DNA of 64,000 nucleotides from positions 10,679,001 through 10,743,000 of the forward strand of contig NC_060113.1 in assembly GCF_021155765.1 (NCBI RefSeq). The letters are read 5' to 3'. The notes under the pieces are model-generated. The model saw only the letters and a program-made list of their open reading frames with translations, was not told where the DNA came from and ran no database searches. Positions within the stretch are counted from its first letter, which is position 1. Every line of letters begins with the position of its first letter. The position numbers and the translations under genes are program-made. The stretch comes from Diprion similis. Its lineage: Eukaryota; Arthropoda; Insecta; Hymenoptera; Diprionidae. Shown here piece after piece: positions 1-64,000 of the stretch.

Positions 1-370
1 GTAATTTTCGTCAGCAAACCAAGGGGACCAACATACAAAAAATATGACAAGGCTGTGAATCTCTCGCGCCTAAAGTAGCGGATTGAGGTTATGTTAATAT
101 TTATTCCTATTTCGCGAGAATTGTCTAAGAATAGTGTCATTCAACAATACCGTCGTCGATATTCGAAGATATTTAATCGACATAATAAAGGCTCGAATGG
201 AGAAACAAATATCAAAAGCTGCAGAAATTGGGTTAGTTATTTATTGAAGAAATCTGAAATAAAATGTGAAACGTCATCAACGAGTGGGAGTCTAGACAAA
301 CTGAGGCAGGTGAAAATATTGTTTATCTCAAAAAGATTCTTTATTCACACAAAATTAATAATAAGTACAT

Positions 371-1262
371 TGTTGAAACCCAGTAGAAGGTAGCTCCGGA
401 GTAGATTTCTTACAGTGCAGTACTCCAGAAACCAGTTATCAGTGCCGATGAACATGAAATAAGTAATTAAATCAGTAACAAGGAATAAAAATTAATTATT
501 GATTGTAAACACAAAGTTTAGGAGCACAAAAAGTTAGCGATCACAGCAAACGTACTTGACAAATGTCCTAATACCCTCAAAAACCCTCAAAGACTCCGTT
601 GAATAGTTGACAAAGTTTATGCAAGTCCATTGTACAACAGTCGATGTTCCGTTAACAAAGAAGGGTTCACCAGACATCCAAGTACGAAAAGATAAAAAGG
701 ACAACAGTTAATTTCACAGTGTAACTCATGTTACTGAAGAAAAATTAGGAAACAAAGCAATAACGTACAGGACAATCATCCCATAGCTCAAGGAGACCAA
801 TCTTCACTTCCGTGATAAAAATAAATGGATCGTTGAATCTCAGTAGAAGGTGCCTCCGGAGTAGATTTGTTACAGTGCAGTGGTCCCGAAGCCAGTAATC
901 CGTACCGATAAACATGAAATAAATAAATAAAATCAGTAACGAGAAATAAAAAAAAATTGGGTATCTTGAACACAAAGCTTAGGAGTACAAAAAGTAGCAA
1001 GTCACAGTAGACGTACCTGATGCAATACCCTAAAAAAATCCTCGCTGACTCCGTTGAATAGTTGACAAAGTTTACGCAACTCCAATGTACCACAGTCGAT
1101 GTTCAGTTAACAAAGAAGGGTTGACCAGACATCCAAAAACAGAAAAAGAACAGCAGTCAATTTTACAGTCTAACTCGTATTATTGAAGGAAAAAGTAAAC
1201 AAAACGATAACTTACCGGACAATCGTCCTACAACTCAAGGAGACCAATCTCAACTTCCCTAC
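371..1262. repeat. Tandem duplication, about 460-bp period
   Basis: The unit beginning CCCAGTAGAAGGTAGCTCCG (380) is repeated as CTCAGTAGAAGGTGCCTCCG (840). The two units stay alignable through the string ending CAAGGAGACCAATCT (about 793-808 and 1237-1252). The units are imperfect, so the duplication is not recent. The other copy of this transposon (9180-9360) has only one unit. Confidence 0.75.
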
Positions 1263-1265
1263 TGA

Positions 1266-2444
1266 TCACCCATGATCATCTGGCCACTGGTTCCCTTTCA
1301 ATAAATGCTCGAAATGCCCTCCAGCAGCTGCAGCGCAGTAACCGAGCCGATCGTAAAATGCATTTGTCGTGTTCGATATAACATCTGGCGACAGGTTCTG
1401 CAGAATGTCCAAAATTCTGGCTTGTAGTGCTGCAAGGCCTTCAATTCTACCTTGTGCATAGAGAACATTTTTCAAATGGCCCCACAAGCCGTAGTCCAGA
1501 GGGGCGAGATCAGGGGAACGAGCTGGCCATTCCACCTCCGAGCTTCCTCTACCGATCCAACGTCTAGGGAACTCTTGGTCGAGGTAATCCCGGACGGCTC
1601 GTGTCAAGTGAGCCGGGGCTCCATCCTGCTGAAACCAAACAGGTTCGCCCTAAAATACAGAAAAAGACACGTTACTTTTAGTAAGCATAACAAGTATTTA
1701 TTTCAAAATCACAGGGAGTCTGCTAATAAAAAGGCCCCCCTCACACGATAAGGTACACTCACGATTTCTTCTTCAATCAGCCTAAGAGCTGGTACGATGT
1801 GGTCCCTAAGTAACCGAAGATACTTTTCACCGTTGAGGTTCCCATCGATGAAAAATGGCCCGATCAGCCGATTACCAATGGCGCCGAGCCAGACGTTGAG
1901 CTTCAACGGGTACTGCGTGCCGGCCTGAATGAACAGACGAGGGTTGCTTCGGCACCAGGCTCTGGTGTTCTGCCTGTTGGGTTTTCCGAGAAGTATCACC
2001 GTACTTTCATCGGAGAAACAAATGCGACTCAACAAGCCCTCATCTGCATTCAGACGTTCCATCATCTCTTGGCTGAAGCGAAGACGATTTGTACTTAGCT
2101 TCACGCAGCACTCTTCTGACCGACGCCTTGGAAATCTCAAGCTCCTGTGCAACATGGCTGGTTGGCTTGAAGGGATCCTCTTCGATGGTCAAGCAGATGT
2201 CCAGCTTGGTATCCCAACTTAGTTGCCGGTTTGGCTGGACCACTTTCTTCGTCCTCTCGTCGACACTCCCAGTTTGCTCAAACTTCAGGACCATGTTCCT
2301 GATTGTCGTGATGGACGGTATCGGTCGATCCGGGTGGGCAGCCGCGAAATGATCTCTATTTTCCCGGTACGTCAGTCCTTGATGGTGATGCTTCACCAGG
2401 TCCACTTTTTCTTGAACAGAAAACTTGTAATTAGGCATTTTCAA
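1266..2444 (-). pseudogene. mariner-like transposase (DD37D type), frameshifted, with one intron
   Basis: This is a DDE transposase of the Tc1/mariner superfamily, which would cut and paste its own element in the nucleus. The N-terminal part (2444 down to about 2090) has the helix-turn-helix region. The catalytic part has SDEST (first Asp), FQQDGAPAH (second Asp) and WPARSPDLAPLDY (third Asp). I count 37 residues between the second and third Asp. A canonical intron is visible: the exon ends before GTGAGT at 1762 and resumes after TTTTAG at 1650, giving 113 bp that restore the frame at GEPVWFQQDG. A one-base frameshift lies near 2085-2100, where two overlapping reading frames join. No convincing terminal inverted repeats were found. 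It sits inside transposon copy A. Confidence 0.8.
1650..1762 (-). other. Intron within the mariner-like transposase
   Basis: On the minus strand the 113 bp begin GTGAGTGTACC and end in a pyrimidine-rich tract TTTCTGTATTTTAG. Skipping them joins LIEEEI to GEPVWFQQDGAPAH, a normal mariner sequence around the second catalytic Asp. The sequence between contains stop codons. Introns are uncommon in this superfamily. Confidence 0.75.
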
Positions 2445-3109
2445 CCTGTAAAAAACTTCACAAAAGGATTACGATACTTATCAAACACGAGGTTCACCAC
2501 GTGCAATCTTTTTGCAAAGTGGCCAGTTTACGCGCGCGGGAGAGTTTATATTCGCGGGTGGAGAAGTTGGGAAACTTTACAGATAGATGATTTGATTGGC
2601 TGATATCGGTCGCGACGTTGGTCTCATCCAATCAGGTTGTGGTAGCTGCGTGATTTTCGCGCCCTCGCGGGTGTTTTTCAGTATGCACAGAATTATGATA
2701 CGTACTATTGTCTGGCTAAATACCACGTGGTGATCTGTTTCTGACTTTCAGTTCAAGAAATCGATATCCTTCCTTATCATTACGTGGGAAAACATGGAAA
2801 TGGTTCCGCGATGAGAACGGCGACGTTTAATTACCGCGTGTTCAGCGGTTCGGGTAAACAAATTTTGATAACCTCGCGAGCATGATGTGACATTCGCGAT
2901 TCGATGAATTTTGTTGATTTCGGGAAAATATGGACTATAAGAAAAATTAACAATTCAAAGTCAATAAATGGAACTTACAAACGCATCACCTGAAACGATA
3001 TCCAACGATCGGTAACTCGTGATTGTAATTTTCGAACGTGGAGTCAGTTGATGTCACATGGCAATGAGTTACAATAACGTTCATTTTTCATGCAATTTTT
3101 TACAAATCA
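2445..3109. other. Non-coding remainder inside transposon copy A
   Basis: No reading frame of interest. The segment is absent from the other copy of the transposon and probably includes the 5' flank of the mariner-like element. It contains a GC-rich stretch near 2530-2680. Confidence 0.4.
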
Positions 3110-5502
3110 GTTGTGTCCAAAAATATTAGAAGCTCCTAACTGATCATGATACCTTCTAATATTTTCAGATAGGAAACAATCCATCATCGAAGTGGGACTA
3201 AAATTGTCAGGCATCGAAGCGTGTAAGTAAATTTCTGATTCTGTGATCTTTGCATATGACAATATTTTCACGTGTATTTAATGATAAAATTCGTCTTTTT
3301 TGGTAGGCTCAAAGTTTCAAGTGTGGTTAATGGGAGGAAAATCATACCTTACCTAATGGTCCAAACGTTGATGGCAAGGACCCTGATTTCTCGATTGGTG
3401 CCACCATTCCAACCATCGACCCTGATTGTTCCGTTGTTTCATCAGGCAACAGATACCCAAGGGAATTTCTTCAGGTCGTCGCCACCTTCTGAACATCAGT
3501 TGAGACAAAACTGAAGAGCACGACACGCCACAGATCATGATTTCTAAATATTCGATCATTTTAGATTGATCGAGCCAATAGCAATAAGTTTGTTTTTCAA
3601 CAGTTGCTACTAATTAATTTTGCCGAGGAATCATTCCGTGCACCATTATAATCCAAGCGGTATTATTAGCTCGCATTTCTTTTCAAATTTTATTCTTTTT
3701 AGTTTTGATATTTTATTTCTTACTCTCTTGGTATTCAATTCAGATGAATAGTGTTTCAAGTCGTGAATCAGATTCTACGAATGAGTTTTGATAGGTAAAT
3801 TGAACCAATCTCAATCTAACAATGTTGGATAACTTCAGTAGAAAATATCTTTGAAGCCAATATTAATTGACGGTATCATCTGACTAGCTAGTTGCAGCTA
3901 TCATCCATGCTTCAGTCTCGTTCAACTCCAGCAACGTCTACAGAATGCATTCACTTACTAGTACACGTTACAAATGATCACTTGGTCTACAGTAGGATTT
4001 ACTTGCTGGCTAACTTTTTTATTATGAATCTCTATCAGGGAGTTATCCGGTAACTTCTCGATAGCTTGAAACCAGATTCAATTTTACACTCTTACCATGG
4101 TCCTTCACTTAGACTGAAAGTTTGTGAATCTACATTCATTACAATTACTTCTGCATCCCATATTAACACTGTCCGAAACAAAAAAATCTCATCCTGAGAT
4201 TGGAAATGGAACTCGCAACGCAAAAGTTATCTAGTGGCACAAGTTGAAAACAAGGAATTTTATAACGGTTTCAGCGACATAGGAATTCCTTCCGCATATT
4301 CATGTTACCGGATGATGTTCCGAGCACTATGAAGAAGATACTTTATTGGATTTAGGTTTGAGTGTATTGTTCTTAAATAACAGCAAGTAGGAGATTATTT
4401 GAGAAAATGTTTTCATGAACTTCGTTCAAAATTAGGTATTCATTTGTTTCAAAGGAACAAGGGCTAGAATCTTGAATTTGATAAGTTAATATCTTCATAT
4501 TATTGATCTGAACATTTCTCTAAAACATAGTTATCCTGAAAGGTAATTGTGATACTAAGGTACATTTTGAAAATGTCTATTTTCAAATTGGGTCACAGAA
4601 TGTTCCTCAGTTTTACTCTTCGGAATAGATTTTCTTTGTTTCGAACTGCACCAACATGAAATTCAGAAATTATTCCAGTAAATGAAATATTTTGATTTTA
4701 GTATTAGGTTCCCTTCATTTATTTAATCGAACATTGCTGAAAATTCACAAAATGAACTCGAATAATTATTGGGTAATTTTCTGTAGTCGTGACAACAATT
4801 TTGTTGAACTAAATTCTAGAAAAAGAGATTCACAGTTGTGTTATTAACGGTAAGATATTCCAATTTCTTGAACAATCAAGAATCATCAAATCTAATGTTA
4901 CCTTCTGAAATTACCAGAGAGTGACAAAGTTGATTAAAAGATATGTTGCACGCGATATGAAATTAAAAGAAACTGTAAGACCCACAACTTCTTCCAACAA
5001 CCAACAAAAGAAGCGATAATGTTTGCATGTGTCATGAATTGAATAGGGGGAGCAGATATCAGCGAATAGCAGAGATGCAATTATTTTTACTGTATTGTCT
5101 GTTGATAGAAAAAAATGTCATTTTTATTCTTAATGTATGAAGTAATGAAAATGATTGAATAAATTGGCCCTACTTACCTGCTTTGTTTCTTCCAAGCACC
5201 AAACATTTAAACAGATTTCTTGTTTCACTCGATTAAGACGAATTGTAAAAGAGCATTAGCATTAAATTCCGACCGTTCTTTGAAGAATCAACTTTCTGGC
5301 GCAATGACAAATGCTTCCCAAGCCTTTGCGAGTCACTACCTCGATTATTTGACACTCTAACCTCAAAATAGCGTATGAACTACATGGCCGACAAAAACAA
5401 AGGTTGACAGCTGAAATTCGGGGTGGCCAGACTGCACGGACGGCGGATTTAAACTCGCGCATGCGCAGTTCCTGTTTAGTTTCTAGAGATGGTCCCGGTA
5501 TA

Positions 5503-5985
5503 TCCTCAGTCAACGCAACAGGTGGGAGGATGCTTCTTAGAGTTGAAACATTAATACATGTATAAAAAATCGCAAACCCAATTCAATTGAGATGAGGATC
5601 ATACCTTAGTTGAATTGACCTGAAGAGCCCCATAAATATTTAATGCACATTATGATAAATTCCGAAAAATTTCATCGATGTATCCGCTATGTGATATCCT
5701 CCGCATATCCATGACAGAACGAATCACGTGCCGGATAAATTATAGATATCCATGTGCGACATATACGTATCTTCGATTTTATAAATATCTCCGGAATAGT
5801 CTATACATCCTGGACATATATTGCCATTTACAGTACATTCAAGGTACATTATGGGACGCACTTCAGATGTATAATGGATATCCCCGCAATGGGTTATTCA
5901 TTTCGGATATCCTGAACATCATACAGATATCTTACATGTCCTGGACATATCTTGAACCTGTACAGGATCATCCTCGGGATGTCTT
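5503..5985. other. AT-rich spacer with GGATATCC-like motifs, no gene
   Basis: No coding sequence recognised. From 5660 to 5960 the sequence repeatedly uses gatatcc and ctggacatat words at irregular spacing, so it may be a decayed satellite. It abuts the truncated end of the LINE endonuclease. Confidence 0.35.
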
Positions 5986-6500
5986 GTGTTGTGTGGGTAG
6001 GTATCGGCCATCTGATCGGCATTGAAATCACCGAAAACCACACATAGTGCGTACTCATTGCAGAACCGATCGAGATCTTCTGCAAAGTCTGCAAGATTAG
6101 CTGCTTGTGGTGGTCGATATACCACAGCTACACGAAACGGCCGTGAGTACGCGGTCTTAATTTCCACGATAAGAAATTCAGGACTGTGATAGTACTGAGG
6201 TGGGGAAGCTACTAAAACTTTCACTTTAAAGTTATCACTTAGATATAAAGCCACGCCACCCCCAGCTTTTCCTAACCGATCATTTCGGAATAACGTGTAA
6301 CCTGGAAGGGCAACAGCTGCGTCCGGAATCTGTGTGTGAAGCCACGTTTCGCTGACAGCAATGACGCTGTTTAAAAGAGTCGAGAAATAAAAACGGACAT
6401 AGTCAATGTGGCCACGTATTAAATTGGCATTGAAGTGACACTGGCGAAAAGGACGCTGGACATCATACGCCGGAGAGCTCGGTACAGGTTAGTCATTGCT
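5986..6500 (-). pseudogene. LINE A ORF2 fragment: AP-type endonuclease domain
   Basis: This is the N-terminal endonuclease of a non-LTR retrotransposon, which nicks target DNA for target-primed reverse transcription. Visible motifs are VSETWLH (catalytic Glu), LPGYTLFRNDR, GGGVALYL, VVYRPP and GDFNAD. A close relative is at 36183-36690. Coding identity stops near 5990, after which the frame runs into unrelated AT-rich sequence, so RT is missing. A frame break lies near 6255-6460. ORF1 of the same element ends just upstream at 6528. Confidence 0.8.
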
Positions 6501-6527
6501 GCAATTCAGGTGAGGGGTCGAAAAGAG

Positions 6528-6765
6528 TCAGGATGAGTTCAGGGCAGCAAGATCGTCCATGGTTCGGATACGGTTTATCGGAGCGCCATCGGTCTTTCTC
6601 ACGAGAATAGCGCCATCCTGATGCCAAACGTATTTGATACCCAATCTTTTTGTCTCGGCGGCAATGAGGAGTTTATAAAGATCGGCTGGGAGGGTTTCAT
6701 TGATGTATATTATGTTCCTCGCTGGCCCGGCGAGCGGTGAAGTAAGGTCGCCGGTGGAAAGGCGT
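6528..6765 (-). pseudogene. LINE A ORF1, C-terminal part (split by a solo LTR)
   Basis: The frame reads through INETLPADLYKLL, YVWHQDGAI and a final MDDLAALNSS before TGA at 6528-6530. It aligns with the C-terminus of the complete ORF1 at 36744-37748 (INEALPSNLHKLL, YVWHKEGAI). The N-terminal part of the same ORF is at 10192-10959. The two parts abut exactly at a 4-bp duplication, GCGT, at 6762-6765 and 10192-10195. Confidence 0.8.
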
Positions 6766-6823
6766 TGTAACGGTGTTACCGGTCCTGGTCGGTCGGATTA
6801 CCCTTCGGCAATGGTTGCGCGCC

Positions 6824-6839
6824 CCCCCCCCCCCCCCAG
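6824..6839. repeat. Homopolymer C tract
   Basis: A run of about 16 C residues within the solo LTR; prone to assembly length error. Confidence 0.8.
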
Positions 6840-6979
6840 CCGAATGGTCGGAGTTGACCAGGGTCAGTTTAGGAGGGAGTAGGGTAATTGAAATATTTAG
6901 ACACGTTATTAGAATAATAACTGCAGTTTATTGGATCGTCACTTTGGATCACTACAGAAAGACAGAAATATCAACAGCG

Positions 6980-7020
6980 TATGCTGCAATCAACTTGGTA
7001 TTCAACAAATTATTATAACT

Positions 7021-7057
<37 letters not shown>

Positions 7058-7103
7058 GTAAAAGTTATAATAATTTGTTGAATACCAAGTTGATTGCAGC
7101 ATA
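6980..7103. repeat. Perfect 41-bp inverted repeat around a TA microsatellite
   Basis: The left arm 6980-7020 is the exact reverse complement of 7063-7103. The 42-nt loop is mainly (TA)n. The right arm runs directly into the end of transposon copy B. It could be a small foldback element, or a product of hairpin repair at the transposon end. Confidence 0.9.
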
Positions 7104-9803
7104 TACCGGGACCATCTCTAGAAACTAAACAGGAACTGCGCATGCGCGAATTTAAATCCGTCGTCCGTGCAGTCTGGCCACCCCGAGACCCTGCTGTCAA
7201 ACTCTGTTTCTGTCGGCGATGTAGTTCACATGCATTTTTGAGGTTAGAATCTCAAGTTATTGAGATAGTCACTCAGAAAGGCTTGGGAAGCATTTGTTAT
7301 TGAAAATTGATTGTGCAAAGAACGGTCGGAATTTAATGCTGATGCTCTTTGAAAATTCGTCCTATTCGATTGAAACAAGAAATCTGTTCAAATGTTGGGT
7401 GCTTGGAAGAACCGAAGCAGGTAGGTGGGGACAATTTCTTCAATCATTTTCATTACTTCATACATTAAGAATAACAATGAAATTTTTTTATTTCAACAGA
7501 AAATACAGCCAAAATAATAGCATCTCTGCTGTTCGCTGATGTCTTCTCTTCCCATTCAATTCATGACACATGCAGAGATCATCGGCCACTTTTATTGGTT
7601 GGAAAAGGAAGTTGTAGATCTTACGGTTTCTTTCAATTTCAAATCTAATCTAAAGAAATCTAATCCGAAGAGTAAAACTCAGAAACATTCTGTGACACAA
7701 GTTAAAAATCAACATTTTCAAAATGTGCCTCAGTGTCACAATTAACTTTAAGGATAATCATGTTTTAGAGTAATTTTCAGAACATTCATATGAAAATATT
7801 GACTTATCGGGTTCAACATTGTACCCCTTGTTCCTTTGAAACAAATGAATATCTAATTTTCACTGAAGTTCATGAAAATATTTACTTAAACCTAAATCCA
7901 ATACAATATCTTGTTCATAGTGCTCCGAACATCATCCAGTAACATGAATATCCGGAAAGAATCCCTCTGTCGCAGAAACCGTTATAAGGTTCTTTGTTTT
8001 TAACTTGTGCCACTAGATAACTTTTGCATTGCAGATTCCATTTCCAATCTTAGGATGAGATTTTTTGTTTCGAACAGTGTTAACATGGGATGCAGAATTA
8101 ATTGTAATAAATGGAGATTCACAAACTCTCAGTTTCAATGAAGGACCATTGTAAGAGTATAAAATTGAATCTGGTTTCAAGCTTTCAATAAGTTACCGGA
8201 TGACTCCCTGATAAAGATTCATCATAAAAAAGTTAGCCAGCAAGTAAGTCCTATTGTAGACAAAGTGATCATTTGTAACGTGTACTAGTAAGTGAATGCA
8301 TTCCTTAGACCTTGCCGGGTTTGAACGAGGCTCAAGCACAGATGATAGCTGCAACTAGCTAGTCAGATGATACTGTCGATTAATATTGACTTTAAAGACA
8401 TTTTCAACTGAAGTTATCCAACATTTTTAGATTGAGATTGGTTCAGTTTACACATCAAAATTCATCCTTGGAATCTGATTTAACACTTGAAACACTATTC
8501 ATCTGAATTGAATACCATGAGAGTGAAAAATAAAATATCAAAACTGCCGAAAATAAAATTTGAAAAATAATGCGGGCCAATAATACTGCTTGGATTACAA
8601 TGGTGCACGGAATGATTGCTCTGTAAAATTAGTTAGCAGCAATTGTTGAATAACAAACTTATTACTATTGGCTCGATAGATCTGAAATAATGGAATATTC
8701 AAACACCATGATCTGTAGCGTGTCGTGCTCTTCAATTTTGCCACGACTGATGTTCAGAAGATGGCGATGACCAGAAGAAATTCCTTCGGATACCTGTTGT
8801 CTAATGGAACAACGGAACAACCAGGTTCGATGGTTGGAACGGTGGCACCAATCGAGAAACTAGGGTCCTAGCCACCAAAACGTTTTGACCATCAGGTAAG
8901 GTATGATTTTCATCCTATTATCCAAACTTGAAACTTCAAGTCTGTCAGAACGAACGAATTTTATCATTGAATACATGTGAAAATATTGTAATATGCAAAT
9001 ATCATAGTATCAGAAATTTACTTACACGCTTCAACGCCTGACAACTTTAGTCTCGCTTCGATGATGTTTGTTTCCCACCTGGAAATATTAAAAGATATTA
9101 TCATCAGACAAGAGCTTCTAATTGTTTTGAATACCACTAATTTTCAATAAATTGCGACAGAAAAACGAATTGCTACTTTTTGCACTCCTAAGCTTTGTGT
9201 TTCAAGATACACTATTTCTTTTATTCCTTGTTACTGATTTTATTTTAATATTTCATGTTCATTGGCACTGATTACTGGCTTCCGGAGCACTGCACTGTAA
9301 CAAATCTACTCTGGAGCAACCTTCTACTGGGTTTCAACAATCCATTTATTTGTAATTTTATGTAAATAAAGAATCTGTTTGAAATAAACAATATTTTTAC
9401 TTACCTGCCTCAGTTTGTCTAGACTCCCACTCGTTGATGACGTTCCACATTTAATTTCAGATTTCTTCTTTCAATAAATAACTGATCCAATTTCTGTAGC
9501 TTTTGATATTTGTTTCTCCATTGACGCCTTTATTGTGTCGATTAAATATCTTCTAATATCAACTACGGTATTGCTGAATGACACTTTTCGTAGAAAATTC
9601 ACGATAAGTAGGAATAAATATCAACATAACCTCAATACGCTACTTTACGCGCGAGATATTCAGAGCCTTGTCACATTTCGTGTACGTTGGTCGCCTTGGT
9701 TAGCTGACGAAAATTACTCCGCGGGGCAATTTCGCTGACCAATAAAATTGAATCATTTGGCGCATGCGCAGTTCCTGTTTAGTTTCTAGAGATGGTCCCG
9801 GTA
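7104..9803 (+). mobile_element. DNA transposon copy B (complete, about 2.7 kb, TIR-flanked)
   Basis: The left end is TACCGGGACCATCTCTAGAA and the right end its inverted counterpart (9765-9803), each bordered by TA. The terminal inverted repeat extends about 45 bp to GCGCATGCGC. Copy A (1-5502) is the same family in opposite orientation. Short frames here do not resemble a known transposase. Splice-like signals occur (for example AGGTAAG near 8893 on the plus strand, and on the minus strand around 9400), so an eroded, intron-containing gene cannot be excluded. Superfamily not recognised. It is nested in the solo LTR 6766-10191. Confidence 0.75.
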
Positions 9804-10191
9804 TATATGTACATAAAACGGAACGGATGTAGAATATTCTGGCGGAAGGCCGAACTACTGAATTTACAGCGTCATATAGATATGTGTTGCAAGCACAATC
9901 GATTCACACTTCCAACTACGAGATAACACTCGCGCCTGTTAGCTGGATGGGTCTGAGTCTGGTGTAGCAGAGACTGATTTAACAATGGACCAAACGGCCC
10001 TCCATAAGGGTTTACTCACGATACCCTTCGTGTGAGGCGCGTGCGTGCCGGGCGGGCGCTTTGGGCGCTCAGGGGCTGCGTGCGGCCCGAAGGGTTCGGG
10101 GCCTAGTGACGAGGTGGCGGCAGCGGGTCGATTTCAGGAATCGGTTGCGGATAGACAGGTGGTCGGCCCGACTGCCGGTTCCCTCGTCACA

Positions 10192-10959
10192 GCGTCCTTC
10201 TCGCTTTTTAGCTTGAAGTAAGCGTGTGCAGAGTTCCTCAGAGAGGAGCTTTACAATCACCGGGAGAAGTTTATCATCGCCAGCGCGCGAGCGAGGAACC
10301 AGAAATCTGGAGGATATGATATTCGAATCCAAAATGGGGCAACCCACAGCAGCAGCGACTTGCTTAAAAATCGCGGCTGTAGAATCTCCAGAGGGACATG
10401 GAGCTCCAGAAACGATGATTTCGGCCTCGTGGACGGCGACCGCGACACGTCTAAGCTCAGCCTGCTCTGAAGAATGGGCGTTGCGAAGGGCCTCAACTTC
10501 GGTACGAAGAGCCTGGTTCTCCTGCTCCAACTTTTCGATTCGTCGAGAATTGTCATCAACCTGTTCACGAAGCAAAGTTAGTTCACTGAGACGAGTATCA
10601 AGGTCATCAAACCGGGCGTTGAGCAGACGGTACACCTCATCCAGTGTCGAAGGGCCAGCAGGAGTTAACACCGGGACTGCTGCGGACGCCGCCTGACTTG
10701 GCGAAGCAGCACCAAGCAGTAAGTTATCCAGAAGCTGTGAGGTGCATGGAGTAGAGTGTCCGGACAGCTGATTTGCAAGCTGAGAAGTTGACTGCGAAGA
10801 AGCAGGCTGTCTCAAGATTACTTGCTTGAAAGCAGAAGTGCAGCAGCAAGACTTTCTCTTGACACAACCAGGATGATAGAAGGCTTTACAGGAGGTGCAA
10901 TGAGACGCTACCTTGACAATACAAAGGCCGCATCCAAAGCATGTGCGAGTTGGAGCCAT
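10192..10959 (-). pseudogene. LINE A ORF1, N-terminal part (zinc-finger protein)
   Basis: This is the first ORF of a non-LTR retrotransposon, probably an RNA-binding chaperone of the retrotransposition particle. The ATG is at 10957-10959. Residues 9-41 form a PHD-like Cys/His cluster (CFGCG, CTSCKAFYHPGC, KSCC), followed by a Ser/Gln-rich stretch. A coiled coil at about 110-170 (LREQVDD, RRIEKLEQENQALR) comes next, then a conserved domain (VHEAEIIVSGAPCPSG, IISSRFLVP). The frame breaks at the solo-LTR insertion; the missing C-terminus is at 6528-6765. It is about 60% similar by eye to the ORF1 at 36744-37748. Confidence 0.8.
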
Positions 10960-11455
10960 AGCCTTAGCCTCGGTTCAAGTACCAAAAGAAATTAATTTGA
11001 ATTTTAGCGCCAGGTGACGAGCGGGGTAAGTTTTCCGTCGGTAAAGTTAAATGACTCCAAGTAAAGGTTGACAGCAGCAGAGGACAACAAACAGCTCCGG
11101 ATCAGAAGGGCGTGAATCCAGATGTCACGTACAGCGCAGACGTGATGTATGCGGCGCATGCGCAGGACGGCCCACTAAGGTGTTGAACACGGTGTAAGAT
11201 TGTGTTGAAGCAGGCGGAGATCTGTCAGCGAGAAATGGAGGTTATGTAAACAGCCGGTGTGACAGTCAGGTAAATGGCAAAGAGCAGGTTTCGAGAAAGA
11301 AGAGCCATCAAACCCTATTCCGAGTACGATGACTCGCATTACAGCACAGGCGAGAGTTCCTACAACAAAAGAGCTCGGAGGCAGGATGCGGCAGCAAACA
11401 GGCGAAAAGAGGAGAGATCACAGAAGTAGGTATTCAAGCGTACTCACCCATACAC
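10960..11455 (-). other. Probable 5' leader of LINE A
   Basis: No gene. This is the region upstream of ORF1. Its distal end carries GTACTCACC (about 11441), also found at the same relative position upstream of the other LINE (about 38308), so the LINE 5' end is probably near 11445-11456. The junction with the old Gypsy element follows. Confidence 0.4.
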
Positions 11456-11625
11456 TCCTCCTCTAGTAGTAGGTACAGGTATCTGTTAATTAATAGCCTG
11501 CAGCGTTTATTGTAATCTTAATTCTAATAACAGTAATTAGTGGGATTCATATAACGTAGGTAGTTGTACATTTCGTTGATTAGTAATACAAAGTATAATA
11601 TAACATAGTATTGGATGAAAAGAGG

Positions 11626-11922
11626 TTATGATTCGTAAAATGACGTGGTCTGCTGTCTACGATCGGGTCTGGTTGGCGCAAGACTAGTATTCATGTTTCG
11701 ATTTTTAATCGGTATCTGAGTTTGGCAAGTCTGTTGTGTAGGGAGCGCTTGAGATCTTGTGTCAGATGTTGGAAGTGTTGTGAGTTCTATAGCGTTTGTG
11801 ATTTCAATATTACGTTCTACTGAAAGGGTGGTGGGTTTCTTTTTGCGTAGGCAGTTTATTTTTAGTGATATTTTCTTGATGACGTATAGTAAGAACAGTC
11901 CAATTCTGGAAGATATATTCAA
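11626..11922 (-). pseudogene. Short ORF downstream of pol, one hydrophobic segment, unknown
   Basis: A 98-residue frame follows the end of pol by about 40 bp. Near its start is a hydrophobic run (IGLFLLYVIKKISL) followed by basic residues and a Thr/Gln-rich polar tail. This is the place of env in 17.6-type elements, and the pattern would fit the membrane anchor and tail of an Env remnant. No surface-subunit sequence is visible, so this is only a possibility. Confidence 0.3.
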
Positions 11923-11963
11923 GTTGGTTTCAGCGGACGAGGCGGTGTGTTTATTTTTATTTC

Positions 11964-13037
11964 TTATCCAGTTGCTAATTTTATTTTGTTATTGTGTACT
12001 ACCTTGGTCTTGTAGTCGTTAATCTGTAGTTTGGCGTAGATATTATCAATAATATCGATTATTTCGTACGGCCCGTGGTAGTGATCGTCGAGTTTTGTCC
12101 TCGTCTCGCTTATTAGATACACCTAGTCACGGCTTGAAAAGAACGCTCGTTTACATTTTTGTCGTACTGTTTTTTAGATTTACTTTTAGCGTTTTTACTG
12201 TTATTTATCGTGTCGTCCCTGGTTTCTCGTAGTTTTGTGACGATTTCTCGTAAATAGTCTTCGTATGTCGCGGTCTCGGTCTGACGTCTGTTAATGTTGA
12301 AGGGCAGTCTGGCCACGGATCCGAAGATCAATTCATGTGGGGTAAATCCAGTGCTTTCGTGGACAGAGGTATTGTACGATAGCATCGCGAATATGACCCA
12401 CTTGTCCCAGTCGCTTTTGGTCCAAATGTGATGTTTCAAATATTCGATGAGAACGTGATTACTCCGTTCGAGGGAGCCATTGGGGCCATGGGGGCCGAGG
12501 GGGGACTGCGGGTAGATGCCGTCGTCTTGATTTGTTTGATTCTAAAAACTTTGGCCAGTTCCTTTATAACTGGGCTCAGTGAATTAGGATCCTGGCCGGT
12601 CAGAATTGAAAGTGGAGCTCCGAATGTGCAGATGAATTTTTCTGCCAGAGCTTTCGCGATAGTTTTCGAAGACGTTTCTTTCAGGGGTATTACTGTGGAA
12701 TATTTTGTCAAGTTATCTTGGATCGTCAATAGGTACTTATTTCCTGAGGCTGTTGTTGGTAAGGGCCCTACTATGTCCAAAGAAATTTTTTCAAAGGCTG
12801 TCGTCGGTGTGTCGGTGATGAGCATTGGCAATTTAGTCTTATTTCTAACAAGCTTTTTTCGTTGGCAGCTGTCGCACTCTCGTATGAATCGGTAAATATT
12901 TGGTTTCATGTTAGGCTAACAATAAAGGTTACGGATTCTTTTGAAAGTTTTTGTTACGCTCTTGTGACCTCCTATTACGGAGCTGTGATTCTCCTGAATT
13001 ATCTCTTCGCGCTGTTCAGGTGAAGGTGTGTAAATCT
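11964..13037 (-). pseudogene. Integrase of the macro-domain Gypsy element
   Basis: This enzyme would insert the cDNA into chromosomes. The HHCC zinc domain is at about 12840-13010 (ENHSSVIGGH, CDSCQ). A TGG-to-TAG stop at 12916-12918 interrupts it. The core has LDIVGP (first Asp); the second Asp position reads TGQDPN, so the Asp of TDQG appears to be Gly. The Glu survives as NGSLERSN in a shifted frame near 12455-12475. The C-terminal GPY-type region (HGPYEIIDI ... VVHNNKIKL) ends at TAA 11964-11966, after a TAG near 12118. It is inactive as it stands. Macro domain B is joined directly upstream in the same frame. Confidence 0.85.
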
Positions 13038-13400
13038 CGCAAAGGCATATTGTTACTATAATTTCTGATTCATTAAATATCCCTCGAATCACATTTTTGA
13101 TCGGTAGCCAATTTAATTTATCAAAGTCGCTGCCTGTTTTTGAAATTGAGAATGAGTAACGTAATGTCGTGCGATTGTAGTATTTCTCTGTTGTAATGAG
13201 GCTGAAAACAAATCTTTTCTCCATTGGTAAAATGATCACTGATTTTACTTCTGGTTCCTGTGCTCGTAGCGTTTCTGAGTTCAAGTATCCAATGTCTAGT
13301 GATTGTTTACCAACACCCTTTCTTGAAATAAAATCCGCAGATATACAGTGTACGTAATTATCTTGCATCATTAAGATGTCGTCGTTTCTTTCGAATATGT
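13038..13400 (-). pseudogene. Macro domain B (OARD1-like) fused upstream of integrase
   Basis: Macro domains bind ADP-ribose, and OARD1/TARG1-type members remove it from proteins. The frame shows NYVHCISADF...KGVGKQ, corresponding to the HCIS-ED-..GAGIA loop of OARD1. It continues with RFVFSLITTEKYYN (RYIYYLITK...) and FDKLNWLPIKNVIRGIF (LDRLQW...), ending VTICLCE. About 18 residues seem to be missing before SISKTGSDFDKLNW, where the family has a helix and the GCGLD loop; the Asp is kept but GCG is GSD. The reading frame is continuous with the integrase zinc domain. Family assignment is by recognised motifs, not a search. Confidence 0.75.
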
Positions 13401-13794
13401 TTGTCAGTTGTAGTGGTGCGTTGACGAGATCTTGTTGCCGAGGCTGAAAATGAGAGCAGGCGGGTATGGGTAGAGCATGATTCCGGTTATCAGCTATGAC
13501 GTTGGCATCAGGTGGGCCTGTAGTGTAACGTGCCAGAATTCGCTCATTATATCATTCAAACAATTTTATCAATCTATCCTTCCGATCAGAAATAAATGAA
13601 GGTGTAGGGCAAAACGGAACCCCACAATCTCGAGCGGACCGCAGCCGTCGGCAACAAGCTTCACTCGAGCCGCCGCGCGGTACCGACTCCCTCGCTATTT
13701 CTCGCATAAACAAAACAATGCAAAATCATGAATAAATAGAGCTAAATTAATCGATAAAACCGGAGAATCAGATCTGCTCATTCCTATTGAGGTG

Positions 13795-14205
13795 GTGCAT
13801 CGCGGATCGTACTTCGGTCTTTCTGTCTGTCAAAACCCAATAGTTGATTAACTACTTGCATTTGATACTCGGAGCTACAAGTCCCATCATCGCGGATCGC
13901 ACTTCGGTCTTTCTGCCTGTCTCCGGTTTGTGGTCGAGAGTTAACGTAGAATCCTTGCTTATTTAAATTATTTTTCAACTCTTCTCGTTGGCGACGCATC
14001 GCGGATTGTACATCGGTCCTTCTGCCTGTCAAAACCGTTTGAATTTGCTCATAACATTTTTGGATTTGAATTAAATAACTCTTCTCCCTGGGAAAGCATC
14101 GCGGAGTGTACTTCGGTTTCTCTGCCTGTCGGACCTTTTGACATTACGAGTTAAATCAACAGTGGTGTCCGCAGATTGATTTCGGTCTTTCTTGCCCGCT
14201 AAACT
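13795..14205. repeat. Five imperfect tandem repeats with an invariant core
   Basis: The core ATCGCGGATCG(T/C)ACTTCGGTCTTTC (shown as pieces) recurs near 13798, 13890, 13996 and 14097, with a more divergent copy near 14165. Spacing is roughly 90-110 bp. Spacers differ while the core is kept. On the minus strand the core reads DRQKDRSAIRD in a short frame (13784-14032), but the frame does not cover all units, so a nucleic-acid role is likelier. Confidence 0.7.
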
Positions 14206-16747
14206 GTCTTGATTTTTGAAAATAAAGAGCAGATCTTAGAATTTAAATTCATTCTTCAGCTTCCTGCAATTCGCCCAGTCAATTCAAATATACAACCTTC
14301 CGTATTTCGCACTATTGCAAATGTTACGTGACAAGTGTAACCTTGTTCTCCCGTTAAATATAAAATCTCACATCGTCAGCAGGCCCTCGCAAAATTTAGA
14401 AGGACAAAGCCGAACGCGAAATTATCATGTAATTTATAGCATCCCAATAGTGGATGTATTGCCATTTTATTATTATATGTTCATGTACTGAGAGTTCACT
14501 ATCAATAATTCCTTTCATCTCATCGAATGATAATATATAAATATTAATTGTCCGACTCACTTTACCGAATTATTTAATAACAGACTTAACCATAAGTACC
14601 CATCCAACCCAAATACACTTAATATTGTGCTAATTCCTAGACACCCAACACCTATATTCCTACCGCACATACGTTCTCATTTCCTGAATAAACGAAAAAT
14701 TGACAAATTTCTATATATGTTGTAACGGGCTTTTTACCTCAACAGGGGGAAGGCGAGGTCGGCACAGAGGCTCGTTTACAAAAAATGGCGTTGACCAACA
14801 CGGCAATAGAAAGATGAAAAAAATTAAGATTGACGGCGCCGCAGGACAGGTGTTGGGCGCCAGGCTCGAGAGAGCCGTAAGAGACTATACTCTTACCAGA
14901 TTCGAAATTTACCGTCCAATAGCATTCGTTCGCCGACTCGAACGGCGAACCAAACTCACACAACCAAATCTCAAAGCGAAACTATAGCAGGGGCAAGCAC
15001 AAACAAGAACAGCCGACTAGCTAGCGGTGAGGGGAACGTGGGCGCGAAGGTAAAATAGTATCTTTGATAATCGAATGATTATAGATGTAATTACCAGCAT
15101 TTATTAACAAGCAACGCCGTTACGGCAAGGCAGAAGGCAACAGGCAATAAAATATTTACACGGCAAGCGGTCTTATCGGTGACGGTACGCTTCGATACAA
15201 TTCAAAATAAATACAAATAAAACAAAATAGCATAAAATGTAACACAGCAACAAAATTAAACAATTCAATATAACACGGCAAAAATCAAGCGGTATAAGCT
15301 AGAAGCGACGAGCGGCAAGCGACCAAGATAGGCGAATTATAAGCGACGTAAAATCATTAACAGTTCAATAACTCATGCGACTACAGAATCGTCGTGGAGC
15401 AAATTCGTTAACACTTTCAAAGCGCAAAACAAGGCAGAACAATTCCAAAAACAAACTTGCTAACAATCTAACAGTTTCACAAGTACAAGATAATCTTCCT
15501 TCGCTTTTTCTATAATATCGGCACGGTCGCCTGTCGCTGCTTGACGGTGGTAGTTACGCTCGGCAACGACGGCATGGGCGCACACACTCACTCACAGATT
15601 CTCTCTCTCTCTCACACTCACGTACTTGGTACGCGGCCGGAAAGCGGCACAGTACACAATCTATTACAAGTTATACGGTACAATAAAGCGGCAAAAGATA
15701 AACGAATGAACAACTAGAGTATCTTATCGTAATTATAACAACTCAAGGTAGCAATTAAAATCAGAAATACAATTGAATAGAAAAGCTTAGCTACCACGAG
15801 GCTCGCGGGCTTTCACACAAAATGGCCGACCGCAGCCGGCCGGCAACCTGTTACTGGCGAAAAATGGCCTGAGGTCGTAGAGAATCTATAGCCAGCGAGA
15901 TTCGGGATGGTGACAGCCTACCTTTTTACGGCAAACAACGCCCGGTTCTTCAAAAAAAAAACAAGAGCGGCAACGGTTCCTCCTCGGCAGAGACACAGAA
16001 AAAGGACAACAACTGAACTCGACTTCAAATTCTCAATACAATTTCCACAGCAATTATGCACTACGATAAATTACAGAAATATCAGCAGCGCAGCGCAAGG
16101 GAGAGTGAGGTGGCCGCCGGCCCTCGGCGATCACGATCCCGCGGTGACGCTACGGGAGGGGATGATAGGTAGATTGGCGAGAGACAGGCGGGAGCCTAGG
16201 TAGCCGGTCTGTTCGCCGCGCTGTGCTGCGGGTTGCGAGGGTGGTCTGGCGATGGCGGAAATGTCCTCTCGGCATCGGCGAGCCCAGGGGGAGACTGAGT
16301 CCGGTTGTTTGTGGGTGCCGGGTGGCAAGGCCGGTCTTATCGGGAGGCTCAGGTGGAGGCAACTCGACCCCTGGGCGGCAGCGGCAGTATGTCCTTGGCG
16401 GCATCGAGGTCCGAGCAAGCAACAGCGCGACTACTGGGTCCGGGGCTTCGAACTCCACGCCGGTCGTCCTGTGGTCCCTCCGCGTTTCCCGCGACGGCAG
16501 CGCATGGTGGTCGTTGGATGGCGGCGGCATTGGCGGCGGCAGTGGCGGCGGCAGTGGCTGTCACCTCAGAGAATGGGTTGGGGGAGTAACAAAAAGCATT
16601 AGCAACAATACATAAATCTTAAAGCTAACTCTGGTTGTTCATTGGCGGCACGGCAGGACTCTCCCTTGCTCTTTAAGAGCGCTTGACGCGGCCGCCTGGG
16701 AGTGGAGGTGCGGGTCGGTGACGGGCTGGTAGACCCGCCACGTCACA
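14206..16747. other. Body of the solo long LTR, no gene supported
   Basis: AT-rich to about 16080, then GC-rich with ggcggc-type triplets (16500-16565). Frames in the GC-rich part on both strands overlap one another and look like composition effects. A CT/CA microsatellite is at about 15590-15625. Confidence 0.5.
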
Positions 16748-17099
16748 ATGTATACAGTTCGCCTTGTCTACCCAATGTATTGCCTACGCTCATTTTCTTG
16801 TACCAAGATGATTCAATGCCCATGGTAACGTCCAAACGTCCTGAGAAGGAACTCATTGCTCTCCGTTTGACATTTCCGCTTCGTTCCTTAGATAACATTG
16901 CTAGAAAGCAATTGGCGCCCAACAAAACATAACATATAGAAATATAAAGTGCACTCGGCCGGAGTGTCACACTAGCACACTTGAATGTGTTGTGTGTCGG
17001 TTCGTTTGATTTGTATCGTTCCGGCTGCGCGATACTTGTTGTTTGTTCTGGTAAGTCTATAATGCCATTGTTCGAGTCAGGTACGGCATTTTGATTTCT

Positions 17100-17502
17100 T
17101 TCGAACGAGCAAATATTGAGTTGAACATCTGAGTATCGGAAAATGTGGTATATCATTATTTCAACGATCTTCCAGTCTAAGCTATCTAGTCCGCAGCCTA
17201 ATTTTGGTATTGAGAGTGTCTGGCAGTTTTCTGAATTTAATTTTAATGCTAAGGTTCGTAGAGTTCTATACATGCTAGGGTACATAGGTTTTTGAAAATA
17301 TCGCTGTTTGGTTACCAAATTGAAAATCTTGACATCGTTGTACCGTGTTACTATCACGTCTCCGATGTTAGAGGAATGTGATTTAATCGTGTTGCGATTC
17401 ATGATGATGCGCCGTATCATTTCTTGAGCAATTCCGAATCCTAAAACAATCGGCTTGCATACAATGCGCTATGTTGTCATTTCGTGTGAATATGTCTTCT
17501 TT
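17100..17502 (-). pseudogene. Macro domain A (OARD1-like) of the Gypsy element, one-base frameshift
   Basis: The start reads EDIFTRNDNIAHCMQAD, then after one extra T (about 17453) VLGFGIAQEM, equivalent to the HC...GAGIA phosphate-binding region. The second half has NLVTKQRYFQKPMY and the signature SIPKLGCGLDSLDW, ending VQLNICSFE. The GCGLD motif, including the Asp used by OARD1-type hydrolases, is intact. It is about 135 residues long, normal for the family. It follows the disordered linker after RNase H and precedes macro B by about 90 residues once the solo LTR is discounted. Family knowledge: ADP-ribose binding or removal. That a retroelement uses it against host ADP-ribosylation is inference. 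Confidence 0.85.
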
Positions 17503-18310
17503 TGTTTCAGTAATGTTTTGTGGTTTGTGTCTTACGGTCGTGTCACGCTCGATTACGAATTGTTCAAATGATGGGATAGTTTTGATAGGGCGAGGTGTAG
17601 TAATGATAGGCTTTGTTCCTAACGCAGTAACAGCGTAAGGGGTTTTCGTTTTAATTTTTTTCATCTCTGTTGCTGACGCTGAATTGTCACTGAGTTTATG
17701 TTTTGTCGATTTCTGTTGTTGGTAGTATCTACTGCGATCAGATGCAGAGTGAGGGTCAGCCGAACCTACTTGGTAAGCGTGGCGGTTATTCGAGGGGAAG
17801 TGAGGTGATTCAGCTGAGACGGCCTGTGGTTCAGTCTTTCTCGGCCGAAGATCGTAGGAATGAGATCGAGTGCGACTAGTGTTCGCTATCCTATCGTCTT
17901 GGGGTACAGGTAGTATATAACTTGTTTGTTGGTGAGTCACATCGTATTTCTCGGTAATCTTGTGTCGGTCGGAGTTTAAAGGGGCGTTCGTGGACAGGTA
18001 GTCGTGTTTCTTCTTTATTTTGGCGTTAACGATTGGAAAACTATCTGTAGTTGTATCGGATGTATTTGTTGCATTGAAACTATCGTTATCGTATGTCGTC
18101 ATAGGTAAAGCGGTCGTAGCGTAAGTAGGGAGTCGTTTGGACAAAGGTACGTCATCTAATGTCTCGTTATCTGTGGATGAATCTGTTATTGTTTCATCAT
18201 TGTATGTGAAACGTTTATTTCTTTTCGATTTATTAGGGAGCCTTCGGGTCAACGGTTAATCATCATCCGACCCTTTGGGTAGATCGTCGTCGCTTGAAGT
18301 GCAGTTGGGA
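17503..18310 (-). pseudogene. Disordered linker of Pol between RNase H and macro A
   Basis: About 270 residues rich in Thr, Ser, Asn, Arg and Lys, without recognisable domains (for example RSHSYDLRPRK, KKIKTKTPY). The frame is open from 18252 down to the start of macro A and is joined upstream to the RNase H tail through a short broken stretch (18253-18316). Usual 17.6-type elements go almost directly from RNase H to the integrase zinc domain, so this region is additional. Confidence 0.6.
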
Positions 18311-18316
18311 ATGTGA

Positions 18317-19717
18317 TTACGTTTCGCGGGTTTTTAGTAGGCTGTTAATCGGTTTTCGAGAGGTATATTGTCCATTTAGATATCTGTAGTTGAGTCCGGG
18401 GTCGCGGTCGGAATTTGTGGTACAGAATGACATTTCCGAGTTCGAGCAGGGCTTCTGACGTTTTTTAGGATCGGGGTTTGGCGATTCGTCAGTACTTGGT
18501 CGTGGAAGGCGAGGAAATCGGTGGGTTTCTTTTTTGTGTTTCGAAAAAATTTGGGTTAATGGTAGGTCTGAGTTATCACTGCGCTGACGTTTGATTGGTG
18601 AAACTTGTATTGTATCGACCGGATTACGTGATAGTGCATCCGCGTTCGCATTTTTTATACCCTTCTTGTGTTTCCATGTGTAGTCGTATTCTGCCAACTC
18701 TACGCCGGTTCAGCCTAAACGTGAATTAATATCTTTCGCGTTATTCAAATGTAGGAGAGGTTTGTGGTCTGTCACAAGGATAAATTTATGACCGTACAAG
18801 TATGGTCTGAAGTGTTAAATTGCGTCTTCAACGGCTAGTAATTCTTTGTCAATCACGGAGTAGTTGGTCTCGGCTTTCTTGAGTGTACGCGACATGTAAG
18901 CGATTGGGAGGCCATTGCCGATTTTGCCTTGGCTGAGGACGGCACCAATAGCATATTGAGATGCGTCGGTTGTCAGGATGAATGTTTCGTCGAATTTCGG
19001 ATACTGTAAAAGGGGTGCTTCGCGAATAACGTCACGCAATGATTCGAAAGCCAATTGTTGATCTGACGTCCAGAGATATTCAATGTCTTTCTTCAATAAC
19101 CCCGTGAGGGGCTCAGCGATTCTGGCGATGCTGCTAATGAAACGTCTGTAGTAACCGATTAATCTGAGGAATTGTTTTATTAGTTTCGTCGTCTTCGGGA
19201 ATGGACAGTCCTTAACGGCAGATATTTTGTTCGGGTCGGGTCTAACACCGTTTTCACTTATTATGTGGCCTAGGTACGCCACTTCTTTCCCCAAGAACTG
19301 GCATTTTTCGGTTTACAGTAATAAGTTCGCTGTCTGGAGTCGTTCTGCTGGTTGCTTAAATTCAATTTCATGTTCTCTTAGATTTCGCGCATGAATAACA
19401 ATATCGTCCAAATAGACAAAAGCGATGTTACCGTCTAATCCCGATAAAACTCGGTCCATGATCCTTTGGAAGGTTGCAGGTGCGTTTTTCAAACCGAACG
19501 GCATTCTGTTGAATTCGTAGTGACCTTTCGGTGTCGAAAATGCGGTTTTATGGCTGTTAGATGGATGCATAGGGATTTGGTGGAAACTGGATGCGAGATC
19601 AAAGATGGAGAAGTATTTAGCGTTACCTAGTTGCTCAAGGATGTCCGTAATGTTTGGGAGTGCGTATGCGTCACCGATAGTTCTGTCGTTCAGTTTCCTA
19701 AAATCTATCACCATTCT
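18317..19717 (-). pseudogene. Reverse transcriptase and RNase H of the macro-domain Gypsy element
   Basis: RT motifs in order are VIDFRKLNDRTIGD, FDLASSFHQIPM, GLKNAPATFQRIMD and VYLDDIVIHA, then the connection region (YLGHIISENGVRPD). RNase H has TTDASQYAIGAVLSQ, YSVIDKELLAV and ILVTDHKPLLHL, ending DALSRNPV near 18640. The catalytic YLDD is intact. All stops seen (19718-19720, 19313-19315, 18815-18817, 18711-18713) lie in the same frame as the coding sequence, which points to point decay without indels here. Confidence 0.85.
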
Positions 19718-20783
19718 CTATCGTCTGTTACCATCTGTGTCGGGTTTTTTCGGTACTACCAAGACGGGTAAGTTGTATGGTGACGGTGAGGATTTTATAA
19801 TGTCTTGCTGTGGGAGTTTTGATACCTGTCCTTTTATTTCGTCTTTGCGTATCTTCGGGAATCGGTATTGTTCAACGTTGATCGGGGTATCGTCTGTCGT
19901 TGGGATTGAGTGGAGAGCTTCAGAAGTTTTTGGTGGCAGGTTACCCGGTAGATAGAAAAGGTGGTTGTACGTGGTTGTTAATTCGATGACTGATCTTCTT
20001 TCTTCACTGTTTGAATCTGTGAGGTTCAGTGTATTAGTGACGGATTGTATGCGTGAGGATGCAGTATTAGTGCTCGTTGGTATGGAGTCAGGTTGTGTTA
20101 CTGATTTGTTGATGTGGAGTATATTCCGGATCGGATGTGTGGTGGTATTAGTAATTTGGGCGGTGCTGTTATATATGATAACCGCGATGTCAGTTTTGGC
20201 GAATGTTGTTGCGATTGTTCGGATGATTAATTCCCTTTTGGCCTTGCCTAATTCATTGGTTAAGTTCGGTATCGAGATGGACGTAATGTGGTCGTGTATG
20301 AGTTTATTTTTCACGTCGTTGACAGAATTGTGGGTATCTCCGATGTTTGGTTCATTGTAGTAGGCGTCTGTGACTATTGCGTGGTATACGAGTCGTTGTG
20401 AATCGAGCATTGTGTCCTCAATCGCTTTACCGACTGTCCGGTTTTTAAGATACGATATTAATTCGTATTTATTTAGGCTAAATGAATTTAGGATTCGACT
20501 AGAATTGCCGCGAATGATACAAAATGTTGTAGGTATAAATTGTAATATTGCATCTGGGGCGTGTGTTATGTCGTCGTCGGTGAAAGAAAGTGCACCATCT
20601 GTGACTGGCTGCAGTTTTACCGTTGGTATGTTTATCTCGACGGTTGATTCGTTTGTGTTGATTGCGTACGTATATGCGATACCATTCCTATTAGTTACCA
20701 TCGCTTTACCGCAGTGGATCTTATCCCCTAGTGTAACGTTATTGATGTATCCTTGTGTTAGTTCCGTATTTGTGCTTCTTAAC
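19718..20783 (-). pseudogene. Pol segment from protease end to RT start, with macro-like domain C
   Basis: The frame resumes immediately after the Mag-like insertion (TTAAC at 20779-20783) and reads GEALVT-like text (CGKAMVTNRNGIAYTYAIN), usual after protease in 17.6-type elements. After macro-like domain C it continues with LFYLPGNLPP, QYRFPKIRKDEI and SPYNLPVLVVPKK, the standard RT entry. It ends at TAG 19718-19720. Confidence 0.75.
20168..20512 (-). other. Macro-like domain C (divergent), between protease and RT
   Basis: Residues 139-214 of this Pol segment, from VYHAIVTDAYYNEP through SISIPNLTNELGKAKREL to FAKTDIAVIIY, align without large gaps with the second half of macro A (FNLVTKQRYFQKP, SIPKLGCGLDSLDW, YSDVQLNIC). 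Spacing between the landmarks is within one residue. The GCGLD loop is replaced by NLTNELG, so catalysis is unlikely even if the fold is kept. The first half is too divergent to align by eye. This is weaker than A and B. Confidence 0.45.
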
Positions 20784-20997
20784 TGTTGTGTTTCCACATT
20801 AAAACACAATGCATTTTACTATTATAATTTTATTGTAGTAATTCAGTTGTTACAGTCGAGCAAATCTGTAGCGTGTGTGCACTCTTAGCCATTGTAGACG
20901 ACAGACGTAGAGACGGACAAGACGGACAACAGACCCGTCACATAGTATAAACATGGTATATACAAGGTTGCGTACACCTTCACACACATACCTCACA
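20784..20997 (-). repeat. 3' LTR of the Mag-like Gypsy element
   Basis: 214 bp, TGTTGTGTTTCC...CCTCACA as read on the plus strand, about 96% identical by eye to 25259-25470. TTAAC lies outside it (20779-20783), matching the far side (25471-25475). Confidence 0.95.
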
Positions 20998-21010
20998 TTC
21001 CTCCACACTT
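20998..21010 (-). promoter_or_regulatory. Polypurine tract of the Mag-like element
   Basis: On the minus strand AAGTGTGGAGGAA lies directly before the 3' LTR; this is the expected plus-strand primer. Confidence 0.6.
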
Positions 21011-21065
21011 GATTAATAAACTTTCCTTGATTTACAAATCCAATCTATTTCTAGGTTTTATTAAT

Positions 21066-21485
21066 CTAGATGATTTTCGTACTGGCGTAATCTAGACTTA
21101 TTTTTACGTTCGACAACGCTTGTCCCTGGAGAATCTCCTGGTCTCCTGAATTACGTAAACTATCAGCTTCTGTCGCTGCACCTTGAGCTTCGTCTAGCAT
21201 AATTGATTCGGTTTTGTCTAGATTCTTGCAAGGTTCATTAGTCTCTCTTTGAATCACTTCTTTTGCTGTTGAAAATTCCAGACCCACGTTTAACTCAACA
21301 TCACTGTCCGAAGACTCAACTCTATTTCTCAAATGATCCGCATGGCAAAAACGAGACTTTTCCTCAACTAGAACTATATACGTTACAGGACTCATTATTT
21401 TAATTATACACCCCGGACTCCAATTTACCTTTTCTCATATGACCGATTTTACGAAAACTTTTTGACCCACGTCAAATGTCCTTTC
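21066..21485 (-). pseudogene. C-terminal Pol tail of the Mag-like element
   Basis: The frame 21066-21395 (109 residues) reads SPVTYIVLVEEKSRFCHADHLR near its start. This resembles the GP-.-SY-V-.-G---HAD-LR tail of Mag/K02A2.6-type integrases, followed by an acidic stretch. It is separated from the integrase core by a stop or frameshift near 21400-21486. Confidence 0.6.
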
Positions 21486-23234
21486 TCATCCAACAGCATT
21501 AGCAACTGCCTCATGTCGTTTTTCTTTCATGTCACAGTTAGGACTAGGTTTGAGCATGGACAAGGGTGTTCTGGGTTTTCGCTTTAAAAACAATTCCGTC
21601 GGTGATTTACCAGTTGTTACATGTGGAGTGTTTCGGTAAGAAAAAAGAAAATGATCCAGTTTGTGTTGAATACTTCTTTTGATTCCTGCTCGATCATCTT
21701 GCAAATCAAGCTTAGCTAAAGCTTTTTTAACCAATTTAACAGAATTTTCAGCTAGACCGTTTGATTTGGAACGATACGGAGGACTCGTTCGATGTTTAAT
21801 ACCATTCCCGTGAAAAAAAATTTCAATTTCTTTGGAAAGCAATTGAGTGCCGTTATCACTCACCACCAGTTCAGGCAATCCAAACATTGCAAAAAACGTA
21901 CGAAGCTCAACAATGACCGATTGTGAAGTGGTGGTTGTCATTACAAACACTTCCACCCATTTTGAAAAACTATCCCTCAAAATTAATAGCTCAGTACCTT
22001 TATACTCGCCAAAATCCAGATGAACCCTTTCTAAAATGTTTATTGTCCACGACCATGGATGCGACGTCACAGCTTCAACATCGTCTACCATTCTTTGACA
22101 GAACTCCCACTCTTTGACTAAATTTTCAATCGCCTTGTCAATTCCAGGCCACCAAACAAAACTACGTGCTAACATTTTTGTTTGAACAATACCAGAATGA
22201 CCTTCATGTAACAAATCGAGAACCTTTTTTTGTAATAAATCGGGAACAAGCACCCTATTTTCCCAAATTACACAATTTTGCTCAACAGACAATGTATTTT
22301 TACGCAAAAAGAAAGGTTTTATCTCGTCAGACGGACAAGATTTTGGCCACCCAAACAACGTAAAGTCGAGGAGTTTTGCCAAAATTTTATCCTTTATTGT
22401 GAATTTACTAATTTCTTTTCCAGACAATGGCCAATCCTTAATCGATGAAATATTATAACATTCACCTCTCTCATTTGATTTACTCTGCAAAGGCAATCGA
22501 CTCAGCCCATCTGCATTACCCATATCTTTTCCCGGCTTATATTTTATGTCATATTGATAAGACGATAAAATTATTGCCCAACGCGTTAAGCGCGCTGTAG
22601 ACATAACTGGGACTCCTGATTTGTTTCCAAAAATTTTTAAAGGTTTATGGTCAGTTATTAATACAAATTTGCGACCAGCCAGAAAAATATGGAATTTCTT
22701 AAGACCAAAAATTATCGCTAACCCTTCTCTCTCGATTTGTGCATAATTTTGCTCCGCTTTTGTCAGTGATTTTGATGCGAACGCAATGGGACGTTCTTCC
22801 CCCTTTTGCATTATATGCAAAATCACCGCTCCGACACCATAAGAAGATGCGTCACAAGCTAAAACTACCGGTTTAGTTGAATCAAAATGTGTTATCACCT
22901 GATTACAGAGCATTACCTTTACATTTTCGAAAGCCTGCTTACAATCTTTTGTCCATTTCAAAACTCTATTTGATTCTAGCAAATAATACAATGGTTTCAA
23001 AACAGTAGATAGATCTGGTAGAAAACAAGAATAATACCCAATGAATCCCAGAAAAGAGCGAAGCTGAGAAACATCTTGTGGCATTGGAGCTTCTAAAACC
23101 ACCTCAATTTTTTCCTTAGTCGGATGACGACCTTCACTATTTACACGAAAATCTAAAGATTCAATTTCAGTTCTACAAATCACCGATTTATTTTCATTAA
23201 TGTGAACTCCAAATTCTTGCAATCTACCGACCAA
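21486..23234 (-). pseudogene. RNase H and integrase of the Mag-like element
   Basis: 582 open residues: the RT connection (SLDFRVNSEGRHP), RNase H (LACDASSYGVGAVI, QIEREGLAI, LITDHKPLKIF, NADGLSRLP), the integrase zinc domain (HEGHSGIVQTK...CQ), then the core with HLDFGEY, VVSDNGTQLL and AENSVKLVKK giving the D, D, E residues. About 20 residues around the second zinc Cys pair look altered (EFCQRMVDD). The length fits the last two thirds of a Mag-type Pol. Confidence 0.9.
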
Positions 23235-24050
23235 CTTTTTTGTGTTTTCTCAACATTCTTCTACAGAAGAACCGAAAGTTATCATAACATCAAGATATGA
23301 AATATTTTTTTTTTAAACCCAAAAGCATTTGATCTATTACTAATTGAAAAATTGCCGGTGCTGATGAAACACCGAAACTTAATCTTGTATATTGAAACAA
23401 CCCAACATGAGTATTAATCGTTAAAAATTTACGAGATTCTTCCGACAATTCTAACTGTTGATATGCGTTACATAAATCAAGTTTCGTAAAGAACTTGCTT
23501 CCCGGTAGAGAAGTGAACAAATCTGTTGTATTATGCAGAGGATAATGATCTATGCTACAATTCGGATTAATGGTAATACTGTAATCTCCACACAACCTTA
23601 TTCCTTTACCACCAGCTTTCCTTACTACAATTACAGGTGTAGCCCAATCACTGTGTAAAACCGGAACCAAAATATTTTCTTTTACAAGCCTCTCTAACTC
23701 CTCCTCTACTTCTTCACGCTTAGCAAAAGGCACAGGCCTTGCTTTACAAAATTTTGGTACCGCGTTATCTTTTAAAACAATGGTTGCCTCAACTTTTTAA
23801 TTGCCGTACCAGGCATTTTAAAACAGTCAGAAATTTTTTTTTTAACTTACACAACAAAATGACGCTTGACTCTACGTTATTGACAACTTCTAATTTCCCT
23901 GAATACAATACTCTTTGAATTAACGGAATTTTCTCAAGCCAATTATGCCCCACTAAAGGGATCTTACATTTTGCATCCACTATTGTTATAGACGAATTTT
24001 TGTACACAACACCTCGAAATTCGACCGTTACTTTTGCTTCTCCAATTATT
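23235..24050 (-). pseudogene. Protease end and reverse transcriptase of the Mag-like element
   Basis: RT motifs are KLDLCNAYQQLEL and FGVSSAPAIFQLVID. The active site is damaged: after a poly-A-induced frameshift near 23310, the minus strand reads ISYLDVMIT, so one Asp of the YLDD box appears deleted. A further stop is near 23251. The upstream frame 23789-24007 has PLVGHNWLEKIPL, the usual link after protease. Reverse transcription by this copy is not expected. Confidence 0.8.
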
Positions 24051-24051
24051 T

Positions 24052-25163
24052 TTAATTTTTGATTTGAATACGTCGTAAGAGAATTGGAATGATCTTCCGT
24101 TTTGGAAAATGCCCTCTGAACACAATTTCAGGCATAATGCTTACTGCTGCACCAGAATCTAATTCAAAACAAATATCTTTACCCTCGACCTTCAAAATTT
24201 CAAAGAAATCGTGATTTCTTTTGTTCGCCTGAGTAGTACTTGTTGTTGACTCTCCGTCCAGGTGATGTAGACCAAGCTCTAGATCGACCTCGAAACCTTC
24301 TTCATCCGACGCTTCCTCTTCGTAGACAATTTGATTTACGTTTTGGTTGCACATTTTTTTTAAGTGTCCTTCTTTTGGACGTTTCGAACAAGTGTACGTT
24401 TGAAATCTGCTATCATCAGGTTTATGATTGCTATATCCACACCGCCAATACTTTTTAGTTTTGTTTAACGATTCTGTTGAACTTTCTTTATTCCCTCGTT
24501 TCTTTTTGAAAACGTTAGTTGCTATTTTTTTAATAGAATTTTGATTTAAATTAACTTCAAGAGACATTTTAGAAACATCATTATGCGCCTTTTCAATCGC
24601 TGTTGCCACCGCTACTGCTTGTTCAAACGTTTGAGAATCATCGCTAATTTCAAATTCTCAATTCATCAAATTTCGAATTCAAATCTTTCGGGTCTGAAAG
24701 ATGGCTTTGGCGATAAATGATCTCCAATTAACTTGATTAACTCATCATATTCTAATTCGTGAGGTTTTCTCGGGGAACACAAGTCTCTTAACAAACCGTA
24801 CACTTTACTACCAATTACAGTAAGTAGGGTTGTCACTATTAAATTGTCATTTATTTTGCTACACTTAACAAAACAGTCAAATCTTTCGACGTACGCCTTC
24901 CATTTTTCTTCTTCTGGGCTAAACTTCCCAAACACGCTCAGATTCACAGTTGATGCCGCCATTACACCCAACCCTGTTTCAAATTTTTCGTCTTTAACTT
25001 CACCAGAAGAAATACCAGTCACTTTACTGGATCTAGGAGCTACGTTCGTACTACTCAAACTTCTTTCACTTTTTATAGATAGATTCTCAACTACTTTACG
25101 AATTTTAACCAATTTATCAAACTCGACAGCCTTTTCTTTATCTTCAGAAGTGTTTGAGCTCAT
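24052..25163 (-). pseudogene. Gag and protease of the Mag-like element
   Basis: The start ATG is at 25161-25163. The capsid part contains FGKFSPEEEKWKAYVERF and ends near 24666. The nucleocapsid has a decayed zinc knuckle pair (YWRCGYSNHKPDD, TCSKRPKEGHLKKMC). The protease active site FELDSGAAVSIMPE is intact. A frame break lies at 24610-24665. The arrangement and motifs match the Mag branch of Gypsy elements. Confidence 0.85.
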
Positions 25164-25236
25164 ACCACGTGGGGTCTTGTTTTAAAAAGTTAATTTTCCA
25201 CGCTAAATTTAAGAAATCGATTTCACTGCACTTACA

Positions 25237-25258
25237 GGTTGATCGTCCTCGTTGCCAC
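25237..25258 (-). promoter_or_regulatory. Primer-binding region of the Mag-like element
   Basis: Immediately after the 5' LTR the minus strand reads GTGGCAACGAGGACGATC, the expected TGG-start and position for a tRNA primer site. The tRNA was not identified. Confidence 0.5.
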
Positions 25259-25470
25259 TGTTGTGTTTCCACATTAAAACACAATGCATTTACTATTATA
25301 ATTTTATTGTAGTAATTAAGTTATTACAGTCGAGCAAATCTGAAGCGTGTGTGCTCTCTTAGCCGTTGTTGACGACAGACGTAGAGACGGACAAGACGGA
25401 CAACAGACCCGTCACATAGTATAACATGATATATACAAGGTTGCGTACACCTTCACACACATACCTCACA
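25259..25470 (-). repeat. 5' LTR of the Mag-like Gypsy element
   Basis: 212 bp, partner of 20784-20997; the target duplication TTAAC follows at 25471-25475. Confidence 0.95.
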
Positions 25471-25475
25471 TTAAC

Positions 25476-26081
25476 GGTATAACCTGTGCCGTACGTCCGG
25501 GAATGGTAGTATTAGTAGTTGTAACTCGATGTGGATTCGTATGCAGCCTATAATTCTTCAATGGGAATACAGATTCATCAAGGGTTAACGCTAACGTTCC
25601 GGCGATGTATGATATAGTGGCTCTCTCATTTTTTAGTAAAGGTTGTCCGAGGATACCGTCGTAGCTGATTGGGAATTTGTAGGAAACAATGTGATAGTCG
25701 TGGTCTTTGTTGTTCATTCGCAGTGTTATTTTGGCCAATGTCTTCATGCTACCGTTAGTTATACCTGTCAGCGTTATAGGTGAGATGTTGCACTGCATTT
25801 CGGGTTTTAGGCAGCTTAGTTTGATTACATTAATATAGGAACTCGCGTCGATGATGAATTTGGAATCAGTTTTCAGTTCGCGAGCGCTTATTGTAACGAC
25901 TAATCGTTGTTCTGCGCTTGGTTTTGGAGTGATTGTTGCACAAATGCCGTTTAGTTTTGTACGGAGCGCTGTGGGGGAATCTCGTTCGTCGGCGCGTTCT
26001 CCCGACGGGCGACGTTGGAGTTCAAATGACTTCCGTTGTTTACCGGGATTTGGTTTCGTGCGTTGTTGTGAGCTCAAGTCC
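25476..26081 (-). pseudogene. Protease of the macro-domain Gypsy element
   Basis: An aspartic protease would cut the Gag-Pol polyprotein. The active site reads FIIDASSYINVIKL where DTGS or DSGA is expected, so the Gly is lost. The flap and C-terminal landmark GILGQPLLKNERATI is present, and IPGRTAQVIPL follows. The frame runs directly into the Mag-like insertion and continues beyond it at 20783. Confidence 0.75.
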
Positions 26082-26982
26082 TGCAATGATTCATTAGATG
26101 ACCAAGGCGTTTACAATAATTACAACTTAGGGAACTGCCGTAACGGTTTCGTCCGGCGGTGTAAGTCGTTTGGTTTGGTGAGCCTGTTCGATCGAATATA
26201 AGTATTCGGCAGTCTCACTGTAGTGACAGATCGTATCTGGTCCAGTGTTTTGGAATGCCTGTGGTTGTGTATTGGGGGGAGCGGTAGATGTCTTGGTTGC
26301 GGGATTGTTTTGTGAGGAAGGATTATTTTGCATCAGTTGTGGAAGGCTAACTGTGTGTTTGCTATAACGTGATTCTACGTTTCAATTCTCTTTTTTCTGT
26401 GATTGCGGCTTCTATGGCATTTTTTAAGGATGTAGGGTGGAAACTTGCTATTCTCGGTTCTAGCTGCGGCCTTAGTCCACGAACAGAACATTTTAAGGCA
26501 TCGAGATTCGTTGCTTCAACCAAACCCAATGCATTCTCAGCACTGTATTGTTCTTTGATTGCAGCCGTAGTTTCAAAAATAATTTGTTCTGTACGCGAGC
26601 CGTACCTGAATGAAGTTTCATTCATGCCCTGTCTGAGTGTTGCCAATTCAGCCTGCCACTCGGAGATTGTTTTACTGGGATCAAATTCCAGCGCAAGTCG
26701 GTTCAAGAGATCATCAATGTGATCGAAAGTTTGATTGTTGACTAAAAAGTCTGCGTCGCCTGTTAGTTTTGTAGTCAGTAACTTTACAAAAAGTAGATGT
26801 TCCGAAGGCCTGTCGAGTGACAGTCTAAGTCGGCAATCTCGTGAAAATTTATCAAATGTAATATTAGTCCCATCGAAAGTGGGTATCGGTTTAACAGCAT
26901 CGTCAGCTGATAGTTTTGCAATGTCTGAGTTATTGGAGTTCCGGTTTAGTGTACTCGAGTTCGTATCGTTGTCGCCTGGCAT
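26082..26982 (-). pseudogene. Gag of the macro-domain Gypsy element
   Basis: The start ATG is at 26980-26982. A capsid-like domain runs over residues 30-205 (IPTFDGTNITFDKF, SEWQAELATLRQGM, ALKCSVRGLRPQLEP). After a frameshift near 26365 come a degraded zinc knuckle (near 26200-26235) and an intact one, CNYCKRLGHLMNHC, at about 26085-26130 (CX2CX4HX4C). Protease follows. This is normal for 17.6-type elements. Confidence 0.75.
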
Positions 26983-27620
26983 TATGATAGTATCGATCGA
27001 GAGTCTTGGTCTAAATATGTATTCCTAGTTAGGTAAACTTATAAAAAGATGATAGAATTTAGAGAAGGTGACATGGCACAGGAGTGATATATCTTGGGGT
27101 GTTGTCGTCGTGGGTCCGCGTTGTACTGGCTGTCGTGAAGAATGAAGGTGTCCAGTCGACCAGGAATATAATCCTCGTTGTAGCAGCAGGAAATAGTTGA
27201 TTGTTGGATTGAGATGAATCTTTGTGGGGCAGATGCCGTTGAGGTTCAGCAGGAAGCAGCAGTTCAGTAGTTTTGGCGTTTGTGTAATTCTGGGATTGTT
27301 GGTTATTGCCAGATTGGAATCGTCGGAAGTACGTTGTAAATAGAATATGATTTCCTTAAGGGTATCGTCAACACTGTCACAAGTTTCGAAGGATTCCAGT
27401 ATCACGTAGCGTCAATTCTGTGTTTATTTCACGGAACTCGTAAAATTTGAAACGGATGACACAACTTTTTGAATTCACGAGTAGTCGTAGAGCAGGAACA
27501 AAATATGTCGATGAGGTGTCAAAATCACTGGTGTATCAAAAAGCACTGTTTACGTCACAAAGACGTGAAGGATTAAACCACTAAATTCCCGGAAAGCGAA
27601 GACCACAGCTAGCCACCAAA
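26983..27620 (-). other. Leader and primer site of the macro-domain Gypsy element
   Basis: No convincing gene lies between the LTR and gag. The primer region is at 27605-27619, reading TTGGTGGCTAGCTGTGG on the minus strand directly after the LTR end (...GGTCGTTACA). A 126-residue frame at 27025-27405 lacks any recognisable domain and is taken as chance. Confidence 0.5.
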
Positions 27621-27694
27621 TGTAACGACCTGCTTGTCGGTTATTCCCGAGCGGTAAGGAATAGCCGTTTGGTTCTACTCCGCTTTTATACTAT
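27621..27694 (-). mobile_element. 3' part of the macro-Gypsy 5' LTR (U3/R/U5 remnant)
   Basis: The minus strand shows AGTATAAAAGCGGAG, a TATA-type promoter (27680-27690), then about 60 bp ending in CGTTACA just before the primer site. The rest of the LTR is displaced by the plus-strand Gypsy element that begins at 27695. Confidence 0.5.
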
Positions 27695-27918
27695 TGTTAC
27701 GGTTTCCCCCTTCGAATATGCTTGTATTGATTTAATTAATCAAAATGAAGATCTGATGTTCCCTGACAACGGCCGTCTTTTGGAGTCAATGTGGATCCTT
27801 CTGGCATTCCTTGAACGGACTTTAAAAGCGACACATCTCCTTGTACTTTTGTCCTAAATAAACCGCCCCAGTCTTTTTGATAATCTCCTGACTATTTATT
27901 ACACCCGCATATGTAACA
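27695..27918 (+). repeat. 5' LTR of the plus-strand Gypsy element
   Basis: It starts TGTTACGG and ends ATGTAACA, with AATAAA near 27854. The primer-site-like TGGTGTCAGAAGT starts two bases later (27920). The second LTR is not in the window, so the start is inferred from its terminal dinucleotide and the neighbouring element's TATA box. Confidence 0.55.
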
Positions 27919-28071
27919 TTGGTGTCAGAAGTAAAAAGGAAGAATAAGTGCTGGATTAAAAGTTAGCAAAAAGTGACGTTCTGTGACGAATAGAAGTGAT
28001 ATTTTTCTATGCCGATTTAAAAAAAAAAGACTGATCAAGTGACATTTTTCTTGTTCATCCATCTTGAAAAA

Positions 28072-29406
28072 AAATGTCACAAAGAATGCGTAATCACAGA
28101 GATTTTTCAAAAAAAAAATCCTAATCCTCAACTTGGTCCTTTCGCCACCGGTTTTCGTCCTCATTCAGCTCCAACCACAGATAATGGAACAAATCAACTC
28201 CGTCAAGAGATATCGATGGAATTAGTCGAGATGAGGGTCAATCTTCATAATGAAATTACAAACGACATCAGAGAGGCTCTTCGCGAGGATCTAGAAAGTC
28301 ACCGTCGTACTGCCAGGGAGGAACTTCAAGCATTGCTGAGATCTACACTTCGCCCGGAAGTTTTACCTGAGTTTCCCATTCCCTCTTCAATACCTAATAA
28401 CAATTTTAATTCTATTACAACTAACGCTTCTGCTAACGCTTCGCAAAATCCTTTGAACACTGCTTTTACCAATACAATTGAATCAAAATATTGTCACATT
28501 AAACCCGACACGTTTGACGGTTCTCAATCTTGGTCACGCTATAAAAAACATTTTGAAATTGCTTCGGAAAGCAACGGTTGGTCAAATGAAATAAAAGCGG
28601 CTCAACTTTTAACTTGTCTTCGCGATAAAGCCCAAATAATTTTTGAAAAGCTTTCGGGAAATGATCTAAAAGATTATCAAAAAATCACGGACGCTTTAAA
28701 CGAAAGATTCGATGATAGACATTTATCTCGGATGTATTTCAACGAATGACAAGCGAGAAAACAAACGAAAGATGAAGATTTCATTAAATTCGCTGAAGAC
28801 ATTGAACGTCTTGTCAGACTCGCGTATCTCGATCTTCCCGAAGAACATAAAGATCGAATTGCATGCCTTTCTTTTATTAATGGAATCGAGAACCCGAAAA
28901 TCGAGTTTACTCTTCGTTCTGAACGTCTCGAATCTTTACAAAAAGCGATTGAAAGAGCTACTGAAATAAAATCGATCTCTTCTCTCTTAAACAGCAAACG
29001 TCAGAACTCACAGTTTTCCAATAACCGTTTTCTCAAAAATGGACGAAATAATTCACACAACATTCACCCCAAACCTCATCACTTCCAGTCCAATCCTTAC
29101 AACAATTTTTCAAACAACCATTTCAACAAGCAGAACAAATTTTCTAGAAACGACGTACTATGCTTTAAATGCAAGACGACTGGACATTACGCTAATAAAT
29201 GCAATGAATTTCATAGCAACCAGCAACAAACCCCTCACACGAATTCCTCGCAGAATTCTGGTCAACACGCAAGCACTTCTTTCCATTCCCATCGCAATTT
29301 TAATAGAAATCAACGTCCTAATTCTTTCAACAACGGGTTTTCAAAGAATAAAAATGTAAATTTTAACAAGAATCAACAAGCTTTTAACGGGAATTCGGAA
29401 AACTAG
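28072..29406 (+). pseudogene. Gag of the plus-strand Gypsy element
   Basis: The likely start is the ATG at 28072 (MSQRMRNHRDFSKKK); a run of A at 28110-28119 then shifts to the long frame containing the capsid (YCHIKPDTFDGSQSWSRYKK, AAQLLTCLRDKAQ). An in-frame TGA at 28747-28749 breaks it. Coding continues (DEDFIKFAEDIERLVRLAY) to a zinc knuckle CFKCKTTGHYANKC near 29160-29200, then an Asn/Gln/His-rich tail ending at TAG 29404-29406. Confidence 0.8.
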
Positions 29407-29420
29407 ATCGAGTCAATTCA

Positions 29421-31067
29421 TTGGGGGATGAGTTGGCTCAGTCAGATTCCGATCAAATTCATTGTTACCAAGTTTGTAAAAATGATCAACCTTTGCACTT
29501 GAAATTGAAAATTCAAGGCAAAATTAATGAGCATTCTTGTCTTATGAATATCGACACTGCTTCGGATATCACTCTTGTGAATCCTCGACTTTTTAATAAT
29601 GATCTCAAAGAATTAAAAGATATCTTCAGACGATTCACAATTTTTACCGTTTCTGGTGAACAATTTTCCTATGAAGCAACAAAAGAAATTTCAATTACAA
29701 TCGATAATATTTCTTCAACTTTAATCGCAGTTTTCGCCAACATTACAGACGACTGCATCCTGGGCTTAGATTTCCTTTTCAAATCTGGTCTCTTGGAAGA
29801 TTTTAAGTCAATAATTGACCGAAAATTCGACATTAATGACCAAAATAAAATTATCTCCGTCAACCAGACTTCTTCCAAGGAAGTCGCCAAGCTTCCCCTC
29901 GATATTCCAGAATTTTTGGATGAACTTTTCAAAGAATCTGGCGAACTTTTAGATCCATCTCAACAACAAAAATTGAAACAATTCTTTATAAAATTTCAAA
30001 ATAGTTTTGCAAAGAATTTATACGATTTAGGCAGATATCGAGGAAGTAAACATAGAATTATTCTAGAAACGTCTCACCCTGTTAAACAAAATCCTCGAAG
30101 AATTCCTTTTCATTATCGAGATAAAGTTTCCACTTTATTGGAAGAAATGAAAACGTTAGGGGTTATTGAACCCAGTTGTAGCCGTTGGACTTTTCAAGTC
30201 GTTTTAGCTAAGAAGAAGGATGATTCTCTTTGCTTTTGTGTTGATTATCGTCCCTTGAATAACATTACCAAAAAAGATTCGATGTCTCTTCCTCGCGATG
30301 ACGAAATTTTTGACGCAAGTATCAACTTCGTTTGGTTTTCGACCATCGATCTTAAAAGTGGATATTGGCAAATAGAACTAGAACCTGAAGATGAAGAGAA
30401 AACAGCCTTTGCTATTGGTGATGAGCTATGGCAATTTACTATTCTCCCTTTCGTTCTTTGCAATGCTCCAGCAACATTCGTCCGAATCATGAATGAAGTT
30501 CTCAGGGGATTAGTAGGTAAGATTTGTCGTGTTTTTCCGGATGACATTATTGTCTTCGGTAAAGATTTCGACGAACATTCTCATAATTTGGATCTAGTTT
30601 TCTCTCGTTTGACAGATGCAAACCTCAAAGTTAATACCAAGAAATGTGTCTTCTTTAAACACGAGGCTCGATTTTTGGGACACATAATTTCCAGAGAAGG
30701 AATCAAATGCGATCCAAAAAAAATTTCTTCCATTCTAACTTGGCCTATTCCCAAAACAAGACGACAGATCAGAAGTTTTCTTGGTCTATGCGGATACTAC
30801 AGGAAATATGTATTAGGTTTTGCCAACGTATCGAAACCTTTATACGCTCTAACTGAGGATAAAACTCCTTTCAGATGGTCTAAGGAAGCTCAATCTAGTT
30901 TCGATCAATTGAAACTTGCTCTCACTTCTTCACCTATCCTGACTGTTCCAATTCCCGATGGAAATTTCATTCTCGATACTGATGCTTCTGTAACTGCTAT
31001 CGGTGCTGCCCTTTTGCAGATTCAAAACGGCGAAGAAAAAGAATTGCTTATTTCAGCAAATGTTTGA
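29421..31067 (+). pseudogene. Protease, RT and RNase H start of the plus-strand Gypsy element
   Basis: The protease has MNIDTASDITLV (DTA active site) and CILGLDFLFKSGL. RT has FCVDYRPLNNITKKDSM, STIDLKSGYWQIEL, FVLCNAPATFVRIMN and a catalytic box reading VFPDDIIVFG where VYLDDIIVFG is usual: both Asp are kept but Tyr-Leu is changed to Phe-Pro. The RNase H start is LDTDASVTAIGAALLQ. A frameshift at about 31050-31065 moves coding to the next frame. Confidence 0.85.
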
Positions 31068-31895
31068 ATAAAGCTGAAAGAAATTATTGTACAACGCGTA
31101 GAGAACTTTTGGCAGTTATCAAATCGGTAGGAAATTTCAGTCACTATCTTTTGGGCAGGAAATTTTTGATTAGAACCGACCACGCAGCTCTGAAATGGCT
31201 TTTATCTTTCAAGAATATCGAGGGTCAAGTGGCTCGCTGGCTTGAATTTCTTTTTAGATTTGATTTTGACATTTCACATAGACCTGGTCATCTTCACAAT
31301 AACGCAGACGCTTTATCTCGTCGCCCTTGTACTTGCAAGAAATGTAACAAAATTAATTTATTCGACGAAGCAAATGAAAAACAAGTCTATCAAACCATTT
31401 GCATAGTTGATGATAGTTTTGATTGGCGTGATCTTCAATCCAAAGATCTCACTCTCAATTCCCTGATCCAATTTAAACAACAAAATAGACACCCTGAATG
31501 TCAGAAAATTTGTCACTTAGGTCGCGATTTTAAAACGTATTTGTTATATTGGAATTCTATTGAATTAAAAAACGGAATCTTGTATCGTCGTTGGGGGTCT
31601 CCTAATCAATCGAAAACGGTATTTCAAATAGTAGTTCCTACCTCAACTACAATGGAAATATTAAATATCCCTCACTCTTCTCCAATTGGCGGTCATTTCA
31701 AAGTCAATAAAATGTTGGACAACATTCGTAAAAGATTTTATTGGGCTTCTTGCAAAGTAAATGGTTGAAAGGATATGTTGTAAAATCAAAATTAAACGAT
31801 GTAACATATCGAGTTCAGAAACTTCCTCGTGGAAAATTTAGAGTGGTGCACGTTGATCGTATGGCACTCTCTCAAGAGGAAAACCTTGAATCTTA
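31064..31895 (+). pseudogene. RNase H end and gutted integrase of the plus-strand Gypsy element
   Basis: RNase H is completed by NYCTTRRELLAVIKSV, FLIRTDHAALKWL and NADALSRRPC. An integrase zinc domain follows (PHSSPIGGHFKVNKML). The sequence then jumps, near 31760, straight to a C-terminal integrase tail in another frame (DVTYRVQKLPRGKFRVVHVD, about 31795-31895). The DDE catalytic core, about 250 residues, is deleted. Confidence 0.8.
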
Positions 31896-31999
31896 ATTCT
31901 TTAACCATATTTGAAATTGCGATGGAGAAGCTAATTTTCTGTGATTCGAAACAGAATCTGTTTCGTAATTGTTTATTTATTTTGGCCACCAATCACAAA

Positions 32000-32146
32000 T
32001 TCGTGGATTTAACGAATTGTTCTGTGGATTTAACAGAACTGGTTGAAAAAATGTTCGTGGATTTAACGAACTATTCCGTGGATTTAACGAAATCTAAGAA
32101 AAAAAAATTCGTGGATTTAACGAATCATTCTGTGGATTTAACAGAA
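32000..32146 (+). repeat. Six short hairpins with constant loop and covarying stems
   Basis: Units at 32000-32016, 32020-32038, 32054-32070, 32074-32091, 32108-32124 and 32128-32146 each contain GGATTTA as loop. The stems are TTCGT/ACGAA in three units and TTCTGT/ACAGAA in two, with TTCCGT/ACGAA in one. Paired positions change together. They lie in the 3' region of the plus-strand Gypsy element. Confidence 0.85.
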
Positions 32147-32160
32147 TGTACCTGAATATA

Positions 32161-32366
32161 AAGGTGGCTAAGTTTATGGACATTTGTTTAAAAACTGTAG
32201 TTATCTTTGAAGTATTGCTTTGTTGTTATTAACGTCTGATTTTGTTTGAACTAAAAAGATAGTAAATTTTGGAATTGCAATTACCTTGTAAAAATTCTTG
32301 AATATTTTCTGTTTCGTTTCTCTATTTCGAGGAATTTTTGTGTTTTATTGTTGCAGATTTTGTTCC
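32161..32366. other. AT-rich spacer, no gene
   Basis: Nothing recognisable. It is the border between the broken Gypsy element and the virus-like fragment. Confidence 0.4.
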
Positions 32367-32582
32367 CTAGCCAGAGGAAAATGTCCAATCAACATTTGTC
32401 TTGCATTGGAGTCTCATCTGACAAACTCTAACACACTTTTTTTGCTGTTGTTGATTTGTATGAATGAAGATTAACACATGACATGAAAAGGTGTCACTTT
32501 TAGACCCAGAGCTATCAGGAATTCCACGTTCTGACGTGTTTACGGTTTGGGAATCTATCGATGACTGACTTGATCGGGACAT
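32367..32582 (-). CDS. Short ORF downstream of the penton-like gene, unknown
   Basis: 71 residues starting MSRSSQSSIDSQTV, Ser-rich, with a Gln run. It follows the penton-like gene by 85 bp on the same strand, as expected for the next gene of the virus-like cluster, but it has no recognisable domain and may be the truncated start of a longer protein or chance. Confidence 0.25.
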   Translation of the reverse strand: MSRSSQSSIDSQTVNTSERGIPDSSGSKSDTFSCHVLIFIHTNQQQQKKCVRVCQMRLQCKTNVDWTFSSG

Positions 32583-32667
32583 GCCGCCTTACTAATATAA
32601 CTCTTGTTGGGTAATCTGTTATATACAATACCCATATTTTATTGCGATTTGATGTGCAGTCTCACAG

Positions 32668-33258
32668 TTATAACTTCTCCGCGAAAATTAACCGAGCGAC
32701 GTGCGACGGTACTTCCACGATCTTATATCCGGGTAAAACGATGGGCAAAAATTCGTGAATAGTATGAACTTTGCGCTCATTCACGTAGGCACCCGTTGTA
32801 ATGCTACATTCGACTCGCAACGGGTTGGCCTTGAGAATAGTTACAGGCATATCCGATTGGTGAGTTCGGTTAGCCGTCAATACCCACGGTGTGAATCTAA
32901 AAAGCCGACCCATAGAATTACAAGGCTCAAAATTCACGACGTGGTTACATTTGATTTCGCTGCATAACGTATTATTGTTAGGTTTGATGCTGATTTCAAT
33001 GTCTGTATTCTTTACAGCGTCTTGAACATACTTTTCGATATCCTTAATTTCATAGCTGCCGGTAGAAATGGTGACTACCTTATCACCTATGTACAATTTA
33101 CTGTGGCCAGCGTCAACGTTGGGAATGGAATTGAAGGTTAACAATCCAACGAGACCGAGAGTGTAATTTTTGTCTGAAGCAAGTTCGATCGGGGAAAAAT
33201 ATTGCGCTTCAAAAATCAAAGACGTTCCCGATATCGTTAACGTGAACGAATCATCCAT
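32668..33258 (-). CDS. Penton-like minor capsid protein of a Polinton/adintovirus-like element
   Basis: An intact 196-residue frame starting MDDSFTLTISG, with alternating beta-type sequence and no signal peptide or membrane segment. I recognise the pattern (an N-terminal YFSPIELASDKNYTLGLVG and a later GSYEIKDIEKYVQ) as the short penton/minor-capsid-like proteins found beside adenain-type proteases in Polinton/adintovirus-like DNA elements. That is family knowledge by resemblance and should be tested by a structure or profile search. It is 42 bp downstream of the protease on the same strand. It is not interrupted, unlike its neighbours. Confidence 0.5.
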   Translation of the reverse strand: MDDSFTLTISGTSLIFEAQYFSPIELASDKNYTLGLVGLLTFNSIPNVDAGHSKLYIGDKVVTISTGSYEIKDIEKYVQDAVKNTDIEISIKPNNNTLCSEIKCNHVVNFEPCNSMGRLFRFTPWVLTANRTHQSDMPVTILKANPLRVECSITTGAYVNERKVHTIHEFLPIVLPGYKIVEVPSHVARLIFAEKL

Positions 33259-33300
33259 GGCTGCAAGTGTTAGACTGCCTTTACTGAATTATGTACTACG

Positions 33301-33609
33301 TTAATATAGTTTACCGCTCAGAAATTTCAGACACATGTGTCTGCAATCGAACGTACCGTAATCTTGATATCTTTCATTGTTATACTTTACGCTACCAACA
33401 CCGAGATATTGCACAAGGTCCAACGGTGGTTGAAGATGACCGAAACTGTCGAAATGAACGACATCGTTGCCACGTTTCTTATACGCAACCCAGTGTGTCC
33501 CAGGACCGTCTTTGTCGTCAAGATTGACGACGGCTGCCTCGTTTTTACGCGGCCCGTTTTTGGGCATTTCGTTTCGCATGAAGACACCTCGGAAATGTGA
33601 AATTTTCAT
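33301..33609 (-). CDS. Adenain-like cysteine protease
   Basis: 102 residues with GTHWVAYKK (catalytic His), VVHFDSFG (Asp partner) and YGTFDCRHMCLKFL (catalytic Cys). In Polinton and adenovirus-type proteases the residue after Cys is usually Gly; here it is Arg, so activity is doubtful. It is shorter than adenoviral proteases (about 200) but complete for the core. It would mature capsid proteins. The neighbours are the PLA2 protein upstream and the penton-like protein downstream. Confidence 0.7.
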   Translation of the reverse strand: MKISHFRGVFMRNEMPKNGPRKNEAAVVNLDDKDGPGTHWVAYKKRGNDVVHFDSFGHLQPPLDLVQYLGVGSVKYNNERYQDYGTFDCRHMCLKFLSGKLY

Positions 33610-33668
33610 AAGTTTTGCATATTACAACAAATCCCAATTGATTAACGCTCGGCGTAGTAGCGTTACAT

Positions 33669-34399
33669 TTAGTTTTTTGAAAGATGAAGACCAAAACCTT
33701 TCTTGTACGGTTTAAGATGGAGACCTTTACCTATTGCGATCGCTTCCATTGTTTTGTTGTGCCGTTTACTTTCCTCTAATTTTCGTTTAGCCGCGCTCGC
33801 ATTGTTAACAGCTTTTGCTAAACCGCAGCACCTCCCGCTAATGCACCCGTAGCGCTTGGACCGGCAAAAATAGGTATGAGAAAAGGTGGAAATCCACCAA
33901 CTTTTGAAGGTATCGGTAGAATGCGCAGTGATCGCACGTTATGTTTACCGCTTTTTTTTTTCACAGCTTCTCGAGCACCTTTCAGTGCAGATTTGATGCT
34001 TGTTTTCGCGTTGTGGCTCGGTATCATGGATTGCTTTGCCGCGCGTATGTTTTTGTTCAAGGGAACGCTCTTGGGTTTTTGACAACCCATGCCTAACTTT
34101 GTTTTTACCTTCATCGTGTTCGCTACAGCCCAAGCGGTTGCCTCACCTACATTTGCGTCTTTTGCTGAAACCCGTTTCCAGGCTTTCTCGACTAATATTT
34201 CATCCGTGACGTTTCAAGCCTCGAGATTTTCACGATTTTTCGAATATGCTATATCGTGTTCCTTACACGCTGCGTCGAGAGAATTGATACCGGGATCGCC
34301 CCTCGCGAGCCTTCTCACCAACTTTGTACCAGGACCACAGAATTGGTAACCGGGAACATGCAACTCGATCGGGAAATTGTTGATGATGCTATTCACCAA
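33669..34399 (-). pseudogene. Minor capsid-like protein with phospholipase A2 domain, broken
   Basis: The N-terminus (34399-34214) carries a parvovirus-type secreted PLA2 core: YQFCGPGTKL (calcium loop) and CKEHDIAYS (catalytic His-Asp). In animal viruses such domains help particles leave endosomes. An in-frame TGA (about 34211) interrupts it. Coding continues through a basic region (AWKRV, ANTMKVKTKLGMGCQ), and a frameshift near 33816 precedes a tail ending near TAA 33669-33671 (GFGLHLSKN). A fusion of PLA2 with a basic, Gly-rich pVI-like tail fits a minor capsid protein. Confidence 0.65.
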
Positions 34400-34539
34400 T
34401 CCTCTCCCACGTGATCGTTTTTTCGAGGATCGCTTACGATCGCGTGTACAAAATCATGTTCACTCTTCGACTGAGGGAAAGTTCTTATAAACGATGCTTT
34501 TGTAGAAAATCGAGCATTCAAGTATCTTAGAGAGTAGAC
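34400..34539. other. Junction between virus-like fragment and truncated LINE B
   Basis: No gene. LINE RT homology fades near 34450-34500, and the virus-like fragment begins at 34399. No target duplication was seen. Confidence 0.4.
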
Positions 34540-35545
34540 ACAGGTTGGCAGTAGGCCTGACCTGCTGGAGGGAGGATGGTGTGACCTTACCCAGAGGAAG
34601 GACCCGCGCTTTTTTTCATTCGTCCGGAAACACCGCAGAAATAAGTGACTTTTTGAGCAAAGACAGGAGGAACGGAAAGATAACTGGCAGCGCATCCTTG
34701 ATGTTACGGAGCGAGAGGCCGTTAATCCCTCGCGATTGCGATGTAAAATGGGATATCGCACGATCAAGTGAACCAGGAGAAATATCTCCGAAATAGAAAA
34801 GGGAGTCATCGTAGGCTTACACGGGTAGACTCGCGAAGAATTCAGACACCTCCTGAGCAGCCAGAGGATTCTGAGAGATGGATGCAAAATGATGGTTTAG
34901 CTCTTCGACGGTAAAAGCAGAGCAGTCGCCAGACGGTGAGGAAGCAAGCCCGACGAGACGTAGCTTTTTCCACAGAGTACGAGAGCCGGTACAGTTGGCA
35001 AGGCGGCTAGCATAGAAAGCCGATCGGGCATTAGAAATAAGCTTGTGGAGATTGTCCCTGGCACCTCGATAGCGGGTGAGGGCTGCGTCAGAGCGTGATC
35101 GCCTGAAAGCACGATACAAAGTATCTCTGGTGCGAACGAGGGACCACAAGTCGGGCGTGATCCACGGAGGCCGTCTACGTTTCGTAGTGAAACTGCGGTA
35201 AGGTCCGAGCTGGTCAAGAGTATGGATAATGTTATCCTGCAGACATTGTAGGATTGCGCCCACAGAAGCCAGTGGATGGAAACTGACCCAGTCGCAGTTT
35301 TCCAGTTGCCGTTGGAAAGTCTCAGCTGAGAAACCCACATACGAGCGAGCAGTGAACGACTTGGTCGAAAATGACGATTGAAAAGCCAGGCGCACAAAGA
35401 TGAGGTCGTGACCCGCAATAAATGGTACAGAGGTCTGTCCGTAGTCCAGGACCATGTTTCGATCGCTGACCAAGCAAAGATCTAGCAAGGTATCCGAGTC
35501 TTCAGTATGATGAGTTGCAGCAAAAGGAACGAAAAAGATAGCATG
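34540..35545 (-). pseudogene. LINE B ORF2: linker and start of RT, frameshifted
   Basis: It continues the endonuclease across the LTR-like insertion with HTEDSDTLLDLCLVSDR, then FIAGHDLIF and the long linker (RPPWITPDLWSLVRTRDTLYR, ARSAFYASRL, LWKKLRLVGL). A frameshift near 34820 leads to RT text (FYFGDISPG, GINGLSLRNIKDALP, WKKARVLPLGK). The RT catalytic box is absent because the element is truncated. The pattern suits Jockey/CR1-type LINEs. Confidence 0.8.
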
Positions 35546-35549
35546 CACG

Positions 35550-36182
35550 TAACAGAATATAAAATGTATCGTAATACTCCTACTATCATGTACACATCCT
35601 ACAAATGTAAACAAACTACGAATGATGTTCTTTTATTTCAATCTCATGAATTCCGAAGTAGAAATGCTAATAATAACAATGTTTGTATATGGAATGATGT
35701 TTCATACTAACTATAGTTTGGTTCCAAATAACTTGTATATGGCATCATTGTGATTGGTCAATGGTGCGTGTACCTGCGAATATCGGGCGTCATGGTCACG
35801 CGAAACGTATAAAAGCGCTAGCATGGCCCGAGCAGGGGCATTCCTTGAGTAGCAGCGGCACCACACGTGAGTTAAGTACTTGTTATTATTCTGCTATGAC
35901 GGTGTATCATATACATACATCCTGGCTATTGATTCATGCTGTATCGGTACAAGTTCGGTGTAACATTAATAATGCTGTTGCTGCTGTTATGCACAATGGT
36001 GTCCCATTTATCTTTTCTATGTGCTACAATAAATCGCTATCTGAGTTACGCAATTTACATGTTTTCTATTTCTACCCTAATTTGGAGCTTAACATAATTG
36101 TTTATTCCTGAACCTTTATTTAGAAGCTTTTGTACTCGCTTACTCCGTCTGTAAACTTAAGTTCCCTACTAAAATTCTAACA
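35550..36182 (+). mobile_element. LTR-like insertion, 633 bp, in LINE B ORF2
   Basis: It is flanked by CACG (35546-35549 and 36183-36186). Removing it and one CACG makes the LINE ORF2 frame continuous (FCRVHAIFFVPF across the join). It contains TATAAAAG at 35808-35815 and AATAAA at 36028-36033 on the plus strand, as an LTR should. The termini are TAACAGAAT...ATTCTAACA, not the usual TG...CA, so the type is uncertain. No ORF. Confidence 0.65.
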
Positions 36183-36690
36183 CACGCGGCAGAAGGCACG
36201 TGCATTTTCCGCATCATAAGAATTACGCAGCTGATTTGCATTGAAATCTCCCAGAGTGACAGTCAGCCAATAATTGCTGCAGTGTAACTCAAAATCAGCT
36301 TCAAAGAGCGCAAGATTAGCTGTTTTTGGGGGCCGGTAGACGACAGATGTGAGAAAAGCCGGTGCACTTGGTTGCCTAATTTCCGCGTTCAGGTACTTCG
36401 GTTTGGCCGAATACTGGGATGGAGAAGTAGCGAGAATTTTACCGCGAAGGTCGTCCCGTAGATACAGTGCGACGCCACCGCCGATTATCCCCACGCGATC
36501 ATTGCGAAGGAGCGTGTAGCCCGGAAGCGAGACCACGGAGTCCTCAAGGGGGTGGAGCCACGTTTCGGTTACTGCGATGATTTGATAAGAGTGAGTAGAG
36601 AAATAAAACCTGACGTAGTCCATGTGCCCACGAAGTGAATTAACATTGAAATGGCAGACGCTGAAATCGTTGCAAACCGGGATAGAAGAC
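36183..36690 (-). pseudogene. LINE B ORF2 N-terminus: AP endonuclease domain
   Basis: Motifs are CHFNVNSLRGH, VTETWLH, LPGYTLLRNDR, GGGVALYL, VVYRPP and GDFNAN. It shares clear similarity with the fragment at 5986-6500. The frame is intact up to the insertion at 36182. It starts directly downstream of ORF1, as usual for two-ORF LINEs. Confidence 0.85.
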
Positions 36691-36743
36691 CGAGGTAGAG
36701 AAGCAGGCGGAGCAAGCAGTTGCGGAGGAGGAACAGCACGGTG

Positions 36744-37748
36744 TCAGGAAGAAACAAGGCTGTCCAGATCTGCAGGAGTGCGGACGCGTTGTACCGAAGC
36801 CCCATCTTCCTTCCTCAAAAAGATGGCACCCTCTTTATGCCAGACGTATTTGTAACCAGCGCCCATGGCCGCCGATTTGGTTGCTATGAGTAGCTTATGA
36901 AGGTTTGACGGAAGAGCCTCATTGATGTTAATGTTGCTAACAGCTCCTACAGGAACCGGTACTAGATCTATAGTACGGAGGCATCCTCGTTGCTTCTTAG
37001 CTGCAAGTATACGGGGGCGCAGCTGATTCGAGCGTAACTTAACCAGGAGAGGAATCGGACGCTCACTCCGGGCTTTCGCAGGAGAAATGAGGAAACGTGA
37101 AGACACGATATCATCATCCGCCAAATCACAACCAATGGCTGTCACCACCTGTTTGACCACGGACCCGATGGAGCCGCCAGGAGGACAGGGAGCTCCCGAG
37201 ATGATGAGCTCAGCATCATGAGCGGCAGTGGAAACTCGTCGAAATTCGTCCACTTCTGACTGCTGCGCTAGACGTAGCGCCCGGACGTCTGCCTGGAGGA
37301 CGCGGTTTTCCTGCTCCAGCTGAACAATGCGCGCAGCATTAGCATCAACGCGCTCCTGTAATGCAGGCAGCACGGTTAGACGTGACATTAGATCGTCAAA
37401 TCGCGCGTCAATGAGGTGGAGTATCTCCTGAAAACGCGCGTTCATTGCGTCCTCTAAAGAGCCCGAGGTGAGAGAGGGCCGTGTCCCATCAGCGTGAGGC
37501 AGTGTAGACTGCCCAGGAGCAGGCTGGGAGTGGGAGAACGAGCCGGCGGCAGGAACGGAGGGTACTTCAGCGTTAGATGAAGCTACGGAAAATCTAGCTG
37601 GAGCAATCGGGGTGTTGATAAGCGCAGGCTTATCACAGCAGACCTTCTTCTTCGCACAGCCCGGATGAAAAATAGAGCTGCAGTTGGAGCAAGTGACCAC
37701 AGCTAAGATAACTGATTTCCCACAGCCTAGACAGAGCCGGGGCGACAT
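36744..37748 (-). CDS. LINE B ORF1 protein, intact (PHD-like zinc finger, coiled coil)
   Basis: 334 residues. The N-terminal Cys/His cluster is CLGCGKSV, CSNCSSIFHPGC, KVCC (residues 6-38). A Pro/Ser-rich stretch follows, then a coiled coil at about 110-165 (LIDARFDDLMSRL, RIVQLEQENRVLQ). The C-terminal conserved domain includes AELIISGAPCPPG, VSSRFLISP, NININEALPSNLHKLL and YVWHKEGAIF. It is the full-length reference for the split ORF1 at 6528-10959. It probably binds LINE RNA; the PHD-like finger may contact chromatin (inference). Confidence 0.85.
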   Translation of the reverse strand: MSPRLCLGCGKSVILAVVTCSNCSSIFHPGCAKKKVCCDKPALINTPIAPARFSVASSNAEVPSVPAAGSFSHSQPAPGQSTLPHADGTRPSLTSGSLEDAMNARFQEILHLIDARFDDLMSRLTVLPALQERVDANAARIVQLEQENRVLQADVRALRLAQQSEVDEFRRVSTAAHDAELIISGAPCPPGGSIGSVVKQVVTAIGCDLADDDIVSSRFLISPAKARSERPIPLLVKLRSNQLRPRILAAKKQRGCLRTIDLVPVPVGAVSNININEALPSNLHKLLIATKSAAMGAGYKYVWHKEGAIFLRKEDGASVQRVRTPADLDSLVSS

Positions 37749-38300
37749 GCTGGCCCAGAATGGTGTAGTAAGGGCGTAAGTCCAAGAAAACAGGAAGATG
37801 GCGCCAAGAACCGTCGAAAGCAGGGACCACAGTCACGAGAAGTATGACAGTCGAAAACTCATATGCTCATAAGCGACAAGACAGCTCATATGATAAGGAA
37901 GAGCGACGGACAGTCGTCTAACCGGAGCACCGTAGGTGATAGTTGTTGTCTGTTGTCCACCGCCAGCGCAAGGGCATACACCACGGACTTGGCGTACGTA
38001 GAACGGGCACAGTGAGAAAACAGCCACCCACCAATGATAGAGCAGCTCCAACGGACAGCGGTGATGGGAGAGATCAGCCGGCGAAAGATAACCCGCCAGA
38101 AAATATTGCAGGTTATGATAGACCAGTCTTCAGTTAAATACTTGCAACCCGCAGCTCTAAATCAGAGCATTCACGATTTATAGCTCAAAAAGTTGCCTGA
38201 GCGACGGGGCAAGTAAGAAACCTAAAAGCAGAGCCCGAAAACGGGCAGAAAGCAGCAGAAGAGATCCGAGAGAAAGCAGACTGACATAAACGCGTGGTGT
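37749..38300 (-). other. 5' leader of LINE B
   Basis: No gene. This is the region upstream of ORF1, ending near the GTACTCACC motif (about 38308) shared with LINE A. GC-moderate with no clear promoter. Confidence 0.4.
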
Positions 38301-38309
38301 GTGTACTCA

Positions 38310-38375
38310 CCGAGAGAGAGAGAGAGGGAGGGAGGGAGTGAGGGAGGGAGGGAGGGGGGGGAGGGAGAGAGAGCT
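38310..38375. repeat. GA/GGGA microsatellite
   Basis: Pure purine run gagagag...gggagggaggg with one T; low complexity. Confidence 0.95.
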
Positions 38376-40300
38376 AGCCGCGATCACCTGTAGTGTATTT
38401 ATAATAACATTTCACGCACACTCCCAGCTGAGAATCTACACACCCAAGCGTGACTGACGTAGTACAATAGGTTCGAAGTCTAAGTGAGATGACAAGAAGC
38501 GAGAGAGTGTGCGAGGTATACATCAGATAGACGGTTGAAGTACACACTGCGAACATATTACACCCACGTTGGCGAAAACTGTTTAGACACAAGTCTGCGT
38601 TGCGCAGATAAGAGTCGCGGTAGCCTTTACTGTAACTGTCACTGGTAAATGGAATATGACAAGAAAATTGAAAAGCACAAGAACTAAAACGCTGTTAACA
38701 CAGACACTGCACAGTTCCGAACAAAAAGATCGCGGCTACTAGAACATCGAGTTTTTACCTAACTGATGATACATTCCAATACTTTCTACTATATACTGAA
38801 CCGCGGAAATATATGATAAGAACGAAGCACGAAACGAGCACAACTCTTCACTCTCAGCCGGAGCCAGAGAGAGAGAGTAGAGTTTATAAGAATAAGAGAC
38901 CGACGTTTATCCGATTTTGGCGTGAATCGCCCTAAATATTGCAGACAGGAATATGAAATAGATGGGAATTTCAGAATATCGTGAGAGCACACTGCGTGCA
39001 ATCCGTTTGGGTATGGACGCTTTCAACAAAAGTACTATACATATAAGATTCTGGACTCAAAGTACCCTTCGTACATCTATAATCAGAAACGTAGTATGAA
39101 AGAAGCGAGAAAAAATGTATAATCGTCGTGGAATTGAATTTATAACGTTTTGCTTTTCAGGTGATCAAAGGGACAGTATTTTGGCGCATGCTGACCTTAC
39201 GGGACTCCGTTCAAAAGGAAAAATCAATATGTATGAGATGACAATGGGATATCAATAAATATCAACAAATATATACATGAATGATCATATTTTTCGTGTT
39301 AAATTTTGGTACACTGTAACGTGGTTGTTAATGTTATCAAGTTGAAGTTTTTGAAATAATTTTCCTCTCTCAATTTAAAGGCATACCGACCGAGGTGATT
39401 TGCGATGTATAGAATGCATCGCACAGTTATAGGTTCTTACGTTATGTTATGTTTTAACATTCTACGAATGTACGCTAAACTACTGACATTAAGAGTCTAT
39501 CCAAATGAGCACAAAAATCAGGTACACTAGGCGTCACAAACTTTTAGCACGACTTTGGCAAAACTTTTAGCAGCTCTTAGGTCATGTATATTAGTACGTC
39601 ATATCTTTCGAATATTTTGAAACCGACTAATAACGCTCACTCGACTGCGTTAACTATCGTATGTTGAAGTGAAAATTAAAAAAACTGAGTTAATGATTGT
39701 AGCGAGCGCATAAGCACATTGCAAATTGGGTGTTAGCACACATGTTCCGATAATGTATTGAGTAACATTTATTACCCATCGAACAATCCTCGAGCAGTGA
39801 GGGCGTGAGGTATCTCATAAATCTCGTGAAATTTGGTGAAACACTGACAACAAGCAAGCGAGCGTAGGGAGAGCACGAGCAGAAGAACCAGCTGTACTAG
39901 GCATCCAACTCCGAGCGAGCTTTAGCGAGCGAGGAACTTCTCGAAGCTAGTATTTATTATCAGTCATTTTTCGTCAACTGCCAGCCGTTTGTTATTAAAA
40001 TCTACTGTATATTATTTAAATTTATAATTTTTTTTTACTTGTCACCACAAATCATGTTATATTATTTATTATAAATGTACAAATTCTTTTTACTTGTCAT
40101 CACAACTCACTTGTCATCACAACCCACTCGTCATTATACACTGTGTACAACTCATTGTCACCGAAACAAAAATAGTATTAAATTTATTTTTGAAAATTAA
40201 TAATAACCCATGTAAATAATAATATTTAAAATTTTATCAAGTAACACTATTCAATAACAACAAGTATTAAGTATAATTTGAAAAACTCTAACACTCTCTA
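38376..40300. other. Non-coding region, no gene recognised
   Basis: AT-rich with scattered short frames and no domain. It holds one copy of a dispersed repeat (39771-39884). Confidence 0.5.
39771..39884 (-). repeat. Dispersed repeat, copy 1 (inverted)
   Basis: The reverse complement aligns with 43950-44061 and 44281-44396. Shared landmarks are CGCTCGCTT, CGTTGTCAGTG, TTATGAGATA, CTCACGCCC and GGATTGTTC. Confidence 0.75.
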
Positions 40301-40330
40301 ACTCTCTAGCAGAGCACTTTCACTGTCATA

Positions 40331-40490
40331 GGGGACGCCAGCGGTAAAATTTTGGACCATCATATGGTAGCTAAGGCGCGAGATTGAGGAATATTCAAAA
40401 GCAGATCACTTTAACTATTGTAGAGGGCGCCAGTGGTAAGGCCCTGGCTCATCATATGGTAGCTGAGACGCGAGATTAAGAAAGGAATAT
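40331..40490. repeat. Direct repeat, two units about 93 bp apart
   Basis: The unit ACGCCAGCGGTAAAAT...ATCATATGGTAGCTAAGGCG at 40331-40394 recurs at 40424-40490 with about 80% identity by eye. Confidence 0.7.
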
Positions 40491-40499
40491 TTAAATATT

Positions 40500-42110
40500 G
40501 CCTGTTACTGTCTGATTCAATATCCTTTCTTTTTCTCCGATAAACTGAAATTAAAGTGCGCGCGTAATTTTGTTTTTGATAATAATTTCTAATGTATTCC
40601 TTTACGCAATAATATGCAATTTTTATTCAAAATATTGAAAAATCTTGATTTTTTTTCATACGCCCTTTTGGCTTTAGTACATCAAAATATCATTTTTTTA
40701 CAGATCTTTGGGTTTTGAGCGATTCTACCCGCTAAACAACATTGCGGAAACGTCACATAAGTACAGTGTGACAATTGTCACAATGTTCCAAAAACATTTG
40801 TGGAACATCTCAGTAACCATAAATGTCCCGCCTCAATTGCGTTCCGTAGGAAACGTTTTACTTACAACGTTGCCGTACGTTGCAGCAACCAAAGATATAC
40901 TATTGTAGAGACGTTACATTAATTTGTTACGTTTTGGCGATTTTCGCTAGCTGATAGCTGTCGGAATTCTACCTCGATCCGCTGCTGCTCGTTTCCTTAT
41001 ATAGCCCTTAGTACTGCCGTACGAAGGGTGTATGGGTAGTAGGGGGGAAGTAGCTATACGCGATAGTGCTGCCGATAAAAGCTGTGCGTCGTCGTACCTC
41101 GATCTCCAAACCAAATCTCGTGTTTCTCCCGAACCTGTACAGATATCCGTTACGCGGTAGTTTCATGTCACAAGATCGCGGTATTGTCTCAAAACTTCTC
41201 GGTAACCCCCGCGTACACGTGCCGGCGGCCTTGTGGCTTTTTGATCATCTTATTTCAGTCGCCGCTCTAATCGTGTCTCTCGTTAGCAATCGGCTCCGGG
41301 TGGCTGTGTGCCATCCCGGACACGAAACGGGTGACCCAACAAAACTCGATTATATCAAACTTCGATTATTGCGTCTAGTACTCGGTTGATGTTCATCAAT
41401 ATTACCATGAGTTATTCGATTATTGCGGCTAGTACTCGGTTGATGGTTTATAGGCAAAAATCTTCGTCTGTCATCATTGGCCGTTCGACCCTTCTCTGGC
41501 ATTGGTTTGTTCGATTGCGCTTCCGGTTGAATTTGGTTAACTTATTCGATATTCTGTGTATCAGTCTTCTCTATATTGACCTAGTTGAAGTTTGGATCGT
41601 TCTTCGAACGGTTTTTCAAAGATGGGATTTTCAGATTTCTCTGACCTGAATATGCATAAGGAGGTTAACAAAATATATCGGGCATCTCAATTCACCCCTA
41701 AAAACAGCCCTGAGTGCAGCTAATCATCCTAAGCAGTGAAATCTCATATATAGGATTGCGCGATGGAACAGAGTGAATGTGCCACCTACTATTGATAGGA
41801 AGCGTGTGTCTCGACCAGACACACTATTTTCGGAAGTACGATAATTTACAAAAGATGGCGCAGGTACATTCAATATGAAAAACTTCAGTTTGAGAGCGGA
41901 AAAACCTTCTCTGAGATCGAAGCCGGTGAATGTGCCTTTTAATATCAGAAAATGAGAGTCGGAGGTCGATAAACATTCACAGAAATTCGAATCGCTAACA
42001 AAAACCATGACTTAACATGGTACTCAGATCAACTCGAAGATTTTGCAGGAATCAGACGAACTTCCGATTCAGGTGAATAAGAACACAGTTATGCATAGTC
42101 ACATTTAAAT
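40500..42110. other. Non-coding region with one short tandem repeat
   Basis: No gene recognised. A 31-bp direct repeat, TTCGATTATTGCG(T/G)CTAGTA and onward, occurs at 41361-41391 and 41414-41445. Confidence 0.45.
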
Positions 42111-42117
42111 TAACATT

Positions 42118-42452
42118 TTATTTTTCAACGTGGTAATTATAGTTATATTTTATATTATTTTTATAGTATAACGAGGCAGCATCCGGCTGATAGCGCCGCT
42201 CCTGTCCACTTCCTCTGCCACCACGCCCACCTTGTCCTCCCCGTCTGCCTGGACCCCTCCATTCTCCCGTTTCTCGCTTTGGCTCTTGCACCCCCCAACC
42301 ACCCCGATGCCCTAGCCCGCGAAGCCCTTGGTCCTTACCACCGCGGCCCCTCCACCCTCTACCTCTCGACCGCTGGTGACCTTCGCCACCACGGCCCTGC
42401 GACGCCGGTCCAGGGAGCCCGCCTGCCTCTACCTCAGTTTCATCGCCGTCAT
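42118..42452 (-). CDS. Possible RGG-rich terminal exon of a host gene
   Basis: On the minus strand a frame opens after a good 3' splice site (TTGCACAAG before ATGACGG at 42452). It runs about 110 residues with repeated RGG/RG motifs (GRGGEGHQRSRGRGWRGRGG, RRGGQGGRGGRGSG), then YQPDAASLYYKN and a stop at 42118-42120. RGG boxes bind RNA and are arginine-methylated. No upstream exon was found in the window. It lies in a GC-rich island within AT-rich DNA, which could also be chance. Gene not recognised. Confidence 0.4.
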
Positions 42453-43380
42453 CTTGTGCAAAACAACTTGGAATTTTTAATTGGCACCTACAAAGTTACC
42501 TCAGGTTGATTGACTGACGAACATTACTAGGCAATTCTAAATTACGCGCCAAACAGGCGCAATCTACAGGTTGAGCATAAAGTTCGGAAGCACCTGAATA
42601 ATTTGTCAAGAGTAGCTGCATGAAAAATTGTCTGACGTCAAGTCCCTTGTACTTTGCAACAAGCTATCACATGTGAATTTTGGATTCAACCTGAAAATAC
42701 AATTCTTAGGTCATTCCAAGCGTTACTCAATTTTAGCAGAAGATACATGGTATGTCTTCCTTTCGACTCAAATTGGAAGACTCCACCTTCATTCAAGCAC
42801 TTTCGCCGTGGATCAAAGCAAACATTAATGAGGTTGTCTTTGCGAATACTCGTTCCCATGGAAGATATTTCAACAAAAAGCCTTCAGGTTTTGTGAGATG
42901 GATCTCATCATGTTCTGAAACTTGACCTCCAAGTAAGTGACAAAGATCTTTTGAAGGTCAACTTAACGATCAACAACTGAAATTCTATTTCATACTTTCA
43001 ATTTATGTCATGTGCCTCTTTTACTAACTCTGCTACTGCCCTGTGCGAATTGTAGGCAGCCTCCTGATTGGTCTGGATGCGCGTTGACCAGATTGCACTG
43101 CACAGGATGGTCAGGTCACGGCCAGTGCAACGTACAGGAGGACGGCAGCAAAGTCAAAAATGGGGACACAGAACCAAAATTTGCGGTCAAAAATCAGAGT
43201 TCATATATTTTTTAAATCAGTTGATATTGCAATGACTTCCAAATTCTGCCCTTAGGACAAATCCGAGGTTACTATCGCATTTATCGTTGGAAATTACAAC
43301 CGCAAACAGATATACCCATTCACTTACAATCTTTTACGACAAACCCATGTACATTCATTGCAAATCGGAGAATAAATAAT
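42453..43380. other. Non-coding region, no gene recognised
   Basis: Short overlapping frames only. If the RGG exon is real, this would be its upstream intron. Confidence 0.4.
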
Positions 43381-43390
43381 ATCAACATAC

Positions 43391-43500
43391 GGGGATGGCT
43401 AGGCGTCTCCCGGCCTTGGCCCGGCGTTCCTCGGGCTTGATAGGCGGCTACGGCGGTGACCCGAGCGCCGCATCCCCTGAAGACCAGCGCTCCGCTGGTC
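43391..43500 (+). other. GC-rich foldable patch
   Basis: GGGGATG (43391-43397) pairs with CATCCCC (43471-43477), enclosing CTCGGG/CCCGAG. A separate perfect hairpin follows at 43482-43500: GACCAGCG, loop CTC, CGCTGGTC. The surroundings are AT-rich. It could be a structured RNA, a tRNA-derived repeat or a foreign patch. It does not fit a standard tRNA. Confidence 0.35.
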
Positions 43501-43949
43501 GTACTGGCTGCTTCTGTGAGGGCTAAGTAAATGGATTAAATAAACACTTGTTTAATCAGAGCATCATGCATAATCGTATTATAGAATAATGTATCATTTC
43601 CTCGCAGAATCATATGAAATTTCACGATATGAGGTAGCACCTAATTTTCGCATCTCAATATTTTCGACGAAAGTTACATTGTTCGATAAAGCCGCCATAT
43701 TTAAAATTCTGATCATTTTTTCGGTCAAGTCTCTGAAGCTACGTCGAGGCCAGCTTCATTTTTTCAAATGGAACCAAGTATTTCGTTTTCGTTCATATTA
43801 TTACCGACTTGGAAACAAATTGCTCATTCCGACTAATAAAATCATGTTGAAACATGCCGTATCTTCAATTAGTTGGAAATAAGAATTAAATCTTACACTA
43901 GCTGCTAATATTCCCTCGCTCGCTGAAGCTCGCTCGGATTAGCTGATTT

Positions 43950-44061
43950 TTGTGCTCGTGCGCTCACTGCGCTCGCTTACTCGTTGTCAGTGACACCAAA
44001 CGGAACGAAATTTATGAGATATCTCACGCCCATACTGCTTAAGGATTGTTCAATGGGTAGT
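43950..44061 (+). repeat. Dispersed repeat, copy 2
   Basis: Same family as 39771-39884 (opposite strand) and 44281-44396. Confidence 0.75.
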
Positions 44062-44280
44062 GAGTGTTGATCAATACACACCACTAACTCACATAATGAA
44101 ATAGCAACCAAAGTTTTTAGCGCACACATCTCCACATAGGGCAGTGACAGCTGATTTGCGAAGCGCTATTACCCACAGAGGAGAATAGCTGCTGATTTTT
44201 CTAGTGAATGTAGTTTTTCTAGTGTCTAGCTGGTAATACGCTAGGCTACGCTAGGCTACGATAGGTAATAGTCTAGGATT

Positions 44281-44396
44281 TTTGTGCACGAGCGCTCGCT
44301 GCGCTCGCTTACTCGTTGACATTGTTTCACCAGATTATACGAGATTCATAAGATACCTCACGCCCTCGCTGCTGAAGGATTTCTTGAGGGCTAATA
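44281..44396 (+). repeat. Dispersed repeat, copy 3
   Basis: Same family as copies 1 and 2. About 30 bp upstream is a short tandem run of CTAGGCTACG units (44240-44265). Confidence 0.75.
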
Positions 44397-45070
44397 AACG
44401 ATGATCAAAATATTATCACAACATGTGTGCAAATACATAATTCAAAAAGTGTTTATGCGTGATTTACATATTACATGTTTGATGTTATTATCTACTTTGT
44501 TTATACAATATACATTGTTCCGTTATATAGTTATCCCCACAAAAGCTCCGGGATCTCCGCCTTTACCAATATTTCTATAAACTGTAACGTGGCATTTCAG
44601 AATGGCTCGTTACAAGGCTAAAAATCTAAAGGAAACTACCGAAAACGCGTCCCTGGCGGGGTACTCCAAGCAAGCTCGATACGATATAGGCGAAAAATAC
44701 TAGTTACTAATATTTTCTGTACAAATTTTGTAATCCCGCGCTTCGGCGCAAGCTAAACAGGTACCGCGACCACGATCATCGAGGGATCAACACGTTTCTT
44801 TGATTCACCGAGGGATCGACAACTACCGAAAACTACAGTTCCAGCTACCGACGAATTCAACTACCGTTTCGTAATCATGAATCTCCCGTACAACTTTGAA
44901 TGCCTACTTTTTCGGATGCCGTAAGTTCGACATCAAGGGCAGACCGCAGCCTGTCGTTCACCGACTTACCGGCCAGGAGCCGGACCGAGCCTAAAACACT
45001 ACGTCCAAAGTTGATGAAGCCCTCGTCCTGAGGATCGACGCAGCCTTCCTGTCAGTAAGGGCTACAATCA

Positions 45071-45914
45071 TTGTGAGTCATGGTCCACGGACGATGAGGT
45101 GCTGTAAGCCGCCGTGTGACTGCATGGTCTTCGTGATATATCGTGGGCAGTTGGCCACTGCCTAGACGACGAAGCCGGTGGAGGCAAACAATGTGGAGTT
45201 GCACTCCATCCGGTAACCTTCCGGAGGTAGCCTACGTACCTGCCTTCGTGGAGGGAACCCCCAATGACAGGCAACCTGGACCGTACGACGCAGCAGACGA
45301 AGAAAAGTACGTGTGATGTCAACTACGCTCATCTAGCGGTAATCGTCGATAACGCGTAGCCGATATTCGCCAGAGGGAGGACCCAATTATGGTGGGGATT
45401 GAATGACCACCGAAGGGGAAGAAGAATCACCTGACGACACCGGCGAGATCGCTGATCCGGACTCCGAACTCTGCCTATTCTACGCTCAACCCGCCAGGAG
45501 ACAGCTTCGCTACCACCTCGCTCTCGTTTAGTTAGAAATCCTCAACCTTCCTCTTATATTCTACCACTATCGCTTATTCCTCTACCGCTATCGCTATCGT
45601 TACCTTTTTCGCACCCACTACCGTTTTGATCTTTTAGCTTCACTCCTTCCTCTAGCTTCAATTCCTTCCGTTAACTTCACTTCCTTCCTTCTTCGCTCTC
45701 TTTAAGTTTAATTTAATTTAAAATCAGTGCCTAATCTCGTCACCGACTAAGGTAAGGCTTTCGCCTTTATATCGTACCGTTACGAAGTTGCTCTAATTTC
45801 TGTTTCTCTTATCGTATCTCAATTATCGTTTTGGTTGCATCGAATGATGCCAGTATCTTTGTGAATCATGGTCCACGACATTGAGGTGCTGTAAGCCGCC
45901 GTGCGACTGCATGA
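45071..45914. repeat. Internal duplication within the LTR
   Basis: The segment around ATGGTCCACGGACGATGAGG (45071-45128) recurs at 45859-45914 with about 85% identity; the same pair is in the 3' LTR (55003-55060 and 55791-55846). Confidence 0.8.
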
Positions 45915-47228
45915 TTTCGTTTCGTAATTAATTTCCGAAAACTATCGTGAGCGACCTCGTAACTACCGAATATCTTTTATATTTCTGAATTTTCTTTGCT
46001 TAATGCTTATCTTTTGTATCTCTAATTTTCTTTGCTTCTCGTAATTTTATGCTAGAAACGCTTGTGTAATTTCTACTGTCTATCGCTATCGCTATCTTTA
46101 CTTTTCTTACTAGTATTGCCTATCGCTTTGTATCGTATCGCTTGTTTTATATTATTTGCTTTGTGCATGAAATTTCATATCGTATATTGAGCTACTTGGA
46201 GTACAGCTGAGCGTAGATTAAGCCGCTAAATACTACCGCACCTTTGTTTTCTATCGCTTATATTGATTTACATTTCTTATTACCTTGTAATATTTTCTTG
46301 TTTCCCGAATATCGTACTTCTGTGTTATCTTAAGTTGCTTGTTGTAACCAGGTGTATTTAGTGTATTATTTTTACTCTGCAATCCCTTCTCTAAACCTCT
46401 CAATCTCGTATAACTTTTGTATTTTCTCTCGTTATCGTAATTTCGAATTTCCTTGTTAATTTAATATCGTAATTTTGACTGTTGTAATTATCAAACCGCT
46501 TGCTGTGAATAGTTCTTCCGAATAAGCTTCCGATATTTGTGAATCGTATATCATTGTCAATCTTTCTCGCTAATTACCATTTGTCGTAATTTAAATAGTA
46601 TTTTCTTGTCACTATAGTTCTAAGCTACCGTCAATTCCGTCAACTACCGATTTTCGCTAAAGTTTCACTCTTGCTTTAATGTAACAATTCTCGTAGTGCC
46701 GCTTCTGAAATTTGGGTAAGATCACGTCGCCCAGTGACGTCTAGTTTGAGTAGACTTTTTGCATTATATCGCTTCTCTCGACCTACGATTAATTTCTTTT
46801 GCCAACTATTATTTTGTGCGAATTATCGCTTAGCTTCTTTAACCGAAGATCTTGTAAATCACTCTAGTTGACTAAATATCTTTTGTTAACTTTCTGTAAC
46901 AAATTGACTAACCTACCGCTTATGAACTGATCAATAATATACGACTGATTGGCTTGTTAATTTACTTGATTCGAGCTTATTTCTTGGTCTCTTTATTTTC
47001 CTTATTTCCGTAACTGTTGTAACTGCCTTTGGATACCGCCACTCTACCAGTTCGTGTGAGTACCTGAGCCTAGCCAGCCATACAACGGGTTCTCGAATTA
47101 TTATTATCGTATCGTATCTTTTCCTTTCCTCTAAAAATTTGACGCTGAAGCGTCTGGCGCCCAACGAGTATCTTTTCGTATCTTAAATATCGTATCGAAT
47201 AATTGGAGAATCGCGCCAAAGTGTTAAC

Positions 47229-47235
47229 GGTAAGT
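47229..47235 (+). promoter_or_regulatory. Candidate splice donor near the LTR 3' end
   Basis: GGTAAGT is a strong consensus donor, 33 bp before the LTR end. Spliced to the acceptor CCTTAG at 52631-52636 it would give a short mRNA whose first ATG begins ORF3. Inferred from sequence only. Confidence 0.4.
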
Positions 47236-47271
47236 CCTCGTCAGAGGGTAACAGAATTTAGCGTCACAAAT

Positions 47272-47289
47272 TGGCGCCCAACGTGGGGC
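47272..47289 (+). promoter_or_regulatory. Primer-binding site, tRNA-Lys(CUU) type
   Basis: TGGCGCCCAACGTGGGGC, three bases after the LTR, is the known 18-nt complement of the 3' end of tRNA-Lys1,2, used by foamy-type viruses and some LTR elements. Confidence 0.85.
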
Positions 47290-47781
47290 CACAAAAGGCC
47301 AGTTACGATAAAAATCTTTGATTACAATTTTTGTTTGCAAGAGAAAGAAAACTTCAGTCAAAAATACGAGAGAGAGAGAGAAAGAGAGTAAAACCACTCA
47401 AAAACCCACAACTCCCATTTTGTACAGTTAGTGCTAAAACCAAAAATCATATTGAAATCAAAAACCTCCCGAAACAGTTGATATTAAGTGACGAAACGAG
47501 AATTTGAAAATCTACCGAATTTAACGTTACGGATTACGAATATTATTTCGACGACCGACAACTCTCCCGTAAGTAATAACCACGTTGTTATTCTGCCTAA
47601 CGCTTTGTTCGCGAAGACCATCGCGCGTCAAGGGAAAGTTTTTCTACCGTTGTTGCCAAACTTCGAGTGAGACCATATTCTTTTCTTCTACCGTTCTGTC
47701 CCGTCTAAGGTTGACCGTGTTTGTATTGTTTGCTTGACTTTGTTCGTTACACGTAATATTGCGCCTCGCAAGCAATAATAC

Positions 47782-49371
47782 ATGCCTTCGTTGCCATCCG
47801 TGAAAGACTCGTGGATATATTTGTTAACCGCAGAAGAATTACGTTCCGAATTAAGACAGCGTTCACTATCGTCAGGAGGAACCTTACCAACTTTACGCGA
47901 TCGTTTAATTCGATTTTATCGAACCTCTCGTGGAGAAATGGCAAATCCCGCGACTCCAAACAAACCAATACCTGAAACCGACGCCGGAACTTCTTTACAA
48001 GTACCGGAAGACGAAAGACAAAGCCCACAGACGACTCGCGAAATTGACACAAACGAAAACAACACGTCAAATAGTATTTCTCCCGATATTGACCATAATA
48101 GATCGACAGGTGCAAACATCGACGTTACGGACACTCCCGAAAACATACCGTTACCTCGAAGAGCAAACACCATACGCGAGACCGGCCCCGGATTAGCGAA
48201 CTTTACCCCGCGTCGCGACCCACCTTCTTTCCATCGCACCGCGCCGCGTCAACCGTTCGACACACAACTACCGCGTAACAACAACACGCCGAATACACTC
48301 GCAGCATACGAGGTGATGCGTAAATGGAATTTAAAATTCTCAGGCGCGCGTAACGAAGATTGTGAAGCTTTTCTCACGCGAATAGAAGAGGGTAGAACCT
48401 TGTTTAATTTGCGCGATTCCGACATTCTAAATAGTCTCCCATTTTTTCTCTCGGGTGTAGCTTTGTACTGGTTTCGTAGTAAACGTTTTCAATGGAGTAA
48501 CTTTCCAGAATTTGAACACGCATGGCGCTATCGTTTTGGTGATCCAAACTTGCAGTTCTCGCTACGCGAAGAAATCCGTAAACGCACGCAGGGCGAAAAC
48601 GAACCTGTCGCGGACTACTTAACGTACATGCGCTCGTACTTCGCGCGATTAAGTCCTGGATTTTCGCATGACGAAGAAATGGACTACGCCTATCGAAACC
48701 TTCTGCCGCGTTTTCAAGTTTTGGTTAGACGAGAAGATCTAGAAGACCTAGACGATCTGGAAGAGATCGCTCGACGTCTAGAAATTAGTTTCACAGCAGC
48801 CAGTAAATATCAAGCGCCACCGACTCCCGAAAACTCGCTACTACCGGAATTAGCCTACCGTGGACAGCGTTCCAGCTCCCGTCAAGCACGCTTTGCGTTG
48901 GCAAATGTGTACTTGGACGACGAAGTGACAGATAACGTCAATGCGGCTTATCAAACTCCTGCTCAGAACAGCCATTCTAATTCTAACACCAATAAAAGAT
49001 ACGGTAATTCAGGGTCTAACTCCCGTAATGACCAACGACAACCTACGAGTAATACCGGGAATCAAAATAATTCGCGCCAGAACGCAAATTCAAGCCACAA
49101 TAACCCTCCCGCAGCTTCTAATAGCCGATCTACCGATATTAACCCGTTCTTACCGACTCCCGAGCAAGGTGTTCCGCGCGCTGATTCGCGACGTGCTTGT
49201 TACAATTGCAGGCAGCCCGGACATCATCACCGACAATGCACCGCGCCTCGCACGCGTTACTGCTTCGGCTGCGGACAGCCAGGAGTGACAAAAGCAACCT
49301 GCAACCGCTGTGCGGAAAACTATCAGGGGAACCGCGCGCAAGGGCAACCTCGGAACCCGAACTTGCAATAA
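47782..49371 (+). CDS. Gag of the long-LTR Gypsy element, with SAP-like N-terminus
   Basis: 529 residues, intact. Residues 13-46 (YLLTAEELRSELRQRSL, TLPTLRDRLIRF) match a SAP motif, a DNA-binding helix pair, unusual for Gag. A polar Thr/Asn-rich stretch follows. The capsid domain is at about 175-345 (MRKWNLKFSGARNEDCEAFL, YWFRSKRF, REEIRKRTQGENEPVADYL). The nucleocapsid has two knuckles: CYNCRQPGHHHRQC (473-486), then seven residues later CFGCGQPGVTKATC. It starts at the first ATG after a 490-bp leader. Pol overlaps its last 175 bp in the -1 frame. Confidence 0.95.
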   Translation: MPSLPSVKDSWIYLLTAEELRSELRQRSLSSGGTLPTLRDRLIRFYRTSRGEMANPATPNKPIPETDAGTSLQVPEDERQSPQTTREIDTNENNTSNSISPDIDHNRSTGANIDVTDTPENIPLPRRANTIRETGPGLANFTPRRDPPSFHRTAPRQPFDTQLPRNNNTPNTLAAYEVMRKWNLKFSGARNEDCEAFLTRIEEGRTLFNLRDSDILNSLPFFLSGVALYWFRSKRFQWSNFPEFEHAWRYRFGDPNLQFSLREEIRKRTQGENEPVADYLTYMRSYFARLSPGFSHDEEMDYAYRNLLPRFQVLVRREDLEDLDDLEEIARRLEISFTAASKYQAPPTPENSLLPELAYRGQRSSSRQARFALANVYLDDEVTDNVNAAYQTPAQNSHSNSNTNKRYGNSGSNSRNDQRQPTSNTGNQNNSRQNANSSHNNPPAASNSRSTDINPFLPTPEQGVPRADSRRACYNCRQPGHHHRQCTAPRTRYCFGCGQPGVTKATCNRCAENYQGNRAQGQPRNPNLQ

Positions 49372-52300
49372 AGCCCAGAAATTCTCAAAAGCTAATTCCC
49401 GAAAACTTCTCTCTGCCGACTAAAATTAGCACTACTATCGAACTTGATTCTACCGACTTACAACAAAATACCTCTACCATACCAGATGACGTCTGTAGTC
49501 CAGTCTATCCGCCTCACGGAAAACCTTTACTATTTTTGAATCTAAAAATCTGTAACTTGCAAATAAGTGCTTTATTCGATTGTGGTTCGTCACGCACCTT
49601 CGTAAATTCGGAAACTGCTACCTTAATTGAATCTCAAGGTTTTTCAATACAGAGATCTCACTCTGGGTCAGTCGTAGTAGCCGCTGGCCAAAAAGCCGAC
49701 GTTACCGGTGAAATAACTGTACCCATGAAATTGGAGGAAATCACCTGCGACGTTCAAATTCGTATAATACCATCTCTCAGTTTTGATTGCATAATAGGTT
49801 TGGATTTTATTCACACATTTGGCATAATAGCAGATTTCACCGAACCAAGTTGGTCCTTTAAAAATAACCCTCTCGTGACTTTCAAATTTCAAACACACTC
49901 TCGATTCACTCCCGATTTACGCTGTAACGGCATCCTGACTCTAAATGAAAAACAAGCCATGGAGTTAAAGAAGTTACTAGAATCAGAAATAGCACCAACT
50001 CCCGATAAAATAGGCGCAACTACTTTAGCGACACATCACATTGATGTAGGTGATCATCCCGCGATTAGACAAAGATCTTACCGAGTATCGCCAAAAATTC
50101 AAGAAGCAATCGATGAAGAAGTCGATAAGATGCTCGCTAACGGAATTATCGAACCGTCGCATAGCGAGTGGGCAAGCCCGATTGTTATGGTTAAAAAACC
50201 AAACGGCTCTTACCGATTCTGTATCGACTTTCGACAAGTAAACCAGGTATCGAAAAAGGACGCGTATCCTTTACCACGTATGGATAGCATTCTCGATAAA
50301 CTTCGATCTGCGCGATACATTTCTACTATCGATCTCAGTCAAGCCTACTTTCAGATTCCGCTAACTCAAAACAGTCGTGAAGTAACTGCTTTTATCGTAC
50401 CCGGAAAAGGACTCTTTCATTTCACTAGAATGCCATACGGTTTAACTGGAGCACCAGCCACGTTTCAGAGGTTATTAGATCGTTTAATCGGTCCAGATAT
50501 GGATCCATTCGCGTTCGCATATCTCGATGATATTATTATCGCTACAAAAACTTTCGAGGAACATCTTGAATGGTTACACCGCGTCTTGCGAACTATCCGA
50601 CAAGCTAATCTCACAGTTAACCCCAAAAAGTGTGAATTTTGTTGTTCACAAGTTAAGTACCTCGGTTTTCTAGTAAACGAACACGGATTACAGGTAGATC
50701 CAGATAAAACCACTCCCGTTGTAAGCTATCCGGTCCCGCATACCGTAAAACAACTCCGACGATTTTTAGGAATGGCTTCTTCGTATCGAAAATTTATTCC
50801 GAACTTCGCTTCAATAACCGAACCGCTGACGCGACTTTTGCGAAAAACTCAATCGTGGATTTGGACAGAATCACAGGCCTCAGCTTTCGAAGAAATTAAA
50901 GATCGACTAACTACCGCTCCAACGCTATCGTGTCCCGACTTTAATCAACCTTTCGTAGTACAAGCTGACGCTAGCAATTGTGGACTAGGCGCGGTCCTGA
51001 CTCAAACTCACGAAGACGGTGAACACGTAATTGCATACGCGAGCAGAACTTTATCCGATGCTGAAAGGAAATATTCTGTTACCGAATTAGAGTGCTTAGC
51101 TGTCATTTGGGCGATCGGGAAATTTCGTCCATATATCGAAGGGTACCATTTTACAGTCGTAACAGATCATAGTAGTCTACAATGGCTTCACAGTCGGAAA
51201 AATCCTACTGGTCGATTAGCTAGATGGTCACTTGAATTACTTGGGTATGATTTCACTACCGTATTCCGCAAAGGCGCTTTGAATCACGTCCCAGATGCAC
51301 TTTCTCGTATTCCGGAAACGGACAACGATTTAAACTCAACCCCTACCGCTGACGAAGCTACCGCCGCCATCATACCAGACCTTCTGTCTTGGTACGATCG
51401 CCGAAAACGCGACATAGAAAAAGCTCCCGGAAAATTCCCCGGGTGGAAGATAGAAGGCGATCACTTGTACGTTCAACGTACCGACCCGTTAATTGGAACC
51501 GTAGTTCGAGATTTAAACTCCTGGAAATTAGTTGTGCCCGAAGAAGAACGCGAAACCGTTTTACAGGAAGCCCACAATGATCCACAATCTGGTCACCCAG
51601 GCATAGAAAAAACCTACCGTCGCCTAGCTACCCGTTATTACTGGCCTGGCATGTACCACACAACTACCGATTATGTCCGAAAATGTGATACTTGTCAGAA
51701 GTGCAAAGTCAATCAAACTGCTCCCGCTGGTCTAATGGGAAGGCGTGTTGTAGAACAACCTTGGATTGTTATAGCCGCCGATATAATGGGACCATTCCCG
51801 CCGAGTAAATCTGGTTCCGCCTATGTACTAGTTATGCAGGACCTCTTTACGAAATGGATCGAGTGCGCACCTCTTAAAAGGGCTACCGGCAAAAAGATTG
51901 GTGAAACTTTTCAGGAACTAATACTATCTAGATGGGGAACTCCCCAGGTATTGCTTACCGACAACGGGACCGAATTTAACAATCATTCGATTAAAGAACT
52001 CGCGGAAACTTACGGTATAAAACATACAACGACCCCGCCGTACCACCCACAAGCTAACCCGGTCGAACGGGTCAACCGCGTTCTAAAATCTATGATAGTT
52101 GCCTTCCTAAATAATGATCACAGAGAATGGGATGAACATCTCTCGGATTTCCGATTCGCTTACAACACCGCGCACCATACTTCACTTAATACGAGTCCAG
52201 CTTTTCTGAACCTAGGCCGTGTACCCGAGCCAATTAATTCCTACCGAAGATCAGCTACCGATGAACTTGAAATAGAGGCTACGCCTCCAAAATTATGGGT

Positions 52301-52616
52301 CGAACGGATGAGACACATTCAACTACTACGCGAATGGGTGACTGAAAAACTTGACGCTGCTTTTGCCAGACAAGAACGTAACTATAACTCACGACGACGA
52401 GCCCAAACATTCGCCGTAGGCGACCTGGTGCTGAAAAGACAGCACACGTTGTCATCTGCCACTCAACATGTAGCGGCTAAATTAGCGCCAAAATTCAGTG
52501 GACCTTATCAAATATCCCGTCTTCTCTCCCCGGTGGTGGTTGAATTACAACAGGTAAATGGGAACAACGTAGTGGGAAAGGTACATGTAAAAGACCTAAA
52601 GATCTACCGAGACTAG
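49197..52616 (+). CDS. Pol of the long-LTR Gypsy element (protease, RT, RNase H, integrase)
   Basis: The open frame is 1,139 residues; the true protein starts after a -1 frameshift in the gag overlap (no classic slippery heptamer seen; GGAAAAC at 49314-49320 is a candidate). Protease: LFDCGSSRTFVN, with Cys where Thr/Ser is usual, and CIIGLDFIHTFGI. RT: FCIDFRQVNQVSKKDAYP, STIDLSQAYFQIPL, GLTGAPATFQRLLD and AYLDDIIIATK. RNase H: VQADASNCGLGAVLTQ, VTELECLAVIW, VVTDHSSLQWL, VPDALSRIP. Integrase: HPGIEKTYRRL...CDTCQKC zinc domain, then AADIMGPF, LTDNGTEFN and NPVERVNRVLKS (D, D, E) and a GPY-like tail. Every catalytic residue except the protease Thr/Ser is present. Confidence 0.95.
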   Translation: MLQLQAARTSSPTMHRASHALLLRLRTARSDKSNLQPLCGKLSGEPRARATSEPELAIKPRNSQKLIPENFSLPTKISTTIELDSTDLQQNTSTIPDDVCSPVYPPHGKPLLFLNLKICNLQISALFDCGSSRTFVNSETATLIESQGFSIQRSHSGSVVVAAGQKADVTGEITVPMKLEEITCDVQIRIIPSLSFDCIIGLDFIHTFGIIADFTEPSWSFKNNPLVTFKFQTHSRFTPDLRCNGILTLNEKQAMELKKLLESEIAPTPDKIGATTLATHHIDVGDHPAIRQRSYRVSPKIQEAIDEEVDKMLANGIIEPSHSEWASPIVMVKKPNGSYRFCIDFRQVNQVSKKDAYPLPRMDSILDKLRSARYISTIDLSQAYFQIPLTQNSREVTAFIVPGKGLFHFTRMPYGLTGAPATFQRLLDRLIGPDMDPFAFAYLDDIIIATKTFEEHLEWLHRVLRTIRQANLTVNPKKCEFCCSQVKYLGFLVNEHGLQVDPDKTTPVVSYPVPHTVKQLRRFLGMASSYRKFIPNFASITEPLTRLLRKTQSWIWTESQASAFEEIKDRLTTAPTLSCPDFNQPFVVQADASNCGLGAVLTQTHEDGEHVIAYASRTLSDAERKYSVTELECLAVIWAIGKFRPYIEGYHFTVVTDHSSLQWLHSRKNPTGRLARWSLELLGYDFTTVFRKGALNHVPDALSRIPETDNDLNSTPTADEATAAIIPDLLSWYDRRKRDIEKAPGKFPGWKIEGDHLYVQRTDPLIGTVVRDLNSWKLVVPEEERETVLQEAHNDPQSGHPGIEKTYRRLATRYYWPGMYHTTTDYVRKCDTCQKCKVNQTAPAGLMGRRVVEQPWIVIAADIMGPFPPSKSGSAYVLVMQDLFTKWIECAPLKRATGKKIGETFQELILSRWGTPQVLLTDNGTEFNNHSIKELAETYGIKHTTTPPYHPQANPVERVNRVLKSMIVAFLNNDHREWDEHLSDFRFAYNTAHHTSLNTSPAFLNLGRVPEPINSYRRSATDELEIEATPPKLWVERMRHIQLLREWVTEKLDAAFARQERNYNSRRRAQTFAVGDLVLKRQHTLSSATQHVAAKLAPKFSGPYQISRLLSPVVVELQQVNGNNVVGKVHVKDLKIYRD

Positions 52617-52639
52617 CTATTGTGGTTTAACCTTAGATC

Positions 52640-53575
52640 ATGGAAGGCGAAACACCACCGGCCAGCTACGTGCTGCGTGGTTGGCGCCGGATGGAAAGGT
52701 TTGCAGCTTTCATCGACGCCTTACCGCTATTCTACCCGGATCTGGCTGCGGAGATCAGGCTCGCATATCTCGAGGCGGACGAAGATTACCGGGCGTTCCA
52801 AGCCGCCCAGGCGTCCCGGGGGACCGTTCGGGAAATCCCCGTACCGAAGGAACAGGCGACGCAGACGGTACCACCACCACCTCCGGTGATCAGTCTGCAA
52901 AACCTACCACCAACAAACTGCCCGCTGTGCCTCTGCCGCTGCCAACAACCGTCCGAGCCTCCCGTCACCATCCCTCTCGTTTCTCCTCTCGCAACCTTCG
53001 CTACCGTCACCTCTCCCGACCTTATATCCTTTCCCGATTCCTCACTCTCCTCCCTCTCCTCGTCCATCGTGATCCTCACCGACCTGGACGATTCCATGTC
53101 GGAGGACACGCTCCTAATGTCTCCCCCCCCGGCACCGGTGGAGGAAGACACTAGACAGGCAAAGACCGTTAGCTTTGCGGAGCCCATGGTCACGGAGGAG
53201 ATATCCCCGGACCCGGTGCCACCCCGGTCCGTCTCACCGGATTTCTCCTTCGCGTCGAAGGCCGGCCCGTCACGCCGGGAGACATCGGCATCACCACCAC
53301 CTCCACTGGAAACCGCCACGGACACCGGGCGAGAGCGTAACGCAAGGACATGCCGGAACTGTGACGAGATCGGCCACCTCGCGAAACAATGCCGCAAACC
53401 GAAGCGACGTTATTGTTTCGGCTGTGGAGAAAAAGGAGTAACGAAGTCCGAGTGCCCGAAATGCCGCGCGTCCTGTGCGCTGGACTTCTACGAAAGGCAC
53501 GCGACTCGACCCCGAAAGGCCCAGACGAATACGCCGATCGGACCATATGACCGCCGAGACCGCCAAGACCCGTAG
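52640..53575 (+). CDS. ORF3: nucleocapsid-like accessory protein in the env position
   Basis: 311 residues, intact, starting 24 bp after pol. Residues 1-75 are helical and charged (LRGWRRMERFAAFIDALPL, YLEADEDYRAFQ). The middle, 75-235, is Pro/Ser-rich and disordered. Residues 238-251 form CRNCDEIGHLAKQC, then seven residues later CFGCGEKGVTKSEC, the same pair, spacing and GVTK text as in the Gag of this element. There is no signal peptide or membrane segment, so it is not Env. GC content is much higher than in gag or pol. It may be made from a spliced mRNA. It probably binds nucleic acid (inference); function unknown. Confidence 0.8.
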   Translation: MEGETPPASYVLRGWRRMERFAAFIDALPLFYPDLAAEIRLAYLEADEDYRAFQAAQASRGTVREIPVPKEQATQTVPPPPPVISLQNLPPTNCPLCLCRCQQPSEPPVTIPLVSPLATFATVTSPDLISFPDSSLSSLSSSIVILTDLDDSMSEDTLLMSPPPAPVEEDTRQAKTVSFAEPMVTEEISPDPVPPRSVSPDFSFASKAGPSRRETSASPPPPLETATDTGRERNARTCRNCDEIGHLAKQCRKPKRRYCFGCGEKGVTKSECPKCRASCALDFYERHATRPRKAQTNTPIGPYDRRDRQDP

Positions 53576-53587
53576 GCTCCCGCTATC

Positions 53588-53666
53588 AAAAAAAAAAAAA
53601 AAAATACATATCTTCTAAATTCTCTTTCGGCCCGTTTAATTCAAAATTTCATTTCGACCTTCGCTT

Positions 53667-53698
<32 letters not shown>
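53588..53698 (+). repeat. Two long A tracts after ORF3
   Basis: 17 A at 53588-53604 and 31 A at 53668-53698. Such tracts inside an LTR element are odd; they could be remains of a polyadenylated RNA joined during reverse transcription, or slippage. Confidence 0.9.
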
Positions 53699-53700
<2 letters not shown>

Positions 53701-54082
53701 TAAATTCACTACCGTTTAAAAATCTCCCGCTACCGTAAAAACTTTCTACCGTCTTGAGCTACCGTGTAAATTCAAACGTTCACCTCGACGTGAACTAAAA
53801 ATCATTTCCTACCGTCTTGAGCTACCGTGAAAAAACTTCGATTCTGACTTATTCCGTCATCGTTATTCGCTCATTCTCGTTCGTATCTTCAAAATTTAAC
53901 CTCTCGTTTGTCTTTTCGAAATCATTTAAAATGTCCTTTATATCAACTCAAGTTTTGCCAAAACAGTCACTACCTGTAACAGAAAAATTCCTTCAACAAA
54001 ACAACCGAAATCTACTGCACTCGGATGTACTCGACCAAGTTACCTGACGCAAAATTTTTTTTTGTGTGATCTCTTACCTTGT

Positions 54083-54287
54083 CTAACGTTACAAATCGAC
54101 TCAATTTCTAACGCGATTCTCTAGCTAGTGTCACAAACTAGCACCAGAGTGGCTTATTTTTTTTTCTAACGTTACAAATTGGCAACCTTCTCTTTTCTTT
54201 TCTCTAGCGTTACAAATTATTCTCTTTTATCTAGCGTTACAAACTGTCTATCTTTCCTCTGCCGTCTATCTTTTCTAACGTTACAAA
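54083..54287 (+). repeat. Six LTR-end-like motifs CTA(A/G)(C/T)GT(T/C)ACAAA
   Basis: Copies at 54083-54095, 54125-54137, 54166-54178, 54204-54216, 54231-54243 and 54275-54287. The LTR 3' end plus the next bases reads TTAGCGTCACAAA (47258-47270), and the LTR 5' end reversed is CGTTACA. Confidence 0.8.
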
Positions 54288-54495
54288 GTAGCATTCACTA
54301 GTATCCCGTGGAAATTACCGAAGCTTTACGTTTCTTTAGCTCTGAGCTAACCTTATCTTTTGTACCGTTCTCTTTTCGCTGTTGCTGTAAGCTAACAACA
54401 AAAAACGATTATTCGCTAGTATACAGGTCAGTATCGTTTAAAAAGAAAAACTAGAGGCTTCGTAACTTTACCTAGGCGAAAGACCTGCCCGGTCT

Positions 54496-54514
54496 CCCCC
54501 AGGGGGGGTGAAGT
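54496..54514 (+). promoter_or_regulatory. Polypurine tract of the long-LTR Gypsy element
   Basis: AGGGGGGGTGAAG immediately before the 3' LTR, the expected plus-strand primer. Confidence 0.7.
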
Positions 54515-57200
54515 TGTAACGTGGCATTTCAGAATGGCTCGTTACAAGGCTAAAAATCTAAAGGAAACTACCGAAAACGCGTCCCTGGCGGGGTACTCCA
54601 AGCAAGCTCGATACGATATAGGCGAAAAATACTAGTTACTAATATTTTCTGTACAAATTTTGTAATCCCGCGCTTCGGCGCAAGCTAAACAGGTACCGCG
54701 ACCACGATCATCGAGGGATCAACACGTTTCTTTGATTCACCGAGGGATCGACAACTACCGAAAACTACAGTTCCAGCTACCGACGAATTCAACTACCGTT
54801 TCGTAATCATGAATCTCCCGTACAACTTTGAATGCCTACTTTTTCGGATGCCGTAAGTTCGACATCAAGGGCAGACCGCAGCCTGTCGTTCACCGACTTA
54901 CCAGCCAGGAGCCGGACCGAGCCTAAAACACTACGTCCAAAGTTGATGAAGCCCTCGTCCTGAGGATCGACGCAGCCTTCCTGTCAGTAAGGGCTACAAT
55001 CATTGTGAGTCATGGTCCACGGACGATGAGGTGCTGTAAGCCGCCGTGTGACTGCATGGTCTTCGTGATATATCGTGGGCAGTTGGCCACTGCCTAGACG
55101 ACGAAGCCGGTGGAGGCAAACAATGTGGAGTTGCACTCCATCCGGTAACCTTCCGGAGGTAGCCTACGTACCTGCCTTCGTGGAGGGAACCCCCAATGAC
55201 AGGCAACCTGGACCGTACGACGCAGCAGACGAAGAAAAGTACGTGTGATGTCAACTACGCTCATCTAGCGGTAATCGTCGATAACGCGTAGCCGATATTC
55301 GCCAGAGGGAGGACCCAATTATGGTGGGGATTGAATGACCACCGAAGGGGAAGAAGAATCACCTGACGACACCGGCGAGATCGCTGATCCGGACTCCGAA
55401 CTCTGCCTATTCTACGCTCAACCCGCCAGGAGACAGCTTCGCTACCACCTCGCTCTCGTTTAGTTAGAAATCCTCAACCTTCCTCTTATATTCTACCACT
55501 ATCGCTTATTCCTCTACCGCTATCGCTATCGTTACCTTTTTCGCACCCACTACCGTTTTGATCTTTTAGCTTCACTCCTTCCTTTAGCTTCAATTCCTTC
55601 CGTTAACTTCACTTCCTTCCTTCTTCGCTCTCTTTAAGTTTAATTTAATTTAAAATCAGTGCCTAATCTCGTCACCGACTAAGGTAAGGCTTTCGCCTTT
55701 ATATCGTACCGTTACGAAGTTGCTCTAATTTCTGTTTCTCTTATCGTATCTCAATTATCGTTTTGGTTGCATCGAATGATGCCAGTATCTTTGTGAATCA
55801 TGGTCCACGACATTGAGGTGCTGTAAGCCGCCGTGCGACTGCATGATTTCGTTTCGTAATTAATTTCCGAAAACTATCGTGAGCGACCTCGTAACTACCG
55901 AATATCTTTTATATTTCTGAATTTTCTTTGCTTAATGCTTATCTTTTGTATCTCTAATTTTCTTTGCTTCTCGTAATTTTATGCTAGAAACGCTTGTGTA
56001 ATTTCTACTGTCTATCGCTATCGCTATCTTTACTTTTCTTACTAGTATTGCCTATCGCTTTGTATCGTATCGCTTGTTTTATATTATTTGCTTTGTGCAT
56101 GAAATTTCATATCGTATATTGAGCTACTTGGAGTACAGCTGAGCGTAGATTAAGCCGCTAAATACTACCGCACCTTTGTTTTCTATCGCTTATATTGATT
56201 TACATTTCTTATTACCTTGTAATATTTTCTTGTTTCCCGAATATCGTACTTCTGTGTTATCTTAAGTTGCTTGTTGTAACCAGGTGTATTTAGTGTATTA
56301 TTTTTACTCTGCAATCCCTTCTCTAAACCTCTCAATCTCGTATAACTTTTGTATTTTCTCTCGTTATCGTAATTTCGAATTTCCTTGTTAATTTAATATC
56401 GTAATTTTGACTGTTGTAATTATCAAACCGCTTGCTGTGAATAGTTCTTCCGAATAAGCTTCCGATATTTGTGAATCGTATATCATTGTCAATCTTTCTC
56501 GCTAATTACCATTTGTCGTAATTTAAATAGTATTTTCTTGTCACTATAGTTCTAAGCTACCGTCAATTCCGTCAACTACCGATTTTCGCTAAAGTTTCAC
56601 TCTTGCTTTAATGTAACAATTCTCGTAGTGCCGCTTCTGAAATTTGGGTAAGATCACGTCGCCCAGTGACGTCTAGTTTGAGTAGACTTTTTGCATTATA
56701 TCGCTTCTCTCGACCTACGATTAATTTCTTTTGCCAACTATTATTTTGTGCGAATTATCGCTTAGCTTCTTTAACCGAAGATCTTGTAAATCACTCTAGT
56801 TGACTAAATATCTTTTGTTAACTTTCTGTAACAAATTGACTAACCTACCGCTTATGAACTGATCAATAATATACGACTGATTGGCTTGTTAATTTACTTG
56901 ATTCGAGCTTATTTCTTGGTCTCTTTATTTTCCTTATTTCCGTAACTGTTGTAACTGCCTTTGGATACCGCCACTCTACCAGTTCGTGTGAGTACCTGAG
57001 CCTAGCCAGCCATACAACGGGTTCTCGAATTATTATTATCGTATCGTATCTTTTCCTTTCCTCTAAAAATTTGACACTGAAGCGTCTGGCGCCCAACGAG
57101 TATCTTTTCGTATCTTAAATATCGTATCGAATAATTGGAGAATCGCGCCAAAGTGTTAACGGTAAGTCCTCGTCAGAGGGTAACAGAATTTAGCGTCACA
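54515..57200 (+). repeat. 3' LTR (2,686 bp) of the long-LTR Gypsy element
   Basis: Near-identical partner of 44583-47268, followed by the target duplication AAAC. Confidence 0.95.
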
Positions 57201-57243
57201 AAACATACATGAATGCATCATGAGAATAGATCATTTTATCCAT

Positions 57244-58915
57244 TTATTTCAGTATTTTTAGAGACCCAGCTTGAGAAATATTGGCGTAAGATGAGGCACG
57301 ATCCACACTCAGATAGTCAACACTGGAACCTTTGATTTTTGACAATATTTCATTATTAATGGCAATAACGTCGGTATTTGTCGGGGCTAAAATAACTTTA
57401 CTAAAAGTTGATAAATCTTGTGGATCAATACTTTCACTAAATATTTCTTGCACAATATTTCCTTTCGACAGTATATCAGTCGGAATAGCAACAACCTCAT
57501 TGTTAAATTCGAATGAATTAGAAAATACTCCATCACCAATTTTCAAAAGCCGTTGCTTGGAATCCGTTTGTCCATCACACACACGAATCTTACCTTTCAA
57601 TGACATATATACAAAATGACACAATAAGCTGCTTCTTTTAACGCATGCTTCTAAAATTTGGGTTCTACTACCATGTCGTACAACAGGTAGAGTTTGCCGG
57701 AAATCACCGGAAACTATGACTACTTTACCCCCAAATAGTTCATGCAGCAGCATACGTTCTTGACATACGATCAACGGCTTCTAATGCGTATTTTGATGCC
57801 ATCGTTATTTAGTCCCAAATTATAATTTTTGCATCAAGAATATATAGACTATGTTTGGAATTAGGTTCAATATTACACGTTGATTGTTCATTCAAAAGAA
57901 ATGGTAATTTGAACGTTAAGTGAGCCGTCCTGCCCCCTTTTAATAAGTGTGCTGCAATTCCAGTCCATGCCACAGGCAATACGACTATATTCTCACTATT
58001 CAACGTAGAAATAATCGTGTCATGTAAGTAGCTCTTTCCTCTGCTACCGAGACCGTCCAAACAGATACACTTATCAGAAGATACACCACGGACTGCCGCC
58101 ATAACCGCATTAAATACAACGCCTTGATTTTTGGTTAAACTATTCACGGAAACTTTCACTGCCTGTTTCAACGCAATCATATTTTTTCTATTATGACACT
58201 TCATTGTGAAATTTTCTTCTATATCGGGTAGATTAAAAATTTTCAATGTAAATCCATGAAATATTAGTATTTCATTTATTACTTGCAAAGCCTTTTGTTC
58301 GTATTGTTCGTTATACTCGTGATGATTAACAAAATCAGATTTGTATTTTTCAAATAATTGGCGAGCATTAATCGGCATGCTAAATACACATATGTACGCA
58401 AATAATCGACACATATCGGTCGGAAATTTCAAACTTGACGCTTCGGAAAGACATTTGTCCCATTCCTCGTCATCAGTAACTAATTTGCGCGCAACTGCCG
58501 CTTCAAAATCGGTTGGATACATTATACCACCATTTGTCCGCACATCTTGAAATGATTGAGCTCCACGAATGTGTGATAACAACATTCTCAGAAAATAACG
58601 CTCAGTTTCCTTAGGACTCACAAAGTACATTCTACTCAAAACAGGTTTTACGAATTTCTTTCGTTTCGACCACTTTGTGAATTCTTTATCAAGAACGTAA
58701 TAATTTGGAACTTTACAATACAAATACTTACGTGCATCGACATCAGTGGTGTTCAAAGTAAACCATGCGAGCAATGTAGATTCCTTGTTTTCATCTATGG
58801 CTACTTCTTCATTACCCTCTTCAAAATATACTACTTGTTCACCTTCTACGTGAACTGCTAATCTGTATATAGCAAGGGACTGTTTATTCATCGGATATTC
58901 ACACAGACGATGCAT
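57244..58915 (-). pseudogene. Helitron helicase (Pif1-like), frameshifted and 3'-truncated
   Basis: 5'-to-3' DNA helicase part of a Helitron RepHel protein. The first frame (58915-57809) ends after a Walker A that reads GLGSRGKSYLHD instead of the usual GPGGTGKT, and a Walker B near IIIWD. After a frameshift near 57790 come LLHELFGGKVVIVSGDFRQTLPVV and VILAPTNTDVIAINNEIL. It stops at 57244 before the last helicase motifs. The altered P-loop and frameshift make it inactive. It is continuous upstream with the Rep domain at 58950-59601. Confidence 0.85.
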
Positions 58916-58949
58916 ATTTACACAGTCGATATATATTTATCCACCTCAT

Positions 58950-60870
58950 TGTACATGATGTTACAATCTTCTTGCACATTCTCCATTCCAACAATCGCGC
59001 AATCATGACCTTTATAGCAATATTTAAATAAATATTTTATACACTGCACCGTCAAACATAACTCGACGTTAATGTGACTATTAAATTTCTATGACAAATA
59101 CGCGTTATACGGCACAACGTCTCTATTGTTAGCAGTTCTACGTGTCCCATCTCTCTTAACATAAAAAACAATAGGGTTTCCGTCATCTCGCCTACGATAT
59201 ACGGGATAACCCTTTGAATAATAATTTGTTTCCAACACATAATCCTTCGGAAATCGTTTCGTACATCGATTTGTTTTCGTGTCCATGCAAGGTGAATCAA
59301 CATTTTGTTGACTGAACGGGTCGTGAATCATACATTGTTTGACGATGTCGTGCAGTAACGGATATCTTGTCTTATCGGGTATCTCGGCCGAAACTATTTT
59401 GTCAACGTCATCTGCATCTCGAATTTTGCTGTCTTTCTCCAGCCAAAACAACATGTGAGCATGTGATAAGCCTTGTTTTTGAAATTCGACTACATGAACA
59501 TAAGCAGCACACTTTCTAAATACTGCTTTGACGATTGATTCTGCTTTCAGCTCCTTAACTTTCTGATGAAATACTCTAGCTATAAGGTCTGGTCGATCCA
59601 TTGCAGTTTTGACCAGGCTTCAGATTTTCACACTTTCTTTCCATTTTGGATTACAGATCATAGTGATAAATAAATCGGGTTTTCCATATTTTTACAATAT
59701 TGCCATGGCGTCAATAAAACTTTGCTGCAAACCTCGTGGACTCCCACCTAACGAAAACGGTAATATCACCATTTTCCCTATCCTTGCATTATCCCGTCCG
59801 GCTTTGTTGTGTAGATATTCTATTACGCCGTTATACATTTCTGCTCGTAATTTATTTTGTTGATTTCTCATGAAATACACACGATGACGTTCGACTTTTG
59901 TCCACGTATCGACAATATATTGCTGGGATAAACTTCTTATACTCAGACATGGATTGAATCCGCCTCCGTCGCTCAACATAAAGCTGTAGTATTGCAACGC
60001 TGTTATATCACGTTTCCTCCGGTTTACTTCATCTTCAGCGTCCATCCAGACTGACCGGATGGAAAGATAAGAGAATATATCATAGGGTCAACATGTTGAC
60101 TCGGAGATGACATACTTATAGGACCCTTACTTTCAGAATATACACATATGTCTCCTTGTAACGGAGGATCTCCATCTTCAGCAACGAACACTACTGCTAC
60201 TTCATTGCATGTTGGTATGTTGAAACGATTTTTATCAACTGTGTCATCTCGTTTAAACCACATTCGAACTTCACGAACTGGACAACTGGTTCAATTGGAC
60301 AGCAATTTTTCGTTTCTTTCCACCTCGTACATCATATTGAACGCCTTTGCGCATGAATTGACCCTGCGTATAACGTCATCCAATACGCTCAATACCTCTG
60401 GTAAGCAGCCACTATTGCCGGGATGTTGCATACAAACTCTAGTAGCGATCTCGTTATCAACAATATATAATTGTCCATGTTCACGGGATTCATTGCAATC
60501 TGGATAAAGCGCATATTATGATAGGTTTGTCCACATATACGGAATACAAATGGACCTCGACTTTTGAAGGCGTCTAATTTAGCACTAAAACTTGCGAATG
60601 CCAAGGAATTGTTGAACTTCTCAAATTTTCCATGGAATTTCTACTAAATGCATCATTACCGTTGATCAATGCTTGAATCTCTTTCGGGTAAGAACTATCT
60701 TTCAAAATACGTACTCAACCTTTGTGACAGCAACTATTATACTTCTTATCACCGGGTAATTCAGAAACAAAATGTTTAGCATGACAAAACTGACTCGAAT
60801 AATTAATTTTTCCCAGATAATGTAATTCTACTTCACCTTTCATAAAATCGGGACTTTCCAATACCACCCT
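58950..60870 (-). pseudogene. Helitron Rep (HUH, Y2) and N-terminal domain, several frameshifts
   Basis: The replication initiator of a rolling-circle transposon. N-terminal zinc region: FCHAKHF...CCHKG (about 60720-60810). Then KSRGPFVFRICGQTYHNM, ERHRVYFMRNQQNKLRAEMY and LPFSLGGSPRGLQQSFIDAM. The HUH motif reads EFQKQGLSHAHMLFWLEKD (about 59440-59490). The Y2 motif IKYLFKYCYKGHD (about 59000-59040) keeps both tyrosines. Frames switch near 59690, 60040, 60290 and 59090, so it is a pseudogene with intact motifs. Confidence 0.85.
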
Positions 60871-60993
60871 TCCTATCAAAATCACGGAAGGATTAATTTT
60901 CCTTTTTTTTTGTCGCAGGTCACACTAAACCTTCTGTCCTGTTACGTTTTTTTTTTTCTTAGACTTTTCTTCGATTTGACTCTTCCGTATTTT

Positions 60994-61407
60994 TCACATT
61001 TTTGTCGGCTTCCCTTCTTTGCTTCTGACGTATTGCATCGGCCTTGTGTCTGTTGGCCCGTCGTTCCTCAGATTCTTTTGCGCGCCTTTTTTCATTCTAT
61101 CCGCATCGCTTTTACAGACCACGGACTCCTTTATGTTTCGCACATTTTTGTTAGTTATCCTTCTCTGCTGCTGACGTATCGCATCAGCCTTGAGTCTGTT
61201 GGCCCGTTGCTCCTCAGATTCTTTTGCACGACTTGATTTTTTTCTATCTACATCTTTGTAGCGTAATGCAGCCGCCCGAATGTCATTTTCCTTTCCTAGA
61301 GATTCTGTGATTTTCTTCGCTATTGGTTTTGTACATTTAAAATCAACTCCAGTCTTGGTATCGAGAGGTCGATTCTGATGTTTCTGCTCCCTATTGTACA
61401 TAAACAC
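60994..61407 (-). pseudogene. Basic coiled region of the Helitron protein
   Basis: 137 residues dominated by Arg, Lys, Glu and Gln with repeated EEQRANRLKADAIRQQQRR-like text, typical of the segment between protease and Rep parts in arthropod Helitron-like proteins. The frame overlaps the end of the Ulp1-like frame, marking a frameshift near 61320-61400. Confidence 0.6.
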
Positions 61408-62099
61408 GTTTTTTCAGATAAAACTTTTTGTGGCATTGATTCACTTACTTGGATATTCACCTTATGGACACCTTTCACAACCTTGGATTTATTATGTTTC
61501 GTACACACACCTGTGGAAAACGTTTCGCGCGGCGTATTGCTATGCGAGGTTACTTGTATAAATGGAAAGTGTATCAAATGATTTGAATTGAACATGTTGA
61601 ATGAATGTGGTCTCATCCTTGATATATCATACCGTACCTCACAAGAATTCACACCAAAAACAACAGAAGTTGCAAAAGCTATGGAAAACACACCGCAATC
61701 CCAGTAATTACTTTGTTGCTGTACTTTTTCAGACACAACACGGATATTGTTATAAGGTAACAATTTGCTCAAAAATATCTTATGATGATCGTGCAATACT
61801 CTATTGTTAACGCTATCATATCTGTGTAATACTTCGGTATCGTAGTAAACACAAATCCAATGTCCCAAATGTCTCGGGACATGAAACAGTATTTGCATGC
61901 ATGCTTTATTTTCCGGAACACTTTGAATTGATCGTGGTATTTGTACCAATAAGGTATTCTGCATGCGAAAAGTTGAGTATTGCTCTGATGGGTCGCCGAA
62001 TTCGTTTATATGTGTAATCAACAACATACCTAATTGACCAGTTCTCTGCAAGACCGCGAAATCATCCGGAGATAATTCTATATACCTGCGTCGATTCAT
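61320..62099 (-). pseudogene. Ulp1-like cysteine protease domain at the Helitron N-terminus
   Basis: The start MNRRRYIELSPDDF is at 62099. The C48/Ulp1 triad is visible: LGHWICVYYD (His), HRYDSVNNR (Asp), then QQQSNYWDCGVFSIAFA (Gln and catalytic Cys). Residues 1-200 hold the domain; the rest is linker. Ulp1 proteases cleave SUMO/ubiquitin-like proteins, and such domains are known in some Helitron-like and other eukaryotic transposons. It is upstream of, and on the same strand as, the Rep-helicase parts, with a frameshift between. Confidence 0.8.
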
Positions 62100-62560
62100 G
62101 GTAATATTACTTTGTACCCTTCTCCTCTTTTCCGCTTAGTTTCACACTCGCTCACAAATCAGCAACAGAATTGTCCAATTATACCTCTGACGCCGATGTG
62201 CTTAGTTTTATCACGTATCACTCACAAACTCGAAAACTCGATTTATTATGGACGTATACGTCAACACGCGCTGGTAATAGCACCTGAACTCATGATCGCA
62301 TGCAAAGAAGAAAACGCAATATGAATACACGACGTCCATGTGCCCGTCATTATGCTCATCGAATTCAATCAATGTAGAGGTCGTTCGAGTCTTCATCTAC
62401 GACGAAAACCCAAACAAACGTTTCCGACCTATCTATCACACAATAATATAAGTACATGGAATATGTTATAAAGATTTCCATGTATATGCAGAATAGCCGT
62501 GCGCCTAACACATTAAGGCAGGCAACCAGATTTCAAATCAATTCTCAATCGATCAGGCCA
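62100..62560. other. Upstream flank of the Helitron gene, no gene
   Basis: AT-rich, short frames only. The Helitron 5' end (TC dinucleotide) probably lies here but cannot be placed. Confidence 0.4.
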
Positions 62561-63600
62561 AGGACCTGGAGCACAGAAACTACAGAGCGCTGGTCCTGGA
62601 AGTCGAGTTCCACCAGGTAGTGGACCTGGAGCGCAGGTACTACGGAGCGCTAGTCCTGAAATTCAAAATTCACCAGGTCAAGGACCTGGAGCGGATGAGC
62701 TACGGAGCGCTTGTCCTGGACGTCGGAATTCACCTGGTAGTCAACCTGGAACGCAGGAACTACGGAGCGTTTGTCCTGGGAGTCGAGTTCCACCAGGTCG
62801 TGGACCTGGAGCGCAGGAACTACGGAGCGCTTGTCCTGGACGTTGAAATTCACCAAGTAGTATACCTGAAGCGCAGGAACCACGGAGCACTTGTCCTGGA
62901 AGTCGGAATTTACCAGGTTCAGGACCTGGAACGCAGGAACTACGGAGCGCTTGTCTTGAAGGTCGAGTACCACCAGGTAGTGGACTTGGGGCACAGGAAC
63001 TACGGAGCGCTCGTCCTGGACGACGAAATTCACCTGGTAGTGGACCTCGAATGTAGGAACTACGGGGCGCTACTCCTGGAATTTGAAATTCACCAGGTTC
63101 AGGGCCTGGAGCGTAGGAGCTACGGAGCACTTGTCCTGAAATTTAAAATTCACCAGGTCAAAGACCTGAAGCGCAGGAACTACGGGGTGCTTGTCCTGGA
63201 AGTCGAAATTCACCAGGTCAAGGACCTGGAGCGAATGTGCTACGGAGCGCTTGTTCTGGATGTCGAAATTCACCAGGTTCAGGACCTGGAGCACAGGTGC
63301 TACGCAGCGGTAGTCCTGAAATTCAGAATTCACCAGGTCAAGGACCTGGAGCCAATGAGCTACGGAGCGCTTGTCCTGGAAGTCGAAATTCACCAGGTAG
63401 TATACCTGGAGCGCAGGAACTACGGAGCGCTAGTCCTGAAATTCAGAATTCACCAGGTCAAGGACCTGGAGCCAATGAGCTACGGAGCGCTTGTCCTGGA
63501 AGTCGAAATTCACCAGGTCGTGGACCTGGAGCACAGGAACTACGGTGCGCTGGTCCTAGAAGTCGGAATTCACCAGGTCAAGTACCTGGAGCGGAGCGCG
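62561..63600 (+). repeat. 60-bp minisatellite, about 17 units, no length change
   Basis: Every unit begins near AGGACCTGGAGCGCAGGAAC at exact 60-bp steps from 62561 to 63581 and ends near AAATTCACCAGGT. Substitutions vary between units but no indel is seen. Some units recur in blocks (for example 63301-63360 and 63421-63480 nearly identical). Confidence 0.97.
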
Positions 63601-63660
63601 ATTTTCATACGTGCTCTTGACTGCGCGGTCGTTTCCGGACTGAAAATTCCGGCTCGCTGA
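62620..63660 (+). CDS. Long ORF through the minisatellite, 20-residue repeats
   Basis: 346 residues made of the repeat DLERRNYGALVLEVEIHQVV with variants, then ERSAIFIRALDCAVVSGLKIPAR and a stop. The first ATG arises within the array, with no signal peptide. Other frames on both strands are also partly open because the period is divisible by three, so coding is unproven. No known domain. Confidence 0.3.
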   Translation: MDLERRYYGALVLKFKIHQVKDLERMSYGALVLDVGIHLVVNLERRNYGAFVLGVEFHQVVDLERRNYGALVLDVEIHQVVYLKRRNHGALVLEVGIYQVQDLERRNYGALVLKVEYHQVVDLGHRNYGALVLDDEIHLVVDLECRNYGALLLEFEIHQVQGLERRSYGALVLKFKIHQVKDLKRRNYGVLVLEVEIHQVKDLERMCYGALVLDVEIHQVQDLEHRCYAAVVLKFRIHQVKDLEPMSYGALVLEVEIHQVVYLERRNYGALVLKFRIHQVKDLEPMSYGALVLEVEIHQVVDLEHRNYGALVLEVGIHQVKYLERSAIFIRALDCAVVSGLKIPAR

Positions 63661-64000
63661 ATTTTGTCCCCGCCAATTACTCTAGATCAACGATGACGTA
63701 AATAGAAAAAAAAATTCAGGTGACATCACTTTCTGAACATCTGGACATCCAAAATTTGGTTTCGAACTTTAATACTATATATATAAGATAAGATAAGATA
63801 GTACATTGTGTCTCAAAGGCGGGAAGGCGCATTTCTCCTGTGGTGCACACGATACTTTTTGTCCGACTCCTTTTGAAAACGCGAAATACTGAGAAAAAAA
63901 CCAGCACCGGAGCCCCCACCTAATAATATACGTTTTCAAGCACGGAATAAAATTGAAAAAAACAAATCAAGAACATAATTAATCCTATTTTTAGTAATAC
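63661..64000. other. Non-coding tail of the window
   Basis: No gene. A short (AAGAT)n run is at about 63785-63800. Confidence 0.5.

What the first reader, a model, noticed from the sequence alone, without database searches (positions are those of the whole stretch)
13038..17502. Gypsy retrotransposon with two OARD1-like macro domains in tandem between RNase H and integrase
Seen: macro A (17100-17502) keeps HCMQAD, GFGIA and SIPKLGCGLDSLDW; macro B (13038-13400) keeps HCISADF, KGVGKQ, FVFSLIT and FDKLNW. With the solo LTR between them discounted, the linker joins in frame and macro B runs directly into the integrase zinc domain. Known: OARD1/TARG1 macro domains bind and remove ADP-ribose; viral macro domains counter PARP-based defence. 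Inference: this 17.6-type lineage acquired and duplicated a macro module inside Pol, perhaps to counter host ADP-ribosylation or to act on integrated DNA. I know of no described element with this layout.
Basis: partly seen in the sequence, partly recalled or inferred. Interest (0 to 1): 0.88.

Follow-up and report, generated by a model that had tools for sequence, protein, structure and literature searches.

The report
Retrotransposons carrying paired ADP-ribose-eraser domains
A family of insect retrotransposons carries, inside its polymerase gene, two copies of a domain related to the cell's own ADP-ribose-removing enzyme OARD1: one keeps the catalytic residues, the other is worn and sits against the integrase, so these elements may erase a chemical mark that host cells use in DNA repair and silencing.

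Summary
Both macro domains lie where stated (- strand; A 17103-17517, B 13042-13401), between RNase H and integrase, in a broken copy with a frameshift in A and two inserts. A matches solved human OARD1/TARG1 at 2.2e-12. B is weak alone (0.021) but clear as a profile (hhalign 99.5%, 3.8e-23; controls under 1%). The genome holds relatives with 20 uninterrupted Pol frames of 1676 aa or more with A; the 11 I read all carry A and B. TARG1's Lys and GCGLD are kept in 12 of 14 A rows; GCGLD in 0 of 10 B rows. A is under purifying selection (dN/dS 0.06 in the one informative pair; RT 0.01). A sawfly protein has A, B and integrase; aphid-type proteins have one macro. The window family has a third, degenerate macro between protease and RT. 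One family has lost A. Best reading: a captured, duplicated OARD1-type eraser (A) plus a worn copy (B) fixed to integrase; catalysis and target are inferred. Eight searches of an open-access library showed no such layout; fish retroviruses with macro genes are the nearest precedent.

The parts
17103..17517 (-). Macro domain A (OARD1/TARG1 type, keeps K of QKP and GCGLD), with a frameshift near 17446-17459 in this copy
13042..13401 (-). Macro domain B (degenerate; K84 position is R; GSDFD instead of GCGLD), directly before the integrase
20165..20581 (-). Third, degenerate macro domain N in the protease-RT spacer (E at the K84 position, no GCGLD)
19313..19717 (-). Reverse transcriptase piece (RVT_1)
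18815..19312 (-). RT end and RNase H piece (RT_RNaseH_2)
17518..18709 (-). RNase H end and linker to macro A (two open stretches, 18709-18317 and 18255-17383; no Pfam match)
12853..13020 (-). Integrase H2C2 zinc domain, split over two frames
12532..12798 (-). Integrase core (rve) piece; 26.2 bits, under Pfam's cut-off of 32.6
13524..16972 (.). Insert between A and B, absent from 5 of 5 sister copies; inner ~2 kb repeat 14713-16754
20787..25470 (.). Insert in the 5' part of the element, empty in 3 of 3 sister copies that cover it; holds another Gypsy-type frame (21486-23249)

Best explanation
A lineage of Ty3/Gypsy retroelements captured an OARD1/TARG1-type macro domain at the RNase H-integrase junction of Pol, and the domain was duplicated before the present families split. 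Shown: layout, homology, sequence constraint. Inferred: copy A is an ADP-ribosyl hydrolase (Lys/Asp dyad of TARG1) carried in the particle or integration complex, where it removes ADP-ribose from proteins (or DNA ends) that host PARPs modify on the element's cDNA, integration complex or target chromatin, easing integration or escape from PARP-linked silencing. Copy B, next to the integrase zinc domain but without the GCGLD loop, is a largely non-catalytic module that has become an N-terminal extension of integrase, working as scaffold or ADP-ribose/chromatin tether.
For: A and B in 11 of 11 uninterrupted Pols read, of 20 listed; order PR-RT-RNaseH-macro-IN by Pfam in pieces of three (L014, L019, L023; no PR hit in L023). 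Athalia rosae protein with A, B and integrase. K84 plus GCGLD in 12 of 14 A rows; GCGLD in 0 of 10 B rows. dN/dS L019 vs L025: A 0.06, PR 0.07, RNaseH 0.03, RT 0.01, linker 0.27, B 0.18. The 7 B rows in the tree form one clade, 92/93 (3 further B rows were left out beforehand). B is present where A was not detected (L034, L035, L036, L037), and seen next to integrase in L034 and L035. 74 of 101 RT copies at 57% identity or more have a macro hit 0.4-5 kb downstream, against 0 of 49 at 51% or less. LTR stretches seen are 100% identical in 3 of 4 copies of the 1801 family, so recent. Roles of Lys84 and Asp125 of TARG1: PMC9411070 passages. Gypsy-superfamily elements tend to be up in Drosophila parp-1 mutants: PMC7712786 passages.
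Against: The locus of L034, with an uninterrupted 1896-aa frame and a nearly full envelope-like frame, has no detectable catalytic macro in Pol or in the flanks read, so A is dispensable there. Four of 10 B rows keep both a Lys and an Asp in the aligned columns, so B may not be wholly inactive. The PARP link in flies may be indirect, as its authors say. The strong dN/dS rests on one pair; close pairs give A 0.00-0.71. B is looser: 1.50 and 0.90 in two 1801 pairs and 2.08 in L034-L035 on 9 changes. A alone is not one clade.
Confidence: 0.55

Rival explanations
1. A is a reader, not an eraser: both macro domains bind ADP-ribose on chromatin and tether the integration complex to PARP-marked sites, as chromodomains tether other Gypsy integrases; catalysis is incidental.
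For: B lies directly before integrase in the tandem families, and L034 and L035 keep B there without a detectable A. The chromodomain analogy is recalled; the chromodomain on integrase is stated in an abstract listed.
Against: The Lys and GCGLD loop of A are kept in 12 of 14 rows, more than binding alone should need; B, the one nearest integrase, is the worn one.
Confidence: 0.2
2. The macro acts on nucleic acid: A removes ADP-ribose from the element's own cDNA or RNA, as TARG1 and bacterial DarG do for thymidine-linked ADP-ribose, countering a host enzyme that marks foreign nucleic acid.
For: DarG is the only NCBIfam model at E 0.1 or better for window A (1.7e-9) and L023 A (1.6e-13), though far below its cut-off (37.4 and 50.6 against 250 bits). 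PMC9411070 passages treat TARG1 and DarG together on DNA.
Against: No such host defence in insects is known to me (recall; not searched). Likeness to DarG is expected from class membership alone.
Confidence: 0.12
3. Passenger: the domains are a tolerated insertion at a permissive linker and do nothing for the element.
For: A was not detected in one family with an uninterrupted Pol; the linkers around it evolve fast (dN/dS 0.27); some close pairs give A up to 0.71 and B up to 1.50.
Against: dN/dS of A 0.06 on 40 changes, near PR and RNase H; Lys/Asp kept across families about 35% identical to the window copy in A; three further arrangements with extra macros.
Confidence: 0.08
4. Chance or host-gene artefact: weak macro-like sequence, or a host OARD1 gene beside a transposon.
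For: Pfam Macro is below cut-off for the window pieces and over it at only 17 places of the genome.
Against: Uninterrupted frames through RT, A, B and IN; Pfam Macro above cut-off in L023 (31.8 bits vs 22); the host's OARD1 genes lie elsewhere and bear an intron.
Confidence: 0.01

Closest known systems
OARD1 / TARG1 / C6orf130 (cellular ADP-ribose glycohydrolase; ALC1-like macro class with bacterial DarG)
   Same: Sequence (L023 A vs human OARD1 2.3e-36), Lys84 and GCGLD Asp125 in A.
   Different: Embedded in a retroelement Pol, in tandem with a degenerate copy; activity untested.
Epsilon-like fish endogenous retroviruses with macro-domain genes (Basta et al. 2009, known here only through one passage of PMC4977317; the paper itself is not held)
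   Same: An LTR retroelement carrying a macro domain.
   Different: There described as additional open reading frames in vertebrate retroviruses; here inside Pol of insect Ty3/Gypsy elements, tandem, at the RNase H-integrase junction.
Captured domains in other LTR elements: AlkB-like RNA demethylase in orchid Ty3/Gypsy (PMC9289625, abstract and outline seen); dUTPase between RT/RNase H and integrase in some lentiviruses, chromodomains on integrase (recalled)
   Same: A host enzyme domain fixed in an LTR element; the dUTPase occupies the same Pol junction (recalled).
   Different: Different enzyme; no tandem of working-type and worn copies.
Viral macro domains (coronavirus, alphavirus; recalled)
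   Same: Possible counter to host ADP-ribosylation.
   Different: Different macro class as far as I recall, RNA viruses; not tested here.

Membership tests
Macro domain, OARD1/TARG1 type (domain A) | Significant sequence match over the domain | tested here: met
   window A 2.2e-12 and L023 A 2.3e-36 to solved OARD1; Pfam Macro over cut-off for L023, L028, P0121, P0123, under it for window, L014, L019, L025
Macro domain, OARD1/TARG1 type (domain A) | Lys84 and Asp125 in GCGLD | tested here: met
   12 of 14 A rows; exceptions A_L012 (broken copy) and A2_L028
Macro domain, OARD1/TARG1 type (domain A) | ADP-ribosyl hydrolase activity | not testable with these tools
   needs protein
Macro domain, OARD1/TARG1 type (domain B) | Homology to the OARD1 profile | tested here: met
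   hhalign probability 99.5, E 3.8e-23 over 132 columns; linker, RT and PR controls 0.9% or less. Single sequences against the PDB are not significant: 0.021, 0.64 for L019 B
Macro domain, OARD1/TARG1 type (domain B) | GCGLD loop | tested here: not met
   0 of 10 B rows; K84 column kept in 5 of 10, both K and D columns in 4 of 10
Ty3/Gypsy LTR retroelement | PR-RT-RNaseH-IN order with Gypsy-type RNase H and H2C2/rve integrase | tested here: met
   L014, L019, L023 in overlapping pieces (no PR hit in L023). L026/L033 have PR after IN
Ty3/Gypsy LTR retroelement | Long terminal repeats | tested here: met
   direct repeats flanking Pol in 5 of 12 loci tested (L014-L017, L020); none seen in the other 7 stretches, which may end short of them
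17.6 clade of Gypsy | RT groups with named 17.6 elements | not tested
   no named 17.6 sequence was fetched
Insect endogenous retrovirus (envelope-bearing Gypsy) | Envelope gene after Pol | tested here: met
   Monjiviricetes fusion glycoprotein: partial frame in L023 (4.1e-72) and nearly full profile length in L040 (3.8e-224); not found by Pfam after Pol in L014 and L017; window family not tested

The most novel reading that the evidence does not exclude
The tandem is a two-part anti-ADP-ribosylation device on the integration complex: B, fused to integrase, recognises ADP-ribose (or holds A in place) and A erases it from cDNA ends, integrase or target nucleosomes. That would mean insects use ADP-ribosylation of retroelement intermediates as a defence and that this lineage evolved a dedicated counter to it, comparable in logic to DarT/DarG.
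Probability: 0.15. Interest if true: 0.95.

Novelty: new variant of a known kind. Interest (0 to 1): 0.8.

Why it matters
Domains that parasites capture and keep show which host pathways matter to them. A TARG1-type eraser kept under constraint in Pol points to ADP-ribosylation as a pressure on insect retroelements, a question that can be tested with one purified domain. The elements also give a natural series of arrangements (one active-type macro; active-type plus worn; worn only; three macros; macros around a displaced protease) for studying how integrase gains new N-terminal modules.

Tried and rejected
Chance similarity: rejected by profile searches with reversed and shuffled controls and hhalign controls. 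Host gene beside a transposon: rejected. Pfam alone misses window A and B. Search with the whole RNase H-IN region of L019 gave no hit, probably because words came from low-complexity linkers; macro A alone as region worked (8 hits of 192 candidates). Viral contigs: 3 scans, no relative. Fish ERV source paper not held. PMC11642819 proved unrelated: a flavivirus macro-like domain (passages). A macro in the PR-RT spacer or N-terminal part of L014, L017, L019, L023, L025, P0123 and P0126 was sought and not found; P0128 has one. Structure prediction not available. A second Fisher test was run on hand-guessed counts and is discarded. My note says the catalytic residues are kept in A of all families and lost in all B; the table is milder (2 of 14 A rows lack part; 4 of 10 B rows keep a K and a D column) and the report follows the table. 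The RT tree showed the macro bearers of this genome as one clade (82/98) but held a joined row; the rebuilt tree does not resolve that clade, and I do not claim it.

The OARD1 profile was built from the 120 listed of 235 database hits of L023's A domain, some of which may themselves be retroelement-borne, so its E-values for A lean on that; the PDB matches do not.
Full report
1. What is in the window. The element is on the - strand. Pfam finds RT (8.4e-26) at 19717-19313, RNase H (3.6e-28) at 19312-18815 and integrase H2C2 and rve pieces at 13020-12532 (rve under cut-off). Between RNase H and integrase lie two stretches that match cellular OARD1. Macro A matches solved human OARD1 at 2.2e-12 over residues 24-119 of the frame 17468-16743 and keeps QKPMY and PKLGCGLDSLDW. 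Macro B is weaker alone (0.021). A profile of 120 OARD1-like database proteins finds A (1.7e-32), B (6.6e-10 and 8.2e-6) and a third place, N, between protease and RT (7.6e-9); the best of 2022 reversed or shuffled controls is 0.4. Profile-profile comparison gives B 99.5% probability (3.8e-23) and N 93.9% (1.5e-7), while linker, RT and protease controls stay at 0.9% or less. That N lies after a protease motif was seen in sister copy L012.

2. The window copy is a ruin. Macro A is split by a frameshift (17517-17446 and 17459-17103). An insert of 3449 bases (13524-16972) separates A from B; its flanks are adjacent, with a 3-base overlap, in 5 of 5 sister copies. The insert is composite: query positions ~1190-3231 match about 2 kb at 27 other places among 40 of 301 candidates scored, while the outer parts match only the window there; the translation of 16752-16972 does match other places, so that end is repetitive too. 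A second insert, 20787-25470, empty in 3 of 3 sister copies that cover it, brought another Gypsy-type frame, 21486-23249 (RNase H match 5.5e-29). The sister copies L009-L013, 84-86% identical to window A, are also interrupted.

3. Intact relatives. The unnamed host genome (269 Mb) gives 126 matches to window A at E 0.001 or better, from 150 of 226 candidates scored. Twenty matched places lie in frames of 1676-1841 aa without a stop. I fetched 11 of these 20 (L014-L017, L019-L024, L027), plus L025 (1589 aa); all 12 carry A and B. Pieces of three (L014, L019, L023) give RT, RNase H, macro, H2C2, rve in order, with protease before RT in L014 and L019 but no protease hit in L023. In L023 the Pfam Macro score is above cut-off (31.8 against 22 bits), and its A domain matches human OARD1 at 2.3e-36. 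Pfam Macro searched over the genome finds 17 places over its cut-off, 14 of them at places, three not. LTR stretches inside four fetched copies of the 1801-aa family are 100, 100, 100 and 99.4% identical (107-366 bases), so these inserted recently. Envelope-like frames (Monjiviricetes fusion glycoprotein) follow Pol in L023 (partial, 4.1e-72) and in the 1896-aa family (L040, 3.8e-224).

4. Who has it. RT search with L019: 150 of 569 candidates scored. Of 101 RT copies at 57% identity or more, 74 have a macro hit 0.4-5 kb downstream on the same strand; of 49 at 51% or less, 0 have. The macro list for this was 96 places typed in, not every row of them. Of the 27 without a hit I read 5: L034, L035, L037 and L036 carry a degenerate B and no detectable A (B next to integrase seen in L034 and L035; the other two stretches end or break before it); L038 (RT 58%) has none there, with a RNase H-integrase gap of roughly 65 residues, though one weak hit (0.0063) lies in a frame after its integrase. 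For L034 no catalytic macro was found upstream or downstream of Pol either (L039, L040). Outside this genome, of 8 hits: P0121 from Athalia rosae (a sawfly, recalled) has A, B and integrase; P0123 (unnamed source, 19 members) and P0126 (aphid Uroleucon formosanum) have one macro after RNase H; P0128 has one before RT; the other four are not Pols of this kind.

5. Residues. Catalytic residues of TARG1 are Lys84 and Asp125 (PMC9411070 passages); I placed them by the KPTY and GCGLD motifs of the newt OARD1 row. Aligned to the profile, 12 of 14 A rows keep the Lys and GCGLD; exceptions are A_L012, a broken copy, and A2_L028. Of 10 B rows none keeps GCGLD; 5 keep a Lys, 8 an Asp in the column, 4 both. 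N (3 rows) and M2 (2 rows) keep neither. N_P0128 keeps both. M3 of L026 and L033 keeps the Lys; its Asp lies beyond the frame read.

6. Selection. L019 against L025 (83.4% identical over 1551 aligned residues): A dS 0.461, dN 0.026, ratio 0.06; PR 0.07; RNase H 0.03; RT 0.01; B 0.18; linker 0.27; integrase part 0.16. Close pairs are noisier: A 0.37, 0.71 and 0.48 in the 1801 family, 0.33 and 0.41 in the 1724 family, 0.10 and 0.00 in the 1841 family; L031-L032 0.27; M2 0.15; M3 0.36; window family A 0.19-0.36 and N 0.25-0.34, among broken copies. B in L034-L035 is 2.08 on 1 synonymous and 8 other changes, and 1.50, 0.90 and 0.22 in three 1801 pairs, so B is looser than A. Between families synonymous sites are saturated.

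7. History. The domain tree has 46 rows; 7 short or duplicate rows were left out before it was built (M3_L026, N_win, A_win, B_win, B_L032, A1_L028, B_L026). The 7 B rows in it form one clade (92/93). A rows fall in two places, and holding all 10 A rows of the tandem families together is rejected (p 0.0006), while A+B as one clade is not (p 0.20). So one duplication before the families split is the simplest reading, with either unequal rates or a later replacement of A in the L023/Athalia group. In the RT tree (without P0128 and the window row) the aphid-type rows group with macro-less L038 (92/98), and a clade of all macro bearers without L038 is not rejected (p 0.117): one capture with a loss, or two captures at the same junction, stay open. 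The host's own OARD1 genes are a tandem pair with an intron near the catalytic Lys and do not group with the A rows.

8. Other arrangements. L028 has three macros between RNase H and integrase. L026 has B before integrase and, after it, a worn macro M2, the protease, and a macro M3 with the catalytic Lys; L033 shows integrase end, M2, then after about 2.4 kb protease and M3. The window family has N, A and B.

9. Mechanism. Shown: homology, place, conservation, recent insertion of one family. Inferred: A erases ADP-ribose; B is an integrase extension. In support, mobile elements, many of the gypsy superfamily, tend to be up-regulated in Drosophila lacking PARP-1, though the authors allow an indirect cause (PMC7712786 passages). 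The NCBIfam DarG model also hits A, far below its cut-off, which fits the shared class and leaves open action on DNA.

10. Known or new. Of ten searches of the open-access library, eight bore on a macro domain in retroelements; their listings (20 of 31; 20 of 1273) showed no paper on a macro domain in a Gypsy Pol. Most subscription papers and preprints are not held. One passage reports macro domain genes in fish epsilon-like retroviruses (PMC4977317). An orchid Ty3/Gypsy lineage with an AlkB domain (PMC9289625 abstract) is a parallel case of capture. I rate this a new variant of a known kind.

Noticed in passing
L026 and L033 (G000 C14:3852200-3862100 and C14:5679500-5686500): Pol with the protease displaced to after integrase, between a worn macro and one with the catalytic Lys; same order in two copies, with an extra ~2.4 kb before the protease in L033.
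   Followed up: partly
L023:8177-9100; L040:29-2092: Envelope-like frames of the Monjiviricetes fusion glycoprotein type after Pol, suggesting captured RNA-virus envelopes.
   Followed up: partly
L028:5021-7839: Three macro domains in a row between RNase H and integrase.
   Followed up: partly
P0127 (1530 aa, ENA contig): OARD1-like macro (5.2e-36) with a tyrosine recombinase domain; possibly another kind of mobile element.
   Followed up: no
P0124, P0125 (mayfly Cloeon dipterum): DEAD helicase, Tudor and OARD1-like macro in one protein, an unusual mix for a possible piRNA-type factor.
   Followed up: no
P0122: Glycosyl transferase 90 domain with a C-terminal OARD1-like macro.
   Followed up: no
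P0126 (aphid Uroleucon formosanum): RNase H, macro and Baculovirus F-like envelope in one gene model.
   Followed up: no
G000 C2:13509256-13512692 (L029, L030): The host's own OARD1 occurs as a tandem pair of genes, each with an intron near the catalytic Lys.
   Followed up: partly
window 14713-16754: About 2 kb repeat matched at 27 other places of the genome, inside the insert between A and B; candidate solo LTR.
   Followed up: partly
window 20787-25470: Second insert, whose flanks overlap by 8 bases in three sister copies; holds another Gypsy-type frame.
   Followed up: no
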